From: an uncultured Fluviicola sp.
GTDB taxonomy: Bacteria > Bacteroidota > Bacteroidia > Flavobacteriales_D > Crocinitomicaceae
NCBI RefSeq assembly: GCF_902168135.1
Contig: NZ_CABHOL010000017.1
Coordinates: 62,001 to 126,000 of the forward strand
DNA: 64,000 bases
Direction of reading: 5' to 3'
The notes beneath the pieces were generated by a model. It ran no database searches. It saw nothing but the letters and a program-made list of their open reading frames with translations, and had not been told where the DNA came from. Position numbers and translations under genes: made by a program. Every line of letters starts with the position of its first letter. Positions within the stretch are counted from its first letter, which is position 1. Positions 1 through 64,000 of the stretch are shown piece after piece.

Positions 1-472
1 CAGAAACGGTGTCCAGGCTTTCGAAATCCATATCCATTTGTTGTCCCTGGCAGACTTCTATAGCCGTTTCATTGAAACGCTGCAGCAAAAGCGGAAGTCT
101 TTGGTCGGAATAATTTGCCAATTGCTGATAAGCAGCAATGTATAAAGCATCCCCCGAGAGAATGGCAACACTTGGATTCCATTTTTGATGTACCGTCGGT
201 TTTCCGCGTCTAACCGGAGCTTCGTCCATGATATCGTCGTGGATCAGTGAAAAGTTATGAAACAGTTCAAGGCTCAGGGCAGCACAGACACTTTCTTCTT
301 TCGGGGTATTAAAGATCTCGCTGCTCAGCAAAGTGAGTATCGGACGCATCCTTTTTCCTCCCAAAGAGAGAAAATAGCGCAATGGATCAAACAGATTATG
401 CGGTTCGTCGGCCAGCTTCAGACTTGAAATTTCATTTTCAAGATAAGCAGTGTAGTAGGAAAGACCGTTCAT
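1..472 (-). CDS. Polyprenyl synthetase family protein (partial, C-terminus outside window)
   Basis: N-terminal 157 codons of a trans-isoprenyl diphosphate synthase, the enzyme class that condenses isopentenyl diphosphate onto an allylic primer for quinone, carotenoid or lipid-carrier synthesis. The translation contains the GGKRMRP substrate-binding motif and the first Asp-rich Mg-binding motif in LIHDDIMDEAPVRRG, followed by GKPTVH, all in the family's usual order. The ATG at 470-472 overlaps the stop codon of the downstream rmlA gene by one base (TAATG), so the two are probably translationally coupled. Product chain length cannot be judged because the second Asp-rich motif lies outside the window. 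Confidence 0.9.
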   Translation of the reverse strand, partial: MNGLSYYTAYLENEISSLKLADEPHNLFDPLRYFLSLGGKRMRPILTLLSSEIFNTPKEESVCAALSLELFHNFSLIHDDIMDEAPVRRGKPTVHQKWNPSVAILSGDALYIAAYQQLANYSDQRLPLLLQRFNETAIEVCQGQQMDMDFESLDTVS

Positions 473-1335
473 TATTTTTTCAATAATTGCAACAAATAAC
501 TTCCGTAGCCGCTTTTTACGAGAGGTTGAGCAATTTCCTGCAGCTGACTTGCAGAAATAAACCCGTTTCGATAGGCAACTTCTTCAATACAGCCGACTTT
601 CAATCCCTGGCGTTCTTCAATAACCTGTACGAATTGTCCGGCCTGCATCAATGAAGGGAAAGTGCCGGTATCCAGCCAGGCGGTTCCGCGGCTCAAAATG
701 GCAACCTTTAATTTTCCGCGTTTCAGGTATTCCGCATTCACGTCCGTGATTTCGTATTCTCCGCGCGCAGACGGTTTCAGGTTCTTCGCAATCTCTATAA
801 CATCATTATCGTAGAAGTATAATCCGGGAACCGCATAATTCGATTTCGGCTCTGCAGGTTTTTCTTCAATGGAAAGGACATTCATGACCTCATCGAACTC
901 AACCACTCCGTAACGTTCCGGATCGCTCACATGATAAGCATAAACGACACCACCTTTCGGATTTGCATTTTCTTTCAACAATTCATCCATTCCAACTCCG
1001 TAGAAGATATTGTCACCGAGTATCAAAGCTACCGAATCATCTCCGATAAAAGATTCCCCGATCACAAATGCCTGGGCCAGTCCGTTTGGTTCTGCCTGCT
1101 CAGCATAAGAAAAGGAACAGCCTACTTTACTTCCGTCACCTAATAGTTTTTTGAACTGAGGAAGATCATGCGGAGTAGAAATGATCAGGATCTCGCGGAT
1201 TCCCGCAGTCATCAAAATCGATAATGGATAGTAGATCATCGGCTTATCGTAAATCGGCATTAACTGTTTACTGATAGCTAATGTCAACGGATGAAGCCGT
1301 GTTCCGGAACCTCCGGCAAGAATGATTCCTTTCAT
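472..1335 (-). CDS. rmlA: Glucose-1-phosphate thymidylyltransferase RmlA
   Basis: 287 aa, the normal full length for RmlA/RfbA, which makes dTDP-glucose from glucose-1-phosphate and dTTP as the first step to dTDP-rhamnose and related surface sugars. Visible motifs are the nucleotidyltransferase signature [13 protein letters not shown] (residues 6-18), PNGLAQAF (83-90) and the metal-binding GDNIFYG (107-113). No other dTDP-sugar genes are adjacent. It lies 2 bp from the upstream RND-type gene and overlaps the following polyprenyl synthetase start by one base, so the three look like one transcript. rfbA is the alternative symbol. Confidence 0.95.
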
Positions 1336-1337
1336 GT

Positions 1338-4028
1338 TTAGTCTTCTTTTGGTTCGTTTGACTGATCTTTAGTTTTTTGCTCAGAATCGGGCGTATCGGA
1401 GTTTGAATCTTCTGTTCCTTCGATTGTCAATAAATCCCAGCTTACATCAGAATCTTCGTCGTAAATCTCAAATAAAGGTTCTTCAAACGATTTTGTAGTT
1501 AATCTGCGTTCGTAACTTAAAAGCAAACAAGGAAGTAAGATCAGGTTTGTGAAAAGAGCTACGAAATAGGTAATAGCTGATAAATAACCCAAAGCCTGAG
1601 TTCCTCCGAAATCAGAGAACACGAATACAATGAATCCGAAGAACAGGATTACGGATGTATAAATAATACTCAAACCGGTTTCACGAATAGAAATAGCGAT
1701 GCATTCTTTGAGATCCCATTTTTTCGTTTTCAATTCATGGCGGTAATGTGCCAGGAAGTGGATGGTGTTATCGACCGTAATACCCAAAGCGATCGAGAAG
1801 ATCAACAGGGTAGAAGGTTTTAACGGAATGCCGAAGATTCCCATGATCCCGGCGGTAATTGCCATTGGAATCAAGTTCGGGATCATTGATACAACAACCA
1901 TTCTGAACGAGTAGAACAAGAGTGACATCAATGCGGCGATCGAAATAACTGCAAATACGATACTGGATGTTAAATTGCTTACCAGGTATTTTGTTCCTTC
2001 GGATGCTACAACAGATGTTCCGGTCAATGTTATGTCGTAGTATTCCTTATCTATCGCTTCACGAAGTTTTTTCTTGAAAGCTGGTTTGTTGAAATACTTT
2101 CTCACTAATTCGGGATCGGAATCGAAAGCGTACTGCTTTTTATCATCTCCGTTTGATAGAATAGCTGTAAGGTTGTTGTATACCCCGCTCGATAATTCAA
2201 AGATAGAATCGATGTATTCTTTTTTACCTTTCTGATAGTTGGAATAATACTTCTCCAGCAAAGGTTTATCCGGGTTCATAATGCTGTCGATACGATGTTC
2301 GATCAGATGGACCTGGTCTTCTACTTCATAAGATCCCAAATCTTTCATGGAAGTTCTTACGCGCAGAATATGATTGGTTGTATCTACCAATTCTTTGATC
2401 GATAAAGTCGAATTATTGGTTGTCGTAGACAAATTCTTTAAGTATGCATTCAAACGCAGCTTATCCTTTGTAGCGAAGATCTTATATTGTTCCGGATTGT
2501 TATTGTAGTAAGCCATGTTGACTACCTTCACAAAATCCACAATGGAAAGACTTTTGGCAAACAGGGTATCCCGGTCAAGCATTTCCTGAACCTGTTCCAC
2601 ACTCTGCATGGTATTCTTACCGAATAAACGCCCTTTTTCTTTGTAATCGATCAATACTTCAAAGGGAACTGCTCCGCCGAAATTGGCTTCCATGAATTGG
2701 ATATCTTTCAGGATAGGATCTTTTGCCGGAAGGTCTCCGGTAATATTCCCGGTAACTTTCATGAAGAAAATCCCTATACCTGTTCCAATAGTCAAAAGAA
2801 TAGTGATGACATAAACTGTTCGGCGGTTGTGTGTCGTAATATGGACAAGTTTTTCCAGGAACTTCACAGCGGCTTTGCGGTCAAGATGTTTTAAGTGGCG
2901 GGATTTCGGTTGTTTTGAAAAAGACGCAAAAATCGGGATCAAACACAGGGATACCACATAACATAACATGATGTTTACCGATGAGATAACTCCGAACTCG
3001 AAAAACTTCGTAGAACTTGTAAAGAGAAAGGTCATGAAACCGATTGCAGTGGTTACGTTTGTCAACCACATTGCTGTTCCTGTTTTACGAATTACCTGGG
3101 TCAGTGCTTTGATCTTATTCCCATGCTGTTTGAACTCGTAATGGTATTTATTAAAGAGGTAAATACAGTTCGGTATCCCGATAACGATCATCAGCGGAGG
3201 AATCAAGGCCATCATGATCGAAATGTTGTAATTGAACAAACCTATCGTTCCCATCGCCCAGATTACTGTAACTGCAACCACAAGCAGACTGATGAGTGTT
3301 ACACGCACAGAACGGAAGAAGAAGTACATGATCCCGAAGGAAATCAGCATAGAAAGAACAACAAACAAGTACATTTCGCTCATTACCCGTTTCCCGATCA
3401 ATACACGCATATGGGGCAAACCGGCGAAATGGATCTCATTGAATTTCTTATCGTAAGATTTTGCCAGTTCTTCAATTTGAATAACCACTTTCTGCTTCTC
3501 TTTATCAATCAAAAAGTTTTCATCAAGAGTCACCATCATCAAACTAACATGCGCAGAATCATTGTACATGACACCATTGTAGATCGGGTTTCTGCGGATC
3601 TCGCTTTTGATTTGCTCAATGGATTTCTCTTTAAAAGAAACATCGGAGAAGATCGGTTTGATGATGAATTGACTGTTGGCAGTATCATTAATCAGGTTAA
3701 AGAGCTTAGCTTCTGAGATTACTGAAATTACTCCGTCGATTTGAAGAATGGAATCTCCCAGGTTTTTCCACAATAGAAACTTTTCTTTGCTATACAGATC
3801 TTTATCTTTGATCGCAATAATCAGTGCAGATCCATCTTCCCCGAACATTTTCTTGAAATTCAGGTACGTGACCTGTGTTGGACTTTCTTTCGGAAGCATG
3901 TTTCCATACTTGTTATCGATCTTCAAACCAGTCAGTGCATAGTAACCAAAAAGCACGGTCAGCAATGCCATGATAGCAAGGATAATAAAACGGTTTCTCA
4001 GAATGATATTGGCTATTCTATTCCACAT
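1338..4028 (-). CDS. RND superfamily exporter of MMPL type
   Basis: 896 aa inner-membrane protein. A single N-terminal membrane segment is followed by a large soluble loop and a membrane block near residues 215-390, then a second loop and a second block near 690-830. This two-times-(1+5) helix layout is that of hydrophobe/amphiphile transporters of the MMPL/Patched-like branch. The last 60 or so residues are an acidic soluble tail rich in Asp, Glu and Ser. Substrate is unknown; family members move lipids, hopanoids or sterol-like compounds, and the neighbouring polyprenyl synthetase makes an isoprenoid-related substrate an open possibility (inference). No membrane-fusion or outer-membrane partner is nearby. 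Confidence 0.85.
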
Positions 4029-4222
4029 ATCTCTTTAGTTTTTTATTTTTTAGCAGCCCGGATCATAACGGGTCTGTTTTGTTGTTACTTTTTGGTGGTT
4101 TGGTTGCTTCTGATTCTTTTTGTCACTTCTATTGAGCTGCTAACACTTGCTTTTACAGAATATCGAAACCAGTACTCATGACTGCACTAACGCTTGTCTT
4201 TTGTCGAAAGCAGTGCTTTCTC

Positions 4223-6253
4223 TTACTTCAAATAAGTGTTTAACCAGTCAAAAAATTCCCTGTTCCACAAAATGCTGTTCTGTGGTTTGGTTACCCAATG
4301 CCCTTCATCCGGAAAATAAAGGAACTTACTCGGGATTCCTTTCAGCTGAAGTACTTGAAATGCCTGCATTCCTTCTGATTCCGGAACACGGAAGTCTTTT
4401 CCGCCGTGGATAACAAGCATGGGGGTATTCCATTTATCCACCAGTTTGTGAGGACTATTTTTTGCATACAATTCTTTGTTCTCCGGCAGCCAGTATGGTC
4501 CGCCTATATCCCAGTTAGCAAAGAATAATTCTTCGGTGGTTCCGTACCAGCTTTCCAGGTTGAATAATCCGCAGTGGGAGATAAATGCCTTGAAACGGTT
4601 TTCATGGATTCCTGCCAGGTAGTAAACGGAATATCCTCCGTAACTTGCTCCGACTGCCCCAAGTTTGTCTTTGTTGATGGCAGGTATCTGGGCCACGCAG
4701 CTGTCGGTTGCTGTCAGGTAATCACGCATAGCCTGACCGCCCCAATCTTTCGAAATAGCATCGTTCCATTCCTGTCCGAATCCGGGTAAACCTCTCCTGT
4801 TCGGTGCGATAACGATGTATCCCTGGGAAGCCATCAGGCGGAAATTCCAGCGGTAAGAGAAAAATTGGGAAACAGGACTTTGCGGTCCCCCCTGGCAATA
4901 AAGCAATGCAGGATATTTCTTAGCCGGATCGTAATCCGGCGGGTAGATGACCCAGGTAAGCATTTTTTTTCCATCTGTGGTTGTGATCCATTTTTCCTGA
5001 ACTGTTGGTTCTGCAATTCCATTCAACTCTTCTTTGTTGGCATGGGTTAATTGTTCCATTAAGTTTGTTTTCGGAGTGAATATCCAAACATCCGTCGGAT
5101 GGATCATGTCCTGTTTTTCAAGCAGAATGCGGTCTTTCATGACGCTGAAGCTCACATAATCGCAGCGGTCAAAAGTCAATTGCTGGATCTTTCCTGTTTT
5201 TATATCAATGGAATATAATTGCTTGGTAGCTTTTGTCGTTGCAGTAAAGTAAATGATCTCTTTGGAAGGATGCCATGCAAATTCATTCACACTTAAATCA
5301 ATGCTTGCGGTCAAATCTTTCTCTTGTCTGCTTTCCAGGTCCATGATTCGGATACGGTTCTTGTCTGCTTCGAACCCGTCTTTTTCCATACTCAGCCAGG
5401 CAAGGGTTTTTCCGGTAAAGTTGACAGCAGGATTGGTATCGTAACCTTTGTGGGCTGAAGATAAAATCGTGGTGATCTTGTCTGAAGTACGGTATGCGTA
5501 GATCTCGGAATTTGTAGATTGAGCAAAAGTCTTTCCGGCCATTTTTTTGGTCGAGTAGAAGATAGTTTGTCCGTCTTTACTGAAGCAAACGCTTTCAATT
5601 CCACCGAAAGGACCGGTTACTGAAGGATAGTTTTCAGCAGCCATTACATCTGCTTTTTTAGTGAATTTTCCTTCGGCGGAAGCTTCATACCAGTATAAAT
5701 GAGGTACTTCGGCAGAAGACCATTGGTTCCAATGGCGGTACATCAGGTCTGTTTCCAGTCTTCCGGAAGTTTGCGGAAGGTCCGGGTATTTGTCTTTGAT
5801 CGTTTGTTTGATCTTTAAGGGCTCTAATGTGACAAATCGCTTTCCGTCGGGACTTAAAGCAATACCTTCAACTTGTGTTGTTCCGAAATTGTGAAGTACT
5901 TTGATTGCTTTCGTGGACGGATTCAGACTTTTCAATTCGATATCGGAACCTGCAGCCTGAAGGAATACCAATTGGTTTTCTGCGTTCCATATAAAATTCC
6001 AGGCCCCGTCAAGATCTAAAGTGCTTGTTTTACCGGTTTTTAACTCGACTAAGAAAGTACCCGTTTTTCCTTTGTTGATTGTATAATCTGTTTTGGTACT
6101 TTGATAGAGCATCCATTCTTCGTTGGATGAACCGATTGTTCCTGAAATTCGATTGAGAGACCACAATTTTTCAGGAGTAAATTCTTGCGCTTTTGCCTGA
6201 AATAGTACAAGAGCGCCCGCAATCAGCGCCAGGAAAATAGAACTTTTACCCAT
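4223..6253 (-). CDS. S9 family peptidase (prolyl oligopeptidase/DPP type), secreted
   Basis: 676 aa from the preferred start. It has an N-terminal WD40/PD40-like beta-propeller (roughly 30-400) and a C-terminal alpha/beta hydrolase. The catalytic triad is readable: Ser in GASYGGYS (about residue 537), Asp in GGKDFRV (about 620) and His in DEGHW (about 652), with GGPQSPVSQ forming the oxyanion region. The frame opens upstream at 6295, but the ATG at 6251-6253 gives a clean signal peptide (MGKSSIFLALIAGALVLFQA, then KAQ), so I use it. Probable role is periplasmic or extracellular cleavage of short peptides. The 194 bp after its stop hold no gene and no convincing terminator. Confidence 0.9.
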   Translation of the reverse strand: MGKSSIFLALIAGALVLFQAKAQEFTPEKLWSLNRISGTIGSSNEEWMLYQSTKTDYTINKGKTGTFLVELKTGKTSTLDLDGAWNFIWNAENQLVFLQAAGSDIELKSLNPSTKAIKVLHNFGTTQVEGIALSPDGKRFVTLEPLKIKQTIKDKYPDLPQTSGRLETDLMYRHWNQWSSAEVPHLYWYEASAEGKFTKKADVMAAENYPSVTGPFGGIESVCFSKDGQTIFYSTKKMAGKTFAQSTNSEIYAYRTSDKITTILSSAHKGYDTNPAVNFTGKTLAWLSMEKDGFEADKNRIRIMDLESRQEKDLTASIDLSVNEFAWHPSKEIIYFTATTKATKQLYSIDIKTGKIQQLTFDRCDYVSFSVMKDRILLEKQDMIHPTDVWIFTPKTNLMEQLTHANKEELNGIAEPTVQEKWITTTDGKKMLTWVIYPPDYDPAKKYPALLYCQGGPQSPVSQFFSYRWNFRLMASQGYIVIAPNRRGLPGFGQEWNDAISKDWGGQAMRDYLTATDSCVAQIPAINKDKLGAVGASYGGYSVYYLAGIHENRFKAFISHCGLFNLESWYGTTEELFFANWDIGGPYWLPENKELYAKNSPHKLVDKWNTPMLVIHGGKDFRVPESEGMQAFQVLQLKGIPSKFLYFPDEGHWVTKPQNSILWNREFFDWLNTYLK

Positions 6254-6332
6254 TAGCTTTTTTTCAAGTTGCTCAAAAATACCTAAAAAAGTCAATTTGG
6301 GGACTATAAAAGTGCAGGAAATACGGGTTTAA

Positions 6333-6539
6333 CTAGGATTTAACCTTTGCTTTCTTACGGCTGTAACTGTTTCGTATGTAGACATAGCTAAACACAAAGA
6401 GTGCAACAATTCCGGTAAAAATTAATGTATTGGAAAGAATATCAGGCAGTGAATAAGAGCGCGAACTGGAATAGAAAAGCGAATTAATGGCTGCCAATGA
6501 AATGATGAGTGTTCTCTGAAATCGTTTTATTCGAATCAT
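6333..6539 (-). CDS. Small predicted membrane protein, unknown function
   Basis: 68 codons from the ATG at 6537-6539; an in-frame TTG six bases further out is less likely. A basic N-terminus (MIRIKRFQRT) leads into a hydrophobic stretch, a Ser-rich linker and a second clear transmembrane segment (LIFTGIVALFVFSYVYI), ending in a Lys/Arg-rich tail. This two-helix, positive-inside layout is plausible for a real small membrane protein, but I recognise no family. It lies 80 bp upstream of the S9 peptidase on the same strand. Confidence 0.45.
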   Translation of the reverse strand: MIRIKRFQRTLIISLAAINSLFYSSSRSYSLPDILSNTLIFTGIVALFVFSYVYIRNSYSRKKAKVKS

Positions 6540-6785
6540 AGACAAACTGTTTTGAACTAATTTAATTAAAAAATGATTTGATAATCAGATAAGTTAATAA
6601 ATAAACAAAATAGATCTGAACTTTCGGAGTTATACACTGTATTGTCAAAAAATCACATGCTATGAAATCGAAATCAATCCGATATACTATTCCGGAACCT
6701 TGAGAAAATTGAGTGTCCGGGAAAATAAAGAGTGGTCCGTTTGAACCATTTTTCGACCGGGTTGTAAGCTACTAAAAACGAAGCC

Positions 6786-7484
6786 ATGAGACCGAAGAAA
6801 ATAAACTATAGAATCGAAGAGCCTTGTCATGCAGACTGGGACCAGATGAAGCCCGAAGCACAAGGTCGTTTTTGTTCTTCATGCAGTAAAACAGTGGTCG
6901 ATTTCAGTACAATGTCTGATTTCTCCATTGTGAATTACCTGGAGAATAATAAGCACCAATCTGTTTGCGGTCGTTTTGGGGAAGAGCAATTGGCTAAAAC
7001 ATACCTGTTTGCGAAACCTCATCAATCGGTATTTTCTTTTGATCTGAAAGCAGTTGCTTTGGGATTGGCTTTGAGTACATTTTCGGCCCTTCCTTCTCAG
7101 GCACAAACTTCCACACCCATTGAACATCATGACTCCATCAACGATCCGCGGGTACTGATCCAGGGTGCAGTTGCGATCTCATACGATCACAGCAACGAAA
7201 AATTTGTAAATGGAAAAGTGAAGTTGAACGGGAAAAAAGTAAGTGAAATCAAAGTTACTTTGGTGGATGGAAATGCCGTTGTATTATCCACCATCGAGAT
7301 TCCTAAAAATGGAGTGTTTAAAATTCCTTTGGATTGGGCTAAGAATCCGGCTTCTATCCGCATTAGTGCCTCCGGGTATCAAACTGAGACGGTTTATTTC
7401 AGTAATCACCAGTCTTTGGGGGATTTGACTGTTACTTTGTACGAACGCCCTATGAAAATGGGGAAAGTTGTTTCTGATAGATAA
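6786..7484 (+). CDS. Cys-motif / CarboxypepD_reg-like protein, copy 1 of a tandem pair
   Basis: 232 aa. The N-terminal 60 residues carry a conserved Cys pattern, PCHADW...GRFCSSCSKTVVDFS...VCGRF, seen in many Bacteroidota proteins and resembling a small zinc-ribbon-like module. A hydrophobic segment (about 75-100, AVALGLALSTFSALPSQAQ) looks like a membrane helix or internal signal with a possible cleavage after AQA. The rest is beta-rich and resembles a carboxypeptidase-regulatory-like domain (VKLNGKKVSEIKVTLVDGN, then SIRISASGYQTETVYF). So the Cys module would face the cytoplasm and the beta domain the periplasm (inference). The next gene is a 15-bp-spaced paralogue. Function unknown. Confidence 0.8.
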   Translation: MRPKKINYRIEEPCHADWDQMKPEAQGRFCSSCSKTVVDFSTMSDFSIVNYLENNKHQSVCGRFGEEQLAKTYLFAKPHQSVFSFDLKAVALGLALSTFSALPSQAQTSTPIEHHDSINDPRVLIQGAVAISYDHSNEKFVNGKVKLNGKKVSEIKVTLVDGNAVVLSTIEIPKNGVFKIPLDWAKNPASIRISASGYQTETVYFSNHQSLGDLTVTLYERPMKMGKVVSDR

Positions 7485-7499
7485 TCAAAAAGGTTGGCC

Positions 7500-8198
7500 A
7501 TGAAGATGAAATCCGTTAAATACAGCATTGAAGATCCTTGTCACGAGGACTGGGACCAAATGAAACCGGAAGCAAAAGGCCGTTTTTGTGAGGCTTGCAG
7601 CAAGACCGTGGTCGATTTTAGTTCCATGTCGGATTTTTCCATTGTCAGTTACCTGGAAGCTAAAAAGAATGAAGCTGTTTGTGGCAGATTTCGCCCGGAC
7701 CAAATGAATAAAACGTATTTGTTTCCGAAACCTCATCATGGATTTTCATTTGATCTCAAAGCAGTTGCATTAGGTCTGGCTTTAAGTACTTTTTCCGCTA
7801 TTCATACGGATGCTCAGGTAACGCCGGTCGATACCACAAAGGTGATTTACCAGGAGCCCCTTGACGGATTGGTGAGTTTCACCGAATACTATGACCATTC
7901 GGATGAGAAATTTGTGAGCGGTACCATTTTGGTTGACGGGAAAGGCTATAATTTGGTGACCATTCAGCTGCTGGATAATAATGGAAAGGAAATTACGAAA
8001 GTAATACCTTCTGAAAACGGGAAATTTACTATTCCTCTGGATTGGATTAAAAATCCTGCATCACTGTACATCATCGGCGAAGGATTGATTTCATCTACGA
8101 TTTTGTTTCAGGAAGAAAAGTCGATTCATGACCTGAAGATTACGCTTTATCAAAAAGAAGTCATGCTGAAAGGCGATATCAGGTCCGATTATAAATAA
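7500..8198 (+). CDS. Cys-motif / CarboxypepD_reg-like protein, copy 2 of a tandem pair
   Basis: 232 aa from the ATG at 7500. An in-frame TTG at 7494 was rejected because starting at 7500 puts the first Cys at residue 14, exactly as in copy 1. It shares with copy 1 the PCHEDWDQMKPEAKGRFC segment, the second Cys pair, SKTVVDFSSMSDFSIV and VCGRF, the hydrophobic AVALGLALSTFSA stretch and the beta-rich C-terminus. The two are clear tandem duplicates and probably one transcript ending at the strong terminator at 8228-8256. Divergence is highest in the periplasmic half, which suggests different ligands or partners (inference). Confidence 0.82.
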   Translation: MKMKSVKYSIEDPCHEDWDQMKPEAKGRFCEACSKTVVDFSSMSDFSIVSYLEAKKNEAVCGRFRPDQMNKTYLFPKPHHGFSFDLKAVALGLALSTFSAIHTDAQVTPVDTTKVIYQEPLDGLVSFTEYYDHSDEKFVSGTILVDGKGYNLVTIQLLDNNGKEITKVIPSENGKFTIPLDWIKNPASLYIIGEGLISSTILFQEEKSIHDLKITLYQKEVMLKGDIRSDYK

Positions 8199-8227
8199 GT
8201 TCTACCAACAACCTCAAATATGAAAAA

Positions 8228-8256
8228 GGGGCGTCTCGGTTTAACTGAGACGCCCC
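8228..8256. terminator. Strong bidirectional terminator
   Basis: Perfect 10-bp GC-rich stem GGGGCGTCTC / GAGACGCCCC around a 9-nt loop. It is followed on the plus strand by a T-rich run and on the minus strand by CCTTTTTCAT. It lies between the convergent Cys-motif gene pair and glmS, so it can stop both. Confidence 0.9.
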
Positions 8257-8278
8257 TACTTATTTTATTTTTCATTAC

Positions 8279-10123
8279 TTACTCTACAGTAACCGACTTC
8301 GCTAAGTTTCTTGGTTGATCTACGTTGCAATTTCTCATAACCGCAATGTGGTAGCTCAGTAACTGGAACGGAATCGTTGCCAGGATAGGAACCAGGTGTT
8401 CGTCCGTATCCGGAATTTCGATCACGTGGTCTGCCATTGCTTTCACATCTGTATCGCCTTCGGTTACGATGGCAATGATCTTTCCTTTACGCGCTTTTAC
8501 TTCCTGGATGTTGCTTACTACTTTTTCGTAAGAAGTTCCTTTGGTTGCGATAACGAAAACCGGCATTTCCTCATCGATCAAAGCGATAGGTCCGTGTTTC
8601 ATTTCTGCTGCCGGATATCCTTCCGCGTGGATGTAGGAAATTTCTTTCAATTTCAAAGCTCCTTCCAATGCAACCGGGAATGAGCTTCCTCTTCCCAGGT
8701 AAAGTGCGTTGTTAGCATCCTTGTAGATCTTCGAAATTTCTTCGATCTCTGCATTACGTTCCAATACACGTTTTACTTTCTCGGGAATTACCTCCAGTTC
8801 GGAAAGCATCGTTCTGAATTTCGATTCGCTTAAAGTTCCTTTTTTGTGAGCCAAAGAAAGTGCCATCAACGTAAGAACAGTTACCTGCGCCGTAAACGCT
8901 TTGGTAGAAGCCACACCGATTTCAGGTCCGGCATGTGTATATGAACCCGCATCTGTAATACGTGAAATGGAAGATCCCACCACGTTACAAATCCCAAGGA
9001 TGGTTGCTCCTTTGGATTTTGCCAATTCCAATGCTGCTAATGTGTCCGCGGTTTCACCGGATTGGGAAACAGCAATAACGATATCATTTTCGTTAATGAT
9101 CGGGTTTCGGTACCTGAATTCGGATGCGTACTCCACTTCGACATTGATTCTTGCCAGGTCCTCAAATAAGTACTCTCCGACCAAACAAGCATGCCAGGAA
9201 GTTCCGCAGGCAACCATTACAATGCGCTGGGCATTGATCATTTTTTGCTCGTAATCTTTTACTCCGCCTAAAGAAACCCATCCTTCGGAAGCATTCAGAC
9301 GTCCCCGGAAACAATCTTTGATGGAACGAGGCTGTTCGTGGATCTCTTTCAGCATGAAATGCTCGTATCCGCCCTTTTCAAGAGTTTCCAACTGCATTTC
9401 CAATTCCTGAACGTAAGGTGTTTTCGGCTGGTTACGCAGGTTGGTAATGTTCAATCCTGTTTTCAGGTCTACCACTGCGATTTCTTCATCCTCCAGGTAA
9501 ACAACCTGGTTGGTGTATTCGATGATCGGAGTGGCGTCTGAAGCCAGGTAGAAATCGTTTTCTTTCCCGATCCCTACAACCAGCGGAGAACTTTTTCGGG
9601 CCGCGATCAATTGGTTCGGATTGTCTGCAGAAATGACAACAATTGCGTAAGCACCGATCACATTTTGCAATGCCATGCGAACTGCTTCAGCCAAATCCAC
9701 TTTTTCTTTCTTTTGGATATCGTCGATCAAATGCACCAATACTTCTGTATCTGTCTGACTTCTGAAATGATATCCGCGAACGATCAGCTCTTCTTTTAAG
9801 CTGTTATAGTTTTCAATGATCCCGTTATGGATCAAAGCAATTTTTTCATCATTGGAATAATGCGGATGTGCGTTGATGTCATTCGGAGCTCCGTGGGTTG
9901 CCCAACGCGTATGACCAATTCCGGCATGACCAGCCAGGTTTTTGCCTGCTGCAAATTCTTCCAGGTTGGATACTTTTCCCTGACGTTTGTATAAATTCAC
10001 TTTCCCGGAGTCCAGTAATGCAATTCCAGCACTATCATATCCACGATACTCCAATCGCTTTAATCCCTTAATTAAAATAGGGTAAGCTTCTTTCTTCCCA
10101 ATATATGCTACAATTCCACACAT
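8279..10123 (-). CDS. glmS: Glutamine--fructose-6-phosphate aminotransferase (isomerizing) GlmS
   Basis: 614 aa, full length. It makes glucosamine-6-phosphate from fructose-6-phosphate and glutamine, the entry to peptidoglycan and LPS amino sugars. The start MCGIVAYIG supplies the nucleophile Cys2 of the N-terminal glutaminase; RGYDSAG and HTRWATHG are further glutaminase signatures. Two SIS sugar-isomerase domains follow (CGTSWHAC, SQSGETADT, GRGSSFPVALEGALKLKE), and the C-terminus ends in the typical NLAKSVTVE. The start lies 3 bp after the DUF4270 lipoprotein gene, making glmS the last gene of a three-gene operon from the promoter at 12325-12355. No glmS ribozyme is apparent. Confidence 0.97.
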   Translation of the reverse strand: MCGIVAYIGKKEAYPILIKGLKRLEYRGYDSAGIALLDSGKVNLYKRQGKVSNLEEFAAGKNLAGHAGIGHTRWATHGAPNDINAHPHYSNDEKIALIHNGIIENYNSLKEELIVRGYHFRSQTDTEVLVHLIDDIQKKEKVDLAEAVRMALQNVIGAYAIVVISADNPNQLIAARKSSPLVVGIGKENDFYLASDATPIIEYTNQVVYLEDEEIAVVDLKTGLNITNLRNQPKTPYVQELEMQLETLEKGGYEHFMLKEIHEQPRSIKDCFRGRLNASEGWVSLGGVKDYEQKMINAQRIVMVACGTSWHACLVGEYLFEDLARINVEVEYASEFRYRNPIINENDIVIAVSQSGETADTLAALELAKSKGATILGICNVVGSSISRITDAGSYTHAGPEIGVASTKAFTAQVTVLTLMALSLAHKKGTLSESKFRTMLSELEVIPEKVKRVLERNAEIEEISKIYKDANNALYLGRGSSFPVALEGALKLKEISYIHAEGYPAAEMKHGPIALIDEEMPVFVIATKGTSYEKVVSNIQEVKARKGKIIAIVTEGDTDVKAMADHVIEIPDTDEHLVPILATIPFQLLSYHIAVMRNCNVDQPRNLAKSVTVE

Positions 10124-10126
10124 AGT

Positions 10127-11461
10127 TTATTTGAATTCAGTGTATTTGACAACTAGTTTAGGTCTTGTCTTGTAAGGAGACAAAGGTCCGTTGAAAACAA
10201 TTCTTTCGGCAGTACAATTAAAATATAAGGAAGATTGAAATAAATAAACTCCTCTGTTTTCAGCTTTTCCGGAAACAATATCCTGGACATAATCTCTTAG
10301 ATCAACTATGAATGCCTTTTGATTGTTGTCGTAATTAGCTGTCTTGAATGTTATTATTTCTCCTGAATCTGTTTTGTACCCAACTTCCAGAAGTACACTT
10401 GGGTAGTAAAAATCTCCGTTTTGGTATGCAACCGGAATGTAAAGCAAAGCATTGTTAATTAAAGATTTGCTGTTGATGTTGTTTACAGTAGGAAATTCAA
10501 CAACTGCTCTGCTATCAAATGATTGTGTGTAAAATTGTGATTGACCGTTTAGAGGGTTTGCCAAAACATCCGCAATATGGTATCCGCTGTGATTGACTTC
10601 AACATGATTGAAATCGGCGCAGGTACCATTAATAATCAAAGGAACTTCTTTGGGAATTGTGTCTCCTGAAAGCTTGTAATAGATCGTTAGTTTCGTTTGA
10701 GCATTATCCAATCTGAAGTACAATACAGCTCCTTTTCCTTTAGCCGGGCTTGCATTGGAGACATTAATTCTAAATCCTTTAAAGTAGCCGGAGCTAAGAA
10801 AATTACTGGTGCTGGTGAATGCTGCGTTTCCGGCAGCCATATCATCCAGGAATTGCTGACCGAAAGCGTTGTCGAGTTTCAGTCTCAACTGCGGGTTTAG
10901 TGGTGTTGTATCATTTGCAAGAACAACTTTCGCAGTGGTATTTGGGGTTTGAGTTGCTGATGCAGGGTCGACTAAATCCGAGCCCATGATATTTTTTGTA
11001 GTGTTCCGTTTGTAGTCAGCATTTACGTCCAATTCTTCATCAAGTTCGTAAACCTCAAATTTCTGCGGATCCAACTTCCCATAATAGCCGCCGTAGTTCA
11101 AACTTAAGACTACCGAGTCAATAACAGGAGCAGGAGCAGCTTCCATGTTGATAGCTCCTGAAATGGTAAATTGGGTGTAAAAAGAAGCATTCACAATTCC
11201 TAATTTGGGGTCGTGATATGCCCCCAGAGTTGCAAAATTCTGATTGTCTGTATTTAATGTATCTTCCAGGACTGAGTATGTTTTCAATTGAAAAGTATCC
11301 TTTCCGCCTGAGGCTAATAAGTCCTCAACGCTTAATGCTTCTGATCCGTAAGGGGAAGATGTTTTTTTACAGCCCGGTAAAACGGAAAGTGTTAAGACAA
11401 AACAAGCGGAAAGTAAAATTGCTTTCCGCCAGTTGTTATTTGGTTTTTTTAGATTCATCAT
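10127..11461 (-). CDS. DUF4270 family lipoprotein
   Basis: 444 aa. The N-terminus has a basic region, a hydrophobic core and a lipobox LSVLPGC with the acylated Cys at residue 31, so an outer-membrane or periplasmic lipoprotein. The body matches the DUF4270 pattern as I know it: KDTFQLKTYSVLEDTL, then LGAYHDPKLGIVNASFYTQF, and many beta strands. Function of DUF4270 is not established. Its ATG overlaps the stop of the upstream glycogen-synthase-like gene (ATGATGA), and glmS follows after 3 bp. I know this gene order from other Bacteroidota, which suggests a link to envelope sugar metabolism (inference). Confidence 0.88.
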   Translation of the reverse strand: MMNLKKPNNNWRKAILLSACFVLTLSVLPGCKKTSSPYGSEALSVEDLLASGGKDTFQLKTYSVLEDTLNTDNQNFATLGAYHDPKLGIVNASFYTQFTISGAINMEAAPAPVIDSVVLSLNYGGYYGKLDPQKFEVYELDEELDVNADYKRNTTKNIMGSDLVDPASATQTPNTTAKVVLANDTTPLNPQLRLKLDNAFGQQFLDDMAAGNAAFTSTSNFLSSGYFKGFRINVSNASPAKGKGAVLYFRLDNAQTKLTIYYKLSGDTIPKEVPLIINGTCADFNHVEVNHSGYHIADVLANPLNGQSQFYTQSFDSRAVVEFPTVNNINSKSLINNALLYIPVAYQNGDFYYPSVLLEVGYKTDSGEIITFKTANYDNNQKAFIVDLRDYVQDIVSGKAENRGVYLFQSSLYFNCTAERIVFNGPLSPYKTRPKLVVKYTEFK

Positions 11462-12288
11462 TGTATCAAAATGCCTTCTTCTATTACTTTGTCAAAGAAC
11501 TCTGATAATCCTTTGGTTAAGTGTTCTTCAGGTAAATAATTTAGTTTTAAACAGGTTGCTTCATCGAAGACTTTCTGCAATTCCGGTTGAATTGCTTCGC
11601 TCCCTTGAACAACACCGTCACTGAACGTAACAGCTGCTTTAGTTATTGCATCCAGGGTAGGTGTTTTAACTAAATTTGTGACTTCCTCATCAAATCCGTC
11701 GAATTTCAACTTCTCGTGGAAACGTTCGTCCCAGGAAGATTCAAACCCTTCTTTATCATCGTAGATACTGTATACCACTTTTGTATCGGCAAAATGCGGG
11801 TCTTTGTTGTAGATCTTTTTGATATACAAGGACATCAACGAAGTCATCCAGCCGTGGCAATGGATAACATCCGGTTTCCAGCCTAATTTTTTAACTGTTT
11901 CCAAAACACCGCGGCAGAAGAACATACTTCTTTCATCGTTGTCATTGAAATCAGCTCCTTTATCGTCGGTAACATTGGTCTTGCGCTTAAAGAATTCGTC
12001 GTTGTCGATGAAATAAACCTGTAAACGTGCTGCCGGAATTGACGCTACTTTAATGATCAGCGGATGGTCATTGTCGTCAATAATGATATTCATTCCCGAA
12101 AGGCGGATTACTTCATGAAGTTGATGTCTTCTTTCGTTAATCGAGCCAAAGCGAGGTGTGAAAACACGGATTTCTTTACCATTCTCCTGCGTTCCTTGCG
12201 GAAGCTTGCGAGCATTGTGAGAAATTTCTGTTTTTGCAAGAAATGGGTAAATTTCCTGTGAAACAAAGAGAATTCTTTTCTTTTCCAT
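11458..12288 (-). CDS. Glycogen/starch synthase N-terminal-domain protein, probably non-catalytic
   Basis: 276 aa, about half the length of a glycogen synthase. It resembles only the N-terminal GT5 Rossmann domain: ILFVSQEIYPFLAKTE at the start, VRVFTPRFG-like segment (residues about 41-50), and WKPDVIHCHGWMTSL near 140. The C-terminal GT-B half with the nucleotide-sugar site is absent. The ADP-glucose-binding KTGGL motif reads KTEIS, and the usual HDW reads HGW. It is therefore unlikely to make glycogen (inference). It heads the operon with DUF4270 and glmS and diverges from panC. The stop codon overlaps the DUF4270 start. Confidence 0.82.
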   Translation of the reverse strand: MEKKRILFVSQEIYPFLAKTEISHNARKLPQGTQENGKEIRVFTPRFGSINERRHQLHEVIRLSGMNIIIDDNDHPLIIKVASIPAARLQVYFIDNDEFFKRKTNVTDDKGADFNDNDERSMFFCRGVLETVKKLGWKPDVIHCHGWMTSLMSLYIKKIYNKDPHFADTKVVYSIYDDKEGFESSWDERFHEKLKFDGFDEEVTNLVKTPTLDAITKAAVTFSDGVVQGSEAIQPELQKVFDEATCLKLNYLPEEHLTKGLSEFFDKVIEEGILIQ

Positions 12289-12324
12289 AGAATTCGATAG
12301 GGGAATTTTTGAATATTATAAGTG

Positions 12325-12355
12325 CAAAATTAAGAAAAAAAGACGGAATCTTCAA
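12325..12355 (-). promoter_or_regulatory. Promoter for the GT5-like / DUF4270 / glmS operon
   Basis: Reading the minus strand, TTG (12355-12353) is followed by exactly 20 nt and then TAATTTTG (12332-12325), a full match to the Bacteroidota TTG / TAnnTTTG promoter pattern. It ends 37 bp before the ATG at 12288. Confidence 0.7.
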
Positions 12356-12365
12356 GATATTAATA

Positions 12366-12373
12366 TAGTTTTG
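12366..12373 (+). promoter_or_regulatory. Probable -7 promoter box of panC
   Basis: TAGTTTTG matches TAnnTTTG and lies 30 bp before the GTG start of panC. No good -33 TTG is found at standard spacing. The box lies back to back with the divergent promoter at 12325-12355. It also covers the in-frame TTG at 12371, arguing against that codon as the start of panC. Confidence 0.5.
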
Positions 12374-12403
12374 CCTGCTTGTTTTGAACGAAAGGGTAGA
12401 AAA

Positions 12404-13243
12404 GTGGAAATAATCAACACGGTTGAAGGGTTAAAGAAGACCCTGGATTCAGCCCGAAAAGAAGGTAAAAGCATTGGTTTTGTGCCAACTATGGGAGCCC
12501 TGCATCAAGGTCATATGGACTTGGTAAGTCGCGCCAGTACTGTATGTGACGTTGTTGTGGTGAGTGTTTTTGTAAATCCTACTCAATTCAATAATCCTTC
12601 GGATCTCGAAAAGTATCCGCGCACTCCTCATGCAGATTCTGAATTGTTGAAAAAATTCGGATGTGATGTCGCTTTTTTTCCTTCTGAAACCGAAATTTAT
12701 CCTGAAAACCTGGTATCTCCCCGGGTAGATTTAGCCGGTTTGGACGAAGTTATGGAAGGAAAGTTCCGTCCAGGTCATTTTAAAGGCGTTGTCCAGGTTG
12801 TATACCGTTTGTTTGATATTGTAGAGCCTCAAAAAGCATTTTTCGGGTTGAAAGATTTTCAACAGGTTGCCGTAATCAAACGAATGGTTGAACAGTTAAA
12901 CCTTCCGATTGAGATTGTTCCATGCGAGACTTCAAGAACAGAAAAGGGACTTGCAATGAGCAGCCGCAACAAGCGCTTGTCGGAAGTTCAGAAAGAAGAA
13001 GCTTTAATTATCTATCATACACTGATGCATGCAAAAGCGGATGCGGGAAGTTTTTCACCTGCGGAAACAATAGTAAGAGCAAAGGACTTTTTTGAACAGG
13101 GAGCGCTTCAGCTGGAATATTTAACCATCGTTGATCCGCATACTTTGCAGGATCTTTCAGATAAGTGGGTTCCGGGAGCTGCCATGTGCATCGCCTGTTT
13201 TTGCGGAGAAGTCAGGTTGATCGATAATATGACACTTATTTAA
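12404..13243 (+). CDS. panC: Pantothenate synthetase PanC
   Basis: 279 aa, standard length. It ligates pantoate and beta-alanine with ATP to give pantothenate for coenzyme A. Motifs: FVPTMGALHQGH (the HIGH-like nucleotide motif), FVNPTQF, the substrate loop around FGLKDFQQVAVI, and MSSRNKRLS (KMSKS-like). The frame is open from a TTG at 12371, but the GTG at 12404 gives the canonical N-terminus (EIINTVEGLKKTL) and sits correctly downstream of the promoter box. panD, which supplies beta-alanine, follows 133 bp later with its own promoter. Confidence 0.95.
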   Translation: MEIINTVEGLKKTLDSARKEGKSIGFVPTMGALHQGHMDLVSRASTVCDVVVVSVFVNPTQFNNPSDLEKYPRTPHADSELLKKFGCDVAFFPSETEIYPENLVSPRVDLAGLDEVMEGKFRPGHFKGVVQVVYRLFDIVEPQKAFFGLKDFQQVAVIKRMVEQLNLPIEIVPCETSRTEKGLAMSSRNKRLSEVQKEEALIIYHTLMHAKADAGSFSPAETIVRAKDFFEQGALQLEYLTIVDPHTLQDLSDKWVPGAAMCIACFCGEVRLIDNMTLI

Positions 13244-13325
13244 TTGCTAATTCCCAATTACGAATTGAAAGGGTGTTTGATCTGCAGTCGGGAATTATCC
13301 AAAGAATCTTAATTCGCAATTAGGA

Positions 13326-13357
13326 ATTCGTAATTCGTAATTATAGTACTATCTTTG
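13326..13357 (+). repeat. 32-bp repeat containing a -7 promoter box, upstream of panD
   Basis: This stretch consists of AATTCGTAATT-type units running into TATCTTTG (13350-13357), a perfect TAnnTTTG box that ends 19 bp before the panD ATG. The same 32 bases, with one difference, occur in reverse orientation at 36652-36683 upstream of the NifU-like gene. The preceding part of the intergenic region (13244-13325) also contains inverted AATTACGAATT / AATTCGTAATT units. It reads as a dispersed repeat that brings a promoter with it. Confidence 0.65.
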
Positions 13358-13376
13358 CACTTCGATTTTTACAAGC

Positions 13377-13727
13377 ATGTTGATACAAGTAGTCAAATCA
13401 AAAATTCACCGTGTACGTGTTACCCAGGCAGAATTAAATTATGTAGGAAGTATTACCATTGATGAAGCATTGATGGATGCATCCAACCTGGTTGAAGGAG
13501 AGCGTGTTCAGGTGGTCAATATCAATAACGGTGAGCGTTTGGAAACTTATGTCATCAAAGGCGATCGTGGAAGCGGAACAATTTGTTTAAATGGACCTGC
13601 TGCCCGAAAAGTAGCTGTCGGTGATATGATTATTGTGATTGGATATGGGTATATGACTCCCGAGGAAGCAAGAGCATTTAAGCCATCTTTGGTTTTTCCG
13701 AATGAATTGACTAATTTGATAGTCTAA
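13377..13727 (+). CDS. panD: Aspartate 1-decarboxylase PanD
   Basis: 116 aa precursor. PanD decarboxylates aspartate to beta-alanine for PanC and is activated by self-cleavage between Gly24 and Ser25, which becomes the pyruvoyl group; that pair is present in [10 protein letters not shown]. Other signatures are [10 protein letters not shown] and [13 protein letters not shown], and YGYM near residue 83. The stop codon overlaps the ATG of the next gene by one base, so the flippase-like gene is probably co-translated. The promoter is the repeat-borne TATCTTTG at 13350. Confidence 0.96.
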
Positions 13728-14752
13728 TGAAAAGAACGGCAGGTATTCTTCTAAAAACAGTTCTTCCACTGGCCTTAGGTGTTTATCTGATCTGGTATTT
13801 TTTTACTTCCATGGAACCGGAAGTAGAAGCGGCTTTTTACAAAGCGCTTCGTGAAGCCAATTATTTTTGGGTTTTCCTGTCTTTATTATTAAGTTTTTTT
13901 GCGCTGCTTTCAAGGGCATACCGCTGGAAGTACTTGTTGGAGCCAATGGGATACAAGACTTCTTTGTGGAACCGTTACCATGCGATTATGATCGGTTACA
14001 TTGTGAATCTCACCATTCCAAGGGCCGGAGAAGCTTCTCGTGCAGCCATGTTGTATCGATCCGATGGCGTGCCTTTCTCCAAATCTTTCGGGACTATTCT
14101 GGCAGAGCGTGTTTTCGACCTCATCATGCTGTTTTCCGTTGCATTGCTTGCTTCTATTGTTGGGGCCGGGGATTTTTGGAAGATTAAAGGTTTGATAGAA
14201 GCACGATTTTCAGGGAATCCTGATTCTGCTTCAACTTTCCAGTTGATTAAATGGATTATTTTAGCGTTAGTTGCAGCTGCGTTCGGGATGGTGCTTTTGA
14301 TAAAAAGTATCCGTTTGAAAGTGATCGGGTTTATCACTGGCCTGTTTTCAGGCGCATTATCGGTTTTTAAAACAAAGAATCCTGTTGGGTTTATAGGTCA
14401 TACTTTATTTATTTGGATCCTGTATGTAGTTTATTTTGCAATCTGCTTTTTTGCACTTGAGGAAACCTCAAATGTTCCTGCTACTGGTATGCTCATTGCC
14501 TTTTTAGCCGGATCTCTTGGGATCACTTTAACTAATGGCGGGATCGGAGTTTTTCCTTTAGTGGTAGGATTGGTTATCGAATACTATTTGAAAGATCAAT
14601 ACGGCACTCAAGCCTGGGGAATCGGTTGTGCTTTGGGGACCATTATCTGGGCTTCCCAAACTTTATTGATCATCGTTCTGGGAATGTTGTCCTTTTTTCT
14701 ATTACCAAAAAATTATTCAAAAGATGGGAAGGTTCGAACAGGTCAAGCATAA
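13727..14752 (+). CDS. Flippase-like / lysylphosphatidylglycerol synthase transmembrane-domain protein
   Basis: 341 aa with about eight hydrophobic segments, matching the YbhN/LPG-synthase-TM (UPF0104) family of integral membrane proteins. Family landmarks are SRAYRWKYLL near residue 62, GYIVNLTIPRAGEASRAA near 88, the ERVFDL segment near 122 and NGGIGVFPL near 265. The family is linked to lipid flipping, but the substrate here is unknown. It lacks the soluble aminoacyl-transferase domain of true MprF. It begins on the stop of panD and its end overlaps the heptose adenylyltransferase by 29 bp, so these genes share a transcript. Confidence 0.85.
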   Translation: MKRTAGILLKTVLPLALGVYLIWYFFTSMEPEVEAAFYKALREANYFWVFLSLLLSFFALLSRAYRWKYLLEPMGYKTSLWNRYHAIMIGYIVNLTIPRAGEASRAAMLYRSDGVPFSKSFGTILAERVFDLIMLFSVALLASIVGAGDFWKIKGLIEARFSGNPDSASTFQLIKWIILALVAAAFGMVLLIKSIRLKVIGFITGLFSGALSVFKTKNPVGFIGHTLFIWILYVVYFAICFFALEETSNVPATGMLIAFLAGSLGITLTNGGIGVFPLVVGLVIEYYLKDQYGTQAWGIGCALGTIIWASQTLLIIVLGMLSFFLLPKNYSKDGKVRTGQA

Positions 14753-15239
14753 GGTAGCTTCGGTGCAGGAGATGAAAGAGCGTATACTGGAATGGAAAAA
14801 TTCCGGTGAAAAGGTGGTTTTTACCAATGGCTGTTTTGATATTCTGCACGAAGGACATGTGACTTATCTTGCCAAAGCGGCTGATTTCGGTTCGAAACTG
14901 ATTATTGCCATCAATACCGATGCTTCCGTGAAAAGACAGGGGAAAGGTGAGGAGCGTCCGATTAATCCCGAATCTTCCAGGGCGCTGATCCTGGCCTCTT
15001 TGGGATTTGTGGATGGTGTGGTCTTTTTTGATGAAGACACCCCTGTTTCCGTGATTGAGTCCTTGAAGCCCGATGTTTTGGTAAAAGGTGCGGATTACGA
15101 TGCGGATGAAAAAGATCCTTCCGGCAAAAAATACATTGTAGGCCGTGAAACAATCCTTGCAAATGGCGGAGAAGTAAAAACCGTTGCTTTGGTAGAAGGG
15201 TTCAGCACTACGAGTATTGTAAAGAAGCTGAAAAGCTAA
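14724..15239 (+). CDS. rfaE2: D-glycero-beta-D-manno-heptose 1-phosphate adenylyltransferase (RfaE2-type)
   Basis: 171 aa, corresponding to the stand-alone C-terminal domain of HldE. It converts heptose-1-phosphate and ATP to ADP-heptose for LPS core. The cytidylyltransferase-like fold shows VVFTNGCFDILHEGH (HxGH motif), INTDASVKRQGKG, RPINPESSRA and a late STTSIVKKL motif (the ISTT/KMSKS equivalent). No HldE kinase domain is fused, and none lies in the window. The start overlaps the preceding membrane protein gene by 29 bp; an ATG inside that overlap is the only good start. Confidence 0.93.
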   Translation: MGRFEQVKHKVASVQEMKERILEWKNSGEKVVFTNGCFDILHEGHVTYLAKAADFGSKLIIAINTDASVKRQGKGEERPINPESSRALILASLGFVDGVVFFDEDTPVSVIESLKPDVLVKGADYDADEKDPSGKKYIVGRETILANGGEVKTVALVEGFSTTSIVKKLKS

Positions 15240-15267
15240 AGATTCGGGGTAAACTCTTCCGAAGGTT

Positions 15268-15966
15268 TTAGGATTCGACTTTTCCGACCTTGTTGAAAAC
15301 CTTATACATTTCATTGTCAAAAAAACTAACGGTGACTATGTCGTCTGAGTTTAGAATGACATCTGTATTGAGTTCCGAGATAGATTGTACTTTACCTTCT
15401 TTAATGTATTCTCCATACACAGAAAGATAATGAGTTGTAAACACGACATTTTTCTGATCATCTCTGTATCCACTGATTATCGGTATGATTCTAACGTATT
15501 TGGATACAGAAGGTATCGGAAGTTCTTTTACCCAGGCGATATAGATTTTCCCGTTATTCAAAGTGAATAATAAGAGCTTATTTTCTGTAAAAGATGATTT
15601 CAGCTGTAATTCAAATTCGTTTCCGATAGCTTTAATAGCTTTTATAATCCGTTTCTTTTCATCTAAAAACAAATTACTGATTTCGGTGAAAGTAATTGAA
15701 AGAAGCAATATGCATAAAGATGTTCCGGCATAAGGCGATTTGATCGGAATAGCTTTGTAAACAATGTTTTGAAATTCCGGAGATGCAACAGATTCATAAA
15801 ATAAACGGATTGAATAAGTGATTATAGATGCTGCAACAGCCAATATAATGCTTTCAAAGACGAGTCTTTGCTGATCGATCCTTTGTTGTTTGAACTTGAA
15901 AAAATAGGATTTTGTGAATATGTAGTATCCCGCAACAAGCGGAAGCAATAGCAGGTTCCAGGGCAT
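15268..15966 (-). CDS. Membrane-anchored protein of unknown function
   Basis: 232 aa. Hydrophobic segments at about residues 3-18, 36-58 and 78-100 form a membrane-embedded N-terminal half; the C-terminal half (about 118-232) is a soluble beta-rich domain (KLLLFTLNNGKIYIAWVKEL, then VRIIPIISGYRDDQKN). I do not recognise the family with confidence; the layout recalls DUF6338-like proteins. It is the last gene of the minus-strand accessory block, 8 bp after a 62-aa protein gene, and converges with rfaE2 after only 28 bp with no obvious terminator. Confidence 0.6.
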   Translation of the reverse strand: MPWNLLLLPLVAGYYIFTKSYFFKFKQQRIDQQRLVFESIILAVAASIITYSIRLFYESVASPEFQNIVYKAIPIKSPYAGTSLCILLLSITFTEISNLFLDEKKRIIKAIKAIGNEFELQLKSSFTENKLLLFTLNNGKIYIAWVKELPIPSVSKYVRIIPIISGYRDDQKNVVFTTHYLSVYGEYIKEGKVQSISELNTDVILNSDDIVTVSFFDNEMYKVFNKVGKVES

Positions 15967-15974
15967 CTAGCGGG

Positions 15975-16163
15975 TTATTTTTTCTTTTCTTTTTCTCGCT
16001 TTTTCTGATATTCTTCAATATCTTTTACAATATCTGATTCTAGCAAATCTAAAATAATTTCGCGAACCTTTTGTTGTCTGAAAAAGTCCTGTGTACGAAT
16101 GTATAACCTCCCTTCTCTGGTGGATTGGATTATTTCATCGTTATTACTTACAATTGCACTCAT
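15975..16163 (-). CDS. Small charged protein, unknown function
   Basis: 62 aa. The middle contains REGRLYIRTQDFFRQQKVR and the C-terminal third is an uninterrupted charged helix ending in EKEKKK. No signal peptide or membrane segment. It sits between two membrane-protein genes on the same strand with an 8-bp gap to the next one, which supports a real gene. The ATG at 16161-16163 is preceded by AT-rich sequence. Confidence 0.5.
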   Translation of the reverse strand: MSAIVSNNDEIIQSTREGRLYIRTQDFFRQQKVREIILDLLESDIVKDIEEYQKKREKEKKK

Positions 16164-16238
16164 AACAGTAAATTACAATCAAATTTAATTAAAAAAACAG
16201 GGAATTCAAAATTTTAATTAAACCTGATAATTGGCAGT

Positions 16239-16709
16239 TTAAGATTCTTTTGTTTCTACACTCTTCACATAAAAATTGATCCAGCAAACCAGCGATATCA
16301 TCCCGATAATCATCGAAGGATAATAGCTCCAGAAACGGAAGCTTGAGTAGAAATCCAATTCGTCCCTGGAAATTCCTATGAGTCTTCGAAGGTGTTTGAT
16401 CTCGTAATCTTTTTTAGCCAGCTGCTCGTATTTCAAATCAAAAGATTCCAGCTTTTTCCTGAAATTGACAGAACCACTGAGTGTTAAATTCCGCTTTAAC
16501 CGGTTGAGGCTTTTGATTTCTTTGTAAAGTGTTTTGGATTCATCATTCATCAGATCTAATTTGTAGCTCAGTTCGCTTTGACGAATGCCAATTTCCCGGA
16601 TCTTATCGGTTGGATAAACGATGTTGAACAGGATGGTGCCGATACACATGGTCAGCAAAAACTTGAACACATTGTCTCCGGAAGACAAAAAACTACTTAC
16701 TGTTTCCAT
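16239..16709 (-). CDS. Two-helix membrane protein with coiled coil
   Basis: 156 aa from the ATG at 16707-16709; a TTG two codons earlier is open but unlikely. It has a transmembrane segment at about 15-33 (FKFLLTMCIGTILFNIV), a long charged helical region (about 38-112) with heptad-like Leu spacing, and a second transmembrane segment near 122-142 (YYPSMIIGMISLVCWINF). Both ends would be on the same side of the membrane. It overlaps the end of the PUA/EVE-like gene by 17 bp, so the two are co-expressed. No recognised family. Confidence 0.6.
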   Translation of the reverse strand: METVSSFLSSGDNVFKFLLTMCIGTILFNIVYPTDKIREIGIRQSELSYKLDLMNDESKTLYKEIKSLNRLKRNLTLSGSVNFRKKLESFDLKYEQLAKKDYEIKHLRRLIGISRDELDFYSSFRFWSYYPSMIIGMISLVCWINFYVKSVETKES

Positions 16710-17682
16710 TTTCAAGACTTGTTAAACGGTTAAAAATACTATCGTTCTCTACCTCCAGGTTTTTCCGGATGTTTTGGATGGAGTCCATGTAAGGAATGTA
16801 CTCGTTCGGAATATGTTCGCGATTCAGTTTCATGCTGATCTCTTCATCTGTGCAGCCATTCAGGAACATGGAAACAATCAGGCTCGTTAGGATCAATGAT
16901 TTCCCGACCGGTAGTTTGATATTGATGAATCCCGGAGAATTTAAACTCAATTTGACTGTTGTAGTATCGATTTTCTCTCCGAAATTGAAGTCTGTGTTGA
17001 CCTGCGAGATCAGTCCCAGGTAATTGTCGAATAGGTCTTTGAGATCTTTCAGACTGATTTCCGATTCTTTGTTGATCCGTAAAGACAAAAAACAATCGCC
17101 GTCCTTGATGTACAATTCTTCCATCAGCGAATCAATGAAATCCGCGTGTTTTTTGATGGAAACAATGGTGTGGGAATGCTTCAGCAGGTAAAACAAAGAA
17201 TTGTAATAATGGTGTTTAACGGAAGTTTTCAGCCAGTTTACTTTTCTTCTCTTGAGGAATCCGCCTGTTGACAGATCTGATCGGGAGGCGTTATAAATTT
17301 CATCATCTGCTATTTCACCGATACTGAAATAATCGGCATCTTCCGAAGGAATGAGTACCACGTCGCCCTTTTTCAGGTTTTTAAAAGTAAAGAGTTTGTT
17401 GATTGTTTTCGTAATCGATGATTTCTCTCCGGAACTCAATTTGTCATACGGAACGTTCCGGTATTTGTAACTGTTTGTAATGACGGATTTTCTAAGATAT
17501 TTCAGGTTTTCTTCCCGGATATCCTCAGCTGAAATGAAATTCCAGTTGATGCCGACATATCCTTTCCGGATAAAATCGGTATAATGATCTCCGCCATCGG
17601 TTCTAACATACCAATATTCTTTTTGGCTGTTTATTTCCGCTACCTGGTCGAAGATCGGATTCGTGTTTTTTAGATTTAGCAT
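16693..17682 (-). CDS. Protein with PUA/EVE-like N-terminal domain
   Basis: 329 aa from the ATG at 17680-17682; a GTG at 17736 is in frame but yields an unlikely N-terminus. Residues about 20-150 contain YWYVRTDGG (23-31), KGYVGINWN, KKGDVVLIP and YFSIGEIADDEIY, the pattern of PUA-superfamily/EVE-like domains that read modified bases and are often the N-terminal part of Mrr-type restriction proteins. No nuclease motif is visible after it; the C-terminal half is uncharacterised. Tight overlap with the next membrane-protein gene and a 90-bp gap from the accessory-family genes suggest one operon. The domain call is from motif recall and is moderate. Confidence 0.55.
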   Translation of the reverse strand: MLNLKNTNPIFDQVAEINSQKEYWYVRTDGGDHYTDFIRKGYVGINWNFISAEDIREENLKYLRKSVITNSYKYRNVPYDKLSSGEKSSITKTINKLFTFKNLKKGDVVLIPSEDADYFSIGEIADDEIYNASRSDLSTGGFLKRRKVNWLKTSVKHHYYNSLFYLLKHSHTIVSIKKHADFIDSLMEELYIKDGDCFLSLRINKESEISLKDLKDLFDNYLGLISQVNTDFNFGEKIDTTTVKLSLNSPGFINIKLPVGKSLILTSLIVSMFLNGCTDEEISMKLNREHIPNEYIPYMDSIQNIRKNLEVENDSIFNRLTSLENGNSK

Positions 17683-17772
17683 GCGGTTGGTTGGTGATAT
17701 GGTTTGTATTGCTGTGATTTTTAAAATCCGGGACACAGCTTTTAAGCGGCATCCCGAATTTAGGGTTAGGTT

Positions 17773-18447
17773 TTAGCCAACTTGTTCTTCGGCTATTTTT
17801 AGAACCAGCAGGTTTCCTGTTTTGGAAATCGTACCGGCTGTCGGAGTTTGTTCCAGAACGATATAATCATCCAATCCTTCTTCATCCGTGATCAAAGTAT
17901 CATCTTCGGCTCTGAGTTCGTAGATAAATCCAAGTCGCTGGATCATTTCTTTGGTTTCTGCATTCCAGTGGTCAAAATCAGGAACAAGTCGCAGATCCGC
18001 ACTGCCCGGAGGCGGAGGAACGGGAACAATTTTGAATTTCAGTTTTGCCATAGCATCTGCCTGAATTCCATATCGGTTCATGTTTCCTGCATTCAATGGG
18101 GTTGCATTCACTTTGTATTTCGAAAGTGTATAGCCCGTAGTGGGAGTAGATTGTTCCGATTTCAGGTCCAGTGACAGGGAAATCTGTGCTTCAACTTCTG
18201 TTTCGGGAATCGAATAAAATGTGGGTTGATATCCCATTTCGCGGATCAGGTTTACAAGATTTAATTCTTCGGTGGACCGATCTTCGTCTTTACTGATATC
18301 GTAAATGTCAAGCGTTTGCTGAAGTGCTCCCTGATCCAGGGCTGCCTGAGCATCGCCGACTCCCTGACCAACCGAGCTGATCAACTCACCCAATGGGCCG
18401 CCCAGCAATTCACTGAATAATTGAACGGGGTTATTTGTGTTACTCAT
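17773..18447 (-). CDS. Accessory-block family protein with C-terminal PASTA-like domain
   Basis: 224 aa, cytoplasmic by appearance (no signal peptide or membrane helix). The N-terminal 50 residues carry the family helix motif (LGELISSVGQGVGDAQAALD), then MGYQPTFYSIPETEVEAQIS, the core strand motif, and KIVPVPPPPG, equivalent to the LVxVPAP motif of its paralogues. Residues about 153-220 read as one PASTA-like repeat: VPDFDHWNAETKEMIQRLGF, ending IVLEQTPTAGTISKTGNLLV. It overlaps the upstream PASTA-ended gene by 8 bp. This fusion ties the PASTA domain to the unknown family. Function unknown. Confidence 0.7.
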   Translation of the reverse strand: MSNTNNPVQLFSELLGGPLGELISSVGQGVGDAQAALDQGALQQTLDIYDISKDEDRSTEELNLVNLIREMGYQPTFYSIPETEVEAQISLSLDLKSEQSTPTTGYTLSKYKVNATPLNAGNMNRYGIQADAMAKLKFKIVPVPPPPGSADLRLVPDFDHWNAETKEMIQRLGFIYELRAEDDTLITDEEGLDDYIVLEQTPTAGTISKTGNLLVLKIAEEQVG

Positions 18448-19357
18448 GTTTGTTAAAAATTACAGTTACTAATTGATTAGGTTGCGTATTCGTTCCCGGA
18501 GAAGGGAATTGTTTGAATGAATCTCCAATAACGACGGAATCCTTTTTCTGATAAACCGGGTTTAATTTTAGTCCGAGGTTTTTCAGGATCTTTCGAACAG
18601 CTGTTTCGGTTAAACCCAAAAGATTTGGAACTGCGATTGCATTGTTTTCCCTGTTAGTAACAGGAGTGATGTCAAAAAACAGTTCGCTGATAGCTTCGCC
18701 ATTCACGTTTTCGGAATTTTCCAGAGTCAGTAAAGATGCACTCAGTGATTCGCCGTCTCCATGAACAAGCGCTTTCAGTTTCAGTGAGATATTGGACAGC
18801 TTAAAAGGAAGTCCGTCAGCTGAATCCGTTGCAGTAGCAATCTCAGAAACAAGATTTGCATATAAATCCTGGATAGGAACCGGCGGAGTTTCTGGTTCTC
18901 CGGTATTCGTCGTAATCGGGAAATAGTTGGCGACCGGCAAAATCTCTTCGAATTCAGTGTTTGTGTCGAGGATCATTTCATCAGGGATCATAGTCATTTT
19001 GCCGAAATCAATGACGAAAGTTAGTATTCCATCAAGATCTTCCACTTTAAAAACAAATGAACTTGCGATAATTGGCTGTTTTACAATTCCTGATCCGATC
19101 GGGTTACTCGGAACGATCCTTAGCGGAGGCAGCCTCTCGGTAGCAATCAAGTTGTAAAAGATCCCTTCTTCCGTAGTGGCGGATCCAACAGGTTTTTCAA
19201 TGGTTAGTTGTCCTGCTGTGATCGTTTCTGCGAAAACAGTGATCCAGTTGCGATCTTTAAAACTATAGAATTGCACACGAACTGGAAGATCATCAAACGA
19301 TGCACCAGTTGAGTCATTAAGCTTAAACTTTAATGAGAAATTTTCAAATGTTATCAT
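18440..19357 (-). CDS. Beta-rich protein with C-terminal PASTA domain
   Basis: 305 aa without signal peptide. The first 130 residues look like beta-sandwich modules (FSLKFKLNDSTGASFDDLPV). A middle region (about 165-235) is acidic and Ser-rich. The last 65 residues are a convincing PASTA domain: VPNLLGLTETAVRKILKNLG, then FKQFPSPGTNTQPNQLVTVI. PASTA domains normally sit outside the cell on Ser/Thr kinases or PBPs and bind muropeptides; here no kinase or export signal exists. It overlaps the next gene by 8 bp and the previous one by 4 bp, so it is translationally coupled within the block. Confidence 0.7.
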   Translation of the reverse strand: MITFENFSLKFKLNDSTGASFDDLPVRVQFYSFKDRNWITVFAETITAGQLTIEKPVGSATTEEGIFYNLIATERLPPLRIVPSNPIGSGIVKQPIIASSFVFKVEDLDGILTFVIDFGKMTMIPDEMILDTNTEFEEILPVANYFPITTNTGEPETPPVPIQDLYANLVSEIATATDSADGLPFKLSNISLKLKALVHGDGESLSASLLTLENSENVNGEAISELFFDITPVTNRENNAIAVPNLLGLTETAVRKILKNLGLKLNPVYQKKDSVVIGDSFKQFPSPGTNTQPNQLVTVIFNKHE

Positions 19358-20028
19358 GGCTTACTAATTGCGATTGATGTAAATTGTGTGCCACTATTGG
19401 CTTTGAACACGAAGGTTCGGAGTAAGTCGTAGTCTGAGATTTTGAGTTTAACTTTTACCTTGAAACTCCCGTCTTCATTGATGGTATATCCGTCTTTCGG
19501 ATCGATGAAAACCGGTGGAGTAACAGCGTTGCCGCCGTTGAGGTTGAAGGAAGTGTCTGCATCAAAATTCAACTCTATTCGTTGGCCGCCAATAGGTTCT
19601 CCTGTCGGTTGGATTGCTTTTACAGTAATGGTGTAAAAAGCAAAGTCGGTTGCTATACTGTCTACGGCAGCAGATCCTATCAATAAAACCTGCGGTAATC
19701 CTTCGTTTGGCATAACGGCAACAAAACGTCCTGAAATGTTGCTTGTAATAGTTCCCAGGTTTCTGCTCGTGGTTTCGGTACTCCGAAACGGTACGAATCG
19801 GATTCCGTTTCCTCCGGTAGAACTTCCGCCTGTTTGGGTTGTTTCAAATTGTGAAATAACTTCCAGGTTAAAATCCAGGTAAGGAAGCTGGTATAAAGTA
19901 TTGGGTCTTCCGTATTCATCATACGGAGCCATGCTGCGCAAGGTGTCCTGCGCTTCATTCAAACTGTCCGCGATGCTGAGAACTATTTCATGCAGGGCCA
20001 GTGAATTGGTGGTTGTTGGTGAACTCAT
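19354..20028 (-). CDS. Accessory-block protein with family-like N-terminus and Ig-like C-terminus
   Basis: 224 aa. Residues about 8-45 match the family helix (LHEIVLSIADSLNEAQDTLR) in degenerate form, and LPYLDFNLEVISQFE could be the strand motif; the Pro-Ala-Pro motif is not evident. The C-terminal part (about 125-224) is a beta-sandwich-like domain (ITVKAIQPTGEPIGGQRIEL, then DGYTINEDGSFKVKVKLKIS) of the Big/Ig type that carries tunable loops. No signal peptide. The gene starts 3 bp after the coiled-coil gene and overlaps the PASTA-ended gene by 4 bp. Confidence 0.65.
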   Translation of the reverse strand: MSSPTTTNSLALHEIVLSIADSLNEAQDTLRSMAPYDEYGRPNTLYQLPYLDFNLEVISQFETTQTGGSSTGGNGIRFVPFRSTETTSRNLGTITSNISGRFVAVMPNEGLPQVLLIGSAAVDSIATDFAFYTITVKAIQPTGEPIGGQRIELNFDADTSFNLNGGNAVTPPVFIDPKDGYTINEDGSFKVKVKLKISDYDLLRTFVFKANSGTQFTSIAISKP

Positions 20029-20031
20029 TTT

Positions 20032-21105
20032 TTAATTGTATTTATCGTTTTTGCGTTCTTTTTTTCTACTTGACCGTTCTTCTTCTTTTCGTTCGGCCTT
20101 TTTTCTTGAAAGAAATCGTTCTTTCAGTCTTTCCCTGCGTTCTGTCTCCTTTTGCTCGGTTTCTTTTTGCTCCGCTTTTTTTGCCGAGGCGTTTTCCGAA
20201 ACTTTGTTTTGGCGGTCATCTAAGGTCAGTTCTTTCTCCAGTTTTTCGGTCATCTCTTTGATTTCCGGTACTTTTGATTCAAGGGATTCCAATGAATCTT
20301 TGATCTCTGATTTGACAGATTGACCAAAGCGTTTGGCTTCTTCCAACTTTTCGGAAAGTTTTTTAACCGCCACTTTCTCTTTCAGTTTTTCCTTCCGGGT
20401 TTCGTGTTTTTCATCCCAGTCGTCTCTTATCCTGCGAATTTTTTTAGGAATATCAGCAGTTTCTTTCACCTGGTCCAGTTTCTGTTGAAACTTCACAAGA
20501 TCCTTCTGTCCGAATGCATCAATCGGTTTTTTTAGTTCCTTGATTTTCTCAGGGACCTTCTTTACTTTTTCTATCAATTCGGTTTGCACTTTCTTTTTTC
20601 TTTCTATTACATCTTTCTCTTTCCGGATTGACTTGGTTTTAGACCAAAGTTTCTCGGAACTTTCTTTTATTGATTTTCGTGCTTTTTGGCTGGTTGAAGG
20701 ATCTTGTTCGGTTTCTTCTTTTTGCAAAGACCTGTTTTTTAGGGCTAATTTCTCTCTCAGACGGTCCTGAGTTTCCTCCCATTTCTTCAGTTCTTTGCTT
20801 TTTTTTAAGAGCCGCTCTTCCAGTTTTTTCTTTTGAGCGGCTCTGTTTTTTTCCTTCTCACGTTTACTTTTAAACGATTCGATAGTACCGGTGAACCGAG
20901 GATTTTCTTCTACAGGATTATTCGATTGAAGTAAATTGCCCATCTCATTTTCCAAAGACTGCCGTTCCTTCAACAAATCTTCCAATTTCTGATTTTGGGA
21001 TGCAATTTCATCCAGGGTAAATTGGGTATTACTAAAAGAGTTTTCGCTTTCGTTTTTTGAATCTGAATCAGTGGTTTTGATGAGTTTTTTCCAGCTTTTT
21101 GTCAT
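20032..21105 (-). CDS. Highly charged coiled-coil protein
   Basis: 357 aa, dominated by Lys, Glu, Arg and Ser, with almost no aromatic residues apart from scattered Phe and Trp. Long stretches have heptad character (ENEMGNLLQ, then LEERLLKKSKELKKWEETQ), predicting extended coiled coil or a partly disordered charged rod. The C-terminus is a run of KxER/KKxE repeats. No signal peptide, membrane helix or catalytic motif. It lies in the middle of the accessory operon with 26-bp and 3-bp gaps. A scaffold or linker role is possible but is inference only. Confidence 0.7.
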   Translation of the reverse strand: MTKSWKKLIKTTDSDSKNESENSFSNTQFTLDEIASQNQKLEDLLKERQSLENEMGNLLQSNNPVEENPRFTGTIESFKSKREKEKNRAAQKKKLEERLLKKSKELKKWEETQDRLREKLALKNRSLQKEETEQDPSTSQKARKSIKESSEKLWSKTKSIRKEKDVIERKKKVQTELIEKVKKVPEKIKELKKPIDAFGQKDLVKFQQKLDQVKETADIPKKIRRIRDDWDEKHETRKEKLKEKVAVKKLSEKLEEAKRFGQSVKSEIKDSLESLESKVPEIKEMTEKLEKELTLDDRQNKVSENASAKKAEQKETEQKETERRERLKERFLSRKKAERKEEERSSRKKERKNDKYN

Positions 21106-21131
21106 AATCTTGTTTTAGAATAGGTTAGTAA

Positions 21132-21680
21132 TTAATTTACGGTTTCCTCTTCCTCGAGCTCAGGCTGAATTCGGGCAATTTCTGTTTCGTCCATTAATTG
21201 TTTTAAACGACTTTCAAACATTGCCGGAGCAGGAACTGTTACGAGTTTGGTACGCATTTCGGAACTTCCGTTTGCTTCGTATTGGTATTTCTGAGAATAA
21301 CTTGCGTTTACAGATGCTGCAATTACACCAAATGGTGACCAGGCAACACCTTTGACAGAAGATTCAGCACTGATTTCCTCTTCTTTCCTCATTGAAATAG
21401 CCAATTTAAGTTCAATGTATGTCTCTACAAACTGGTAAAACGTAGGTGTAAAACCAAGAGCCAGTAAGCTCACTCCGTCATCTCCTTCTCTGAGTTTAAT
21501 CAGTGAAGTTTCATCACGTTCCAGGTTTCCTTGATCATTCAGTTTGAATCCCGCCATTAACTGCGCGATTTTGATAGAAACACGATCGAGAGCATATTGA
21601 GCCTCGGCAATCCCTACACCAAGCGTTCGAACTAATTCCGGAAACGGAGCATTCAATAACTCTCTTCCAACATTTATCAT
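21132..21680 (-). CDS. Accessory-block family protein, compact form
   Basis: 182 aa and a clean example of the family. N-terminal helix FPELVRTLGVGIAEAQYALD and the following SIKIAQLMAG; then a short charged insert; then SLLALGFTPTFYQFVETYIE with LKLAISMRKEE; then VNASYSQKYQYEANGSS and MRTKLVTVPAPAMFESRLKQ. It is closest to the 292-aa neighbour, with which it shares the last two motifs almost unchanged. No signal peptide or membrane segment. The 58-bp gap upstream holds a hairpin (21706-21730). Function unknown. Confidence 0.75.
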   Translation of the reverse strand: MINVGRELLNAPFPELVRTLGVGIAEAQYALDRVSIKIAQLMAGFKLNDQGNLERDETSLIKLREGDDGVSLLALGFTPTFYQFVETYIELKLAISMRKEEEISAESSVKGVAWSPFGVIAASVNASYSQKYQYEANGSSEMRTKLVTVPAPAMFESRLKQLMDETEIARIQPELEEEETVN

Positions 21681-21705
21681 AAGCTTATTGATTAAGGGTT
21701 AATAA

Positions 21706-21730
21706 GGCAGCTGCCGCTTTGACAGCTGCC
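21706..21730. other. Intercistronic hairpin in the accessory operon
   Basis: 8-bp perfect stem GGCAGCTG / CAGCTGCC with a 9-nt loop, flanked by direct AGGGTTAA copies. No T-run follows on the minus strand, so it is more likely an mRNA processing or stability element than a terminator. Confidence 0.45.
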
Positions 21731-21738
21731 AGGGTTAA

Positions 21739-22617
21739 TTATGCCGGAGTTTGTACTGGCTGAGTTCCTTCATTGTTGAACTCTTCTTCCATCATTCGCT
21801 GGATGCGCTGCTCCAGAACTGCAGGTGCAGGGATCGGAACCAATTTGGTGCGAAGCAAACTGGATCCTTCCGCTGAGTAGCTGTACTTCTGAGCATAACT
21901 TGCGTTAACCTGTGAAGTTTGAACCGATCGTCCGAATTTAATTCTTCCGAATCCATGACCAATACGAGCTGCACTTGATCTTAAATTGTTGTTTACGGCA
22001 GAACTTGTATTTCCTTCCTGTGTGTAACGAATGGAAATTTTCACTTCAATGATAGTATCAACGAATTGATAGAAAGTCGGGGTGAAACCACATTCCAACA
22101 TGGAAATTCTTCGAGGAAGACTTACAGCTACACCGGCATCTGTTGAAGGGGATGTTAAAGCAATCTCCAGGTCTCCATAGGCTACCTGAACAGAAGCTCC
22201 TCCACCAACGGTACCTACATGGTAAAAACCTTGATAATCGATGTAGGTATTTTCAGCAATTGCTGCTCCGGGAGTAAATCCTGGTGGAACAGTAGAAGTT
22301 AACGTTGGTTGGTAATCGCCAGCCAATACTCCACGAATCTCCGCTTTTTGCTGGATGTTTGTTGTAGAGTTGTGACGAGCAATCGCTTCACCTTTTGTGA
22401 TGCTTTCCGTTCCGAAATACACTCGACTATCTTCAAAAGTGACATTTCCAGCTTCATCCGTAACGGTTGTTAAACCGCCCATCATTTCGGCTACATCGAT
22501 AGAGTTCTGATCCAGAACGATTTGTGCTTCTGCGATTGCAAAAGCCATTTGGCGAATCATGTCGCCCATAGGCACGTCAAGAAGTTCCTGACCAATGCGT
22601 GGTTTGTTGTTAAACAT
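21739..22617 (-). CDS. Accessory-block family protein with 110-residue insert
   Basis: 292 aa. The family helix (MGDMIRQMAFAIAEAQIVLD, NSIDVAEMMGG) comes first. An insert of about 110 residues follows (about 48-165), Gly/Thr/Val-rich and beta-like, including PGFTPGAAIAENTYIDYQGF, not shared with paralogues. Then the core ISMLECGFTPTFYQFVDTII with EVKISIRYTQE, and VNASYAQKYSYSAEGSSLLR running into TKLVPIPAPAVLEQRIQRMM. No signal peptide. The 25-26-bp gaps on both sides fit one operon. I cannot assign a function. Confidence 0.75.
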   Translation of the reverse strand: MFNNKPRIGQELLDVPMGDMIRQMAFAIAEAQIVLDQNSIDVAEMMGGLTTVTDEAGNVTFEDSRVYFGTESITKGEAIARHNSTTNIQQKAEIRGVLAGDYQPTLTSTVPPGFTPGAAIAENTYIDYQGFYHVGTVGGGASVQVAYGDLEIALTSPSTDAGVAVSLPRRISMLECGFTPTFYQFVDTIIEVKISIRYTQEGNTSSAVNNNLRSSAARIGHGFGRIKFGRSVQTSQVNASYAQKYSYSAEGSSLLRTKLVPIPAPAVLEQRIQRMMEEEFNNEGTQPVQTPA

Positions 22618-22642
22618 ACTTTGTTGTTTTTGTGATTAATGA

Positions 22643-23104
22643 TTACGTTGTTGTGTTTCCTTCTGTGCTTAAGTTTTTCAGAAGTGTAACTAAATTTTCG
22701 GGTGGAGGCAGAGAAACCATGCGGGCTGCAATACTCGAAGAAGCCGAAGCTGATTGATCGAATTTACGTGCGTAGCCTGCACTCACGGTCGTTGAGACCA
22801 TTTTTGTTTCCACTGAAACCACTCCGTTTACATCGAAAGCAGTTGATTCCGACATTGCAAAATCCATTTTCGCTTCAAAACTTGCTTCCGTGAAAGCGTA
22901 GAAACTGGGTACAAAACCTAAGTTTAATAGGCTGACCTGATTTTCTCCGATTTCCACGGTACTGGAAGCGAGTTGTTTCAACATGTTGATGGAATTGGTG
23001 TCCAATGCTGCCTGAGCGGTTGCTACCGAAAGTCCCATGTTTTCGATCATAGACGAAAGCGGGGAATTCGTTAGTGTACTTGTGATTGTTTCAATTGCTG
23101 CCAT
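22643..23104 (-). CDS. Accessory-block family protein, minimal form
   Basis: 153 aa, the shortest member and probably close to the core fold. It has the N-terminal helix (LSSMIENMGLSVATAQAALD, TNSINMLKQL), the core strand motif SLLNLGFVPSFYAFTEASFE with AKMDFAMSES, and the C-terminal SAGYARKFDQSASASSSIAA followed by RMVSLPPPENLVTLLKNL. No insert, signal peptide or membrane helix. It lies between the 606-aa OmpA-containing member and the 292-aa member with gaps of about 25 bp. Function unknown. Confidence 0.75.
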   Translation of the reverse strand: MAAIETITSTLTNSPLSSMIENMGLSVATAQAALDTNSINMLKQLASSTVEIGENQVSLLNLGFVPSFYAFTEASFEAKMDFAMSESTAFDVNGVVSVETKMVSTTVSAGYARKFDQSASASSSIAARMVSLPPPENLVTLLKNLSTEGNTTT

Positions 23105-23130
23105 GTGCCAGGAGTTTTAATAGGTTAATA

Positions 23131-24951
23131 CTATTCTCCGCTCACATAGACAGTTCGAAGGAATCCGACAAAGTCCTGAGGAGCCGGAACTGCAACCAGT
23201 CTGGCAGACATAGCGGCATTCCCTTCCATAGACATTTCAAACTGACGCGACATTCTGAAATCCACACTTGCACCTAAAGCGAAAGAGCTATCCTGGGATC
23301 TGTTGCTTACAGAATCATTCAAAATAGACTTTTCATTCTTCGTTTTTGATGTTAGGAAGCTGTTGGATACTTCGGTACCTGAACTGCTGCTTTCATCATC
23401 GTGCTCAATGGAGATCTCTTCTGTCAGGTTTGTAAGCAATGTGAATTTGACGATGGATTCATCTTCGAGGAAGTAATGTTGTCCATCTTTAAACTCGTAA
23501 GAATGGCTCTCGATTTTTGAGGAAACGTGTTCCACAACCTCACTGAAGGCTTCATCTAGATTATAGAACAATACTGCGGATCCATATTTTGCATCCAATT
23601 TATGGAAAGGCTCAGTTGTATTCACATCGGCGTAAACAAACTTATTAGGACCTGTAGATGATTTGACAGGAGTAGCATCTTCAGTCACATTTCCGTCAAT
23701 GAAAATCAGATAATCGCTATCTAACTCAATTGCGGCATAACGCTGCTCCAGGTTACTGTTCCCCGGGTCATTGGTTACCGAATCGATCTTTACGTTGACA
23801 GGAGCAGTTGATCCGAAAATGTAAGACTTCAGATTTTCAGCACGTCTTTTTGCCAAACTTTGGTTTTTCGGATTATTTCCTCCTTTCGGATCTGTCATCC
23901 CTGTAATGGTGATCGATGATTCCGGATCATAGTTATGGATCAATCGCAGCACCTTGTGTACAAGACCATGGTCTGAATGGTTTTTGTTTGCTACAACACC
24001 CGGAGGATATCCTGCAACTGAATTGTCGTTTGGTCCTGTTTTCAGATCTTTAGTCATGGTAACTTCGTCGCTGTTGTACGGGAAGTAAATGGTGCTTAGA
24101 ATCGGTGCCCAGACGCTGTTAACGTTATCGTATTGATATACTTTTCCATCTTTGCTTACTCCGTATAACTGACCTCCACCTAAAACATCTGGATGGTCTG
24201 CGGCATCCAATGTTGTAATCAAGTTTGTGGTAACTGTGAAATCCGCACCTGATCCGTTTACATCAACAAGAGTAGTTGGTGAATAACTACCGATTTTAAG
24301 AATTCCGACAGCATCTTTTTTGTAATGCAGACTTTCTTCCAGTCGAATGAAACCATTGTCTATCCAAATATCCACACCTCGACTGTTGTTATTGGTCAGT
24401 TTTTTGGACTGGATATCTTCGTAAACCTGTTCTACCGAAGCTTGAGTAATAATGTCATGCTTGAACTTTTCAATCCGACTTTTTGCTTCAAGGGCTTCAC
24501 TTTGCTTCACAAATTTATTGTTAATCTTAACCGAGTTTTTTTCATTGGCCCGGAAATTCATTTGTCTGGAAGCTTTGTATTCCTCGGTTGTTTCAGAGTA
24601 GCTGTCTTCACTCAAAAAGTTATGTGTATCTTCGGAATATCCTTTGTTTTTGGCTATTTGGAGATCCAATCCGAATCCGAATTCCAATGCTTCTTTCAGG
24701 GCCATTTTTAAGTTGATGCTGGCGCTGATGTCTGCATATTGGAATGCATAGAATACCGGAGCGAACCCTAATTCCAACAAGGAAACACCGTTGATCTGGG
24801 TTTCTGCCAATTTAATAGCCTGCGCTATCGAATTGTCATCTAGTTTCTGTTGAGCTTCAGCAATTCCGAGGGCAAGGTTTTTGAAGATGTCACTGACATC
24901 AACCTGCTGCAGAATGGAAGCTCCATCACTGAATTTGGTTAAATCACTCAT
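23131..24951 (-). CDS. Accessory-block family protein with inserted OmpA-like domain
   Basis: 606 aa. Residues 20-90 carry the family helix and core (LGIAEAQQKLDDNSIAQAIK, SLLELGFAPVFYAFQYADIS) and residues 555-600 the C-terminal motif (ALGASVDFRMSRQFEMSMEG, then ARLVAVPAPQDFVGFLR). Between them is an insert of about 450 residues: a charged helical region (about 100-190), a beta-rich region (about 190-285) and an OmpA_C-like domain (about 288-410) with TGMTDPKGGNNPKNQSLAKR. That segment holds the Asp (354) and Arg (370) expected to bind diaminopimelate. There is no signal peptide. The start lies 18 bp after a structured intergenic element. Confidence 0.75.
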   Translation of the reverse strand: MSDLTKFSDGASILQQVDVSDIFKNLALGIAEAQQKLDDNSIAQAIKLAETQINGVSLLELGFAPVFYAFQYADISASINLKMALKEALEFGFGLDLQIAKNKGYSEDTHNFLSEDSYSETTEEYKASRQMNFRANEKNSVKINNKFVKQSEALEAKSRIEKFKHDIITQASVEQVYEDIQSKKLTNNNSRGVDIWIDNGFIRLEESLHYKKDAVGILKIGSYSPTTLVDVNGSGADFTVTTNLITTLDAADHPDVLGGGQLYGVSKDGKVYQYDNVNSVWAPILSTIYFPYNSDEVTMTKDLKTGPNDNSVAGYPPGVVANKNHSDHGLVHKVLRLIHNYDPESSITITGMTDPKGGNNPKNQSLAKRRAENLKSYIFGSTAPVNVKIDSVTNDPGNSNLEQRYAAIELDSDYLIFIDGNVTEDATPVKSSTGPNKFVYADVNTTEPFHKLDAKYGSAVLFYNLDEAFSEVVEHVSSKIESHSYEFKDGQHYFLEDESIVKFTLLTNLTEEISIEHDDESSSSGTEVSNSFLTSKTKNEKSILNDSVSNRSQDSSFALGASVDFRMSRQFEMSMEGNAAMSARLVAVPAPQDFVGFLRTVYVSGE

Positions 24952-24969
24952 AAATTAATTGTTTTTAAT

Positions 24970-25101
24970 GTTTTGTACGAAATACAGGCTGCGTCCGAAA
25001 GATGAGGGTGTAACCGGTATGCCCTGGTCATTTTAATGATGGGTTTCAGGCGGACAGTTATTTGTGCGCACAAATAAGGCTGCCTGTATTTCGTATAAAA
25101 C
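24970..25101. other. 132-nt structured intergenic element (RNA or small MITE-like element)
   Basis: Near-perfect 20-bp terminal inverted repeat (24970-24989 / 25082-25101, 19 of 20 matching) encloses a perfect 20-bp palindrome (25058-25077, centred on GTGCGCAC) and further pairs such as GTCCG (24993-24997) with CGGAC (25051-25055). It fills most of the 155-bp gap between the TPR gene and the 606-aa gene, which starts 18 bp after the repeat. It could fold into a multi-branch leader RNA or be a small non-autonomous element. Confidence 0.65.
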
Positions 25102-25106
25102 GGGGT

Positions 25107-25661
25107 TTAGAACGGATTGATCATTTCCGGCAGTTGAACTGCTATTTTTTCGTTGACATTCTCTTTACGAACCGTAAAGTAGCGATGCCTGTTTTGTAGA
25201 TCACGCACTTTTTGGTGAGTAATCGCATAACCTCTTCGAAGCCAGTTCAGTAACTCTTTTGCCAGAGGCATGGATAGTTCCTTTGCTTCTTTAAGAGCTG
25301 CGTCGAAAGCTTCAATCGCTTCTGTTTTTTCATCCAGGTAAATACACTGGATTCCTTTCCGTTCCCAGAGCGATGCGAGGTTTTTCCTGAACCATTCATC
25401 TGTACGTTCGGCCTTTTTAGGTGTCAGGAAATCAATGCTTTTCTCACAAAAAGTGATGATTTCTTCGTGTGCCTCCATCAATTCCAGGGATTCCATTGCA
25501 CACAAACTGTAATGCTGCAGGAAGAGCTCCGAATTTTCGACTGACTGGCACATGCGCATAGCCTCTTTGTAGTGGCGCAATGCTTCTTTGTGATCTCCTT
25601 TTAAAGCGAGGATTTTTCCGTTTTCAGCGATTTGGAGATGGAGGTTAGTTTTTTCTTTCAT
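25107..25661 (-). CDS. TPR-repeat protein
   Basis: 184 aa, all helical. At least two to three TPR-like units are visible: GKILALKGDHKEALRHYKEA near the N-terminus, a degenerate middle unit, and ERKGIQCIYLDEKTEAIEAF near residue 117, with the usual small-residue and aromatic positions. The C-terminal 45 residues are not TPR. No signal peptide. It lies 5 bp after the L7/L12-like repeat gene, so it is the second gene of the accessory operon. TPR proteins are usually adaptors; the partner is probably encoded in the block (inference). Confidence 0.75.
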   Translation of the reverse strand: MKEKTNLHLQIAENGKILALKGDHKEALRHYKEAMRMCQSVENSELFLQHYSLCAMESLELMEAHEEIITFCEKSIDFLTPKKAERTDEWFRKNLASLWERKGIQCIYLDEKTEAIEAFDAALKEAKELSMPLAKELLNWLRRGYAITHQKVRDLQNRHRYFTVRKENVNEKIAVQLPEMINPF

Positions 25662-25666
25662 TGGTC

Positions 25667-26725
25667 TTAGTATTCGTATTCAATTTCACATCCAAGAATT
25701 TCCAATTGCTTTTCAAGAAGCCTGCTCAGGATACTTGCGAGCGGAAGTGGTGTCTTCCAGGTTCCGGAACTTTGGTCGTAGGTGACATCCTTGAAGAATT
25801 TATCCAGGATTTCACGGAACTTTTCGGAATCTGTAATGTTACTCACAGCAAGGGAATACTTTCCGAATGGAATTTGTTCATCGGAACAGCGCAGTCCAAC
25901 TTGTTTGTACAAGGCAAGTTTTTGCTCGAGTTCTCCATGATTTACGGATTCATCCAATAAAAGAGGAAGGTTTGCGTGAATCTCTGCGAGTGCTTCCTGC
26001 GGCATCCCGATTTCGTTGACCAGGAAATCCGTTTGAGCAGCACTCTCCGGGTTAAAGTCTTCCAGGAGGATCCTGAACCTGGAATAACTTTGGTTGTAGA
26101 TCTTCATCTCATGCTGGGAACGGTAGCGGGTTAAAAACTGATTGAGTTGTTCGTAGGTTAAATTGCGTACCCATCTGGTTTCTCCACCCGGGATAGCAAT
26201 TTCCTGACTTCTGATTAGGTTGATCAGTTTTTGGCGATCGGCTTCGGCGTTTGCAGTAAATTCTATGGTGTATAAATCCAGCTTTGGATTGCTGGCGATG
26301 ACTTCTGCATCGATTCTTTTTTGCAGACTTTCTGCGGTTGCCATAGAAACCCCACCTAAAACCACGCTTGGTTCATTCAGCAAAAGTTGAAGGGATTCAC
26401 TTTCATTGCAGCCAAGAAATTCAGACAATTGCTTGTTGACGGTGCTTAGCTTCACCGGATCTTTGATGTATACGGAAACATCAAGTGCTTCTGTAGGAAG
26501 AGGAGCGGTTTCATCTGTGTTCTGAACCAAAACTTCCAGCCCAAGTTCGGTTAAGATGAGAAATGCTTTCTTTGCTAATTCTTCTTCTGCATTGTCCAAA
26601 AAGACGGCGGGCGCATTGTAAAGAATTTTAAACAGAAGGTCCTGATTGATGTCAAAGGCTTCGGAAAGAGCTTTGATGACATGAGGCGTTGCCGTACCAA
26701 CGGAAAGGATAATAATTCGTTTCAC
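25667..26725 (-). CDS. Protein with repeated L7/L12-C-terminal-domain-like units
   Basis: 352 aa, GTG start at 26723-26725. It is built of four or five related alpha/beta units resembling the ribosomal protein L7/L12 C-terminal fold. In unit 1, VIKALSEAFDINQDLLFKIL is followed by APAVFLDNAEEELAKKAFLI and LTELGLEVLV. Unit 2 has QLSEFLGCNESESLQLLLNE and PSVVLGGVSMATAESL. Units near residues 215-285 and 290-352 repeat the plan. This is pattern recall, not a search. No signal peptide. It is the first gene after the operon promoter, with a predicted leader of about 65 nt. Confidence 0.65.
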   Translation of the reverse strand: MKRIIILSVGTATPHVIKALSEAFDINQDLLFKILYNAPAVFLDNAEEELAKKAFLILTELGLEVLVQNTDETAPLPTEALDVSVYIKDPVKLSTVNKQLSEFLGCNESESLQLLLNEPSVVLGGVSMATAESLQKRIDAEVIASNPKLDLYTIEFTANAEADRQKLINLIRSQEIAIPGGETRWVRNLTYEQLNQFLTRYRSQHEMKIYNQSYSRFRILLEDFNPESAAQTDFLVNEIGMPQEALAEIHANLPLLLDESVNHGELEQKLALYKQVGLRCSDEQIPFGKYSLAVSNITDSEKFREILDKFFKDVTYDQSSGTWKTPLPLASILSRLLEKQLEILGCEIEYEY

Positions 26726-26796
26726 GATTCGATTTATAATGGTTAATAATTAAGGTTGTTTTCCGCAGCAATTCTCTTAGAGATTTTGCTACCTTA

Positions 26797-26828
26797 CAAA
26801 GATAAGAAATCTATTTCGTTCTACCAAA
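26797..26828 (-). promoter_or_regulatory. Strong promoter of the accessory-block operon
   Basis: On the minus strand TTTG (26828-26825), a 20-nt spacer and TATCTTTG (26804-26797) give a full match to the Bacteroidota -33/-7 consensus, about 70 bp before the GTG at 26725. Upstream sequence is strongly AT-rich and holds the 15-bp inverted repeat at 26847-26926. Confidence 0.75.
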
Positions 26829-26846
26829 CTTTTTTGCAAATTTTTT

Positions 26847-26926
26847 GATTAAAAAATAATCTTTTTTCAAAATTATCAAATAAAACAAGGGTTTTTCGTT
26901 GAAATATTTTTGATTATTTTTTAATC
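26847..26926. repeat. 15-bp perfect inverted repeat upstream of the accessory-block promoter
   Basis: GATTAAAAAATAATC (26847-26861) and its exact complement GATTATTTTTTAATC (26912-26926) flank a 50-bp AT-rich spacer. Imperfect matching continues outwards (TTTTGCAAA versus TAGCAAAA). The left arm starts 18 bp upstream of the -33 element. Candidate operator or cruciform; the whole 291-bp gap 26726-27016 holds no gene. Confidence 0.5.
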
Positions 26927-26960
26927 ATTTTAGCAAAATGGATCAATTTTGATTGCATAA

Positions 26961-26996
26961 AAATGTAGGGGTGTAAAATTTTACGCCCCTACATTT
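26961..26996. terminator. Terminator for the LytTR regulator operon
   Basis: 36-nt near-perfect palindrome: AAATGTAGGGG pairs with CCCCTACATTT, with an inner GTAAAA/TTTTAC pair. It lies 20 bp past the stop of the LytTR regulator gene (27017), and T-rich runs flank it on both strands. Confidence 0.8.
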
Positions 26997-27016
26997 TAGA
27001 TCTGTGTTTTTGTTAT

Positions 27017-27742
27017 TTACAATCCTAATCGTGCCTTCAAATCACTGTAGGAAGAACGGGAAATCGGAATGCTTGTACCGCTCTTTAAAATGGCAACGTA
27101 GCTGTTTTTTTCGTATGATTCGATCTTGGTCAACTGGTTTACATTTAATATATAGGAACGATGGATCCGGATGAACTGATCTTTCGGAAGTACTTGTTCG
27201 AAATGGTTCATGGTCTGTTTCTTCAGAATGTATTTCTTTCCCTGGTAGATTTTTACATAATCATCATAAGCTTCAATGTAATCCACTTCATCGATCGGGA
27301 TGATCTTGATTTCGGTTCCGTCTTTTACAACTATCCGGTTCTGTTCGTGGATAATCTGAAGCGGGATATCCCTTTTGGTTTCATACTGTAATTCGGAATT
27401 CCGTTTTTTGCTTACTGCAGTATCAAAACGTTCTTCAGAAAATGGCTTCAATAAGTAATCCAGTGCATTTACTTCGAATGCTTTCAAAGCGAACTCATCG
27501 AATGCCGTGGTAAAGATTACAGACGGATTTTCTGATAACAGCTCCAATAATTCAAAACCATTGATTTTCGGCATTTGAATGTCCAGGAATAATAGGTCCG
27601 GTTTAACTTCGGGAATCAGCTTCAATGCTTCAAATCCATCATTTGCTTCTCCGACCAGGACAATATCCGTGTATTTCTGTAAGTGTTTTTTGACAACTTC
27701 TCTTGCCAGAGGTTCATCGTCTACAATAAATGCCTTAATCAT
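27017..27742 (-). CDS. LytTR-family response regulator
   Basis: 241 aa. An N-terminal receiver domain has the acidic pocket (VDDEPLA near residue 7), the phospho-acceptor Asp in LLFLDIQMPKINGF, and the conserved Lys in LLKPFSEERF. The C-terminal LytTR DNA-binding domain (about 140-241) shows VDYIEAYDDYVKIYQ and FIRIHRSYILNVN. It overlaps the sensor kinase gene by 4 bp, forming a LytS/LytR-type pair, and is the last gene of an operon that begins with a LiaF-like protein. Targets cannot be read from the window. Confidence 0.92.
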   Translation of the reverse strand: MIKAFIVDDEPLAREVVKKHLQKYTDIVLVGEANDGFEALKLIPEVKPDLLFLDIQMPKINGFELLELLSENPSVIFTTAFDEFALKAFEVNALDYLLKPFSEERFDTAVSKKRNSELQYETKRDIPLQIIHEQNRIVVKDGTEIKIIPIDEVDYIEAYDDYVKIYQGKKYILKKQTMNHFEQVLPKDQFIRIHRSYILNVNQLTKIESYEKNSYVAILKSGTSIPISRSSYSDLKARLGL

Positions 27743-28764
27743 TTCGGGATCAAAATTTTAGTAATGAATAGTTTGTCTTGCTTCTCGGTTGTCAGGAGGT
27801 CGTATTGATTGAATAACAGCATTAACCGGCGTTTGATACTTGTGAGACCGAAACCTTTTCCGGTTTTGTATTGGGTGAAATCAACATCGAACGGATTCCG
27901 GACTTCGATCATCAAACCGTTTTCCTGTTGCTTTACTCCTACATAAATGGTTACTTCATCCATCGAGCCATATAGTCCGAATTTGATTGCATTTTCGATA
28001 ACAGGCTGGAGCAACAGGGGAGGTACCGGTGTTTTCATACAGCCTTCATCGATGTCGAACTCGGTTTTCAAGCGATGTCCGAACCGGATCTTTTCGATTT
28101 CCAGGTAGCGTTTCACTTGTTCAATTTCTTCTGCAATGGGAATTAAGGTTTGAATGTCTTTTCGCAGCGTTCCGCGTAAAAAGTCGCTCAATAATAAGAT
28201 CATCCGGTTTGCTTCTTTCGGGTTGATTTCCGTCAATGCTCCGATTGAATTCAAACTGTTGAAAAGGAAATGCGGCTGTAACTGCTGATGGATGTTATCC
28301 AATTCGGCCTTTGTCAATGCGCGTTCTTGTTCAATGAGCTGCTGATGCACTTGTGATTGGATTTGCTGGTTTTTATTGATCCACCAGTATAAGCTCACCG
28401 AGATTAAAATAAAGAAGACAATAAATGCCCGTGCTCCTTCAAAAGGAAGGATGTATTCCCGCCAGCGTTCTTCACCCAAGACCAGTCTGAATGCGCTGTT
28501 TATTATAAGTTGGTAAAATGCCGTTAGAACCACAACCAACCCGAAATTGGAAAAATTTACTGGTCTTTTCGCGTGATAATATGTCTGGATGAAATAAATG
28601 ATCTGAGAAATTACGGAAATAAGTAAGCCGGAGAAAAGCGTGTCTTTCCAAACAATGTCAAAGGGATAGTGATTGACTAAGAGCACAACAAAAAAGACAA
28701 GACTGGCAATCACCGTCCAAACGATGAAAAGCAATTGCACTTTTGTACTAGTCTTTAAGAACAT
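27739..28764 (-). CDS. LytS-type sensor histidine kinase
   Basis: 341 aa. Four N-terminal hydrophobic segments (about 8-30, 40-60, 73-92, 108-128) are followed by a coiled linker and the His_kinase (PF06580-type) domain with the phospho-acceptor in QLQPHFLFNSLNSIGAL. A HATPase_c domain ends the protein (PVIENAIKFGLYG as the N box, GKGFGLTSIKRRL as the G box). No extracellular sensory domain is present, so it probably senses through its membrane segments or the co-encoded LiaF-like protein 7 bp upstream (inference). Confidence 0.92.
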   Translation of the reverse strand: MFLKTSTKVQLLFIVWTVIASLVFFVVLLVNHYPFDIVWKDTLFSGLLISVISQIIYFIQTYYHAKRPVNFSNFGLVVVLTAFYQLIINSAFRLVLGEERWREYILPFEGARAFIVFFILISVSLYWWINKNQQIQSQVHQQLIEQERALTKAELDNIHQQLQPHFLFNSLNSIGALTEINPKEANRMILLLSDFLRGTLRKDIQTLIPIAEEIEQVKRYLEIEKIRFGHRLKTEFDIDEGCMKTPVPPLLLQPVIENAIKFGLYGSMDEVTIYVGVKQQENGLMIEVRNPFDVDFTQYKTGKGFGLTSIKRRLMLLFNQYDLLTTEKQDKLFITKILIPK

Positions 28765-28771
28765 TCTTTAC

Positions 28772-29584
28772 TTATTTATTAAAACTGTTCACTTCAATTC
28801 CTCCGAACATGCAGGTTCCTCTCAAAATAATGACCTTGCTTTCTTCGCCGGTTTCTCTTTGGTATTGCGGACGCTTATCTTCAAATGCACCGAAAATGCT
28901 GGCAACTTCGGAAATGACTTCCCAATTGTTCGGAATGGTAAGGGTTGTTCCTCCGAAAATGTTGGTTACATCAATAACAATCCGTCCCTGGAAATCTGCC
29001 TGCATCAGGTTAATGTCCGTTCCTCCGAAGAACGAAACGATGTCTGCACCTTTAAATGTTTTACTGACGATTGTTTTGGTAATCCCACCAAAGAAGCTGA
29101 CACTGTCAATGAAATCGTCTTCGTTGTATTTGTAATAGCTGAAACCCCGTTGTTGAGCTTCGTGGATCTGTTTCCAATTTTCACGGGTAAAGCGCTGCTT
29201 TCTGCGGTGGCGTCTTCCGAACTTTTTGTTGGATAAGAAAACAATTGCCAGACCTACAATAATGATTGCAACGGGCAGAATGATCTTTACGTTAATCAAT
29301 TTCGGATACCATTCTGCAAGGAGAAAGATCTTACCGATAATAATCATCAGGTAACCGTGGAATTTGCTGAATTTGTGTTTGATCAATACTACGGTCCCAA
29401 TGGCAATAAGAATCATCTGCCAGCTGAGTAAATATTCGGGAATGTGGTAGCCCAGCTGTTTCAAGAGGTAAACTACCCCAAAGAAAACGATGGCTAATCC
29501 ACCTGCTATTTTTCCGCGACGATGTCCTTTTTGTGCTTTTAAGATTTCGTGTTCAATTTCCGTGCGGATATTATCTGTTTCCAT
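28772..29584 (-). CDS. LiaF-like protein (cell-wall-active antibiotics response type)
   Basis: 270 aa. The N-terminal half holds about four hydrophobic helices (residues 24-118; GGLAIVFFGVVYLLKQLGYH, then MILIAIGTVVLI), as in LiaF/DUF5668 proteins. The C-terminal half is a beta-helix-like domain with repeated Phe-Gly-Gly turns: VSFFGGITKTIV, VSFFGGTDINLM, NIFGGTTLTI and TCMFGGIEVNSF. In Firmicutes LiaF restrains a kinase until envelope stress. Here the gene directly precedes a LytS/LytTR pair, suggesting an analogous envelope-stress circuit. Promoter box at 29605-29612. Confidence 0.85.
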   Translation of the reverse strand: METDNIRTEIEHEILKAQKGHRRGKIAGGLAIVFFGVVYLLKQLGYHIPEYLLSWQMILIAIGTVVLIKHKFSKFHGYLMIIIGKIFLLAEWYPKLINVKIILPVAIIIVGLAIVFLSNKKFGRRHRRKQRFTRENWKQIHEAQQRGFSYYKYNEDDFIDSVSFFGGITKTIVSKTFKGADIVSFFGGTDINLMQADFQGRIVIDVTNIFGGTTLTIPNNWEVISEVASIFGAFEDKRPQYQRETGEESKVIILRGTCMFGGIEVNSFNK

Positions 29585-29604
29585 AATCTGAAAGATTTAT
29601 AAAG

Positions 29605-29612
29605 CAAAGGTA
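29605..29612 (-). promoter_or_regulatory. -7 promoter box of the LiaF-like / LytS / LytTR operon
   Basis: On the minus strand TACCTTTG matches TAnnTTTG and ends 20 bp before the ATG at 29584. A TTTTG lies 25 bp further upstream, somewhat longer than the usual spacer. Confidence 0.5.
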
Positions 29613-29667
29613 TAAGACTAATCAGGAGTTGAATAGTCAAAATCGGTCAATGGTGGGCGAAAATCGG

Positions 29668-30282
29668 TTAACGCATGTATTTCCAGTCTTTTGACTTTCC
29701 TTCCTGCAGATTTTCGATGGTTTGCTGCAATCTGCGCTGTTTGGTCTCTTCCCGTTTGGCTTCGGTAATCCAATTGATATACTCTCTTTGGTATGAAGGC
29801 GGGAACGACTCGAATGCCGCTTTCGCCTTTGGATTTACATCAAGTAAGGCGGTTAACTCTTCCGGGATTTCTCCGACCGGTTTTTTGAATTTCGGATTCA
29901 ATTCCCGCGGAATTGTTCCCTGTTCGATTAAGGCCATTGCTTCTAAGATGTATGCTCCCAGGTGTTCTGTTTCTGGAAGGTCTTCCAGGGACGTTATTTT
30001 ACCTAAACTTCCCATCCCGCCTTCCAGGCTGCGCTTGAATATTCCGTGCGGATCACTCATTTCTGAGTGCAGCCAAAATCCGAAGGAGCAATGATTCTTA
30101 AAGGAAGCGAAACTGCAAAGGATTTTTCCGCGGTACATGAAAAATGGCATGCTCCATTTCATGGCTTCTTCGGTATCCGGACAAAAATCATGAACTATTT
30201 CACGGAGTTCATGCAATATTGGCTTTGCAAAATCGGCTGATTTGGAAATGTATTGAGTTATTTGCTCATTACGTGCTTTCAT
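29668..30282 (-). CDS. YdeI/OmdA-family protein (DUF1801 plus OmdA domains)
   Basis: 204 aa. The N-terminal 120 residues are a DUF1801/YdhG-like domain (LREIVHDFCPDTEEAMKWSM, then FFMYRGKILCSFASFKNH). The C-terminal part has the bacteriocin-protection/OmdA pattern (LTALLDVNPKAKAAFESFPP, then SYQREYINWITEAKREETKQ). Function of the family is poorly defined; some members affect resistance to cationic peptides. It overlaps by 14 bp the end of a membrane-protein gene upstream, so the pair is probably co-transcribed. Confidence 0.88.
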   Translation of the reverse strand: MKARNEQITQYISKSADFAKPILHELREIVHDFCPDTEEAMKWSMPFFMYRGKILCSFASFKNHCSFGFWLHSEMSDPHGIFKRSLEGGMGSLGKITSLEDLPETEHLGAYILEAMALIEQGTIPRELNPKFKKPVGEIPEELTALLDVNPKAKAAFESFPPSYQREYINWITEAKREETKQRRLQQTIENLQEGKSKDWKYMR

Positions 30283-30691
30283 CGATTTTCTTTTTACGGA
30301 TTAAAAAATAGGCGATGTAACCCATTGGAATAAACACAAATATGCTGGTAATCCACATCCATTTCGGGTGAGGCATGATGAATAAATTGATAAGCGTCAG
30401 GATATTCAATACACCGACAGAAGCCAGCATGGGTTTCGGAGATGTTCTTCCGGAAATAAAGGTGCTGAGAATGGATGCGATGAAAGCCGCAACAATCCAG
30501 TTCATTACGAGCACAACTTTGGCACCCAAAGGAACTTCATTTTCAATGAAATCATTCATCAGAGCACGGTCTGTAGGAAACGGGGTTTCCAGCGGGAAAA
30601 GGTAATAAGACATACTTTCGCCGAGAGCTACAAAAAGTCCTCCGACAACGATTCCCACGATAATTGCAATGGTTCCTTTCTTCATATCCAT
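30269..30691 (-). CDS. Four-helix membrane protein, unknown function
   Basis: 140 aa with four hydrophobic segments (about 7-30, 57-80, 87-107, 112-131) and a Lys-rich C-terminus (LIRKKKIDEST). The loop between helices 1 and 2 contains PTDRALMNDFIENEVPLG. The layout recalls small DoxX/DUF-type membrane proteins, but I do not recognise a family. It overlaps the YdeI-like gene by 14 bp. The ATG at 30689-30691 and a second Met two codons later are both possible starts. Confidence 0.65.
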   Translation of the reverse strand: MDMKKGTIAIIVGIVVGGLFVALGESMSYYLFPLETPFPTDRALMNDFIENEVPLGAKVVLVMNWIVAAFIASILSTFISGRTSPKPMLASVGVLNILTLINLFIMPHPKWMWITSIFVFIPMGYIAYFLIRKKKIDEST

Positions 30692-30848
30692 ATTGTTTCA
30701 AGTAAATATAGGTGAAAAAGCGGTTCCTTTAATTACAAAACCTAATTATTGAACCAATTGATGTAATGAGTGTATGGGAATTAAAAATCACGATGAATTT
30801 TCTATTTTGTATCCAAATAGACTTTTAGCGTTAAACAAAAAAACAAGA

Positions 30849-31496
30849 ATGACCAAACTGTATTATTTAACAGCCTTTATTTTTATCATTTGTGCCTGCA
30901 CATTTAATCAGGCACAGATACCTGGATTGAATAGGGAAGAAGTTCCGGATATATCAGCAGAATCAGATTATGACTCGGCGCGTTTTCTGAAAGTGTTGCC
31001 TCAGCAAATTGAAGCCGTTAAAACGTATATCCGAAACAAAGGTGGGGTTTACTCCACTCAGAAAGCAATTTTGATTGATATGAAGATTCCTTCAAAGTAT
31101 TTTCGCTTGTTCGTGGTCGACCTAAAAACAAATAAAGTTATTTCGAAAGGATTGTGTGCGCATGGTTCTGGATCGGAAATTGCCGGAACCGATTCCCTTC
31201 AGTTTAGTAATATCCCGAATTCCTACATGACTTCTCTGGGTTTGTATAAGATTGGCAGTTCTTACCAGGGAAGTTTCGGAAAATCTTACAAACTGACAGG
31301 ATTGGAAAAATCAAACGATAAAGCCGCTGCGCGTGCGATTGTACTTCACAGGTACAGTTGTGTCCCGGATGAAGAGCAGTATTATCCGATCTGCAACAGT
31401 TTGGGGTGTGCTATGTTGTCGGAGAATTATTTTGAGGAGTTGATACCGATTATAGACAAAGAACCCAAGCCGATGATTATGAAGATTTACTATTGA
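30849..31496 (+). CDS. Murein L,D-transpeptidase catalytic-domain protein (YkuD_2 type)
   Basis: 215 aa from the ATG at 30849, which starts a good signal peptide (TKLYYLTAFIFIICACTFN, then QAQ). Upstream in-frame sequence from 30774 has no such features. The body resembles the YkuD-like L,D-transpeptidases of Bacteroidota: FVVDLKTNKVISKGLCAHGS, then SLGLYKIG, AIVLHRY as the catalytic His segment, and the active-site Cys in NSLGCAMLSENY. The protein would cross-link or modify peptidoglycan in the periplasm. It stands alone and converges with the ABC transporter genes across a repeat element. Confidence 0.85.
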   Translation: MTKLYYLTAFIFIICACTFNQAQIPGLNREEVPDISAESDYDSARFLKVLPQQIEAVKTYIRNKGGVYSTQKAILIDMKIPSKYFRLFVVDLKTNKVISKGLCAHGSGSEIAGTDSLQFSNIPNSYMTSLGLYKIGSSYQGSFGKSYKLTGLEKSNDKAAARAIVLHRYSCVPDEEQYYPICNSLGCAMLSENYFEELIPIIDKEPKPMIMKIYY

Positions 31497-31568
31497 AATT
31501 ATCAATGAATCCGAATTATCAATTATCAAGTGAATGCTCTTGATAATTGAACCATTTATAATTGATAA
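31497..31568. repeat. Nested AT-rich palindromic repeat (copy 1)
   Basis: Inner perfect 11-bp stem CAATTATCAAG / CTTGATAATTG (31520-31530 / 31539-31549) with an 8-nt loop lies inside an outer pair ATTATCAAT / ATTGATAAT. Its right half is nearly identical to that of the element at 59258-59317. It fills the whole gap between two convergent genes and may act as a terminator. Confidence 0.65.
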
Positions 31569-32330
31569 TTACTCCGATTTCATCTTCTCCTTGATCTCCT
31601 TCATAAAGTCTGAAGCAAACACGAAGTCATTGATTTCCTGGTTGTCCGTAGTAATAATCGATTTGCGGTCTCCCTGCCACCAATTCTGACCTTTATTTAT
31701 AAAGATAACGCTATCACCGATCTCAATAACGGAGTTCATATCGTGTGTAATAACGATGGTCGTGATTTCGTATTCGTAAGTAATCTCACGGATGAGGTTG
31801 TCAATAAGGATCGAAGTCTGAGGGTCCAAACCGGAATTCGGCTCATCACAGAATAGGTATTTCGGGTTCATGGAAATTGCGCGGGCAATGGCAATACGTT
31901 TCTGCATACCTCCGGAGCATTCTGCCGGGTACAATTTATTTCTTCCGGCCAGGTTTACTCGTTCCAAACAGAAGTTCACACGATCCTGCATTTCTTTCCT
32001 GCTCATTTTGGTAAACATGGTCAACGGGAACATGATGTTCTCCTCCACAGTCATAGAGTCAAAAAGAGCAGAGCCCTGGAAGAGCATCCCGATTTCCTGG
32101 CGGATTTCTTTTCGCAGCAGACGGTCCATTTTCGTAAAATCCCTTCCGTCATATAAGATCTGACCGGAATCTACCTCATGAAGGCCAACAATACATTTTG
32201 CAAGTACTGATTTCCCGGAGCCCGATTGCCCGATGATCAGGTTTACTTTCCCTTTTTCGAAGGTAGCGCTGACGTCTTTCAGGATGTGGGCATCACCAAA
32301 AGTTTTATTGATGTTGACAACTTCGATCAT
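31569..32330 (-). CDS. ABC transporter ATP-binding protein, MlaF type
   Basis: 253 aa. Complete ATPase signatures: Walker A IIGQSGSGKSVLAKC, Q-loop GMLFQGSALFDSM, signature ECSGGMQKRIAIARA, Walker B YLFCDEPNSGLDP and the switch His in VITHDMNSV. The FQGSALFDS wording and the adjoining MlaE-type permease point to a lipid-trafficking (Mla/Mce) importer or exporter of the outer-membrane asymmetry type. The permease stop and this start share one base. No MCE-domain (MlaD) gene is next to them in the window. Confidence 0.9.
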   Translation of the reverse strand: MIEVVNINKTFGDAHILKDVSATFEKGKVNLIIGQSGSGKSVLAKCIVGLHEVDSGQILYDGRDFTKMDRLLRKEIRQEIGMLFQGSALFDSMTVEENIMFPLTMFTKMSRKEMQDRVNFCLERVNLAGRNKLYPAECSGGMQKRIAIARAISMNPKYLFCDEPNSGLDPQTSILIDNLIREITYEYEITTIVITHDMNSVIEIGDSVIFINKGQNWWQGDRKSIITTDNQEINDFVFASDFMKEIKEKMKSE

Positions 32331-33070
32331 TACAATAAGAACATTTGAGTTAGGAAGAAATTCGCGATCAAAATGGCAACACTGGAACTTACTACGGCTT
32401 CCGTGGAAGATTTACCAACATCGAGTGATCCTCCTTTGGTATAATATCCTTTGAAAGATGCGATCGAAGTAATCAGGAATGCGAATACAACTGTTTTGGT
32501 CAAAGCGTAAACAATATCACTATCGCGGTAAAAGAACCGGATACCGTAGATATATGTTTCGGTCGATGAAAGACCTGAAAGTTTTAAAGACAACCATCCG
32601 CCGATAAGGCTCAATCCGATAGAGAAAATGATCAATACCGGGAAGAAGACCATCGCGGAAGTTACTTTCGGAAGTACCAGGTAGCTCAGGGAATTCACTC
32701 CCATTATTTCCAACGCGTCGATTTGTTCTGTAACACGCATTGTACCTACCTCGGAGGCAATGTTAGATCCTACTTTACCAGCCAAAATCAATGAGATGAT
32801 TGTTGGAGAGAACTCCAAAATGGTAGATGAACGCGTGATGTATCCCACGGTGTAAGTCGGAAGGAGCGGGTTGTCCATGTTGGAAGCAGTCTGCAATGCA
32901 ATTACAGCCCCCATAAAGGCAGACATCAATGCAACAATTGGAATCGATTTGATCCCGATCAGTTCCATTTCTTCAAAAAAGCGTCTGTAGAATATTTTCC
33001 ATTTTTCTGGCTTCGAAAACACGATCCACATCATCATGAAATACTTGCCGATATTTTGTATTATTCCCAT
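32330..33070 (-). CDS. MlaE-type ABC transporter permease
   Basis: 246 aa, five to six hydrophobic segments. It matches the MlaE/DUF140 family: GIKSIPIVALMSAFMGAVIA, then EFSPTIISLILAGKVGSNIA, EVGTMRVTEQIDALEIMGV (the hallmark GTMRVTEQIDAL) and NSLSYLVLPKV. With the ATPase immediately downstream it forms the inner-membrane core of a phospholipid transport system. The gene starts at the edge of a 161-bp divergent gap occupied by the palindromic repeat at 33108-33202. Confidence 0.92.
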   Translation of the reverse strand: MGIIQNIGKYFMMMWIVFSKPEKWKIFYRRFFEEMELIGIKSIPIVALMSAFMGAVIALQTASNMDNPLLPTYTVGYITRSSTILEFSPTIISLILAGKVGSNIASEVGTMRVTEQIDALEIMGVNSLSYLVLPKVTSAMVFFPVLIIFSIGLSLIGGWLSLKLSGLSSTETYIYGIRFFYRDSDIVYALTKTVVFAFLITSIASFKGYYTKGGSLDVGKSSTEAVVSSSVAILIANFFLTQMFLL

Positions 33071-33107
33071 TTCGGATATAAAGTTAAAAGAAATCTGCTA
33101 TCCACGG

Positions 33108-33202
33108 AATTGAAAATTGAAAATGTAAAAATTGAAAAGACTATATGAGATGTAAGGAAGCGTGTTTAAATCTTTTCAATTGTCAATTATCCATTTTCAA
33201 TT
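33108..33202. repeat. Nested AT-rich palindromic repeat (copy 3, variant sequence)
   Basis: Outer arms AATTGAAAAT / ATTTTCAATT (33108-33117 / 33193-33202) and inner arms AATTGAAAAGA / TCTTTTCAATT (33130-33140 / 33171-33181) surround a 30-nt loop. The nested plan is the same as at 31497 and 59258, with a different core sequence. Confidence 0.55.
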
Positions 33203-33269
33203 AGGATTATTCACCAGGCCTGATTCATAACTTGTTCCGGATCTACGAATTCGGTATTGAAAACACAAT

Positions 33270-33277
33270 TATCTTTG
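33270..33277 (+). promoter_or_regulatory. Probable -7 box of the SprT-like gene
   Basis: TATCTTTG matches TAnnTTTG and is followed after 5 nt by the GTG at 33283. If used, the transcript would have almost no leader. No TTG at standard -33 spacing. Confidence 0.4.
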
Positions 33278-33282
33278 CATTC

Positions 33283-33930
33283 GTGGAAGTAAAACCAACC
33301 AAAAAGGAAAAGTATATCAGGCAGTTGAAACCCTACTTACCAAGTGGTTTCGAGGAAATGGTGGCAGATTTATTACTCAGTCATCCGGTACGCTTTGCCA
33401 TTACGAATCCGAGGGCTACTAAACTCGGAGATTACCGTGCACCCATGCAGGGCGAGACTTTTCACCGTATTTCCGTTAATGGAAATTTGAATCCTTACAA
33501 TTTCCTGATCACTACCCTTCATGAGTTTGCCCATTTGCGTACATTCATTCAGTTTGGTTTTAGAATCAAACCACACGGGGAAGAATGGAAATCCGAATTC
33601 CGGAAATTATTGTGGCCTGCAATCCAAACAGGGCTGCTCCCAAAAGATATTGAGATCGCTTTAATGACGAGTCTCACCAATATGAAAGCTTCTTCATGTA
33701 CAGATACACAGTTGTCACGAGTTTTGAGACAATACGATAAGCGGGAAGGCGGGGAGATTATTCTTGAAGAGATTCCAAAAAATGCTACTTTTGTTTTGCA
33801 GGGAAAAACCTTTGTAAAAGGGGAGTTGAGGCGTACCCGCTTTTTGTGTACGGAAGTACCTTCGAAGCGCCAGTTCTTGATTCATTCACTTGCTACTGTT
33901 CAACTTTTAGAAAACATACATGAAAGATAA
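33283..33930 (+). CDS. SprT-like zinc metalloprotease-domain protein
   Basis: 215 aa from the GTG at 33283. The frame is open from an ATG at 33232, but that places the start upstream of the likely promoter box and adds residues unlike the family. The zinc site is TLHEFAHLRTFI (HExxH) with a downstream His in KPHGEEWKSEF, and the N-terminal pattern ATKLGDYRAP is typical of bacterial SprT-like proteins. The C-terminal part (about 150-215) is a small beta domain (GKTFVKGELRRTRFLC). Role unknown; eukaryotic relatives degrade DNA-protein crosslinks. It overlaps the mannose-1-phosphate guanylyltransferase gene by 11 bp. Confidence 0.82.
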   Translation: MEVKPTKKEKYIRQLKPYLPSGFEEMVADLLLSHPVRFAITNPRATKLGDYRAPMQGETFHRISVNGNLNPYNFLITTLHEFAHLRTFIQFGFRIKPHGEEWKSEFRKLLWPAIQTGLLPKDIEIALMTSLTNMKASSCTDTQLSRVLRQYDKREGGEIILEEIPKNATFVLQGKTFVKGELRRTRFLCTEVPSKRQFLIHSLATVQLLENIHER

Positions 33931-35008
33931 TTACTGCGTGATTATGGCCGGCGGAATCGGAAGTCGTTTCTGGCCGATGTCAACTGTTCAGCGACCAAAG
34001 CAATTCTTAGATGTTCTTGGAATAGGAAAATCCCTGTTGCGAATGACTTTTGAACGTTTACTGCACATTGCACCGGCTGAGAATATTTATATCGTAACCA
34101 ACGCGAATTATTTTTCTTTGGTAAAAGAACAGCTTCCTGAGTTAAGTGACGGGCAGATCCTCACCGAACCGGAGAGAAAAAATACAGCTCCCTGCATTAC
34201 TTATGCGGCAGCTAAAATCCATGCCATTAATCCGAACGCAACTTTGGTTGTGGCTCCTTCCGATCACTTGATCCTGAAAGAGGATAAATTCACGGAGATC
34301 GTAAATACTGCGATTGCAACGGCAAATAAGGAAGACCGTTTGGTGACTTTGGGTATCAAACCAACACGACCTGATACCGGGTATGGCTACATCGAATTTA
34401 TTGAAGACGGAGATATCCTTCCCGGACAAGTAAAAGATGTGAAGCATTTTACTGAAAAACCGAACCGTGAACTGGCAGAGATTTTCCTGAGAAGCGGAAA
34501 TTATTACTGGAATTCCGGGATTTTCATCTGGCGTGCAAAAACCATCTTGAATGCATTGGAGAAATTCAAGCCGGAGTTGTACCATTTGTTTACCGATGAA
34601 TCTCATAAATACAACACCCCGGAAGAACAGGCATATGTAAATGCTTCTTTTGCTGCCTGCGAAGACATTTCGATTGATTTTGCAGTAATGGAAAATGCGA
34701 AGAATGTGGATGTGGTTTTGTCTAATTTCGATTGGTCGGATTTAGGGACCTGGGGAAGTTTGTACTCACACCTTGAAAAGGATTACAACGGAAATGCAGT
34801 TATCGGAGATCACGTTCACATGATCAATTCGGAGAATTGCATTGTAAACCTTCCGAACAACAAGTTGGCTTTGATCCAGGGACTGGAAGGATATATCATC
34901 GTTGAGTCGGATAATATGCTGATGATCCTGAACCAGCACGACGAACAGAATTTGAAGAAATACATGGCTCCGATGGAAGAAACGAGCCCGGAATTCTTCC
35001 CAAAATAA
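33920..35008 (+). CDS. Mannose-1-phosphate guanylyltransferase
   Basis: 362 aa, single-domain form. It makes GDP-mannose from mannose-1-phosphate and GTP. Motifs: VIMAGGIGSRFWPMS (nucleotide-binding), RPKQFLD, TEPERKNTAPCITYAA, VVAPSDHLI, FTEKPN, YYWNSGIFIW and SIDFAVMENA. The C-terminal left-handed beta-helix-like region (about 275-345) fits the ManC/RfbM group; no phosphomannose isomerase domain is fused. It is translated from within the SprT-like gene and ends before the terminator at 35132-35152. Confidence 0.94.
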   Translation: MKDNYCVIMAGGIGSRFWPMSTVQRPKQFLDVLGIGKSLLRMTFERLLHIAPAENIYIVTNANYFSLVKEQLPELSDGQILTEPERKNTAPCITYAAAKIHAINPNATLVVAPSDHLILKEDKFTEIVNTAIATANKEDRLVTLGIKPTRPDTGYGYIEFIEDGDILPGQVKDVKHFTEKPNRELAEIFLRSGNYYWNSGIFIWRAKTILNALEKFKPELYHLFTDESHKYNTPEEQAYVNASFAACEDISIDFAVMENAKNVDVVLSNFDWSDLGTWGSLYSHLEKDYNGNAVIGDHVHMINSENCIVNLPNNKLALIQGLEGYIIVESDNMLMILNQHDEQNLKKYMAPMEETSPEFFPK

Positions 35009-35131
35009 TAAGAAAAAACACATAGAAACAGAGGTCACATAGTCTGATTATCCTTATATTATCATAAATTCTATTCGGTAATAAAAATTAACTATGTGCT
35101 TTATTTGTTCTATGTGGTTCAAATAAAAAAA

Positions 35132-35152
35132 GGATTGTCCAAAAGACAATCC
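35132..35152. terminator. Bidirectional terminator
   Basis: 8-bp stem GGATTGTC / GACAATCC with a CAAAA loop, flanked by AAAAAAA on the left and CTTTT on the right. It lies between the convergent mannose-1-phosphate guanylyltransferase and plug-domain genes. Confidence 0.8.
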
Positions 35153-35174
35153 CTTTTGCTGTAAAGGTTGGTTT

Positions 35175-35882
35175 TTACGGTCTGTTATTGTATTCGCGTA
35201 ATAGATCGAAGTAGCTTAAAGTTTCCATCACAACAACACCGCCTGTTGTATCTCCGTATTTTGCTGGGATTGCTCCGGTATAAACCATGATATAACCCAG
35301 GGCCGCACTTGGTACATTTTGTACATCGGTCATTTTTACCCCGTCGATGTAGTTGATCACATCGCCTTTGCGCGCTCCACGAAAAATCAATTCGCCATCG
35401 TCTGTTAATTTCACGTCAGAAGAAATTGCAGCAACCATTTGTTTGGCATCGAATTTTACCGGCATGTGTTTGATGTCCTTGGCTACCAATTTGGTTTCAG
35501 GAGCAACGCCTTTCGTTAACCTGTAAATGGGTTCTGAAATTACGATTTCCGGAATTTCAGTAGCATTTGCCTGGGCAACCAGTCCGTTATCCCCGAAACC
35601 GTCGGGAGATACTTCTACCATTTGTTTGGAATAAGTTGTATCTCCTTCGTAGATAAAGTAAACCCGGTAACTTCCGGCAGGAACAGCTGAGATTCTAAAA
35701 CGACCGTCTTCGTCAGTTACTGCTTTGAATAGTTGATCTCCTCGTGAGGTTACTGCATAAGCTCCGAAAATTCCTTCTTTCTTATTCGGTGTTGTAAATG
35801 TCCCGATGATATCGCCGAATGTGTTTTGAGCGAAAGTTATTCCTGTCAGGAATAAAGTTGCGATAAATGTGATTGTTTTCAT
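35175..35882 (-). CDS. Secreted CarboxypepD_reg plus TonB-plug protein without beta-barrel
   Basis: 235 aa. Signal peptide (KTITFIATLFLTGITFAQ), then a carboxypeptidase-regulatory-like domain (about 25-110; TDEDGRFRISAVPAGSYRVY), then a plug-like domain (about 135-225): MPVKFDAKQMVAAISSDVKL, FRGARKGDVINYIDGVKM and IMVYTGAIPAKYGDTTGGVV. These are the first two domains of SusC/TonB-receptor proteins, but the reading frame stops normally where the outer-membrane barrel of about 600 residues should begin, and no barrel sequence follows. So it is either a stand-alone plug protein or an old truncation. Terminator hairpins lie on both sides. Confidence 0.82.
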   Translation of the reverse strand: MKTITFIATLFLTGITFAQNTFGDIIGTFTTPNKKEGIFGAYAVTSRGDQLFKAVTDEDGRFRISAVPAGSYRVYFIYEGDTTYSKQMVEVSPDGFGDNGLVAQANATEIPEIVISEPIYRLTKGVAPETKLVAKDIKHMPVKFDAKQMVAAISSDVKLTDDGELIFRGARKGDVINYIDGVKMTDVQNVPSAALGYIMVYTGAIPAKYGDTTGGVVVMETLSYFDLLREYNNRP

Positions 35883-35967
35883 GATCTGAATTTTTTAATT
35901 GATTTCTATAGAGATGTCCATCAATTAGAAATTCCATAAATCCACATGAAAAAAGTTATAAAAAACA

Positions 35968-35995
35968 GTGGGCATGCGATTAATCGCATGCCCAC
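35968..35995. terminator. Strong terminator after the NifU-like gene
   Basis: Perfect 14-bp palindrome, GTGGGCATGCGATT paired with its complement, followed by TTTTTT on both strands at short distance. It ends 25 bp past the stop codon of the NifU-like gene. Confidence 0.85.
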
Positions 35996-36019
35996 CAGAT
36001 TGTTTTTTGAAATGATTGA

Positions 36020-36625
36020 TTACAAAGATTCAGCCACCACCTCTTTTACATCCGGTAAGTGCTGTTTCAATAAATTCTCGATTCCGCCTTTCAGGGTTGC
36101 TGTACTGGAAGGACATCCGGAGCATGCACCGCGAAGCGCAACAGTAACCGTTCCCTCTTCGAATCCTACAAAGTCGATTGCGCCTCCATCGCCTTCAACT
36201 GCCGGACGAACGTATTCATCCAACAAAGCACGAATTGCATCATCGTATTCGGACGGAGCATATTCTTTTAACGGTTTTGTTTCATCTGCATCTGCTGGTT
36301 TGGATTTTGCAACCGGCATTTGAATTAAAATATCTTTTCCTTCAACGATCCAATTTTTGATGAATTCGCGTAACTCCATGGTTACGAAATCCCAGGAAAT
36401 AGTGTCGTTCTTAGCAATAGTAACAAAGTTTGCTGTGATGAAAACCGTTTTCACGAATGGAAAATGGAATAATTCTTCCGCCAGAGGAGAATAATTTTTT
36501 GCGTCTGCACCTGAATGAAATTCAACCGACTCACCGTTGATTAGCAAATATTTATTTGCCACGAATTTCATTGTGTTTGGATTAGGAGTCATTTCGACGT
36601 ATACTGTAACAGGAACTGATGTCAT
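36020..36625 (-). CDS. NifU-family iron-sulfur scaffold/carrier protein (Nfu type)
   Basis: 201 aa. The N-terminal Nfu_N domain (about 1-90; EMTPNPNTMKFVANKYLL) and the C-terminal NifU-like domain (about 120-201; EYVRPAVEGDGGAIDFVGFE) are joined by a short linker. The cluster-binding CxxC is intact in RGACSGCPSSTATLKGGIEN. Nfu proteins carry 4Fe-4S clusters to apo-enzymes. Transcription probably starts from the repeat-borne TATCTTTG box at 36652-36659. No other iron-sulfur genes are adjacent. Confidence 0.93.
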   Translation of the reverse strand: MTSVPVTVYVEMTPNPNTMKFVANKYLLINGESVEFHSGADAKNYSPLAEELFHFPFVKTVFITANFVTIAKNDTISWDFVTMELREFIKNWIVEGKDILIQMPVAKSKPADADETKPLKEYAPSEYDDAIRALLDEYVRPAVEGDGGAIDFVGFEEGTVTVALRGACSGCPSSTATLKGGIENLLKQHLPDVKEVVAESL

Positions 36626-36651
36626 GATGTTTGTCTGTTTATTTTAAAGTA

Positions 36652-36683
36652 CAAAGATAGCACTATAATTACGAATTACGAAT
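36652..36683 (-). repeat. 32-bp repeat containing a -7 promoter box, upstream of the NifU-like gene
   Basis: Minus-strand copy of the element at 13326-13357, differing at one base. On this strand it reads from AATTCGTAATT units into TATCTTTG (36659-36652), which ends 26 bp before the NifU-like ATG. Further AATTACG units extend to about 36700. The rest of the 167-bp gap shows nothing else. Confidence 0.65.
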
Positions 36684-36792
36684 GCCGAATTACGAATGAG
36701 AAAACTGAAAATGAGTAACGATTGGAATCATATTTGTTTAGTGGACTGGATTTAAAAGCTCATTGAGCGGAGTCGAAATGCCTTTTCAATTA

Positions 36793-37668
36793 TCAATTAT
36801 CTGCCGGTTCTACGTGTACCAAGACATCTTCTATTTCCGGAATTTTGTCCATCAGGTGTTTTTTTAGGTTGTGGGCAATGGTGTGGCCTTCGTGTACGCT
36901 CAGGTTTCCGTTCACATGGATATGTAGATCAACCCAATAGCGCATCCCTGATTTTCGGACCAGGCATTTTTCCGTATCAATAATCCCGGTAACTTCTTTT
37001 GATTTTTCACGGATTACGAGTATGAAATCGTCGTAAAGATGTTCATCCATAATTTCGCCCAGTGCAGGACGGAAAATTTTGTAGGCATTGTACAAAATGA
37101 TAGTGGAAGCTATCAGAGCCGCCCAGTCATCAGCCTGGGCCCAGGAATCACCTTTATAAACTGCAATGGCAATTCCTACAAATGCACAGGCAGAAGTAAT
37201 GGCGTCGCTGCGGTGATGCCAGGCATCCGCTTTCAGGGAGGTGCTTCCGACTTCTTCCCCGGATTTGGAAACGAAACGAAAGAAAAGTTCTTTGGTTAGA
37301 ATAACGCCTCCAATGAACCAAAGGGTGTAAGATGCCGGAGCTTTGTGAGGTGTTTGAATATTGTGGATACTTTCAATAATGATCAATGTTGCTGAAGCAA
37401 CCAGGAATCCAACTACAACGAAGGTGATCAGGGGTTCAACTTTTCCATGTCCGTAAGGATGGTTTTCGTCCGGCGGACGTTTGGCATAACGGAATCCCAC
37501 AATGACCAGGGCAGATGCAAATACATCTCCGGTTGATTCGATGGCATCGGCAATTAAAGCATAAGAGTTCCCGAAATACCCGACAAGTGCTTTCACCACG
37601 GCCATAACGAAATTGCCGATTAAACTGAACCAGGCAGTTTTTTCTGCTTTTTCATGATTAACACTCAT
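36793..37668 (-). CDS. Cation diffusion facilitator (CDF) metal exporter
   Basis: 291 aa. Six hydrophobic segments carry the CDF metal-site residues: ALIADAIESTGDVFASALVI (helix 2, with the conserved Asp positions) and LKADAWHHRSDAITS (helix 5, HxxxD). Typical PPDENHPYGHGKVEPLITF lies between. A cytoplasmic ferredoxin-like C-terminal domain (about 205-291) has VDLHIHVNGNLSVHEGHTIA. The family exports Zn, Co, Cd, Fe or Mn by proton exchange. Its ATG overlaps the stop of the Fur-family gene by 4 bp, so regulator and exporter form one operon, suggesting Zn or a related ion. Confidence 0.93.
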   Translation of the reverse strand: MSVNHEKAEKTAWFSLIGNFVMAVVKALVGYFGNSYALIADAIESTGDVFASALVIVGFRYAKRPPDENHPYGHGKVEPLITFVVVGFLVASATLIIIESIHNIQTPHKAPASYTLWFIGGVILTKELFFRFVSKSGEEVGSTSLKADAWHHRSDAITSACAFVGIAIAVYKGDSWAQADDWAALIASTIILYNAYKIFRPALGEIMDEHLYDDFILVIREKSKEVTGIIDTEKCLVRKSGMRYWVDLHIHVNGNLSVHEGHTIAHNLKKHLMDKIPEIEDVLVHVEPADN

Positions 37669-38060
37669 TTTTGGGTGTCTTGACAGTTTTTACAAATTCC
37701 GGAGATCGTAAAAAAGGTCTCTTCAGCCTGAAATCCTTCAGGTAGTGAAAAGGATGGGATTACCTGGTCCAAACAAGTTAACTCACTGCAAATTCTGCAG
37801 CTAAAATGAATGTGTTCGTGATCATGGTCGTGTTTGTGGTTGCACGAAGAACATGCTGCATAATTCACCACGCCGTTTACATTGACAATTTTGTGGATCA
37901 AGCCATCATCCAACAAACGGTCCAATACCCGGTAAATCGTTACCCGATCACACAAACCGTTCAATTTGTGTTGAATAGCAGGTTGAGACAACGCCACGTT
38001 TGAGTCATTAATGAGTTCCAGGATAGCACTTCTGGCTGCTGTGTTTCTTGTTGTCTTCAT
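37665..38060 (-). CDS. Fur-family transcriptional regulator (Zur-like)
   Basis: 131 aa from the ATG at 38058-38060; a longer frame to 38111 runs upstream through the probable promoter and is rejected. It has an N-terminal winged helix (LSQPAIQHKLNGLCDRVTIY, then RVLDRLLDDGLIHKI) and a C-terminal metal domain with CSSCNHKHDHDHEHIHFSCR, a further CxxC-like pair in CRICSELTC, and a C-terminal CKNCQ. The His-rich stretch is the metal sensor region. Co-transcription with a CDF exporter and divergence from an HYC_CC_PP-like gene, TonB receptor and HMA gene suggest control of a heavy-metal regulon. Confidence 0.9.
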   Translation of the reverse strand: MKTTRNTAARSAILELINDSNVALSQPAIQHKLNGLCDRVTIYRVLDRLLDDGLIHKIVNVNGVVNYAACSSCNHKHDHDHEHIHFSCRICSELTCLDQVIPSFSLPEGFQAEETFFTISGICKNCQDTQK

Positions 38061-38077
38061 ATTGGATTTACCGGTAA

Positions 38078-38085
38078 CAAAAGTA
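38078..38085 (-). promoter_or_regulatory. Probable -7 box of the Fur-family / CDF operon
   Basis: On the minus strand TACTTTTG matches TAnnTTTG and ends 17 bp before the Fur-family ATG. A TTG lies 23 bp upstream, slightly longer than the usual 20. Confidence 0.5.
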
Positions 38086-38152
38086 CGAAGTTTAATCAGT
38101 TGGCATTTCAAGTTACTTGTTTTTTATGAATTTATGCGAACTTCTTTTTTTG

Positions 38153-38160
38153 TATTTTTG
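38153..38160 (+). promoter_or_regulatory. Probable -7 box of the HYC_CC_PP-like gene
   Basis: TATTTTTG matches TAnnTTTG and ends 6 nt before the ATG at 38167, implying a very short or absent leader. It shares the 106-bp divergent region with the Fur-family promoter, so a single regulator site could control both. Confidence 0.4.
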
Positions 38161-38166
38161 GTTCCG

Positions 38167-38607
38167 ATGAAGCGGATTTTGCAAATAAGTATGATTGTTG
38201 TGGTACTGATGGGAACCATCGGTATTCCTTTCTATCAACACACTTGTCTGCATGAAAACCGCGTGATGCAGTCCGTTTTTGTTCCTTCGAATGAATGTTC
38301 GGAAGAACATATGAAGACCGAACAACCGGATTGTTGTTCAACAGTGCAGGCGAGCGCTTCCGACAAGGAAACAATCTCAGATAATTGCTGCCTGGATGAG
38401 GTTTCAAACTGGCAGTTTTCCTTTTTCTTCTTCCAGGACGTTCACCCGATCTTTACTGAGACATTGGAAGAAATTTCCATTCTTTCCTTTTTCACTCATT
38501 TTGAAGTCCTTTGGAGCAATGAAGACACGCAATTGTTTTCCGGATCCGATCCGCCCGCTCTAACCGGTCTCGAACGATTAACTCATTTGTGTATTTGGCG
38601 TCTGTGA
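38167..38607 (+). CDS. HYC_CC_PP-like small secreted Cys-rich protein
   Basis: 146 aa from the ATG at 38167. The frame opens earlier at 38011, but that part is antisense to the Fur-family gene and precedes the promoter box. A signal-anchor-like N-terminus (KRILQISMIVVVLMGTIGIP) is followed by Cys/His pairs: QHTC, NECSEEH, PDCCS and DNCCLDEV. This resembles the HYC_CC_PP family found beside TonB receptors and HMA proteins in Bacteroidota. The C-terminal part has a second hydrophobic patch. It is 50 bp upstream of the TonB receptor gene. A periplasmic metal-binding role is inference. Confidence 0.7.
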   Translation: MKRILQISMIVVVLMGTIGIPFYQHTCLHENRVMQSVFVPSNECSEEHMKTEQPDCCSTVQASASDKETISDNCCLDEVSNWQFSFFFFQDVHPIFTETLEEISILSFFTHFEVLWSNEDTQLFSGSDPPALTGLERLTHLCIWRL

Positions 38608-38657
38608 TTCCTTCCTTTTTGTTATAAAAAGTGAAGTAGAATTAAACGTTAAAAACA

Positions 38658-40874
38658 ATGAAGTATCTATTAATTGGTTTTTTCCTGTTTTTTCTTTCCT
38701 ATAGCCAAGCCCAGCTTCAGGGTATTGTATTTGGAATAAAAAATGGTGGAAAAACGCCGCTTAAACAAGCAAAAGTTATTTTAAGAAAGGCTCAAACCCA
38801 GGTTTATAGTGAAGAAAATGGACGATTTGAGCTTGTATTGCCTAAAGATCTGCCGGATGTTCTGGTGATTTCGGCTCCGGGATATGAGAGTGATTCTGTG
38901 ACTGTTACCAAAGATGACCGTTTTTCCGGATTGGAAATCATCCTTTTTGAAGTGGATGAATTGGATGAGGTGGTTGTTGAATTCAAACAGGACTCCAAAA
39001 ACTTTTCACGCTTAAAACCTTTGCAGGTTGAGAACCTTGGAGAAGGAGAATTTAAGAAAGCAGCCTGTTGTAATTTATCCGAGTCTTTTGAAACGAATGC
39101 AACAGTGGATGTCAATTTCACAGATGCAGTTTCCGGGGCAAAGAAAATCCAGTTATTGGGGCTGGATGGTGTTTACACACAATTGCAAATGGAAAATATC
39201 CCCTTCTTAACCGGTTTGGAAAGCAGTTTCGGTTTGAATTCCGTTCCGGGGACCTGGGTCGAATCAATCCAGATTACCAAAGGAACAGGTTCTGTTGTGA
39301 ATGGCTATGAATCCATGGCCGGACTGATCAACGTTGAATTCCGAAAACCGGAAACCATGCAGCGTCTTTTTATAAATGGTTATGGAAATTACCTGGGAAG
39401 GGCAGAGCTGAATGTCCATGGAGGACAGATCATCAACGATAAATGGAGCACGGGAACTTTTGCACACGTTTCCACCCTGCAAACCGAATGGGATTTTAAT
39501 AAGGATGGTTTTCGGGATGTGCCCCTTAGTAAGTCCGGGTCATTTATGAATCGTTGGAACTATGAAGGCAAGAAGTTCGAATCCAAATTCGGTGTCAATG
39601 CCTACTATGACCAAAGATTGGGTGGACAGCTTTATGGGGTTGCTAACAGGTACCGGGCCGAGACAACCAATCAGCATGCAGAGTTCTTTGCAAAAACCGG
39701 GTTCTTGTTCCCGAATAAACCTTATCACAGTTTGGGAATTGTTTACCAGTTCAAATATCATCAAGCAGATGGATTGTACGGTTTGAGAGGTTTTGGCGGA
39801 AGAGAACTACGCGGGTACGTGAATGCTATCTTTGACGGAATTTTCGGAACAACGGCCCATAAATACAAACTGGGACTTTCCGCTGTTGGACAAGATTTGC
39901 AGCAGCATATCGATTCAATGAATTTCAACCGCAATGTGATTACTCCGGGAGCATTTTTCGAATATACCTACACCGGAACACGTTTGGTTTTAGTAGCCGG
40001 AATGCGGGCAGATTATCAAACAGCATTCAGTGACCAGAAGGAAAAATTCCAATTCTCACCGCGCGTACATGCAAAATGGACCCTGGATGAATTTACAGAT
40101 TTGCGCGTAACAACCGGAAAATCCTGGCGACTTCCAACTCTCGTAATGGACAATTCTTCCCTGCTTGCTACATCCAAAGCGTGGATAGTAACCAATAGCA
40201 ATGAGCAGGAAGAAGTTTGGAACTCCGGATTGTCGGTGATGCGCAGTATGAGATGGTGGAATCGCGCGGCAAGTATTTCCGCTGATTTCTACCATGCCCG
40301 TTTTAACAAACAATTGATTATTGACAGAGAGCAGTCAACAGATTCTATTTTCTTTGGCTTCCAGCGAAATGTGTCCAGGAGCAGTACCTTCCAAACCGAA
40401 TTGAGCTTCATGCCGTGGAAAACGATCACTTTCCGTTTGGCTTATAAATTCCTGGAGGTAAAGGCAGATTATGCCGGAAGTTTGAGACAGCAGGTCATGA
40501 TTCCACAGCACCGTGGTTTATTTAATGTGGCTTTTGCAAGCAGAAATAAAAAATGGGAAGTGGATGGTACGATTTCTGTATACAGTCCGATGCGTCTGCC
40601 GGATGTTACTTTACCGGATGGTTCGCGTTTAACGAATGAGAAAAGTAAAGCGGTACCGGTTGGATTAGCTCAAATTACGCGTCATTTCAAACGCTGGGAT
40701 GTATATGTGGGTGGTGAGAACTTGTTTAACTTCAAACAAAAGAACCCGATCATTAGTGCGGATAATCCGTACGACCCGACTTTTGATGCAACCCGTGTTT
40801 GGGCTTCCGTAATGGGGACAGTGGTTTATGCAGGATTCAGATATGAAATCCAGCGGAAAAAAGAAAAGAAGTAA
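38658..40874 (+). CDS. TonB-dependent outer-membrane receptor (probable metal/metallophore uptake)
   Basis: 738 aa. Signal peptide (KYLLIGFFLFFLSYSQAQ), a CarboxypepD_reg domain (about 20-105), the plug (about 130-230; AVSGAKKIQLLGLDGVYTQL, ITKGTGSVVNGYESMAGLIN) and a beta-barrel to the C-terminus, which ends in VYAGFRYEIQ followed by a basic tail. An unusual pair of adjacent Cys (AACCNLSESFETN) precedes the plug; I recall it in receptors encoded with HMA-domain genes. Position between a Cys-rich secreted protein and an HMA protein supports copper, zinc or another heavy metal as the substrate. Confidence 0.92.
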   Translation: MKYLLIGFFLFFLSYSQAQLQGIVFGIKNGGKTPLKQAKVILRKAQTQVYSEENGRFELVLPKDLPDVLVISAPGYESDSVTVTKDDRFSGLEIILFEVDELDEVVVEFKQDSKNFSRLKPLQVENLGEGEFKKAACCNLSESFETNATVDVNFTDAVSGAKKIQLLGLDGVYTQLQMENIPFLTGLESSFGLNSVPGTWVESIQITKGTGSVVNGYESMAGLINVEFRKPETMQRLFINGYGNYLGRAELNVHGGQIINDKWSTGTFAHVSTLQTEWDFNKDGFRDVPLSKSGSFMNRWNYEGKKFESKFGVNAYYDQRLGGQLYGVANRYRAETTNQHAEFFAKTGFLFPNKPYHSLGIVYQFKYHQADGLYGLRGFGGRELRGYVNAIFDGIFGTTAHKYKLGLSAVGQDLQQHIDSMNFNRNVITPGAFFEYTYTGTRLVLVAGMRADYQTAFSDQKEKFQFSPRVHAKWTLDEFTDLRVTTGKSWRLPTLVMDNSSLLATSKAWIVTNSNEQEEVWNSGLSVMRSMRWWNRAASISADFYHARFNKQLIIDREQSTDSIFFGFQRNVSRSSTFQTELSFMPWKTITFRLAYKFLEVKADYAGSLRQQVMIPQHRGLFNVAFASRNKKWEVDGTISVYSPMRLPDVTLPDGSRLTNEKSKAVPVGLAQITRHFKRWDVYVGGENLFNFKQKNPIISADNPYDPTFDATRVWASVMGTVVYAGFRYEIQRKKEKK

Positions 40875-40899
40875 GTATTTAATTTAAAAATTAAAAGAG

Positions 40900-41259
40900 A
40901 TGAAAAATAGTTTGTTAATGTTAGCCCTTTTGTTTGTAAGCAGTTTCGCATTTAGTCAGAAACCCGCTGCAAAAACAGAGACAGTGGTGATCATGACCAG
41001 CGCTGAATGTGATGAGTGTAAAGAACGCATTGAAGGCGCGTTGAATTATACCAAAGGAGTGAAATTCGCAGAATTAGATGTACCGTCGCGAAAATTGACT
41101 GTAAAGTTCAAAAATGATGTGATTTCATTGGCGGAGATCAAAAAGCAAATTTCAGCGCTTGGGTACAATGCCGATGAAGTTTTGGCAGATCCCGTGGCTT
41201 TCGAGAAATTACCGGCTTGCTGTAAACCGGGTGGGATGGAACACATCCAGCACGATTAA
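40900..41259 (+). CDS. Secreted heavy-metal-associated (HMA) domain protein
   Basis: 119 aa. Signal peptide (KNSLLMLALLFVSSFAFSQ), then one HMA ferredoxin-like domain (about 27-90) with the metal-binding CxxC in TSAECDECKERIEGALN, and GVKFAELDVPSRKLTVKF as the central strands. The C-terminus adds a second possible site, LPACCKPGGMEHIQHD. In CopZ/MerP-like proteins the site reads MTCxxC; here SAECDEC. It would bind a soft metal in the periplasm and hand it on. It follows the TonB receptor by 25 bp and ends at a good terminator (41290-41319). Confidence 0.88.
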   Translation: MKNSLLMLALLFVSSFAFSQKPAAKTETVVIMTSAECDECKERIEGALNYTKGVKFAELDVPSRKLTVKFKNDVISLAEIKKQISALGYNADEVLADPVAFEKLPACCKPGGMEHIQHD

Positions 41260-41289
41260 CGATCGTTGACCCACTTTAGAATAAATATG

Positions 41290-41319
41290 AATCCTGGTTT
41301 CTTTCGTGGAACCGGGATT
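41290..41319 (+). terminator. Terminator of the metal uptake operon
   Basis: 10-bp stem AATCCTGGTT / AACCGGGATT (one T-G pair) with a 10-nt loop and a following run of seven T, 30 bp after the HMA gene. Confidence 0.8.
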
Positions 41320-41322
41320 TTT

Positions 41323-41694
41323 TTATCCCCCGATTTTTAAAGAACCACCGTCATTAAAGGAAAGAATAAACAAAATTATAATCAGTAAAGGCAGGGTTGT
41401 TTGTGCAAGATCTGTGAAAAGCAACCTGATATCCCCGGTTTTCACATGTTTTATAATGACAACAATGCTTGTCCATAGCCAGAATACTAAAACGGCAATT
41501 CCAGTTACAATGGCGTGACCAAGTATGTCTAAAAAGTCGTGTTGTATGACAAATGCGAGAATGAAGCTCATCATTGAACTTCCCAGGTAAACCATCAATA
41601 CAGGAAATAATAATTTATTTCCCGGTTGTTTGATCAGGCGATGGAACCAGGTGATGCATAAAACAAAAGCGATTAAGTTCAGGATGAGTGCCAT
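41323..41694 (-). CDS. Four-helix membrane protein, unknown function
   Basis: 123 aa. Hydrophobic segments at about 2-18, 27-49, 56-80 and 95-113 are separated by short loops, including HRLIKQPGNK and IIKHVKTGDIR. Small four-helix membrane proteins of this size are common in the phylum, but I recognise no family. It converges with the metal operon; the terminator at 41290-41319 lies between them. Real coding is supported by its membrane-like composition and clean ATG. Confidence 0.6.
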   Translation of the reverse strand: MALILNLIAFVLCITWFHRLIKQPGNKLLFPVLMVYLGSSMMSFILAFVIQHDFLDILGHAIVTGIAVLVFWLWTSIVVIIKHVKTGDIRLLFTDLAQTTLPLLIIILFILSFNDGGSLKIGG

Positions 41695-41768
41695 GACGTT
41701 TAATTAGTGTGATAAATATAATTCTAATTTCTTCTGTCAATAAGTTATATTCGTGGAAATAGAATTTG

Positions 41769-42104
41769 ATGACACATTTTTCCCGGCTTTCCAAGTATGC
41801 CCTTTCTCTGCCGGAGGCGACGGAAGAACCGCATTTCGAGAAAAGATCTTACCGCGTTAAAAAGAAGATTTTTGCAACCGTTAGTGCAGATGAAGGATTC
41901 TTCGTGGTCAAATTGACAGAGTTGCAACAATCGGTGTTTTGCAAATGGGACGAAAGTGCCTGCCACCCGGTCCCGAATAAATGGGGCCTGCAAGGCTGGA
42001 CACGCGTTTACTTCGAAAAGGTAGATGAAGACTTTTTGAAAGACATTGTGAAGACTTCTTATTCGAATGTGGCGCCTAAGAAGTTGGTGGAGATGATAGG
42101 GTAA
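41769..42104 (+). CDS. MmcQ/YjbR family protein
   Basis: 111 aa from the ATG at 41769; the preceding in-frame TTG is not needed. It matches the MmcQ/YjbR fold: ALSLPEATEEPHFEKRSYRV, then KKIFATVSADEGFFVVKLT, and WGLQGWTRVYFEKVDED near the C-terminus. These small cytoplasmic proteins have a DNA-binding-like CyaY fold and no firm role. It stands between two small membrane-protein genes and is 64 bp after a divergent gene start. Confidence 0.88.
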   Translation: MTHFSRLSKYALSLPEATEEPHFEKRSYRVKKKIFATVSADEGFFVVKLTELQQSVFCKWDESACHPVPNKWGLQGWTRVYFEKVDEDFLKDIVKTSYSNVAPKKLVEMIG

Positions 42105-42132
42105 ATTAATTTTGACGGAATTAACTTAGAAA

Positions 42133-42522
42133 ATGAATCTGCTAGCGGCTTTATCGGTTGGAATACCATTATTTCTATTCAATACCCCCTTGTCATATAT
42201 TTTGAGATCAGCGATTGTTTATTGGTCTTTGTTATTGGCTTCTTTGCTATTTCCCTGGATTGCCTTTGAAATTGTTCAAAACTATTTGGGAAAATATGAC
42301 GTAATGTGGTTTGTGACTACTATCAATTCGACCATTGAATTGATCTTGTATAAGGTGTTTGATAGAATAATCTTAAAAACAAAGGGTCGACATCTTTATT
42401 TCTATTGGAGAGGCCGTAACTATCTGCCATTAAGTGAAAGCTGGTTGGATTTAATTTTTCAACTTTTATTGACAGGGATACCGATATTGTGGTTTTGGAT
42501 AGGGCAAGCGATCTTTGAATAG
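42133..42522 (+). CDS. Small membrane protein, unknown function
   Basis: 129 aa with three or four hydrophobic segments: NLLAALSVGIPLFLFN, VYWSLLLASLLFPWIAFEIV and the C-terminal LLLTGIPILWFWIGQAIF. A basic region (ILKTKGRHLYFYWRGRNYL) sits before the last helix. No family recognised. It follows the MmcQ-like gene by 28 bp and converges with the next gene with only 6 bp between stop codons. Confidence 0.6.
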   Translation: MNLLAALSVGIPLFLFNTPLSYILRSAIVYWSLLLASLLFPWIAFEIVQNYLGKYDVMWFVTTINSTIELILYKVFDRIILKTKGRHLYFYWRGRNYLPLSESWLDLIFQLLLTGIPILWFWIGQAIFE

Positions 42523-42528
42523 AAAAGA

Positions 42529-43257
42529 TTAATAGTGTTTTTTAGATTCAAATTGAGAATAGTTAATGGAACCATTAAAAGGTTCGGAGTGGTTCTTTCC
42601 GCATTTCAATCTGAGTTGTGTTTGATACTTCCCTTTAAAAATGGGAACCAGGGTGACTGCAATATAGTTGGGCGGAAGAAAAACATGTCCGACCCCGGTT
42701 CCGCAGCCAACGGCGTATCGACTTTGGATTGGTTTCCACTTTCCTTGCTTGTCTTTTGCTTCCAGGATCAGAGGGAGTTGGTTCAATGATCCGATAAAAC
42801 AAGTGTCAGAATCTTTGTTTGTGAGCATTACGGGATAAAAACCGGAAATTTTTACGGAGGGATTTATCCGGATTTCCAGGTCGGATTTTTCGATCCTTTT
42901 GTAATTTCGTTCTTCTCCGTATGGAAGATAGTATTTTTGAACAGCAAGCAGCATTTTGCCATAGGCATTCGGTTCTTCTATCTTTTTCAATCCTTCCAGA
43001 CCTTTGAAACTTATAAAACTTGCATAAATGCGTTGTTTATACTTTCCAATGTAATTGAAGTAGTAATGACCGCTTGATAAATACCGGGGATTTGCATCGT
43101 TAACATGGCGGTAGAAGCCCCCTACTTTAATGGTATCCAAAACTATTGGAAAAGGAAATGGTTTCTCAGTCAGATTCATTTTTTCGGTTTCATTATTTCC
43201 ACAGCCTGCCAAATAGAAGAGTGCAAGAACAAAAAAAGACGAAGTGATTCGAAGCAT
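42529..43257 (-). CDS. Hypothetical lipoprotein
   Basis: 242 aa from the ATG at 43255-43257. The frame continues upstream to 43368, but starting here yields a lipoprotein signal: LRITSSFFVLALFYLAGC, with the acylated Cys at residue 19 and GNNET following. The body is beta-rich with VGGFYRHVNDANPRYLSSGH, a motif-like CFIGSLNQLPLILEAKDKQG, and YAVGCGTGVGHVFLPPNY. Two internal Cys may bond. I recognise no family. It lies 37 bp downstream of a CPA2 antiporter gene on the same strand. Confidence 0.65.
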   Translation of the reverse strand: MLRITSSFFVLALFYLAGCGNNETEKMNLTEKPFPFPIVLDTIKVGGFYRHVNDANPRYLSSGHYYFNYIGKYKQRIYASFISFKGLEGLKKIEEPNAYGKMLLAVQKYYLPYGEERNYKRIEKSDLEIRINPSVKISGFYPVMLTNKDSDTCFIGSLNQLPLILEAKDKQGKWKPIQSRYAVGCGTGVGHVFLPPNYIAVTLVPIFKGKYQTQLRLKCGKNHSEPFNGSINYSQFESKKHY

Positions 43258-43294
43258 GGGATGATTTTGTTTGAAGGGAAATACTGAAAAAATC

Positions 43295-45475
43295 TTACTC
43301 CTCATTCTTCTTAAACATGCCACCCACTTCTTTGGATATGCGCTGAATGGTTTCCACACCCGCTGCAATCGGGCTTCCGCTCATGTCATCATACGCTGCG
43401 TAAGAAAGATCGGCTGAGCTTTGTGAAGGATAAATGAAAATGTGATCGAGTTTCGTGTTTTCCTTTTCCATGCGCTGAGGTAAAGATTCCATACCAGTAA
43501 ACGCAGAAACTGAACCTGGCCGTGCAAAAACGGAAACAAACAGGTGATGTTCGTTGAAATTGGGTAGTTTTTCGAGCATGTCTTCCGGGGATTCAATCGG
43601 GAAATGAGTCAAATCCGCACTGAATTTCCGGTATGTGCGATAAGCCTTCACTTTTTCAAATGTTTCCCGTGTACTGTAAACATCTATGTCTACATTCAAT
43701 TCTTTCGAAATACGCATCACTCGTTCCAGCCATTGGTTGCAATCCTGCTCCAATTCGGCATAGACCGGGCAGATTACCGAGATTTTCCGGTATGTTGAAA
43801 AGGAATGATCTAAACGGCAAAAGAAAACCGTTTTTTCGCAGACACTCAATAAATGATCGCGGTCATCACCAATCAGTTTTTTGAAAAGGTTGGATTTAGA
43901 GTTGTCATTGATCAATACGATGTCTGCTACTAATTCCTTCGAAACACGTGCAATTCCGCTGGATAGGTTGTGATCAATCGTAGCCATGGCATGTACGTTG
44001 ATCTCTCCGCTGTTGTAATGGGTAATGAAATCATCGATGTGTTTCCTCGAACGGCGGATCCGCATTTCTGCTTCCTCGTCATTTTCCAAAACACTTACCA
44101 CTGAAATCGGGTTCATGACCGTGCGGTCCGTTATAAGCACCGAAAAATCCAACAGGGCTTCATTTCCCATCAATTCATTGGCTGCAACTACTACATGCTG
44201 ACTGCGCATGGAAGGTCCTTCTAAAGGTTCGTTTTTAGTTTGCAGGATCCGGAGTTTTTTACCTCCGTTTTCTGTTACAAACGAAGCTGTCATGCTGGTA
44301 ATAAGAATCAGGATTACTGTTCCGTTCACGATATCAATGTCCAGGATCTTCATGTTGTATCCTACATTGATAACGGCCAGTGTTGCAGCGGCATGTGCGG
44401 TGCTTAATCCAAAGATTACTTGTCGTTCCGGTCGGGTCATCTTGAAGATCAATTGTGTGATCAAAGCTGCCAGAAACTTACTGAAAATGGCAAAAGCACT
44501 CAAAATTCCGGCAACAGCCCAGGCCCACGGTTCGTTTGCCAATGCTTTTACATTCACAACCATTCCGATGGAGATCAAAAAGAATGGAATAAAGAGTGCA
44601 TTTCCGATAAATTCGATTCGGTTCATCAGTGTGGAAGAATGCGGAATGAGACGGTTCATGACTAAACCTGCAACGAATGCTCCGATGATTCCTTCGATTC
44701 CTGCTACTTCCGCTAAGAATGCCGCAAAGAAGAGAATAGAAAGTACGTAAATGAACTGGGATGATTTTTCAGATTCGAGTTTACTCAAAAACCACCGCGA
44801 AATTTTAGGAACTCCCCAAAACATAATCAAACTGAAAATGGAAAGCGTAATGCCTAAATGTACCAGTACACTGGTGTTAATAATTCCATGATCCGACCCG
44901 GAAATCACTGCCAGGATGATTAAAACAGCAGTATCCGTAAGAATCGTTCCGCCGATTGCAATGGCTACGGCTTCCATTTTGGAGATTCCGAATTTGGAAA
45001 CGATCGGGTAGGCCACCAAGGTATGCGTAGCGAACATGCTGGCGGTTAATAGACTGGCCATTTCGCTCAGACCCAATGCATACCTGCAGGTTGGATAGCC
45101 CAATAAAAGCGGAATGAAAAAAGTCAATGCTCCAAAGGTCAGTGATTTATTTCGGTAGCGTTTGAATTCCTGCATATCCAGTTCCAAACCGGCCATGAAC
45201 ATGATATAGAGCAACCCGATCTTGGCAAACATATTTACAAAACCGGTTTTCATATTGGCTTCCGAGATTAATTGGAAACCGTTCGGGCCAATGATAACTC
45301 CGGAAATAATCAAACCGATCAATGCAGGGATTTTCACCCTCCTCAAAATAATAGGAGAAAAAAGAATAATTAACAGGAGTATTGAAAAAGTAAGAATGGG
45401 GTTTTCCAAAGGCAAAGTAAATTCACCGATGAGGTTTTGGAATTCTTTGGAAAATTGTTCAAATAACCCGTTCAT
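43295..45475 (-). CDS. Cation:proton antiporter, CPA2 type, with C-terminal soluble domain
   Basis: 726 aa. The N-terminal 400 residues have about 12 hydrophobic segments with family motifs: RRVKIPALIGLIISGVIIGP, FMAGLELDMQEF (the AGLEL motif) and the later ATHTLVAYPIVSKFGISK. The C-terminal 310 residues are soluble and look like two universal-stress-like domains (LLDFSVLITDRTVMNPISVV, VADIVLINDNSKS). It exchanges Na+ or K+ for protons across the inner membrane. A related antiporter gene lies 1.2 kb upstream beyond the DUF4476 gene, same orientation. Confidence 0.9.
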   Translation of the reverse strand: MNGLFEQFSKEFQNLIGEFTLPLENPILTFSILLLIILFSPIILRRVKIPALIGLIISGVIIGPNGFQLISEANMKTGFVNMFAKIGLLYIMFMAGLELDMQEFKRYRNKSLTFGALTFFIPLLLGYPTCRYALGLSEMASLLTASMFATHTLVAYPIVSKFGISKMEAVAIAIGGTILTDTAVLIILAVISGSDHGIINTSVLVHLGITLSIFSLIMFWGVPKISRWFLSKLESEKSSQFIYVLSILFFAAFLAEVAGIEGIIGAFVAGLVMNRLIPHSSTLMNRIEFIGNALFIPFFLISIGMVVNVKALANEPWAWAVAGILSAFAIFSKFLAALITQLIFKMTRPERQVIFGLSTAHAAATLAVINVGYNMKILDIDIVNGTVILILITSMTASFVTENGGKKLRILQTKNEPLEGPSMRSQHVVVAANELMGNEALLDFSVLITDRTVMNPISVVSVLENDEEAEMRIRRSRKHIDDFITHYNSGEINVHAMATIDHNLSSGIARVSKELVADIVLINDNSKSNLFKKLIGDDRDHLLSVCEKTVFFCRLDHSFSTYRKISVICPVYAELEQDCNQWLERVMRISKELNVDIDVYSTRETFEKVKAYRTYRKFSADLTHFPIESPEDMLEKLPNFNEHHLFVSVFARPGSVSAFTGMESLPQRMEKENTKLDHIFIYPSQSSADLSYAAYDDMSGSPIAAGVETIQRISKEVGGMFKKNEE

Positions 45476-45577
45476 CCTTTTGGAATATCTTCAGCAAAAG
45501 TAATCGCAATTTCCATCTGAAACAGATTCTGTTGACCGGAAGATAAAAAAAAACTTTTTTTTCAATTCAGACAGTCG

Positions 45578-45585
45578 TAGTTTTG
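45578..45585 (+). promoter_or_regulatory. Probable -7 box of the DUF4476 gene
   Basis: TAGTTTTG matches TAnnTTTG and ends 44 bp before the ATG at 45630. No clear -33 TTG at standard spacing; the upstream region is a poly-A/poly-T stretch. Confidence 0.45.
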
Positions 45586-45629
45586 GCATCGTTTTTGAAA
45601 ACCGACTTTTAAATTTAATTTATTACCTC

Positions 45630-46622
45630 ATGAAACATTTTTTTACTTTTTTGACCTTATTGTTCCTTTCTCAATGGACAATTGCTCAGCAGAATACAAA
45701 CCTGGTGTTTTTTTCCGAACAAGGACAGCAATTCTACATCATACTGAATGGAATTCAGCAAAACCCGAACCCTGAAACGAATGTGCGGGTTACAAACCTT
45801 ATCCAGCCTTACTACAAGGTAAAGGTGAAATTTACGGATGGAATGACACCGGACATTGATAAGACTCTCAATTTTAATCCTGGTACCGAAACAACATACA
45901 CGATTAAAACTTCCAACAAGGGAGAAACTGTTTTGAGATGGATGAGTGAAGTTCCGATTGCACAGGCTCCAAGACCGATTGCAGGTCAGAATGTAATCGT
46001 TTATCACGATACACCTCTTTCTACTACGGTTACTCAAACAACAGTGATTTCCAATACCACTTCAAATCCTGGAACTTCAGAACAAATGAATGTTGGGATT
46101 AATGTGAACGATCCGATGATGGGTGGAACGGGAGCAAATATTAATATGAACGTCAATGTGAACGAAACGGGGATGAATACCCAAACTCAGAGCACAACAA
46201 CTACTTATTCAACAACAACTACCACCACTTCCGGAAATGTAGGAACAGTTCAGACTGGAGGAACAGTTGGTACGGTGCAAAATGGTTACGTAATGCCGGG
46301 TTATAACGGAAATGTAGGCTGTAACGGTTACCCGATGAGTGAAAGCCGCTTCAATGAAGTGGTTAAATCTATCGAAGCAAAATCTTTTGATGATTCCAAA
46401 TTGACTATGGCGAAGCAAGTGATCAATACAAACTGTATGACCAGCGCACAGGTAAAACGATTGATGTTGTTGTTCAGTTTTGAAGACACGCGTTTGGATT
46501 TGGCTAAATACGCTTACGGATACACTTACGATATCGGGAATTACTACCAATTGAATGACGCGTTCACATTTGAATCAAGTATTGATGAATTGAATGCTTA
46601 CACCAGTGGATTCACAAGATAA
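45630..46622 (+). CDS. Secreted DUF4476 protein with low-complexity linker
   Basis: 330 aa. Signal peptide (KHFFTFLTLLFLSQWTIAQ), an N-terminal beta-rich domain (about 22-115; LVFFSEQGQQFYIILNGIQQ), a Thr/Asn/Gly-rich low-complexity linker (about 125-225, with NINMNVNVNE and QSTTTTYSTTTTTTSG), and a C-terminal DUF4476 domain (about 235-320; PMSESRFNEVVKSIEAKSFD, VKRLMLLFSFEDTRLDLAKY). DUF4476 is a helical domain of unknown function common in the phylum. The linker suggests a cell-surface or periplasmic spacer. Confidence 0.87.
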   Translation: MKHFFTFLTLLFLSQWTIAQQNTNLVFFSEQGQQFYIILNGIQQNPNPETNVRVTNLIQPYYKVKVKFTDGMTPDIDKTLNFNPGTETTYTIKTSNKGETVLRWMSEVPIAQAPRPIAGQNVIVYHDTPLSTTVTQTTVISNTTSNPGTSEQMNVGINVNDPMMGGTGANINMNVNVNETGMNTQTQSTTTTYSTTTTTTSGNVGTVQTGGTVGTVQNGYVMPGYNGNVGCNGYPMSESRFNEVVKSIEAKSFDDSKLTMAKQVINTNCMTSAQVKRLMLLFSFEDTRLDLAKYAYGYTYDIGNYYQLNDAFTFESSIDELNAYTSGFTR

Positions 46623-46644
46623 GAACGATCTTAAATAAGAAATC

Positions 46645-46675
46645 AAATCCCATTTGTCATTGACGGATGGGATTT
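46645..46675. terminator. Bidirectional terminator
   Basis: Perfect 9-bp stem AAATCCCAT / ATGGGATTT with a 13-nt loop and a T-run on the plus strand, between the convergent DUF4476 and CPA2 antiporter genes. Confidence 0.85.
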
Positions 46676-46684
46676 TTTTATGAA

Positions 46685-48967
46685 TTACGGTTTCAAAATA
46701 AGTACCGAAGGAGTGTTTGTCAGCCACAAACTTTGGGTTTCAACGGCTTTTCGCCAACTGTCATGGCTGATAAGCATTAAATCCTGCTGACTCATGAATT
46801 CTTTTTCCAGGCGTGGTTCTGTCTGCAGCGATATATGGTTGGGAGCAACCTGCTCGATCATCCGGATCGATTCCTTTAATTCCGGGTGTGTTCTCACAAT
46901 TCCTGACGAATCGATGATTGTTACACGTGCGTTGCTGTGATGAATCAATTTTTGAGCATAAACTAACAGGAAACTGTCGTGGATGGAGAAAATCGGGAGG
47001 AATATATTCTCCACTTTATCCAGATCTTTATCGATGACAATCCCAATTGGCAATTTGGCATTTTTGATCAATTTGCTTGTTCTTTCGTCGAAGACCGTAT
47101 TTTCAAACAAAGGTTCCTTCCCGGTAATCGTTTCATACAAACGTTCCGGGTTGATCAACTTGGTAGTAAATCCAAGAACTCTTCCTAGAAGTGAACCTTC
47201 AAAGACTGAGCTTCCGATCCCGATCAATAGCAGGTCGAAATTCCCTGTGTTGGATGTATCTGTAATTTCTTTATCAATGTCCACGGTTGGTTTGAATAAA
47301 GTTACTACCTGCTGGTTCAGTTTTCGGGATTCTTCGGTAATGGGTGTGAAGCTTTCGCGTTCATACTGCTCGGCATTAAATTGGTTCAGGTCATTACTTA
47401 AAGAAACATGCAGTGCGGTGATATTTGCATTCTCAGGAGATTTTCGGATAAGGCTGTTTGCCAAACGAAGCAAGGTTCTTCCTCTTTCAGGGTTTCCGAA
47501 AGAAAGCAAAATCGAGTATTTCGTTGATAGCTTCCGGTCGTCCTGGATTTCTTCCGCTGATTTCTTTTCCGGCATAAATTTGTTGATCAAATCCAGGAAC
47601 GGGCCTGTCATGAACGTGGTTACCAGTGCCATGATTACCAGCATGGCGAAAATTTCATCGGAGAGCACTCCCAAATCGTAACCGATATTCAATACGATTA
47701 ACTCCATCAATCCACGTGTATTCATCAAAGCCCCAATAATTAAACTGTCTCTCCAGGACTGACCTACGAATTTAGCAGCAAAGGCAGATCCGACGAATTT
47801 CCCAACTGTAGCTACAGCAATGATCAGTATGGCAATGCTCCATAAATGCCAGTCATCCAATAAACCGATTTGAGTTCTGAGACCTGTAAATACGAAGAAG
47901 AGCGGAAGAAGCAGCAAAACAGCAACATCTTCAATTTTCTCAATAAATACGGTTCTGAAATTCATATTGGCCGGCATAATTACACCGGCAAGGAATGCGC
48001 CAAATAAGGCATGAATTCCGATTACTTCCGTTGCAAATGCTGAAATCAGTAGGGTTATGAAGAAAATAGCAACTACTGGTTTGCTCAAACTTTCTTTGTT
48101 GGAATGTTTATCCCCCAGGCGCTTTAAGAATGGCTGCACAATTTTCAACATCACAAAAACATAAGCAACGGCCATGAAGATGATGTAAATGGCGCTTAGT
48201 ACCGATCCGGCTTTTACAATTGCAATGACGGCAGCTAAAATGCACCAGGCTGTAATATCGTCAGCAGCGGCGCAGGTTATAACGATAGATCCCAAACGTG
48301 TTTTAGTCAATCCGCGCTCCTGGACTATTCTGGCTAACACCGGAAAAGCGGTAATACTCATGGAAATCCCTATGAATAAGGCGAATGACAGGAAGTTTAC
48401 GTTTGCTGGAGCAAATTCAGAATAGAGCAGGTAAGCAAGTACTACTCCCAAAGTAAAAGGGAAAATGATACTCGCGTGGCTGATTACAACTGCATCGTTT
48501 GCTTTGTTTTTAAGAGTCTTGAGTTCCAATTCCATTCCTACGACAAACATGAAGAGGATCAAACCGATCTGGCTCAGGAATTTCAAATTGTCCATGGATT
48601 TATCCGGGAAAACAAAGTGAGTAAAATCCGGGAAATACATACCTATGAATGAGGGGCCGAGGAAAATACCTGCTGCAATTTCTCCAATCACAGACGGCTG
48701 ACCAATTTTTCTGCAAAAGAATCCGAAGATCCGTGCAACAACAATGATCGTGACGATTTGAAGCAGCAATATTGCTAATGGATGGGTTAAATTATGGTAA
48801 TAAGTTTCAGTAAACTGTTGCCAGGTAGAAGCAGTTACTTCCGGCTTTACAACAGTTGTTACCTTGGAAGCTTCAAGAGGTTTTCCCCACTGAATTACTC
48901 CGAAAATTAAAGCGGCGAATCCACCAATGGTTATAATATAAAATAGGAGATTTCTGAGATTACGCAT
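46685..48967 (-). CDS. Cation:proton antiporter, CPA2 type, with USP-like C-terminus
   Basis: 760 aa. A leading membrane helix (about 7-25) precedes the usual 12-helix CPA2 core (about 60-445): RKIGQPSVIGEIAAGIFLGP, FMFVVGMELELK and the ITCAAADDITAWCILA segment, which carries the double-Asp ion site. The C-terminal 300 residues form a soluble USP-like region (ILLSFGNPERGRTLLRLANS, FDLLLIGIGSSVFEG). Compared with the antiporter at 43295 it has an extra N-terminal helix and the more typical DD motif. Promoter box at 48984-48991. Confidence 0.92.
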   Translation of the reverse strand: MRNLRNLLFYIITIGGFAALIFGVIQWGKPLEASKVTTVVKPEVTASTWQQFTETYYHNLTHPLAILLLQIVTIIVVARIFGFFCRKIGQPSVIGEIAAGIFLGPSFIGMYFPDFTHFVFPDKSMDNLKFLSQIGLILFMFVVGMELELKTLKNKANDAVVISHASIIFPFTLGVVLAYLLYSEFAPANVNFLSFALFIGISMSITAFPVLARIVQERGLTKTRLGSIVITCAAADDITAWCILAAVIAIVKAGSVLSAIYIIFMAVAYVFVMLKIVQPFLKRLGDKHSNKESLSKPVVAIFFITLLISAFATEVIGIHALFGAFLAGVIMPANMNFRTVFIEKIEDVAVLLLLPLFFVFTGLRTQIGLLDDWHLWSIAILIIAVATVGKFVGSAFAAKFVGQSWRDSLIIGALMNTRGLMELIVLNIGYDLGVLSDEIFAMLVIMALVTTFMTGPFLDLINKFMPEKKSAEEIQDDRKLSTKYSILLSFGNPERGRTLLRLANSLIRKSPENANITALHVSLSNDLNQFNAEQYERESFTPITEESRKLNQQVVTLFKPTVDIDKEITDTSNTGNFDLLLIGIGSSVFEGSLLGRVLGFTTKLINPERLYETITGKEPLFENTVFDERTSKLIKNAKLPIGIVIDKDLDKVENIFLPIFSIHDSFLLVYAQKLIHHSNARVTIIDSSGIVRTHPELKESIRMIEQVAPNHISLQTEPRLEKEFMSQQDLMLISHDSWRKAVETQSLWLTNTPSVLILKP

Positions 48968-48983
48968 AGCTTGAATTTTTTAA

Positions 48984-49011
48984 CAAAATTAAACCTGCAG
49001 CGAGTAATCAA
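48984..49011 (-). promoter_or_regulatory. Promoter of the CPA2 antiporter gene
   Basis: On the minus strand TTG (49011-49009), a 17-nt spacer and TAATTTTG (48991-48984) fit the Bacteroidota pattern with a short spacer; it ends 16 bp before the ATG. Confidence 0.5.
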
Positions 49012-49105
49012 AATACGTTCTTCTCAAGAATGTACTGAAACCTGTTTTAATTGTACCGACAGGGACAGAATGAGACTGAGAATGAGAGTGAGAAACAGAA
49101 TGAGG

Positions 49106-49825
49106 TTATTGATTGAAAGTTTCTACAAAGGATTTGCGGTAGTTTTCGCTCAGGCTGAATTCGCGGTATTTTCCTTCTTTCGTGCGGATTTTACTGATTA
49201 CCACATCGCCCTGGTATCCTCGGATGTATTCCTTTGAGATCAATTCTGATTTTGAAATGCGGATCAGCGAAATTCCTTCTAATTCCTGCAGTAACTGATC
49301 GAATGATTTATTCTTGACAACGAATTCATCTCCATTTTCCAGGAGCATCAATTTGTCCCTGCGGTCATAAGTATCTGTGGAGAAACTAACAATTTGCGAC
49401 AACCGGATAGTGAACTTTCCTTTATTGGTGTTTACTGTCCAGGAAGCATGACTTTTCGCTTGTTCGATATGCGATTTAACCTTTTCGATTGCGCGTTCCA
49501 AACGTTCACGCTGCACGGGTTTTCTCAAATAATCGATGGCTTCGATATCAAAAGCATCGGCTGCGTATTCATTGTGTGCTGTGGTGAAGATGATGGGTTT
49601 GGAAAGCAGTTTTTCGGCAACTTCCAGTCCGCTCATGTTCGGCATGACGATATCTGAAATGCAAAAATCGAAGGAAAGGTCATCCAATTCGGAAAGGAAC
49701 AGAACCGGGTTGTCAAACGCTTTAACCACTTCAAGGTCCGGAATTCCTTCACACAAGGACCTTAAATACCCCAGAGCCAATAATTCATCGTCCAGTAAAA
49801 CAACCCGAAGAGCTTTATTATCCAT
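49106..49825 (-). CDS. LytTR-family response regulator
   Basis: 239 aa. Receiver domain with LLDDELLALGYLRSL, phospho-acceptor Asp in FCISDIVMPNMSGLEVAEKL and YLRKPVQRERL. The LytTR DNA-binding domain follows (about 135-239; IRISKSELISKEYIRGYQGD). It overlaps the histidine kinase gene by 8 bp, giving the second LytS/LytTR-type pair of the window; the two regulators are not close copies. The region 48968-49105 downstream contains a short GAGAAT/GAGTGAGA-type purine repeat and no gene. Confidence 0.9.
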   Translation of the reverse strand: MDNKALRVVLLDDELLALGYLRSLCEGIPDLEVVKAFDNPVLFLSELDDLSFDFCISDIVMPNMSGLEVAEKLLSKPIIFTTAHNEYAADAFDIEAIDYLRKPVQRERLERAIEKVKSHIEQAKSHASWTVNTNKGKFTIRLSQIVSFSTDTYDRRDKLMLLENGDEFVVKNKSFDQLLQELEGISLIRISKSELISKEYIRGYQGDVVISKIRTKEGKYREFSLSENYRKSFVETFNQ

Positions 49826-50543
49826 TCAGTTTCAGTTTGAGGCGTGCATGAAAAACAGGATTGTCATTGTTCAGTGTCAATTCGTAGGCATTCGGATAGG
49901 CAATGTTTAAGCGTTCTTCCAGGTTCTTAATTCCCAGTCCGCTGCGCTCTTTTTTCAGGGGTTTGCTTTCCGAGATGCGGTTGCTTACCTCCAGTAGAAA
50001 TTCATTGCCTGTTATTTCCAGGTGAATAGAAATGAACGATTCGCTCTTTTGGAAATCGGTGTGTTTGAAAGCATTTTCGATCAAATCCACTGTAATCAGC
50101 GGCAGAATTTTCAGGTTTCTGATCCGGTCGTCTTTCAGATTGATGGTGTTCCGGATCCGCAGATCAAATAAGGGGCTAAGCTTAAGTCGGTTAATCTCAA
50201 TAAAATTCGCTGCGAAATCCATTTCTTCCTGTAAGCTCACCAATGGCTGATCGCTTTCATACAAAATGTAGTCCAACACTCCTGAAAGTTTATCCATGGA
50301 ATAATAGGTTTGGTAAGCATGGGATTGGATCGAATTCAAAGCATTCTTAAATAAGTGCGGGTTCAATTTGTAGCGGATGGAACTCAATTCACTCGAATGT
50401 ACCAATGCATTTAATTCGTGGTTTTTGAGCGTCAATTCGTCTTTTTTCATTCTTGCTTCCTTCAGTTTCAGGTAAAGCATTCTGCAGTACACCAACAGTG
50501 CAAGGAATAAAACCGAAAGGACAAAAAGTATGATTTGAACCAT
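49818..50543 (-). CDS. Short LytS-type sensor histidine kinase
   Basis: 241 aa, unusually short. A single N-terminal membrane helix (about 3-25; IILFVLSVLFLALLVYC), a coiled linker, the His_kinase domain with the phospho-acceptor in YKLNPHLFKNALNSIQSHAY (PHLFKN rather than PHFLFN) and a HATPase domain ending in ERSGLGIKNLEERL. No sensory domain, so it probably needs a partner or senses at the membrane. It is followed directly by the LytTR regulator with an 8-bp overlap. Confidence 0.88.
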   Translation of the reverse strand: MVQIILFVLSVLFLALLVYCRMLYLKLKEARMKKDELTLKNHELNALVHSSELSSIRYKLNPHLFKNALNSIQSHAYQTYYSMDKLSGVLDYILYESDQPLVSLQEEMDFAANFIEINRLKLSPLFDLRIRNTINLKDDRIRNLKILPLITVDLIENAFKHTDFQKSESFISIHLEITGNEFLLEVSNRISESKPLKKERSGLGIKNLEERLNIAYPNAYELTLNNDNPVFHARLKLKLNG

Positions 50544-50671
50544 AATTAAAGATCGAAGATAGGGAATTTTAATTTACCAATGTTCAGGAGTATTAATAGA
50601 AGAACTATTGGACTTCGAAACAGGTACTAGCCAATTTGAATATTGATAGATGATTTACTACATTCAGTTTC

Positions 50672-51085
50672 ATGAAATGGATTGTCTGTATTTTTCTTGG
50701 CTTTTGCCTTCAAAGTACCATGTTTTTTTCTAGCCCCGGTTCAGTTAGATTGGAAGACAATAGTATTTACTTTAGAAAAGGAGAGTATAAAGAGTTTTTC
50801 AATAACAAATTGGCGCGAATCCGTGAAATTCAATTGGAATATCCTGAAATTGTATTGGGTTTTTCATTATTCCAGCTGAAATCAGAACCGAGAAGCCTTT
50901 CTGCAAAAAGGCAAAAGCAACTGCTGAAATCCTTCAGAGAAGCGGACTTGGATATGGATCGTATTTTGTTTGATCCCAATACACATTATGAAGAAGATTT
51001 TAAGAAACATAATCTTTCTCTTGATCCTGGTGCTTTGGATTCTGTTGGTGCTATACTTGAAGGCTCTATAAAGTCGTTGTTTTAG
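50672..51085 (+). CDS. Hypothetical secreted protein
   Basis: 137 aa. A short hydrophobic N-terminus (KWIVCIFLGFCLQSTMFF) looks like a signal peptide, followed by a helical, charged body with ARIREIQLEYPEIVLGFSLF and SAKRQKQLLKSFREADLDMD. No Cys pairs or recognisable motifs. It lies alone between the divergent kinase gene (128 bp away) and metK (103 bp away). The clean start and signal-like N-terminus are the main support for it being a gene. Confidence 0.55.
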   Translation: MKWIVCIFLGFCLQSTMFFSSPGSVRLEDNSIYFRKGEYKEFFNNKLARIREIQLEYPEIVLGFSLFQLKSEPRSLSAKRQKQLLKSFREADLDMDRILFDPNTHYEEDFKKHNLSLDPGALDSVGAILEGSIKSLF

Positions 51086-51188
51086 TCTATTAACATAGTA
51101 GAATATTAATACCTGTTTTTTCAACATTCGCGAATCAATTTCTTTTTTTTCACTAATTTCGCACCCATAAATTTTATACTCAAGGACT

Positions 51189-52469
51189 ATGTCATACTTG
51201 TTTACCTCAGAATCTGTTTCTGAAGGACACCCGGATAAAGTAGCGGATCAGATTTCAGATGCGCTAATCGATAACTTTATGGCTTTTGACCCAACGTCAA
51301 AGGTCGCATGCGAAACGCTAGTAACAACAGGTCAGGTAGTCTTGGCCGGAGAGGTAAAAACAAATACGTATTTGGACGTTCAGTCGATTGCACGTGAGGT
51401 AATCCGCAAGATCGGTTACACGAAGTCCGAATACATGTTCGAAGCGAACTCTTGTGGAATCCTTTCTGCGATTCACGATCAGTCTTCGGATATCAACCAG
51501 GGTGTTGACCGTAAAGTTTCCAACGATGATTTCGAAGCGAAAGCTGAAGCTCAGGGAGCAGGTGACCAGGGAATGATGTTCGGTTACGCAACGAAAGAAA
51601 CTGAAAATTACATGCCGCTGGCTTTGGATTTGGCTCACAATATTCTTCAGGAATTGTCTAAAATCCGTAACCACGAACCTCATATCATCGGTTATTTACG
51701 CCCGGATGCAAAATCCCAGGTAACAATTGAGTATTCGGATGACAATGTTCCACAACGTATCGATACAATCGTAGTTTCTACACAGCACGACGATTTCGGA
51801 ACGGAGGCAGACATGTTGAAAAAAATCAATGAAGATATCGTGAACATCGTAATTCCTCGTGTAAAAGCGAAATTGAAGCCGGAATTACAGGCATTGTTCA
51901 ACGACCAGATCACTTACCACATTAATCCAACAGGAAAATTCGTTATCGGAGGTCCTCACGGAGATACAGGTTTGACAGGTCGTAAAATTATCGTAGATAC
52001 TTACGGTGGTAAAGGTGCTCACGGTGGTGGTGCATTCTCCGGAAAAGATCCTTCAAAAGTAGACCGTTCTGCAGCTTACGCTACACGTCATATCGCTAAG
52101 AACCTGGTTGCGGCTGGTTTGTGTGATGAGGTTTTGGTACAGGTTTCTTACGCAATTGGTGTTGCTAAACCTTGTGGTTTGTTCATCAACACTTACGGAA
52201 CTTCTAAGGTAAACATGACTGACGGAGAGATCGCTAAGAAATGTGCAGAGATCTTTGACATGCGTCCTTACGCAATCGAGCAGCGTTTGAAATTGAGAAA
52301 CCCGATGTACTCTGAAACTGCTGCTTACGGACACATGGGACGTAAGAACGAAGTAGTGAAGAAAACATTCAGCGCTCCGGATGGATCTCAGGTAGTGAAA
52401 GAAGTAGAATTGTTCACTTGGGAAAAATTGGATTTCGTAGATAAAGTAAAAGCTGCTTTCTCTTTGTAA
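51189..52469 (+). CDS. metK: S-adenosylmethionine synthetase MetK
   Basis: 426 aa. It makes S-adenosylmethionine from methionine and ATP. Signatures: [20 protein letters not shown] at the N-terminus, [33 protein letters not shown] and [20 protein letters not shown], all intact. Length is slightly above the 380-400 of E. coli, with inserts between motifs as in other Bacteroidota. It is a single-gene unit with a terminator at 52494-52522. No SAM riboswitch is evident in the 103-bp leader region. Confidence 0.97.
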
Positions 52470-52493
52470 GAATAGCAACGTTAAAATAATTTG

Positions 52494-52522
52494 AACCCTG
52501 ACTCCGGATGGACGTCAGGGTT
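52494..52522 (+). terminator. Terminator of metK
   Basis: 9-bp stem AACCCTGAC / GTCAGGGTT with an 11-nt loop followed by TTTATTTTG, 25 bp past the metK stop. Confidence 0.82.
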
Positions 52523-52616
52523 TTTATTTTGTTACTTTTTTGAAGTATTGTATTCTAAGGGAAACAAAGTCATTGAAGTTGGTTGAAATGACGAGTAGTT
52601 ATTTGGTAGTTTGGTG

Positions 52617-52643
52617 AAATCACATCTGTTTCAGGTGTGATTT
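52617..52643 (+). terminator. Second terminator-like hairpin after metK
   Basis: 10-bp stem AAATCACATC / GGTGTGATTT (one T-G pair) with a 7-nt loop and a T-run to 52647. It lies in the 307-bp gene-free gap 52470-52776, which holds only this, the metK terminator and the inverted repeat at 52651. Confidence 0.65.
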
Positions 52644-52650
52644 TTTTGTT

Positions 52651-52770
52651 CCCGCAGATTACGCGAATTGCGCAGATTTAATGTGGGATATTATTTTATT
52701 ATCTTCCATATAAACACCCTTTTATAAAGGGTTATAAAGAGATGTCTGCGTAATCAGCGAGATCTGCGGG
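52651..52770. repeat. Long imperfect inverted repeat with CGCAGATT/AATCTGCG ends
   Basis: Left arm CCCGCAGATTACGCGAATTG (52651-52670) and right arm, ending GATCTGCGGG (52761-52770), are imperfect complements over about 27 bp. A perfect small hairpin (ACCCTTT / AAAGGGT) lies in the centre. Similar CGCAGATTA-type palindromes occur in intergenic DNA of other flavobacteria as I recall. It abuts the 3' end of the helicase gene. Confidence 0.5.
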
Positions 52771-52776
52771 AGACTT

Positions 52777-55083
52777 TTACAACATCTTCGAAGCCTGTAC
52801 CCACTTCAATTCGGCGTAACTTACTTTATCTCCCAACTCTTCTTTGATAGTTCCAAGCGTTTTTCCTTCGGAACCCTCCAAATACGTTTCAATTTCACCG
52901 ATGCGTTTCGGATCTAAAACCGCAGTAATGTCGATTTTTTCCTGCTGGATCAGCTTGGCAAAATGACCTTCGATAGTCGTAAGTCCTAATTGGCGTTCGT
53001 TCGCAATTTGTTCGATAGTCTTTCCTTCTTCGAAAAGTTCGAAGGTAACTTCATACGTATTTTTCTTAATCGCTTTTTCTTCCTTGGCTTCCTTCTTGGG
53101 TTTTACCAATTGAAGTACATCCGTAAAGTCTTCTTCCATCATTTCATCCATCATGGATCGGTTTGCCCGCAATTCCTGCTGGATGCTGTGGCTTTTCGAG
53201 ATCACGTAATTGGTTATTTCAGCCGAACGTACCGTTTCTTTCGTAAATGGTTTTTGGTTCACAACCGCTTCCATTAACAAGCGACCCTTCATCAGGCGGT
53301 GAACAACTGCTACAACTTCCTGTTCCAATTCTTCCAGTTCTTCAAAATAACCTTTCGTTTTTTTGATCTTAGCCACTTCATAACGTCGTTTCATGATCGA
53401 ATAGACCTGGGCGTCCAACGGTTTGAAAAAATACTGGTATGCAGCTTGTACGCGTTCGTGGATAAATTCCCATTCCGGTTTTTCTTTGGAGAATAAGTTT
53501 GTGAGCTGGTTTTGGAATTTTCGTGCCGCATCAAAAGTGGCCTGAACTGTTTGGAGCTGGTTGGCTACCCAGGATTTGTCTTTTCCTTTTTCTGTTTTTG
53601 GTCCCTGGCTTTTAAAACCTAATTCGAAAGTTGCCCATTTGGTGGTGTAATCGTACCAGTCGAATGCCTGGACAAGACTGTTGTAAACAAAGCGCGCTGT
53701 TTCTTGGTCGAGGTACAACTTCATGCGGTCTTCCGGAGCTTTGTTGGATGAATAAGAAACGACCTGGTGATCATTGACCAGGCCATTCATGGAAAGTGGT
53801 TTTAATAAAACAAGTCCTTCCAGACTTCTCAGCCTGGATAGCGCTACATAAGCCTGACCGGGAGCAAAGACATTCGAAACGTCCAGAACTGCTTTATCAA
53901 AAGTTAATCCCTGGCTTTTGTGGATCGTAATTGCCCATGCCAATTTGATCGGGTAGTGGACAAATGTTCCCAGGATTTCCTCCTCAATTTCCCCGCTTTG
54001 TTCATTCAGCGTGTATTTGATGTTGTTCCACTCGTATTTTTCAACGGTAATACTCCGTTTTTCCTCTTTAAAGTATACCTCGATCTCGTCTTTGGTCAAA
54101 GATTTAATGACTCCCATCTTTCCATTGTAGAAGTTCTTTTCAAAGGAAATATCGTTTTTGATGAACATGATCTGGGCACCGACTTTCAACTCGGTTTCTT
54201 TTTCGATGGGGTATAAATGAGGCGGGAAATCGTTTTTGATCTCTGCAGAATAAATGATCGATTTTTCGTTCAATGAATTCAAAGCTGCCGCATTCATCTG
54301 ATCGGCTTTTGAATTGTGTGTCGTTAAAGTAATGTATCCTTCTTCTTTGGTAGAATCAAAGGAAGGGTTCACATATTTTTCAAGCAGAAGCTGATCTTCC
54401 TTTGTTACCTGGTTATTCCTTAAGTTATTCAGCAAATTGATGAAAAGCTGGTCGTCCTGCCGGAAAATCTTTTCCAATTCAATATAAACGGGAGCCTGTT
54501 CGCGGAGTACATGCGCGTTGAAGAAAAAAATGCCGTGGTAATATTTCTGAAGAACACTCCATTCTTCCGGTTTGATAACCGGGGGAAGCTGCAGCAAATC
54601 CCCTATGAAAAGTACCTGGAGCCCGCCAAAAGGATTGTTGTTCCTGCGAACATTTCTTAAAGTCCAGTCAATGGCATCCAAAAGATCGGCACGAAGCATG
54701 GAAACTTCGTCTATGATCAGCAATTCTACATTCCGAATGAGGTTCTGCCGGGTTTTATTGAAATGAAAATGTCTTTTAAGCGTTTCTTTCGATTCGAATT
54801 TGGTATTTCCCTGCACCAAGCCATCCGATACAAATTCTGGAATATATGAACTGAAAGGAAGCTGGAAAAAGGAATGAATGGTTACTCCGCCAGCATTCAA
54901 AGCTGCAATCCCTGTGGGTGCAACAATGACTGTGTTCTTGTGGGTTGTTTCAACAATTTTTCGAAGCAGTGTAGTTTTTCCCGTGCCGGCTTTTCCGGTC
55001 AAAAAAACAGGACTGTTGGTTTGATTGATAAATCGTTCTGTAAATTCAGCAGGATTGCTGATGGATTCTGTATTGTTTTTCAT
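52777..55083 (-). CDS. PIF1-like DNA helicase with C-terminal helix-turn-helix domain
   Basis: 768 aa. The N-terminal superfamily 1B helicase has Walker A LTGKAGTGKTTLLR, APTGIAALNAGGVTIHSFFQ, the DEVSML motif (LLIIDEVSMLRADLLDAIDW), GDLLQLPPV and, near 390, HKSQGLTFDKAVLDVSN with YVALSRLRSLEGLVLL. The C-terminal 100 residues form an RQC-like HTH_40 domain (EGKTIEQIANERQLGLTTIE). PIF1-family enzymes unwind DNA, G-quadruplexes and R-loops; the HTH probably aids DNA binding (inference). It is a single-gene unit reading away from the three paralogous genes. Confidence 0.92.
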   Translation of the reverse strand: MKNNTESISNPAEFTERFINQTNSPVFLTGKAGTGKTTLLRKIVETTHKNTVIVAPTGIAALNAGGVTIHSFFQLPFSSYIPEFVSDGLVQGNTKFESKETLKRHFHFNKTRQNLIRNVELLIIDEVSMLRADLLDAIDWTLRNVRRNNNPFGGLQVLFIGDLLQLPPVIKPEEWSVLQKYYHGIFFFNAHVLREQAPVYIELEKIFRQDDQLFINLLNNLRNNQVTKEDQLLLEKYVNPSFDSTKEEGYITLTTHNSKADQMNAAALNSLNEKSIIYSAEIKNDFPPHLYPIEKETELKVGAQIMFIKNDISFEKNFYNGKMGVIKSLTKDEIEVYFKEEKRSITVEKYEWNNIKYTLNEQSGEIEEEILGTFVHYPIKLAWAITIHKSQGLTFDKAVLDVSNVFAPGQAYVALSRLRSLEGLVLLKPLSMNGLVNDHQVVSYSSNKAPEDRMKLYLDQETARFVYNSLVQAFDWYDYTTKWATFELGFKSQGPKTEKGKDKSWVANQLQTVQATFDAARKFQNQLTNLFSKEKPEWEFIHERVQAAYQYFFKPLDAQVYSIMKRRYEVAKIKKTKGYFEELEELEQEVVAVVHRLMKGRLLMEAVVNQKPFTKETVRSAEITNYVISKSHSIQQELRANRSMMDEMMEEDFTDVLQLVKPKKEAKEEKAIKKNTYEVTFELFEEGKTIEQIANERQLGLTTIEGHFAKLIQQEKIDITAVLDPKRIGEIETYLEGSEGKTLGTIKEELGDKVSYAELKWVQASKML

Positions 55084-55137
55084 CTCTTACTTGAAGATAC
55101 GCAAAAATACCTTCTTTTTCAAACTGAATTGAAATCT

Positions 55138-56472
55138 TTATCGGTTTGTCAGATGCTGTTTGAAAATATAGTGCATACTCAGGTCGAGATAGTCCTTGTA
55201 AACATAGTAAATGAAGTCTTCGCGTATTTGAATGTGTTCCGGGAAAATATGGTCTTTGATCTGTACCACTTCTTCTGCTTTTCCGTTGATCAGGTTGATT
55301 TTTCGTAAACTGGTAATACCGTCCCGTTCGAACCGGGCGTAAATGCAGGTTTTTTCAATATTCGGGATCAGTTCACTTTTCCAGCCTCTGAAATATTGGT
55401 AAGAAATCGGGAAACTTCGAACACGCACTCCAGTTTTAGTGAAAACAACCGCCGAATCATTCATGTGGTCAAAGATGAACAACGAATCGTTCAATTCGAA
55501 TAGGGGAGCATAGATGGGTTTTAACAGGATGAGGTCGTAAAATTGCTGTGTGGTCCATCGTTCACGTGCTTTTTTCAGGTATTCATTGTCATTGGAAAGC
55601 TTGTCGCTGTGGGTGGCGTTTGATTCTCTCAGGATTTCGCTGACTGTTTGCTTGTTTTCACGCTGGTAGTCTTTTAATTGGCGGTTTTTCTGACGGTCCT
55701 CACTCACATAAAGCGTTTTGCTGTGCCGTGTTTTTTTGGTAATCAATTGGTATTCCAGGTATTGTTTCTGGTTCATGTATGTTCGGATGACAATCGAAGT
55801 ATCATCCGAATAAGAACAGTTGTCGAGCAATCCGATTGCTTTGTAGTAGGGAAGAGGAGAAAAAATCCCGACGGATTGTCCAACGACAGATGTTTCGTAA
55901 ATGCTGTCCTTGTAAACAAGGTGTAATTTTCCTCCGCAATCCTGCCGTATCGATTTAGGGTGTTTCCGGATTGACGTCTCATAGACCTTGTCTCCCATTT
56001 CATTCAAATGTCGGAGGTAATAGTTGTGTCCATCGCTGCAGCACAGAATGATGTTCCCGTCTTTCTCTACTTTAAAGTCGAGCACATTTGCCTGCTTACG
56101 CGGATAAACCCAAAATTTGCTGTCGGCGTTGATGGTTACTTCGTCCAGCTGAGTTTCTTTCCCGCTCATTACCACATAAACCATCATGGTGTCTTTCCAT
56201 TTCTCGGGGAAGAGTAATATGTCCGTATAGTCGTTGTAAAGATTTCCTTTCACGGTAATCTGCGCCGGAAAGTTCCCGTTTTTGATGATGAAATTCCCGT
56301 TGGAATTGGTCCGGGCATTGTGAATGTCAATCTTGACGGATGCATTTCTAATAGGAGCTCCGGTCTCGTTTACGACTTTTCCTTTGATAATGATATCGTC
56401 CTGGCACCAGGATAAATGGGCTGCCAGCATACCGAATACGAATAGTGAAAGAAATTTAGTTAGACGGAACAT
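55138..56472 (-). CDS. CarboxypepD_reg plus propeller-like secreted protein, paralogue 1 of 3
   Basis: 444 aa. Signal peptide (LSLFVFGMLAAHLSWCQ), CarboxypepD_reg domain (about 27-115; IIKGKVVNETGAPIRNASVK), then a repeat-rich region (about 125-430) resembling a six-bladed beta-propeller: ANVLDFKVEKDGNIILCCSD, LNDSLFIFDHMNDSAVVFTK and FPEHIQIREDFIYYVYKDYL at the end. The motifs recur in the two genes upstream, so it is part of a tandem triplication. No catalytic residue is obvious; a cell-surface binding or assembly role is inference. The gene is 54 bp from the helicase and 55 bp from copy 2. Confidence 0.82.
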   Translation of the reverse strand: MFRLTKFLSLFVFGMLAAHLSWCQDDIIIKGKVVNETGAPIRNASVKIDIHNARTNSNGNFIIKNGNFPAQITVKGNLYNDYTDILLFPEKWKDTMMVYVVMSGKETQLDEVTINADSKFWVYPRKQANVLDFKVEKDGNIILCCSDGHNYYLRHLNEMGDKVYETSIRKHPKSIRQDCGGKLHLVYKDSIYETSVVGQSVGIFSPLPYYKAIGLLDNCSYSDDTSIVIRTYMNQKQYLEYQLITKKTRHSKTLYVSEDRQKNRQLKDYQRENKQTVSEILRESNATHSDKLSNDNEYLKKARERWTTQQFYDLILLKPIYAPLFELNDSLFIFDHMNDSAVVFTKTGVRVRSFPISYQYFRGWKSELIPNIEKTCIYARFERDGITSLRKINLINGKAEEVVQIKDHIFPEHIQIREDFIYYVYKDYLDLSMHYIFKQHLTNR

Positions 56473-56527
56473 ACGTGTATTTGATGCGTGAAATTTAGCT
56501 AAAAAAAGTAAATAACTTATAAATGAA

Positions 56528-57835
56528 CTATTCCAGATACTGTTTATAAAGATAGTGCATACTTTGATCCAGGTAATCTTTGTAGATGTAATAAATGGAA
56601 TTGCCTTGTATTTGAAGGTGTTCCGGAAAGACGTGTTTTTCCAGTCTGATTAGCTGTTCTGTTTTTCCGTTTGTTGGATTGATTTCCCGGAGGATAGTTA
56701 GTCCATTTTCTTTATAACGGGCATAAAGCTTTGTTTTTTCCAGGTTGGTAATAAGCTCATTTTCCCAGCCATCGAAATACTGGTAGAAAATCGGGAAGGA
56801 GCGGACGAAGACACCTTCTTTTGTGAAGACAACAGCAGAATCATTGATGTGATTGAAAATAACCAATGAATCATTCACTTCAAACAATGGGATGTAGACA
56901 GGACGGGTCAATACCTGTTCGTATAATTTTCGTTTGGCCCATTTGCTTCTTACAATCCGGATTAATTCAGGGTCTAGGGTGTGAAACAATTGTTCATCAC
57001 TTATGTTGTTATCACTTCCGAATTCCTCCAGGGCTTTGTTGCGCAGGTGATTTTCCCCAATGTACATCGTTCGTGCCTTTCTGGTTTGAATGTCAATCGA
57101 AGTATACTCAATGCTTTGATCTTTTTGGGAATATGTGTATTTGATCAGGTTTCTATTGTCTTTGTAAACGCAGGATTGCAATAAGTTGAAAATTCCCGGT
57201 GTTTCTCTTGGCTCAAAAAAGCCGATGCAATTATTAACCAATGTTGTTTCATAGATACTGTCGGAATAGACCAGGTGAATGGTTTCCGTACAATCCCGGT
57301 ACAGTTTTTTGGGATGGCTTCTGATCGGTGTTTCGTTTATTTTTTCTCCCTCCGCATTTAAGCTTCGCATGAAATACCTGTTTTCATCACTGCAGCACAA
57401 TAGAATTCCGTTATCAGGCTGCAAAATAAAATCCAGGACATTTGCTTGTTTCTGCGGATATACCCAAAAGACCTTTTCAGCAGAAACGGTTACTTCTTCT
57501 AATTCCTTTTCTTTTCCGGTCAATATTACCAAAACACGGATGGTATCTTTCCATCTTTCAGGAAGAGTAACCATGTATGTATATTCCACATACAAGGGAT
57601 GGTTCACAGTGAGCTTAGCCGGAAAAGAAGTGGTTTTGGCAATGAAAAAACCGGTTGAGTTTGTGCGGGCATCGGTGTTGCCCAGTTTTACGGAAGCACT
57701 TTTGACCGGTATTCCGTTCTCATTGACTACTTTTCCCTTAACAACTGCTTCTACCTGGGAATAGGAAAAGCTGATCAGGCATCCTGTTGAGAAAAGGATT
57801 AAACAAAGTGTTTTTATGCGATTTAAATGCTGCAT
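56528..57835 (-). CDS. CarboxypepD_reg plus propeller-like secreted protein, paralogue 2 of 3
   Basis: 435 aa, same plan as its neighbours: signal peptide (TLCLILFSTGCLISFSYSQ), CarboxypepD_reg domain (VVKGKVVNENGIPVKSASVK), and a propeller-like body with ANVLDFILQPDNGILLCCSD, HPKKLYRDC, FEVNDSLVIFNHINDSAVVF and FPEHLQIQGNSIYYIYKDYL. It is nearest to paralogue 1 in the shared blocks, while paralogue 3 is more distant. Intergenic gaps of 55 and 17 bp suggest a single operon read from copy 3 to copy 1. Confidence 0.82.
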   Translation of the reverse strand: MQHLNRIKTLCLILFSTGCLISFSYSQVEAVVKGKVVNENGIPVKSASVKLGNTDARTNSTGFFIAKTTSFPAKLTVNHPLYVEYTYMVTLPERWKDTIRVLVILTGKEKELEEVTVSAEKVFWVYPQKQANVLDFILQPDNGILLCCSDENRYFMRSLNAEGEKINETPIRSHPKKLYRDCTETIHLVYSDSIYETTLVNNCIGFFEPRETPGIFNLLQSCVYKDNRNLIKYTYSQKDQSIEYTSIDIQTRKARTMYIGENHLRNKALEEFGSDNNISDEQLFHTLDPELIRIVRSKWAKRKLYEQVLTRPVYIPLFEVNDSLVIFNHINDSAVVFTKEGVFVRSFPIFYQYFDGWENELITNLEKTKLYARYKENGLTILREINPTNGKTEQLIRLEKHVFPEHLQIQGNSIYYIYKDYLDQSMHYLYKQYLE

Positions 57836-57852
57836 ACCGGTTGGATTTCAGG

Positions 57853-59172
57853 TTATTCTTTGAGTGGTTGTTTATAGAGGTAATGAATGCTGTTGTCTAG
57901 ATAATGTTTGTAAATGTAATAAGCGAAACTTCCGCGAATTTGAATGTTTATCGGGTAAATGTGTTTGTCCAGTATGTCCAGGTGTATGACTTTCCCGGTA
58001 GAAGGATCGATCTGGCGCAGGGTTACCAAACCATCGTTCTCATATTTGGCAAATAGCTTTGTCTTTTCTTCGTTGATCATTAATTCATTTTTCCAATTCT
58101 CAAAATAATGATAACTGAATTGGTACGAACGAACATATTTCCCGGAAAGAGTGAATACAATAGCGCTGTCTTTGAAGTGGTCGAAAACAAAAACGGAGTC
58201 ATTGATCTCAAAAATCGGCGCGTAAAGCGGTTTCTGGAGGATCTGTTTGTAAAATTGCTGATTTTGGAACTTTTCCCGTTCACTCGGTTTATCGGGTTGA
58301 TTTCCCATTTTAAAGGACTTATTCGAAAGTTCCGTGGCGATTTCATTCCGCAGCACAAATTCATCCAGTTCGCGCATGGTTTTCTGATCACTGGTGATAT
58401 AAAGTAAACTGGGTTTTTTGGTGTTCCAGTCAATTTTGTCGTATTCAACCAATTTGTTGTGGGGCCCCATTCGTTTCACTATGATATTATCGGGACTGGA
58501 AATAATGCAGGGACCTAAAATACGCATGGTTTCAGCATACGAATTCCCGGAAAGCATCCCGATGGAGTTCCGGATGAATTTAACTTCGAAAATACTGTCT
58601 GCATAAACCAAATGAGTTCCGCCGGTGCAGTCACCATATAAACCAACCGGGTTCTTTTTGATTTCCAGGTCTACGATTTTCCTGCCTATGGAATCGAGCC
58701 TGCGCAAGAAGTATTTATGGTTTTCTTTGCAAACCAACAGCATTTCGTTATCAAAGAGTGCAAAATCAATGATATGGGTATTTTTTTTGTCGTAAGCCCA
58801 AATGATTTTTGAAGCGTTGATCGTAACTTCTTCCAGTTCTGTTTCTTTTCCTTCCAGGATGATTTCCAGTTTCAGAGTGTCGCCTTGCCGTATCGGCGCA
58901 CGAACTACTTCTGCATACTCTTTATAAGCAGGGTGCTTTATATTCATTTGTGCAGGAAGCTTATTTACGCGTAAGGTGAAAACTCCTTTGGAATTTGATT
59001 TTACATTGGCTGTGCCCAGTTTGATCTCCGCATTTGCTACACGAACATTTTGTTCGTTCATAACGATTCCGGTTACCACTACATCCTGGGAAAAGGAAGC
59101 GAAGCAGAAAAATTGCATGCTTACCAACAGAATGGATTTCCAAACCCTGTTCGATATACATAAGTAGCTCAT
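57853..59172 (-). CDS. CarboxypepD_reg plus propeller-like secreted protein, paralogue 3 of 3
   Basis: 439 aa and the most divergent copy. Signal peptide-like N-terminus (SILLVSMQFFCFASFSQ), CarboxypepD_reg domain (VVTGIVMNEQNVRVANAEIK), then a propeller-like body with THIIDFALFDNEMLLVCKEN, FEINDSVFVFDHFKDSAIVF and INIQIRGSFAYYIYKHYLDN. The ILLCCSD motif of the other two reads LLVCKEN, so the paired Cys is lost. It is first in the likely three-gene operon. The preceding gap to the Omp85 gene contains nested palindrome copy 2. Confidence 0.8.
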   Translation of the reverse strand: MSYLCISNRVWKSILLVSMQFFCFASFSQDVVVTGIVMNEQNVRVANAEIKLGTANVKSNSKGVFTLRVNKLPAQMNIKHPAYKEYAEVVRAPIRQGDTLKLEIILEGKETELEEVTINASKIIWAYDKKNTHIIDFALFDNEMLLVCKENHKYFLRRLDSIGRKIVDLEIKKNPVGLYGDCTGGTHLVYADSIFEVKFIRNSIGMLSGNSYAETMRILGPCIISSPDNIIVKRMGPHNKLVEYDKIDWNTKKPSLLYITSDQKTMRELDEFVLRNEIATELSNKSFKMGNQPDKPSEREKFQNQQFYKQILQKPLYAPIFEINDSVFVFDHFKDSAIVFTLSGKYVRSYQFSYHYFENWKNELMINEEKTKLFAKYENDGLVTLRQIDPSTGKVIHLDILDKHIYPINIQIRGSFAYYIYKHYLDNSIHYLYKQPLKE

Positions 59173-59257
59173 GGAAATGGAATTTAGGGAAAAAAGAGCT
59201 TACTTCAAATCCGATTGATTGAAATGTCTTTTTGATTGATTTAGAGTAATTTTCACG

Positions 59258-59317
59258 GATCAATTATTAATTATCAAGCAAGGAGGGGCTTGATAATTGA
59301 ATCATTTATAATTGATC
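59258..59317. repeat. Nested AT-rich palindromic repeat (copy 2)
   Basis: Inner 11-bp stem AATTATCAAGC / GCTTGATAATT (59269-59279 / 59288-59298), loop AAGGAGGG, and outer arms GATCAATTAT / ATAATTGATC (59258-59267 / 59308-59317). The right half matches copy 1 (31539-31571) at nearly every base. It follows the stop of the Omp85 gene on the minus strand. Confidence 0.65.
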
Positions 59318-59318
59318 A

Positions 59319-61037
59319 TTAGAAATAAGCCACATATCCGAAATGCACTTTCGAATCCCGGAAGAGGATCGGGTTGGAGAATTGCTGTCCAAGTGCATAG
59401 GTCAGAGAAAAGATCCCGATGTTAGTTCCAAAGCACAACCCTGCTCCAAAACCCTTGGGCGAATCGTGCCTGTATAATTGCACATTCCGCTCATACCAGC
59501 TTTGGTCATAGAATACAAATAAATAAGAATTCTGGTCCAGGATAAAGCGTGGCTCTATTGTCAGCGTTGCCCGGAAAGTGCTCAGTAATTCGTCTTCCAT
59601 AAAACCGCGCTGGGAAAGGTTTCCTCCGAAACGCAGGAGTTCGTTCTGTTGGATGTTGTTGGTGTAAAACGATTCGCTGATCAAACCGCCCTTCAATACA
59701 AAACGTTTTCCGAGAGACTGGTAATATTCGATCTGGACTTTACCGCCGTAGATGAGGTATTTATTAGTGACAGAATCTTTTATCAGCGTTCGTTTCCCGA
59801 TATTTCCCTCCAGGTACCAGATAAATCCTTTGCGTGGATTGGGCAGGTAATCCACTGTTTGATTCCGGAATGAAAGTCCGTACAGATTACTTTTGGAAGT
59901 TCCGTAAGCGAGACCTGTATTTGATGCTCCCAATAAGTTGGATTGCTGGTTTTTGTAAAAGCCGGTCAATGTTTTTCCTCCCGAAACAAAGTAAGTGACA
60001 CCTATGCTGGTTTTAAGTTCCAGGAAAGTTGAGTCGCGTTTAAACAGGGAAAACTGTCCGTCCAATCCGAAAGGTGTATTGAATAAAAAGGGATAAGCAG
60101 CCTGGATTTTCAATTGCGGGCTTCCCGGTTGAATGGAACGCCAGTTTAGGTCAAACAATTCTCCGTGCTTGAATGCATTTTGAAGTTTTAGGCGCAAATC
60201 ACCGGTAAGCTGGTATTTTAACTTCACCGGATCCTGCTGCAAACCGACCGTTCCGTTGAAGAGAGAAACCGGTTTTGTTTCGATGTAAAGGTAGAGGTTC
60301 GCTCCCTCCGGTGTAAAGAGAATTTCTGCCGGTTTTGTTTGTTTTACGAAAATCAATTGGGTGAGCCGGGTATTGATCAGGTTTACCTGCTCCTGGTTGT
60401 ACCAATCTCCTTTTTCGATGTGCAGGAAATTCTCCAGGTATTTTTTGGATAGTTTGACCTTATTTCCCGAAACAATCAATTCATTCCATTTTACCCGAGA
60501 ATTCGGAGTGATGATCAATTCTGCAAAAAGAGCATTGCTCTCTACGCGAAGGTCTTCAAAAGAAATACTTGCAAACGGATATCCGGCAATTTCGAAACTG
60601 TGCAGGACGCGTTCCAGGCTTCTGGAGATTTCCACCGGGGTAGGAGGAAGTGTTTCAATGGTCCGTGGACTGATCCCGATTTCTCTAAGGGATCGCTTGC
60701 TGTCGTCGGAAATAGAAAGGTTGAGTCTTTTATACTGAAGGCCAAGCGTGAAATAAGCTTCGCTGTTGATGCTGTCGCTCGGAACAATGGAATCTATCCC
60801 GAAAGTCAGGTATCCTTTTTTGTATGCCAATAATTGGATATCCTGCAGCTGATTTTTGAGCGAAAAGGTGTCGGAGTAGTTGAAATCGGTTCGTTTGCTG
60901 ATCTTTTTGAAGACGGGATCTGAAAAATGGAGTTTTTTTTGTGCGTGGAGGATGCAGGAACTAAAAATCGATAAACTGATCAAAAGACCGGTTAGCCATG
61001 TTCTCTTTATAAATTTACCGAAATGCTTCAAATTCAA
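59319..61037 (-). CDS. Omp85-family outer-membrane protein (BamA/TamA-like)
   Basis: 572 aa, from a TTG start (no suitable ATG precedes the signal peptide; 61031 is another TTG option). Signal peptide (RTWLTGLLISLSIFSSCILH, AQ), POTRA-like modules (about 150-255; SFEIAGYPFASISFEDLRVE, NELIVSGNKVKLSKKYLENF) and a C-terminal surface-antigen beta-barrel (about 265-572). It is shorter than BamA (about 800 aa), resembling TamA-like or two-partner members. Bacteroidota often have several Omp85 proteins; substrate unknown. A barrel-end pattern LTYALGQQFSN and KVHFGYVAYF with a terminal Phe is present. Confidence 0.85.
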   Translation of the reverse strand: MNLKHFGKFIKRTWLTGLLISLSIFSSCILHAQKKLHFSDPVFKKISKRTDFNYSDTFSLKNQLQDIQLLAYKKGYLTFGIDSIVPSDSINSEAYFTLGLQYKRLNLSISDDSKRSLREIGISPRTIETLPPTPVEISRSLERVLHSFEIAGYPFASISFEDLRVESNALFAELIITPNSRVKWNELIVSGNKVKLSKKYLENFLHIEKGDWYNQEQVNLINTRLTQLIFVKQTKPAEILFTPEGANLYLYIETKPVSLFNGTVGLQQDPVKLKYQLTGDLRLKLQNAFKHGELFDLNWRSIQPGSPQLKIQAAYPFLFNTPFGLDGQFSLFKRDSTFLELKTSIGVTYFVSGGKTLTGFYKNQQSNLLGASNTGLAYGTSKSNLYGLSFRNQTVDYLPNPRKGFIWYLEGNIGKRTLIKDSVTNKYLIYGGKVQIEYYQSLGKRFVLKGGLISESFYTNNIQQNELLRFGGNLSQRGFMEDELLSTFRATLTIEPRFILDQNSYLFVFYDQSWYERNVQLYRHDSPKGFGAGLCFGTNIGIFSLTYALGQQFSNPILFRDSKVHFGYVAYF

Positions 61038-61075
61038 TTATTTCGCTTCACAAAAATCCGTAATATCATTTAATA

Positions 61076-61098
61076 TAACGTTGAAAGTAGTAAGTTTG
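61076..61098 (+). promoter_or_regulatory. Promoter region of small lipoprotein 1, with shared TAACGTT motif
   Basis: TAAGTTTG (61091-61098) matches TAnnTTTG, 41 bp before the ATG at 61140. TAACGTT (61076-61082) lies 8 bp upstream; the same motif precedes the box of the second lipoprotein (61419-61425), suggesting common regulation. Confidence 0.5.
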
Positions 61099-61139
61099 TA
61101 TAGAAGTTACAATTAGTAAGAACCATTAAACTGAAGATC

Positions 61140-61265
61140 ATGAAAAAATTAGCCGGAATTATAGCTGTTGCCCTTTTCGTCCTTTTAGCAAGTGCTTCCT
61201 GTAGAACAAAAGCAAATTGTGACGCTTATAACGGAATAAACCAAACAGAAAAAGCTGATCACTAA
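61140..61265 (+). CDS. Tiny lipoprotein, copy 1 of a pair
   Basis: 41 aa. It starts ATG at 61140 and ends TAA at 61263-61265. MKKLAGIIAVALFVLLASAS then Cys21 forms a lipobox-like signal (SAS-C), leaving a mature peptide of about 21 residues with one more Cys and the motif CDAYNGINQTEKADH. A second gene of the same design lies 220 bp downstream (CEAYGSIDN...ENAD), so the pair is probably real and not chance. Function unknown; very small lipoproteins often tune envelope processes (inference). Confidence 0.65.
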   Translation: MKKLAGIIAVALFVLLASASCRTKANCDAYNGINQTEKADH

Positions 61266-61418
61266 TTATTTAGTGTGTTTATACTTGAAACGCTGACAAA
61301 TAAAAGGATCGGGAGCTTTAAGGATGTTTGTATCGTTAAAAAAATAAGGCGATTTTCAATAAAATCACAACTAATCCACACCATAAAAAAATGGAATGTG
61401 AATAATATTTGTATTAAT

Positions 61419-61442
61419 TAACGTTAAAAAGTGATAGATTTG
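61419..61442 (+). promoter_or_regulatory. Promoter region of small lipoprotein 2, with shared TAACGTT motif
   Basis: TAGATTTG (61435-61442) matches TAnnTTTG, 42 bp before the ATG at 61485. TAACGTT (61419-61425) stands 9 bp upstream, as in lipoprotein 1. TTTG at 61408-61411 is 23 bp upstream of the box. Confidence 0.55.
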
Positions 61443-61484
61443 TATCCGAACAACAACTAGTAAACTAAAAAACAAGCAATAACT

Positions 61485-61625
61485 ATGAAGAAATTTTTTG
61501 CCTACGCAGCTATGGCTGCTTTCTTAGCGGTAGTTTTAGCATCTTGCGGATCCTCCAGAGGGCATTGTGAGGCTTACGGAAGCATCGATAATCCTGCAGA
61601 AAACGCTGATTTAGCATCTAAATAA
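61485..61625 (+). CDS. Tiny lipoprotein, copy 2 of a pair
   Basis: 46 aa. ATG at 61485, stop TAA at 61623-61625. MKKFFAYAAMAAFLAVVLAS then Cys21 (LASC lipobox), followed by GSSRGHCEAYGSIDN and PAENADLASK. The lipobox Cys is at the same position as in copy 1, and the C-[DE]-A-Y motif, the Ile and the E-x-A-D element are conserved in spacing. A promoter box and a terminator (61640-61659) frame it as its own unit. Function unknown. Confidence 0.75.
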   Translation: MKKFFAYAAMAAFLAVVLASCGSSRGHCEAYGSIDNPAENADLASK

Positions 61626-61639
61626 CGAAACAAACCAAA

Positions 61640-61659
61640 AGTCTCTTCCCACGGAGGCT
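61640..61659 (+). terminator. Terminator after small lipoprotein 2
   Basis: 6-bp stem AGTCTC / GAGGCT (one T-G pair), 8-nt loop, followed by seven or more T. It starts 14 bp after the stop codon and lies 5-10 bp before the convergent lptB stop. Confidence 0.65.
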
Positions 61660-61669
61660 TTTTTTATGT

Positions 61670-62404
61670 CTAAGTGTTTTTAGTGCGTAGTACAAAATTT
61701 TGACCCAGGTAAACTTTGCGCACCTGTTCATCAGAAGCCAATTCCTCGGCTGTTCCCGATTTCAAAATACTTCCTTCGAATAACAAATAGGCTCTGTCTG
61801 TAATGGATAAGGTTTCCTGTACGTTATGGTCAGTGATCAAAATCCCGATATTGCGTTTGCGCAAGTCTGAAACGATACTTTGGATATCTTCAACGGCAAT
61901 GGGATCGACCCCGGCAAAAGGTTCATCCAAAAGAACAAATTTCGGATTGGTAGCTAAAGCGCGTGCAATCTCCGTTCTTCGCTTTTCACCTCCGGAAAGC
62001 CTGTTCCCCAAATTCTTTCGGACTTTTGTCAAACTGAATTCTTCCAGCAGCTGTTCCATTTTTTCTTTGCGCTCCGCTTTGCTCAGATCGGAAAGCTCCA
62101 GGATAGACATGATATTGTCTTCAACACTCAATTTACGGAAGACCGAAACCTCCTGCGGAAGGTATCCGATTCCCAGCTGCGAGCGTTTGTACATCGGGTA
62201 ATGGGTAATTTCCAGGTCGTCCAGGAAAACATGACCTTCGTCCGGCTTTACCAACCCAACCATCATGTAAAAGGAAGTTGTTTTCCCGGCTCCGTTGGGA
62301 CCCAGCAAGCCAACAATTTCTCCCTGGTTTACTTCGATAGTAACTCCTTTTACTACGTTCCGGCCCTTATAGGTCTTCTTGATATCGTGTGTATGCAATT
62401 TCAC
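61670..62404 (-). CDS. lptB: LPS export ABC transporter ATP-binding protein LptB
   Basis: 244 aa from the GTG at 62402-62404, which is preceded by AAGG; a TTG at 62419 is also in frame. ATPase motifs: Walker [21 protein letters not shown]-loop [20 protein letters not shown], signature [16 protein letters not shown], Walker [21 protein letters not shown] and switch [12 protein letters not shown]. The [13 protein letters not shown] and [12 protein letters not shown] wording is specific for LptB. Together with LptFG it extracts LPS from the inner membrane. An octamer repeat lies 56 bp upstream of the start. Confidence 0.95.
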
Positions 62405-62460
62405 CTTGCGAAAATACAATAATTAGGATTAAAAAACGGGGCTTAACGTTTTTTCAAAAA

Positions 62461-62508
62461 TGTTCAAATGTTCAAATGTTCAAATGTTCAAATGTTCAAA
62501 TGTTCAAA
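62461..62508. repeat. Octanucleotide tandem array, six TGTTCAAA copies
   Basis: Six perfect copies of TGTTCAAA occupy 48 bp in the 166-bp gap between lptB and the DUF5686 gene. TTGAACCTTTTCAAC-type inverted words follow on the right. Such arrays can vary in copy number by slippage; here it lies upstream of lptB. Confidence 0.85.
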
Positions 62509-62570
62509 TAGATTCATTTAAACAACTTTTGGCTTTGAACCTTTTCAACTATTGAACACTTTTAACTTTC

Positions 62571-64000
62571 TTAGAATGCAAACGACCAGCGTGCACGGAT
62601 TCCCAATGGTGGAATTCCGGGTGCAAGATGTGTAATCCTCCAAACCAGGTCAACTCGTCCCAATTTGAAAATATTCTCAATTCCCACAGAAGCTTCTGCA
62701 TAAGGAATACCTCCGAATTGTTTGGTGAAAGACGGGATGATCATTACATCGTTATGTCTTTGGCTGATTGCTCCGTATGTAATTCGCCCGGTGGTTACCA
62801 ATCGCCATTTTAGTTTTTTGATCAATGGAATACGGTCGAATAATAGTCCCTGCCAGTGTTGTTCGATAAATCCACCTACATACCGGTCGGAAATGAATTC
62901 AAAATACGACATGCGGTTGAAGGAATTGGTATACAGCCAGTAAGATTGGCTTCCTTCGTGTACTTTTAAGAACGGATAAGCTACTGTTCCCATTACTACT
63001 CCGGCATTTACTCCATACCGCAATCTTCCCAAAACACCGATATTCCGGTTGTGCTCCATGGCAAATTCCAGTTTCTGGTAGTTGTAATCACTGCCGAAAA
63101 CACCTTTAATCCCAAAAATTCCCTGTACGGATAAGATTGGAAATTTGGACGGAAGCGTGGTGCGGTCGAAATTCCCTGAAATAAACTCTTCGTCTTTACA
63201 CCATCTGAAACGCAGGGTAACTTCCGAGCTTTGAATATGTCTGATTGTATCCAATCCTCCGAATTCGTTACGTCGTTCATAAGTAGCAAGTCCAAGCGGG
63301 GTATATTCTTTCCATTCAAATCCTCCGAAGATGATGAAATCCTTTCCCAAATCCTTTTCCAGGTTGATGCCGGCTTTATCAACGAAGGTCAATTTATCCA
63401 ATGGTCCGGTTCTTAAAAGCGAACTGAATGTTGATCCTACCGCGGCAGCTGTTGGAGAAATTCCGATTTGTTCGATATCCCTGTTCCCATATAAAATCAA
63501 AAGTCCGCGTTTTTTCGGTGTAATATTGATACGAGTTGTCAGGCCGTACTTGAAACGTTCATCTCCGAAACCATAATACAACCTTCCTCCGAATTCAATA
63601 CGCCGGGAAAAAGCGTTGGATGTACGAATAGCTAATCCGGTGCGGAATTTTTCCACCGGGTTTACCGAAAACAGGGAATAGATCGATCCGATCTCAATCT
63701 TCCCGACCGGATAATACCCCGTGGCGAGCATATAGGTGGAATTTTTTAGAAATTTGAAAAAGGGATCATGGTTTAACGAGTCAACCATGTTGTCAATACC
63801 GTTTTCCTGGTCATTCAACGGAATATGCCTGTGGGCAATCCAGTAATCCCTATCGCGGATTTTGGCACTGTCGGCGAACTCTACCGTGAAATCACTTTTG
63901 TAGTAATCATCCGGATGTTCTTTATTGATGACGAAATTTTTCCGGGATGAATATTTTCGTCCATAGAAACCATAAAGTTTTGTCCCTTTCGTGACTTTCA
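62571..64000 (-). CDS. DUF5686 family outer-membrane protein (partial, N-terminus outside window)
   Basis: C-terminal 476 codons. The frame stays open to the window edge, so the Met near 63818 is not the start. The translated upstream part reads ADSAKIRDRDYWIAHRHIPL and then NDQENGIDNMVDSLNHDP, followed by YYPVGKIEIGSIYSLFSVNP and VEKFRTGLAIRTSN, matching the DUF5686 pattern; family members have a CarboxypepD_reg N-terminus, outside this window. The body is a probable beta-barrel with alternating strands to a terminal Phe (RARWSFAF). Function unknown. lptB lies downstream on the same strand. Confidence 0.85.
   Translation of the reverse strand, partial: KVTKGTKLYGFYGRKYSSRKNFVINKEHPDDYYKSDFTVEFADSAKIRDRDYWIAHRHIPLNDQENGIDNMVDSLNHDPFFKFLKNSTYMLATGYYPVGKIEIGSIYSLFSVNPVEKFRTGLAIRTSNAFSRRIEFGGRLYYGFGDERFKYGLTTRINITPKKRGLLILYGNRDIEQIGISPTAAAVGSTFSSLLRTGPLDKLTFVDKAGINLEKDLGKDFIIFGGFEWKEYTPLGLATYERRNEFGGLDTIRHIQSSEVTLRFRWCKDEEFISGNFDRTTLPSKFPILSVQGIFGIKGVFGSDYNYQKLEFAMEHNRNIGVLGRLRYGVNAGVVMGTVAYPFLKVHEGSQSYWLYTNSFNRMSYFEFISDRYVGGFIEQHWQGLLFDRIPLIKKLKWRLVTTGRITYGAISQRHNDVMIIPSFTKQFGGIPYAEASVGIENIFKLGRVDLVWRITHLAPGIPPLGIRARWSFAF

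What the first reader, a model, noticed from the sequence alone, without database searches (positions are those of the whole stretch)
17773..26725. Operon of an undescribed protein family: five paralogues with one core plan plus a degenerate sixth
Seen directly: proteins at 17773, 21132, 21739, 22643 and 23131 share three blocks in order. These are an N-terminal helix (GIAEAQxxLDxxSI), a core LLxLGFxPTFYxFxE, and a C-terminal KYxYxAxGSSxxRTKLVxVPAP. Lengths range from 153 to 606 aa because different inserts or tails are grafted on (an OmpA-like domain, a Gly/Thr-rich insert, a PASTA-like end). The protein at 19354 shares the N-terminal helix. All lack signal peptides and all genes read the same way from one strong promoter. 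The same operon carries L7/L12-like repeat, TPR and coiled-coil proteins. I know no described system with this set; a cytoplasmic multi-protein assembly of related subunits is the inference. A loose resemblance to DUF2589-type proteins (helix, then Val-Pro-x-Pro strands) is only a hypothesis.
Basis: partly seen in the sequence, partly recalled or inferred. Interest (0 to 1): 0.85.

Follow-up and report, generated by a model that had tools for sequence, protein, structure and literature searches.

The report
Ten-gene operon of unknown assembly
A block of ten genes, six of them copies of one building-block protein, keeps the same order in very distantly related bacteria and probably makes a protein assembly that grips the cell wall, but what it does is not yet known.

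Summary
Five proteins share one core; the "degenerate sixth" (19354) is a remote copy over about 116 columns. They sit in a ten-gene operon, A-J: L7/L12-domain protein, TPR protein, core+OmpA, three core genes, coiled coil, core+Ig, PASTA protein, core+PASTA. Of 66 related loci not cut by the end of the held stretch, 47 carry all ten families and 66 keep the order. In the window's genus 7 of 14 genomes have it; four genomes without it have the flanks 1.3-6.2 kb apart. The core is a remote homologue of DUF2589 (hhalign 90%, E 1.7e-6, 144 columns), although no member scanned reaches Pfam's model; DUF2589 has no known role in the papers searched. The OmpA domain keeps its peptidoglycan-contact residues, and in five lineages a signal-less wall hydrolase lies directly downstream, once with a holin; most loci lack one, the window's too. 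Best reading: a cytoplasm-made multi-subunit assembly that engages peptidoglycan, released by lysis in some lineages. Assembly, wall binding and release are inferred, not shown.

The parts
25667..26725 (-). gene A, 352 aa, tandem L7/L12 C-terminal-domain-like repeats
   Evidence: PF00542 in 24 of 38 family members at E up to 1, not in the window protein itself; family profile hits PDB 1ctf at E 9.4e-6; 35 of 38 members show at least two repeats at i-E under 0.1
25107..25661 (-). gene B, 184 aa, TPR protein
   Evidence: TPR_2 E 3.1e-7, over the cut-off
23131..24951 (-). gene C, 606 aa, core protein with an OmpA-like domain inside the inter-strand insert
22643..23104 (-). gene D, 153 aa, minimal core protein
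   Evidence: core HMM E 1.7e-38
21739..22617 (-). gene E, 292 aa, core protein with insert at residues 71-166
   Evidence: core HMM E 1.4e-63, split hit
21132..21680 (-). gene F, 182 aa, core protein
   Evidence: AlphaFold2 model: N-helix, long hairpin 81-104/127-149, C-helix
20032..21105 (-). gene G, 357 aa, highly charged, coiled coil by eye
   Evidence: sequence; a G-type gene at the same place in homologous loci
19354..20028 (-). gene H, 224 aa, remote core protein; some homologues have a Big_1 Ig-like C-terminal part
   Evidence: hhalign to J family 96%; Big_1 in 8 of 28 proteins scanned, the window protein itself without a hit
18440..19357 (-). gene I, 305 aa, PASTA at the C-end
   Evidence: PASTA E 2.3e-8, over the cut-off
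17773..18447 (-). gene J, 224 aa, core protein with C-terminal PASTA-like part
   Evidence: core HMM E 6.9e-23; PASTA E 0.026, under the cut-off
26797..26828 (-). candidate Bacteroidota-type promoter of the operon
   Evidence: consensus match 71 bp before gene A; the pattern is not rarer than chance in the window
16239..17736 (-). two trailing genes (347 and 158 aa) found only in some Fluviicola-type copies; probably not part of the core operon
   Evidence: relatives of both follow J in L007, L009, L010 and L011, not in L008

Best explanation
The operon is one co-inherited unit. It encodes a multi-subunit protein assembly built from six homologous subunits (C, D, E, F, H, J) of a DUF2589-like core (helix, long beta-hairpin, helix), with a TPR protein and a coiled-coil protein as likely assembly helpers and the L7/L12-domain protein A in an unknown role. 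The subunits are made in the cytoplasm. Variation between subunits sits in loops and tails: an OmpA-like peptidoglycan-binding domain between the two core strands of C, Ig-like and PASTA modules on H, I and J. The assembly therefore most likely engages peptidoglycan. In at least some lineages it is freed, or acts, together with a neighbouring endolysin-type enzyme (once with a holin). Shown here: operon arrangement, homology, conserved order, block gain or loss, domain content, downstream hydrolases in some loci. Inferred: assembly, stoichiometry, wall binding, release.
Against: Only 30 of 72 loci with gene J have a same-strand gene within 250 bp downstream, and 23 of these 30 carry something other than a hydrolase; the window copy has none there. 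The L065/L069/L071 amidase is fused to CobU and may be metabolic. PG_binding_1 occurs in 3 of 118 flanking genes against 2 of 51 downstream ones, so it is not clearly enriched. The Fisher test ignores relatedness; counting five lineages against three flanking hits p is 0.055. Without signal peptides the wall-binding modules cannot reach peptidoglycan unless the cell lyses or an unknown export path exists. No oligomer was predicted.
Confidence: 0.45

Rival explanations
1. A purely intracellular polymer or inclusion (working like R-bodies, built from several small paralogues) whose PASTA, Ig and OmpA parts serve as generic packing modules.
For: Few signal peptides; several paralogues plus a coiled coil; a five-gene short version exists in a Sphaerotilus plasmid and in three 2.2-2.5 Mb Bacteroidota genomes (L006, L110-L112), and its five Sphaerotilus proteins have no OmpA or PASTA hit.
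Against: Peptidoglycan-contact residues of the OmpA domain are kept; downstream wall hydrolases in five lineages; no Reb family hit.
Confidence: 0.25
2. An adaptor or sensor module of a conflict system, as proposed for Trypco2, in which the core proteins link a sensor to an effector.
For: Trypco2 matches in 3 of 28 H-type and related proteins, best E 0.001; Trypco2 is described as trypsin-co-occurring (passage of PMC7159879) and as an adapter domain (passages of PMC10907252).
Against: The one match traced (L056:13614-14048) scores 19.7 bits, under the cut-off of 24.2; no NTPase or effector enzyme family was found in the ten window proteins.
Confidence: 0.12
3. A remnant or derivative of a phage tail or contractile injection system.
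For: Downstream endolysin and holin in L034; Ig-like parts recall phage tail proteins (recalled); a weak NCBIfam tail-tube match of gene G (E 0.26, 11.1 bits, cut-off 102.8).
Against: No PHROGs hit at E up to 0.1 for any of ten proteins; no match of F in 50,697 phage records and no relative in IMG/VR by two scans; no sheath, tube or baseplate family over a cut-off.
Confidence: 0.08

Closest known systems
DUF2589 (PF11655)
   Same: Remote homology along the core: 144 aligned collinear columns, score 43.7 against a maximum of 18.3 in 60 shuffles
   Different: No window protein and none of 52 core members reaches the Pfam model; the DUF2589 loci read here are short, most with one helix-plus-strand companion gene, not this ten-gene operon
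Trypco2 (PF19631)
   Same: Weak similarity of 3 of 28 H-type and related proteins
   Different: Traced match under the curated cut-off; no trypsin or MoxR/vWA family among the ten window proteins
R-bodies (Reb proteins)
   Same: Several signal-less proteins from one operon, patchy spread (abstract starts in the listing, and recalled)
   Different: No Reb family hit; ten-gene composition and wall-binding modules
Lysis-released complexes (Tc toxins, tailocins, contractile injection systems)
   Same: Endolysin/holin genes beside a cytoplasm-made complex (abstract starts in the listing, and recalled)
   Different: No shared structural gene found; wall hydrolases beside only 7 of 72 operons with gene J

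Membership tests
DUF2589 (PF11655) | Pfam model match over the gathering score | tested here: not met
   No match in own genome, where the 14 controls also stayed silent, while the same model rang in 27 of 395 Bacteroidota genomes; not among hits of 52 core members at E up to 1
DUF2589 (PF11655) | Profile-profile homology over the whole domain | tested here: met
   hhalign of merged F, D and J families: 89.9%, E 1.7e-6, 144 columns, 0 of 60 shuffles as high; F alone 69%, D alone 83%; H family not (1.8%, 5 of 60 shuffles as high)
DUF2589 (PF11655) | Same three-dimensional fold | not tested
   No DUF2589 model was made
Trypco2 (PF19631) | Curated score cut-off 24.2 bits | tested here: not met
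   L056:13614-14048 scores 19.7 bits, which is the best E seen (0.001) among 28 proteins
R-body proteins (Reb) | Reb family match | tested here: not met
   No such hit for ten window proteins or 52 core members
Phage tail / contractile injection system | Tube, sheath, baseplate or other tail families | tested here: not met
   0 of 10 proteins hit PHROGs at E up to 0.1; none over a cut-off in Pfam or NCBIfam; gene G has an 11.1-bit tail_tube match, cut-off 102.8
Ribosomal L7/L12 C-terminal domain (gene A) | PF00542 similarity | tested here: met
   24 of 38 family members at E up to 1, best 2.3e-7, the window protein itself not; family profile to 1ctf E 9.4e-6
OmpA-like peptidoglycan-binding domain (gene C) | Fold and the Asp/Arg contact pair (pair recalled) | tested here: met
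Known anti-phage defence systems (PADLOC) | PADLOC model match | not tested

The most novel reading that the evidence does not exclude
A new class of bacterial nanomachine, unrelated to phage tails: stacked rings of DUF2589-like subunits whose hairpin tips display a peptidoglycan-binding domain, assembled in the cytoplasm, freed by cell lysis and used against the walls of other cells.
Probability: 0.15. Interest if true: 0.95.

Novelty: categorically new. Interest (0 to 1): 0.72.

Why it matters
A ten-gene unit kept in one order in Pseudomonadota, Bacteroidota and single records of six other labelled phyla (five of them MAGs) must do something selectable, yet its core proteins have no family model and no known role. 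It would give a system-level context for DUF2589, a family seen in 27 of 395 Bacteroidota genomes with no role in the papers searched. Absent from half of the genus and moved as a block, it can be tested by simple deletion in culturable hosts.

Full report
What was checked. Gaps between neighbours from A to J are -8 to 58 bp, except 155 bp between B and C. The five proteins align in three blocks. A family HMM from homologues of the 21132 protein finds the other four at E 1.4e-63 to 3.9e-22, as two separated hits in 21739 and 23131 because of inserts. Profile comparison adds the 19354 protein: its family matches the 17773 family at 96%, E 2.5e-9, 116 columns, the 21132 family at 76%, and the other three at 46%, 18% and 5%. 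I read it as a sixth, diverged copy. Big_1 Ig-like matches occur in 8 of 28 H-type and related proteins scanned, not in the window protein itself.

Extent and conservation. Gene calling with family HMMs shows a ten-gene order A-B-C-D-E-F-G-H-I-J. Of the 80 loci, 66 are not cut by the end of the held stretch; 47 of these have all ten families, and in all 66 the first occurrences of A, B, C, G, H, I, J stand in that order (D, E and F are too alike to order by HMM; one of the 66, L055, shows only C-D-E-F, so it says little). Families not found: B in 10, C in 7, G in 6, D in 4, H in 2 and A, I, J in 1 each. In Neptuniibacter and Oceanobacter the C place holds a core protein of 173-212 aa; in Pleionea a 560-aa protein that scores better as F. 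Labels: 51 Pseudomonadota, 23 Bacteroidota and one each of Gemmatimonadota, Latescibacterota, Acidobacteriota, Verrucomicrobiota, Myxococcota and Chloroflexota. Five of the six single records are titled MAG; the Myxococcota one (Corallococcus) is not. One of the 51, titled Glaciecola (L010), matches the congeneric genome G003 in size and place and is taken as mislabelled. The loci were found through core proteins of a full operon, so the set favours full operons.

Rarity and block inheritance. Core relatives occur in 4 of 395 Bacteroidota genomes drawn evenly: the window's own and three with the short version below. In the window's genus 7 of 14 have it. Two flanking genes of the window (a lysylphosphatidylglycerol-synthase-type membrane gene and a histidine kinase) were located in the genus. 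In the window's genome they are 13.0 kb apart. In four of the seven genomes without the operon they are 1.3, 2.0, 2.2 and 6.2 kb apart, with the cytidylyltransferase and response-regulator genes between them and at most one other gene over 100 aa. The other three lack one or both flanks by this search and cannot be judged. The operon is thus gained or lost as a block.

Short version. A Sphaerotilus plasmid (L006) and L110-L112 (genomes of 2.2-2.5 Mb) carry five genes in one order: a ~100-aa protein, two core proteins, an H-like protein and a coiled coil. The first core protein is 77% identical between Sphaerotilus and L110, which points to transfer between phyla.

Family placement. No Pfam or NCBIfam model fits the core. 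With 38 DUF2589 proteins from loci L098-L137 (most) and a merged profile of the F, D and J families, hhalign gives 89.9%, E 1.7e-6, score 43.7 over 144 collinear columns; 60 block-shuffled DUF2589 profiles reach at most 18.3. F alone gives 69% and D alone 83%. The H family does not stand above shuffles. Trypco2 similarity is weak and, where traced, under the cut-off.

Wall link. Of 72 loci with J, 30 have a same-strand gene within 250 bp. Among the 51 such downstream genes (up to three a locus), 5 match Amidase_2, one GH108 and one, in part, M74: seven loci, five lineages. In L034 the GH108 endolysin is followed by a GTA-type holin. By eye none of the seven has a signal peptide. Of 343 flanking genes 118 were scanned; the 25 families shown include Peptidase_M15_4 in 2 and PG_binding_1 in 3, and families with fewer members are not all shown. 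Fisher p is 0.004, or 0.009 if one hit is hidden, or 0.055 counting five lineages against three. The link is suggestive, not proven, and the window's copy has no such gene.

Mechanism. Shown: a conserved co-inherited unit of homologous proteins, nearly all without signal peptides, with wall-binding modules. Inferred: that the homologues form one assembly, that variable loops and tails present the modules, that peptidoglycan is the target, and that lysis frees it in some lineages. The weak resemblance of the hairpin to ring and pore hairpins is a lead only.

Verdict. Real, strongly conserved, not described in the papers searched, with a remote link to a family of unknown role. Function remains open; the tests proposed are ordinary.

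Noticed in passing
L006:11643-14422; L110:2293-5658; L111; L112: Five-gene short version (small protein, two core proteins, H-like, coiled coil) on a Sphaerotilus plasmid and in three 2.2-2.5 Mb Bacteroidota genomes; first core protein 77% identical between L110 and Sphaerotilus.
   Followed up: partly
L073:14284-17772: Two downstream genes share a 42-residue N-terminal leader (50% identical) followed by a low-complexity linker; the first then has PG_binding_1 and a partial murein peptidase match. The leader could be a docking signal for cargo.
   Followed up: partly
L065:13928-14965, L069:13900-14955, L071:13894-15003: Amidase_2 fused to a CobU cobinamide kinase domain, directly after gene J.
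   Followed up: no
L034:14213-16099: An extra core protein, then GH108 endolysin, then a GTA-type holin after the operon in Pleionea.
   Followed up: partly
L010: Record titled Glaciecola amylolytica appears to be a Fluviicola-type genome (same size and places as G003).
   Followed up: partly
L100 and L113: DUF2589 gene beside a patatin-like gene in both loci (by eye).
   Followed up: no
window 15268-17736: Three genes after the operon (347, 158, 232 aa; the last two with hydrophobic segments) with relatives only in some Fluviicola-type loci; no Pfam family over its cut-off.
   Followed up: no
window 27017-29584: LytTR response regulator, histidine kinase and LiaF-like membrane gene upstream on the same strand; present in congeners without the operon, so probably not part of it.
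   Followed up: partly
L070:2807-7447: The gene at the I place encodes a 1546-aa protein whose N-terminal part reads like LamG/concanavalin repeats (by eye).
   Followed up: no
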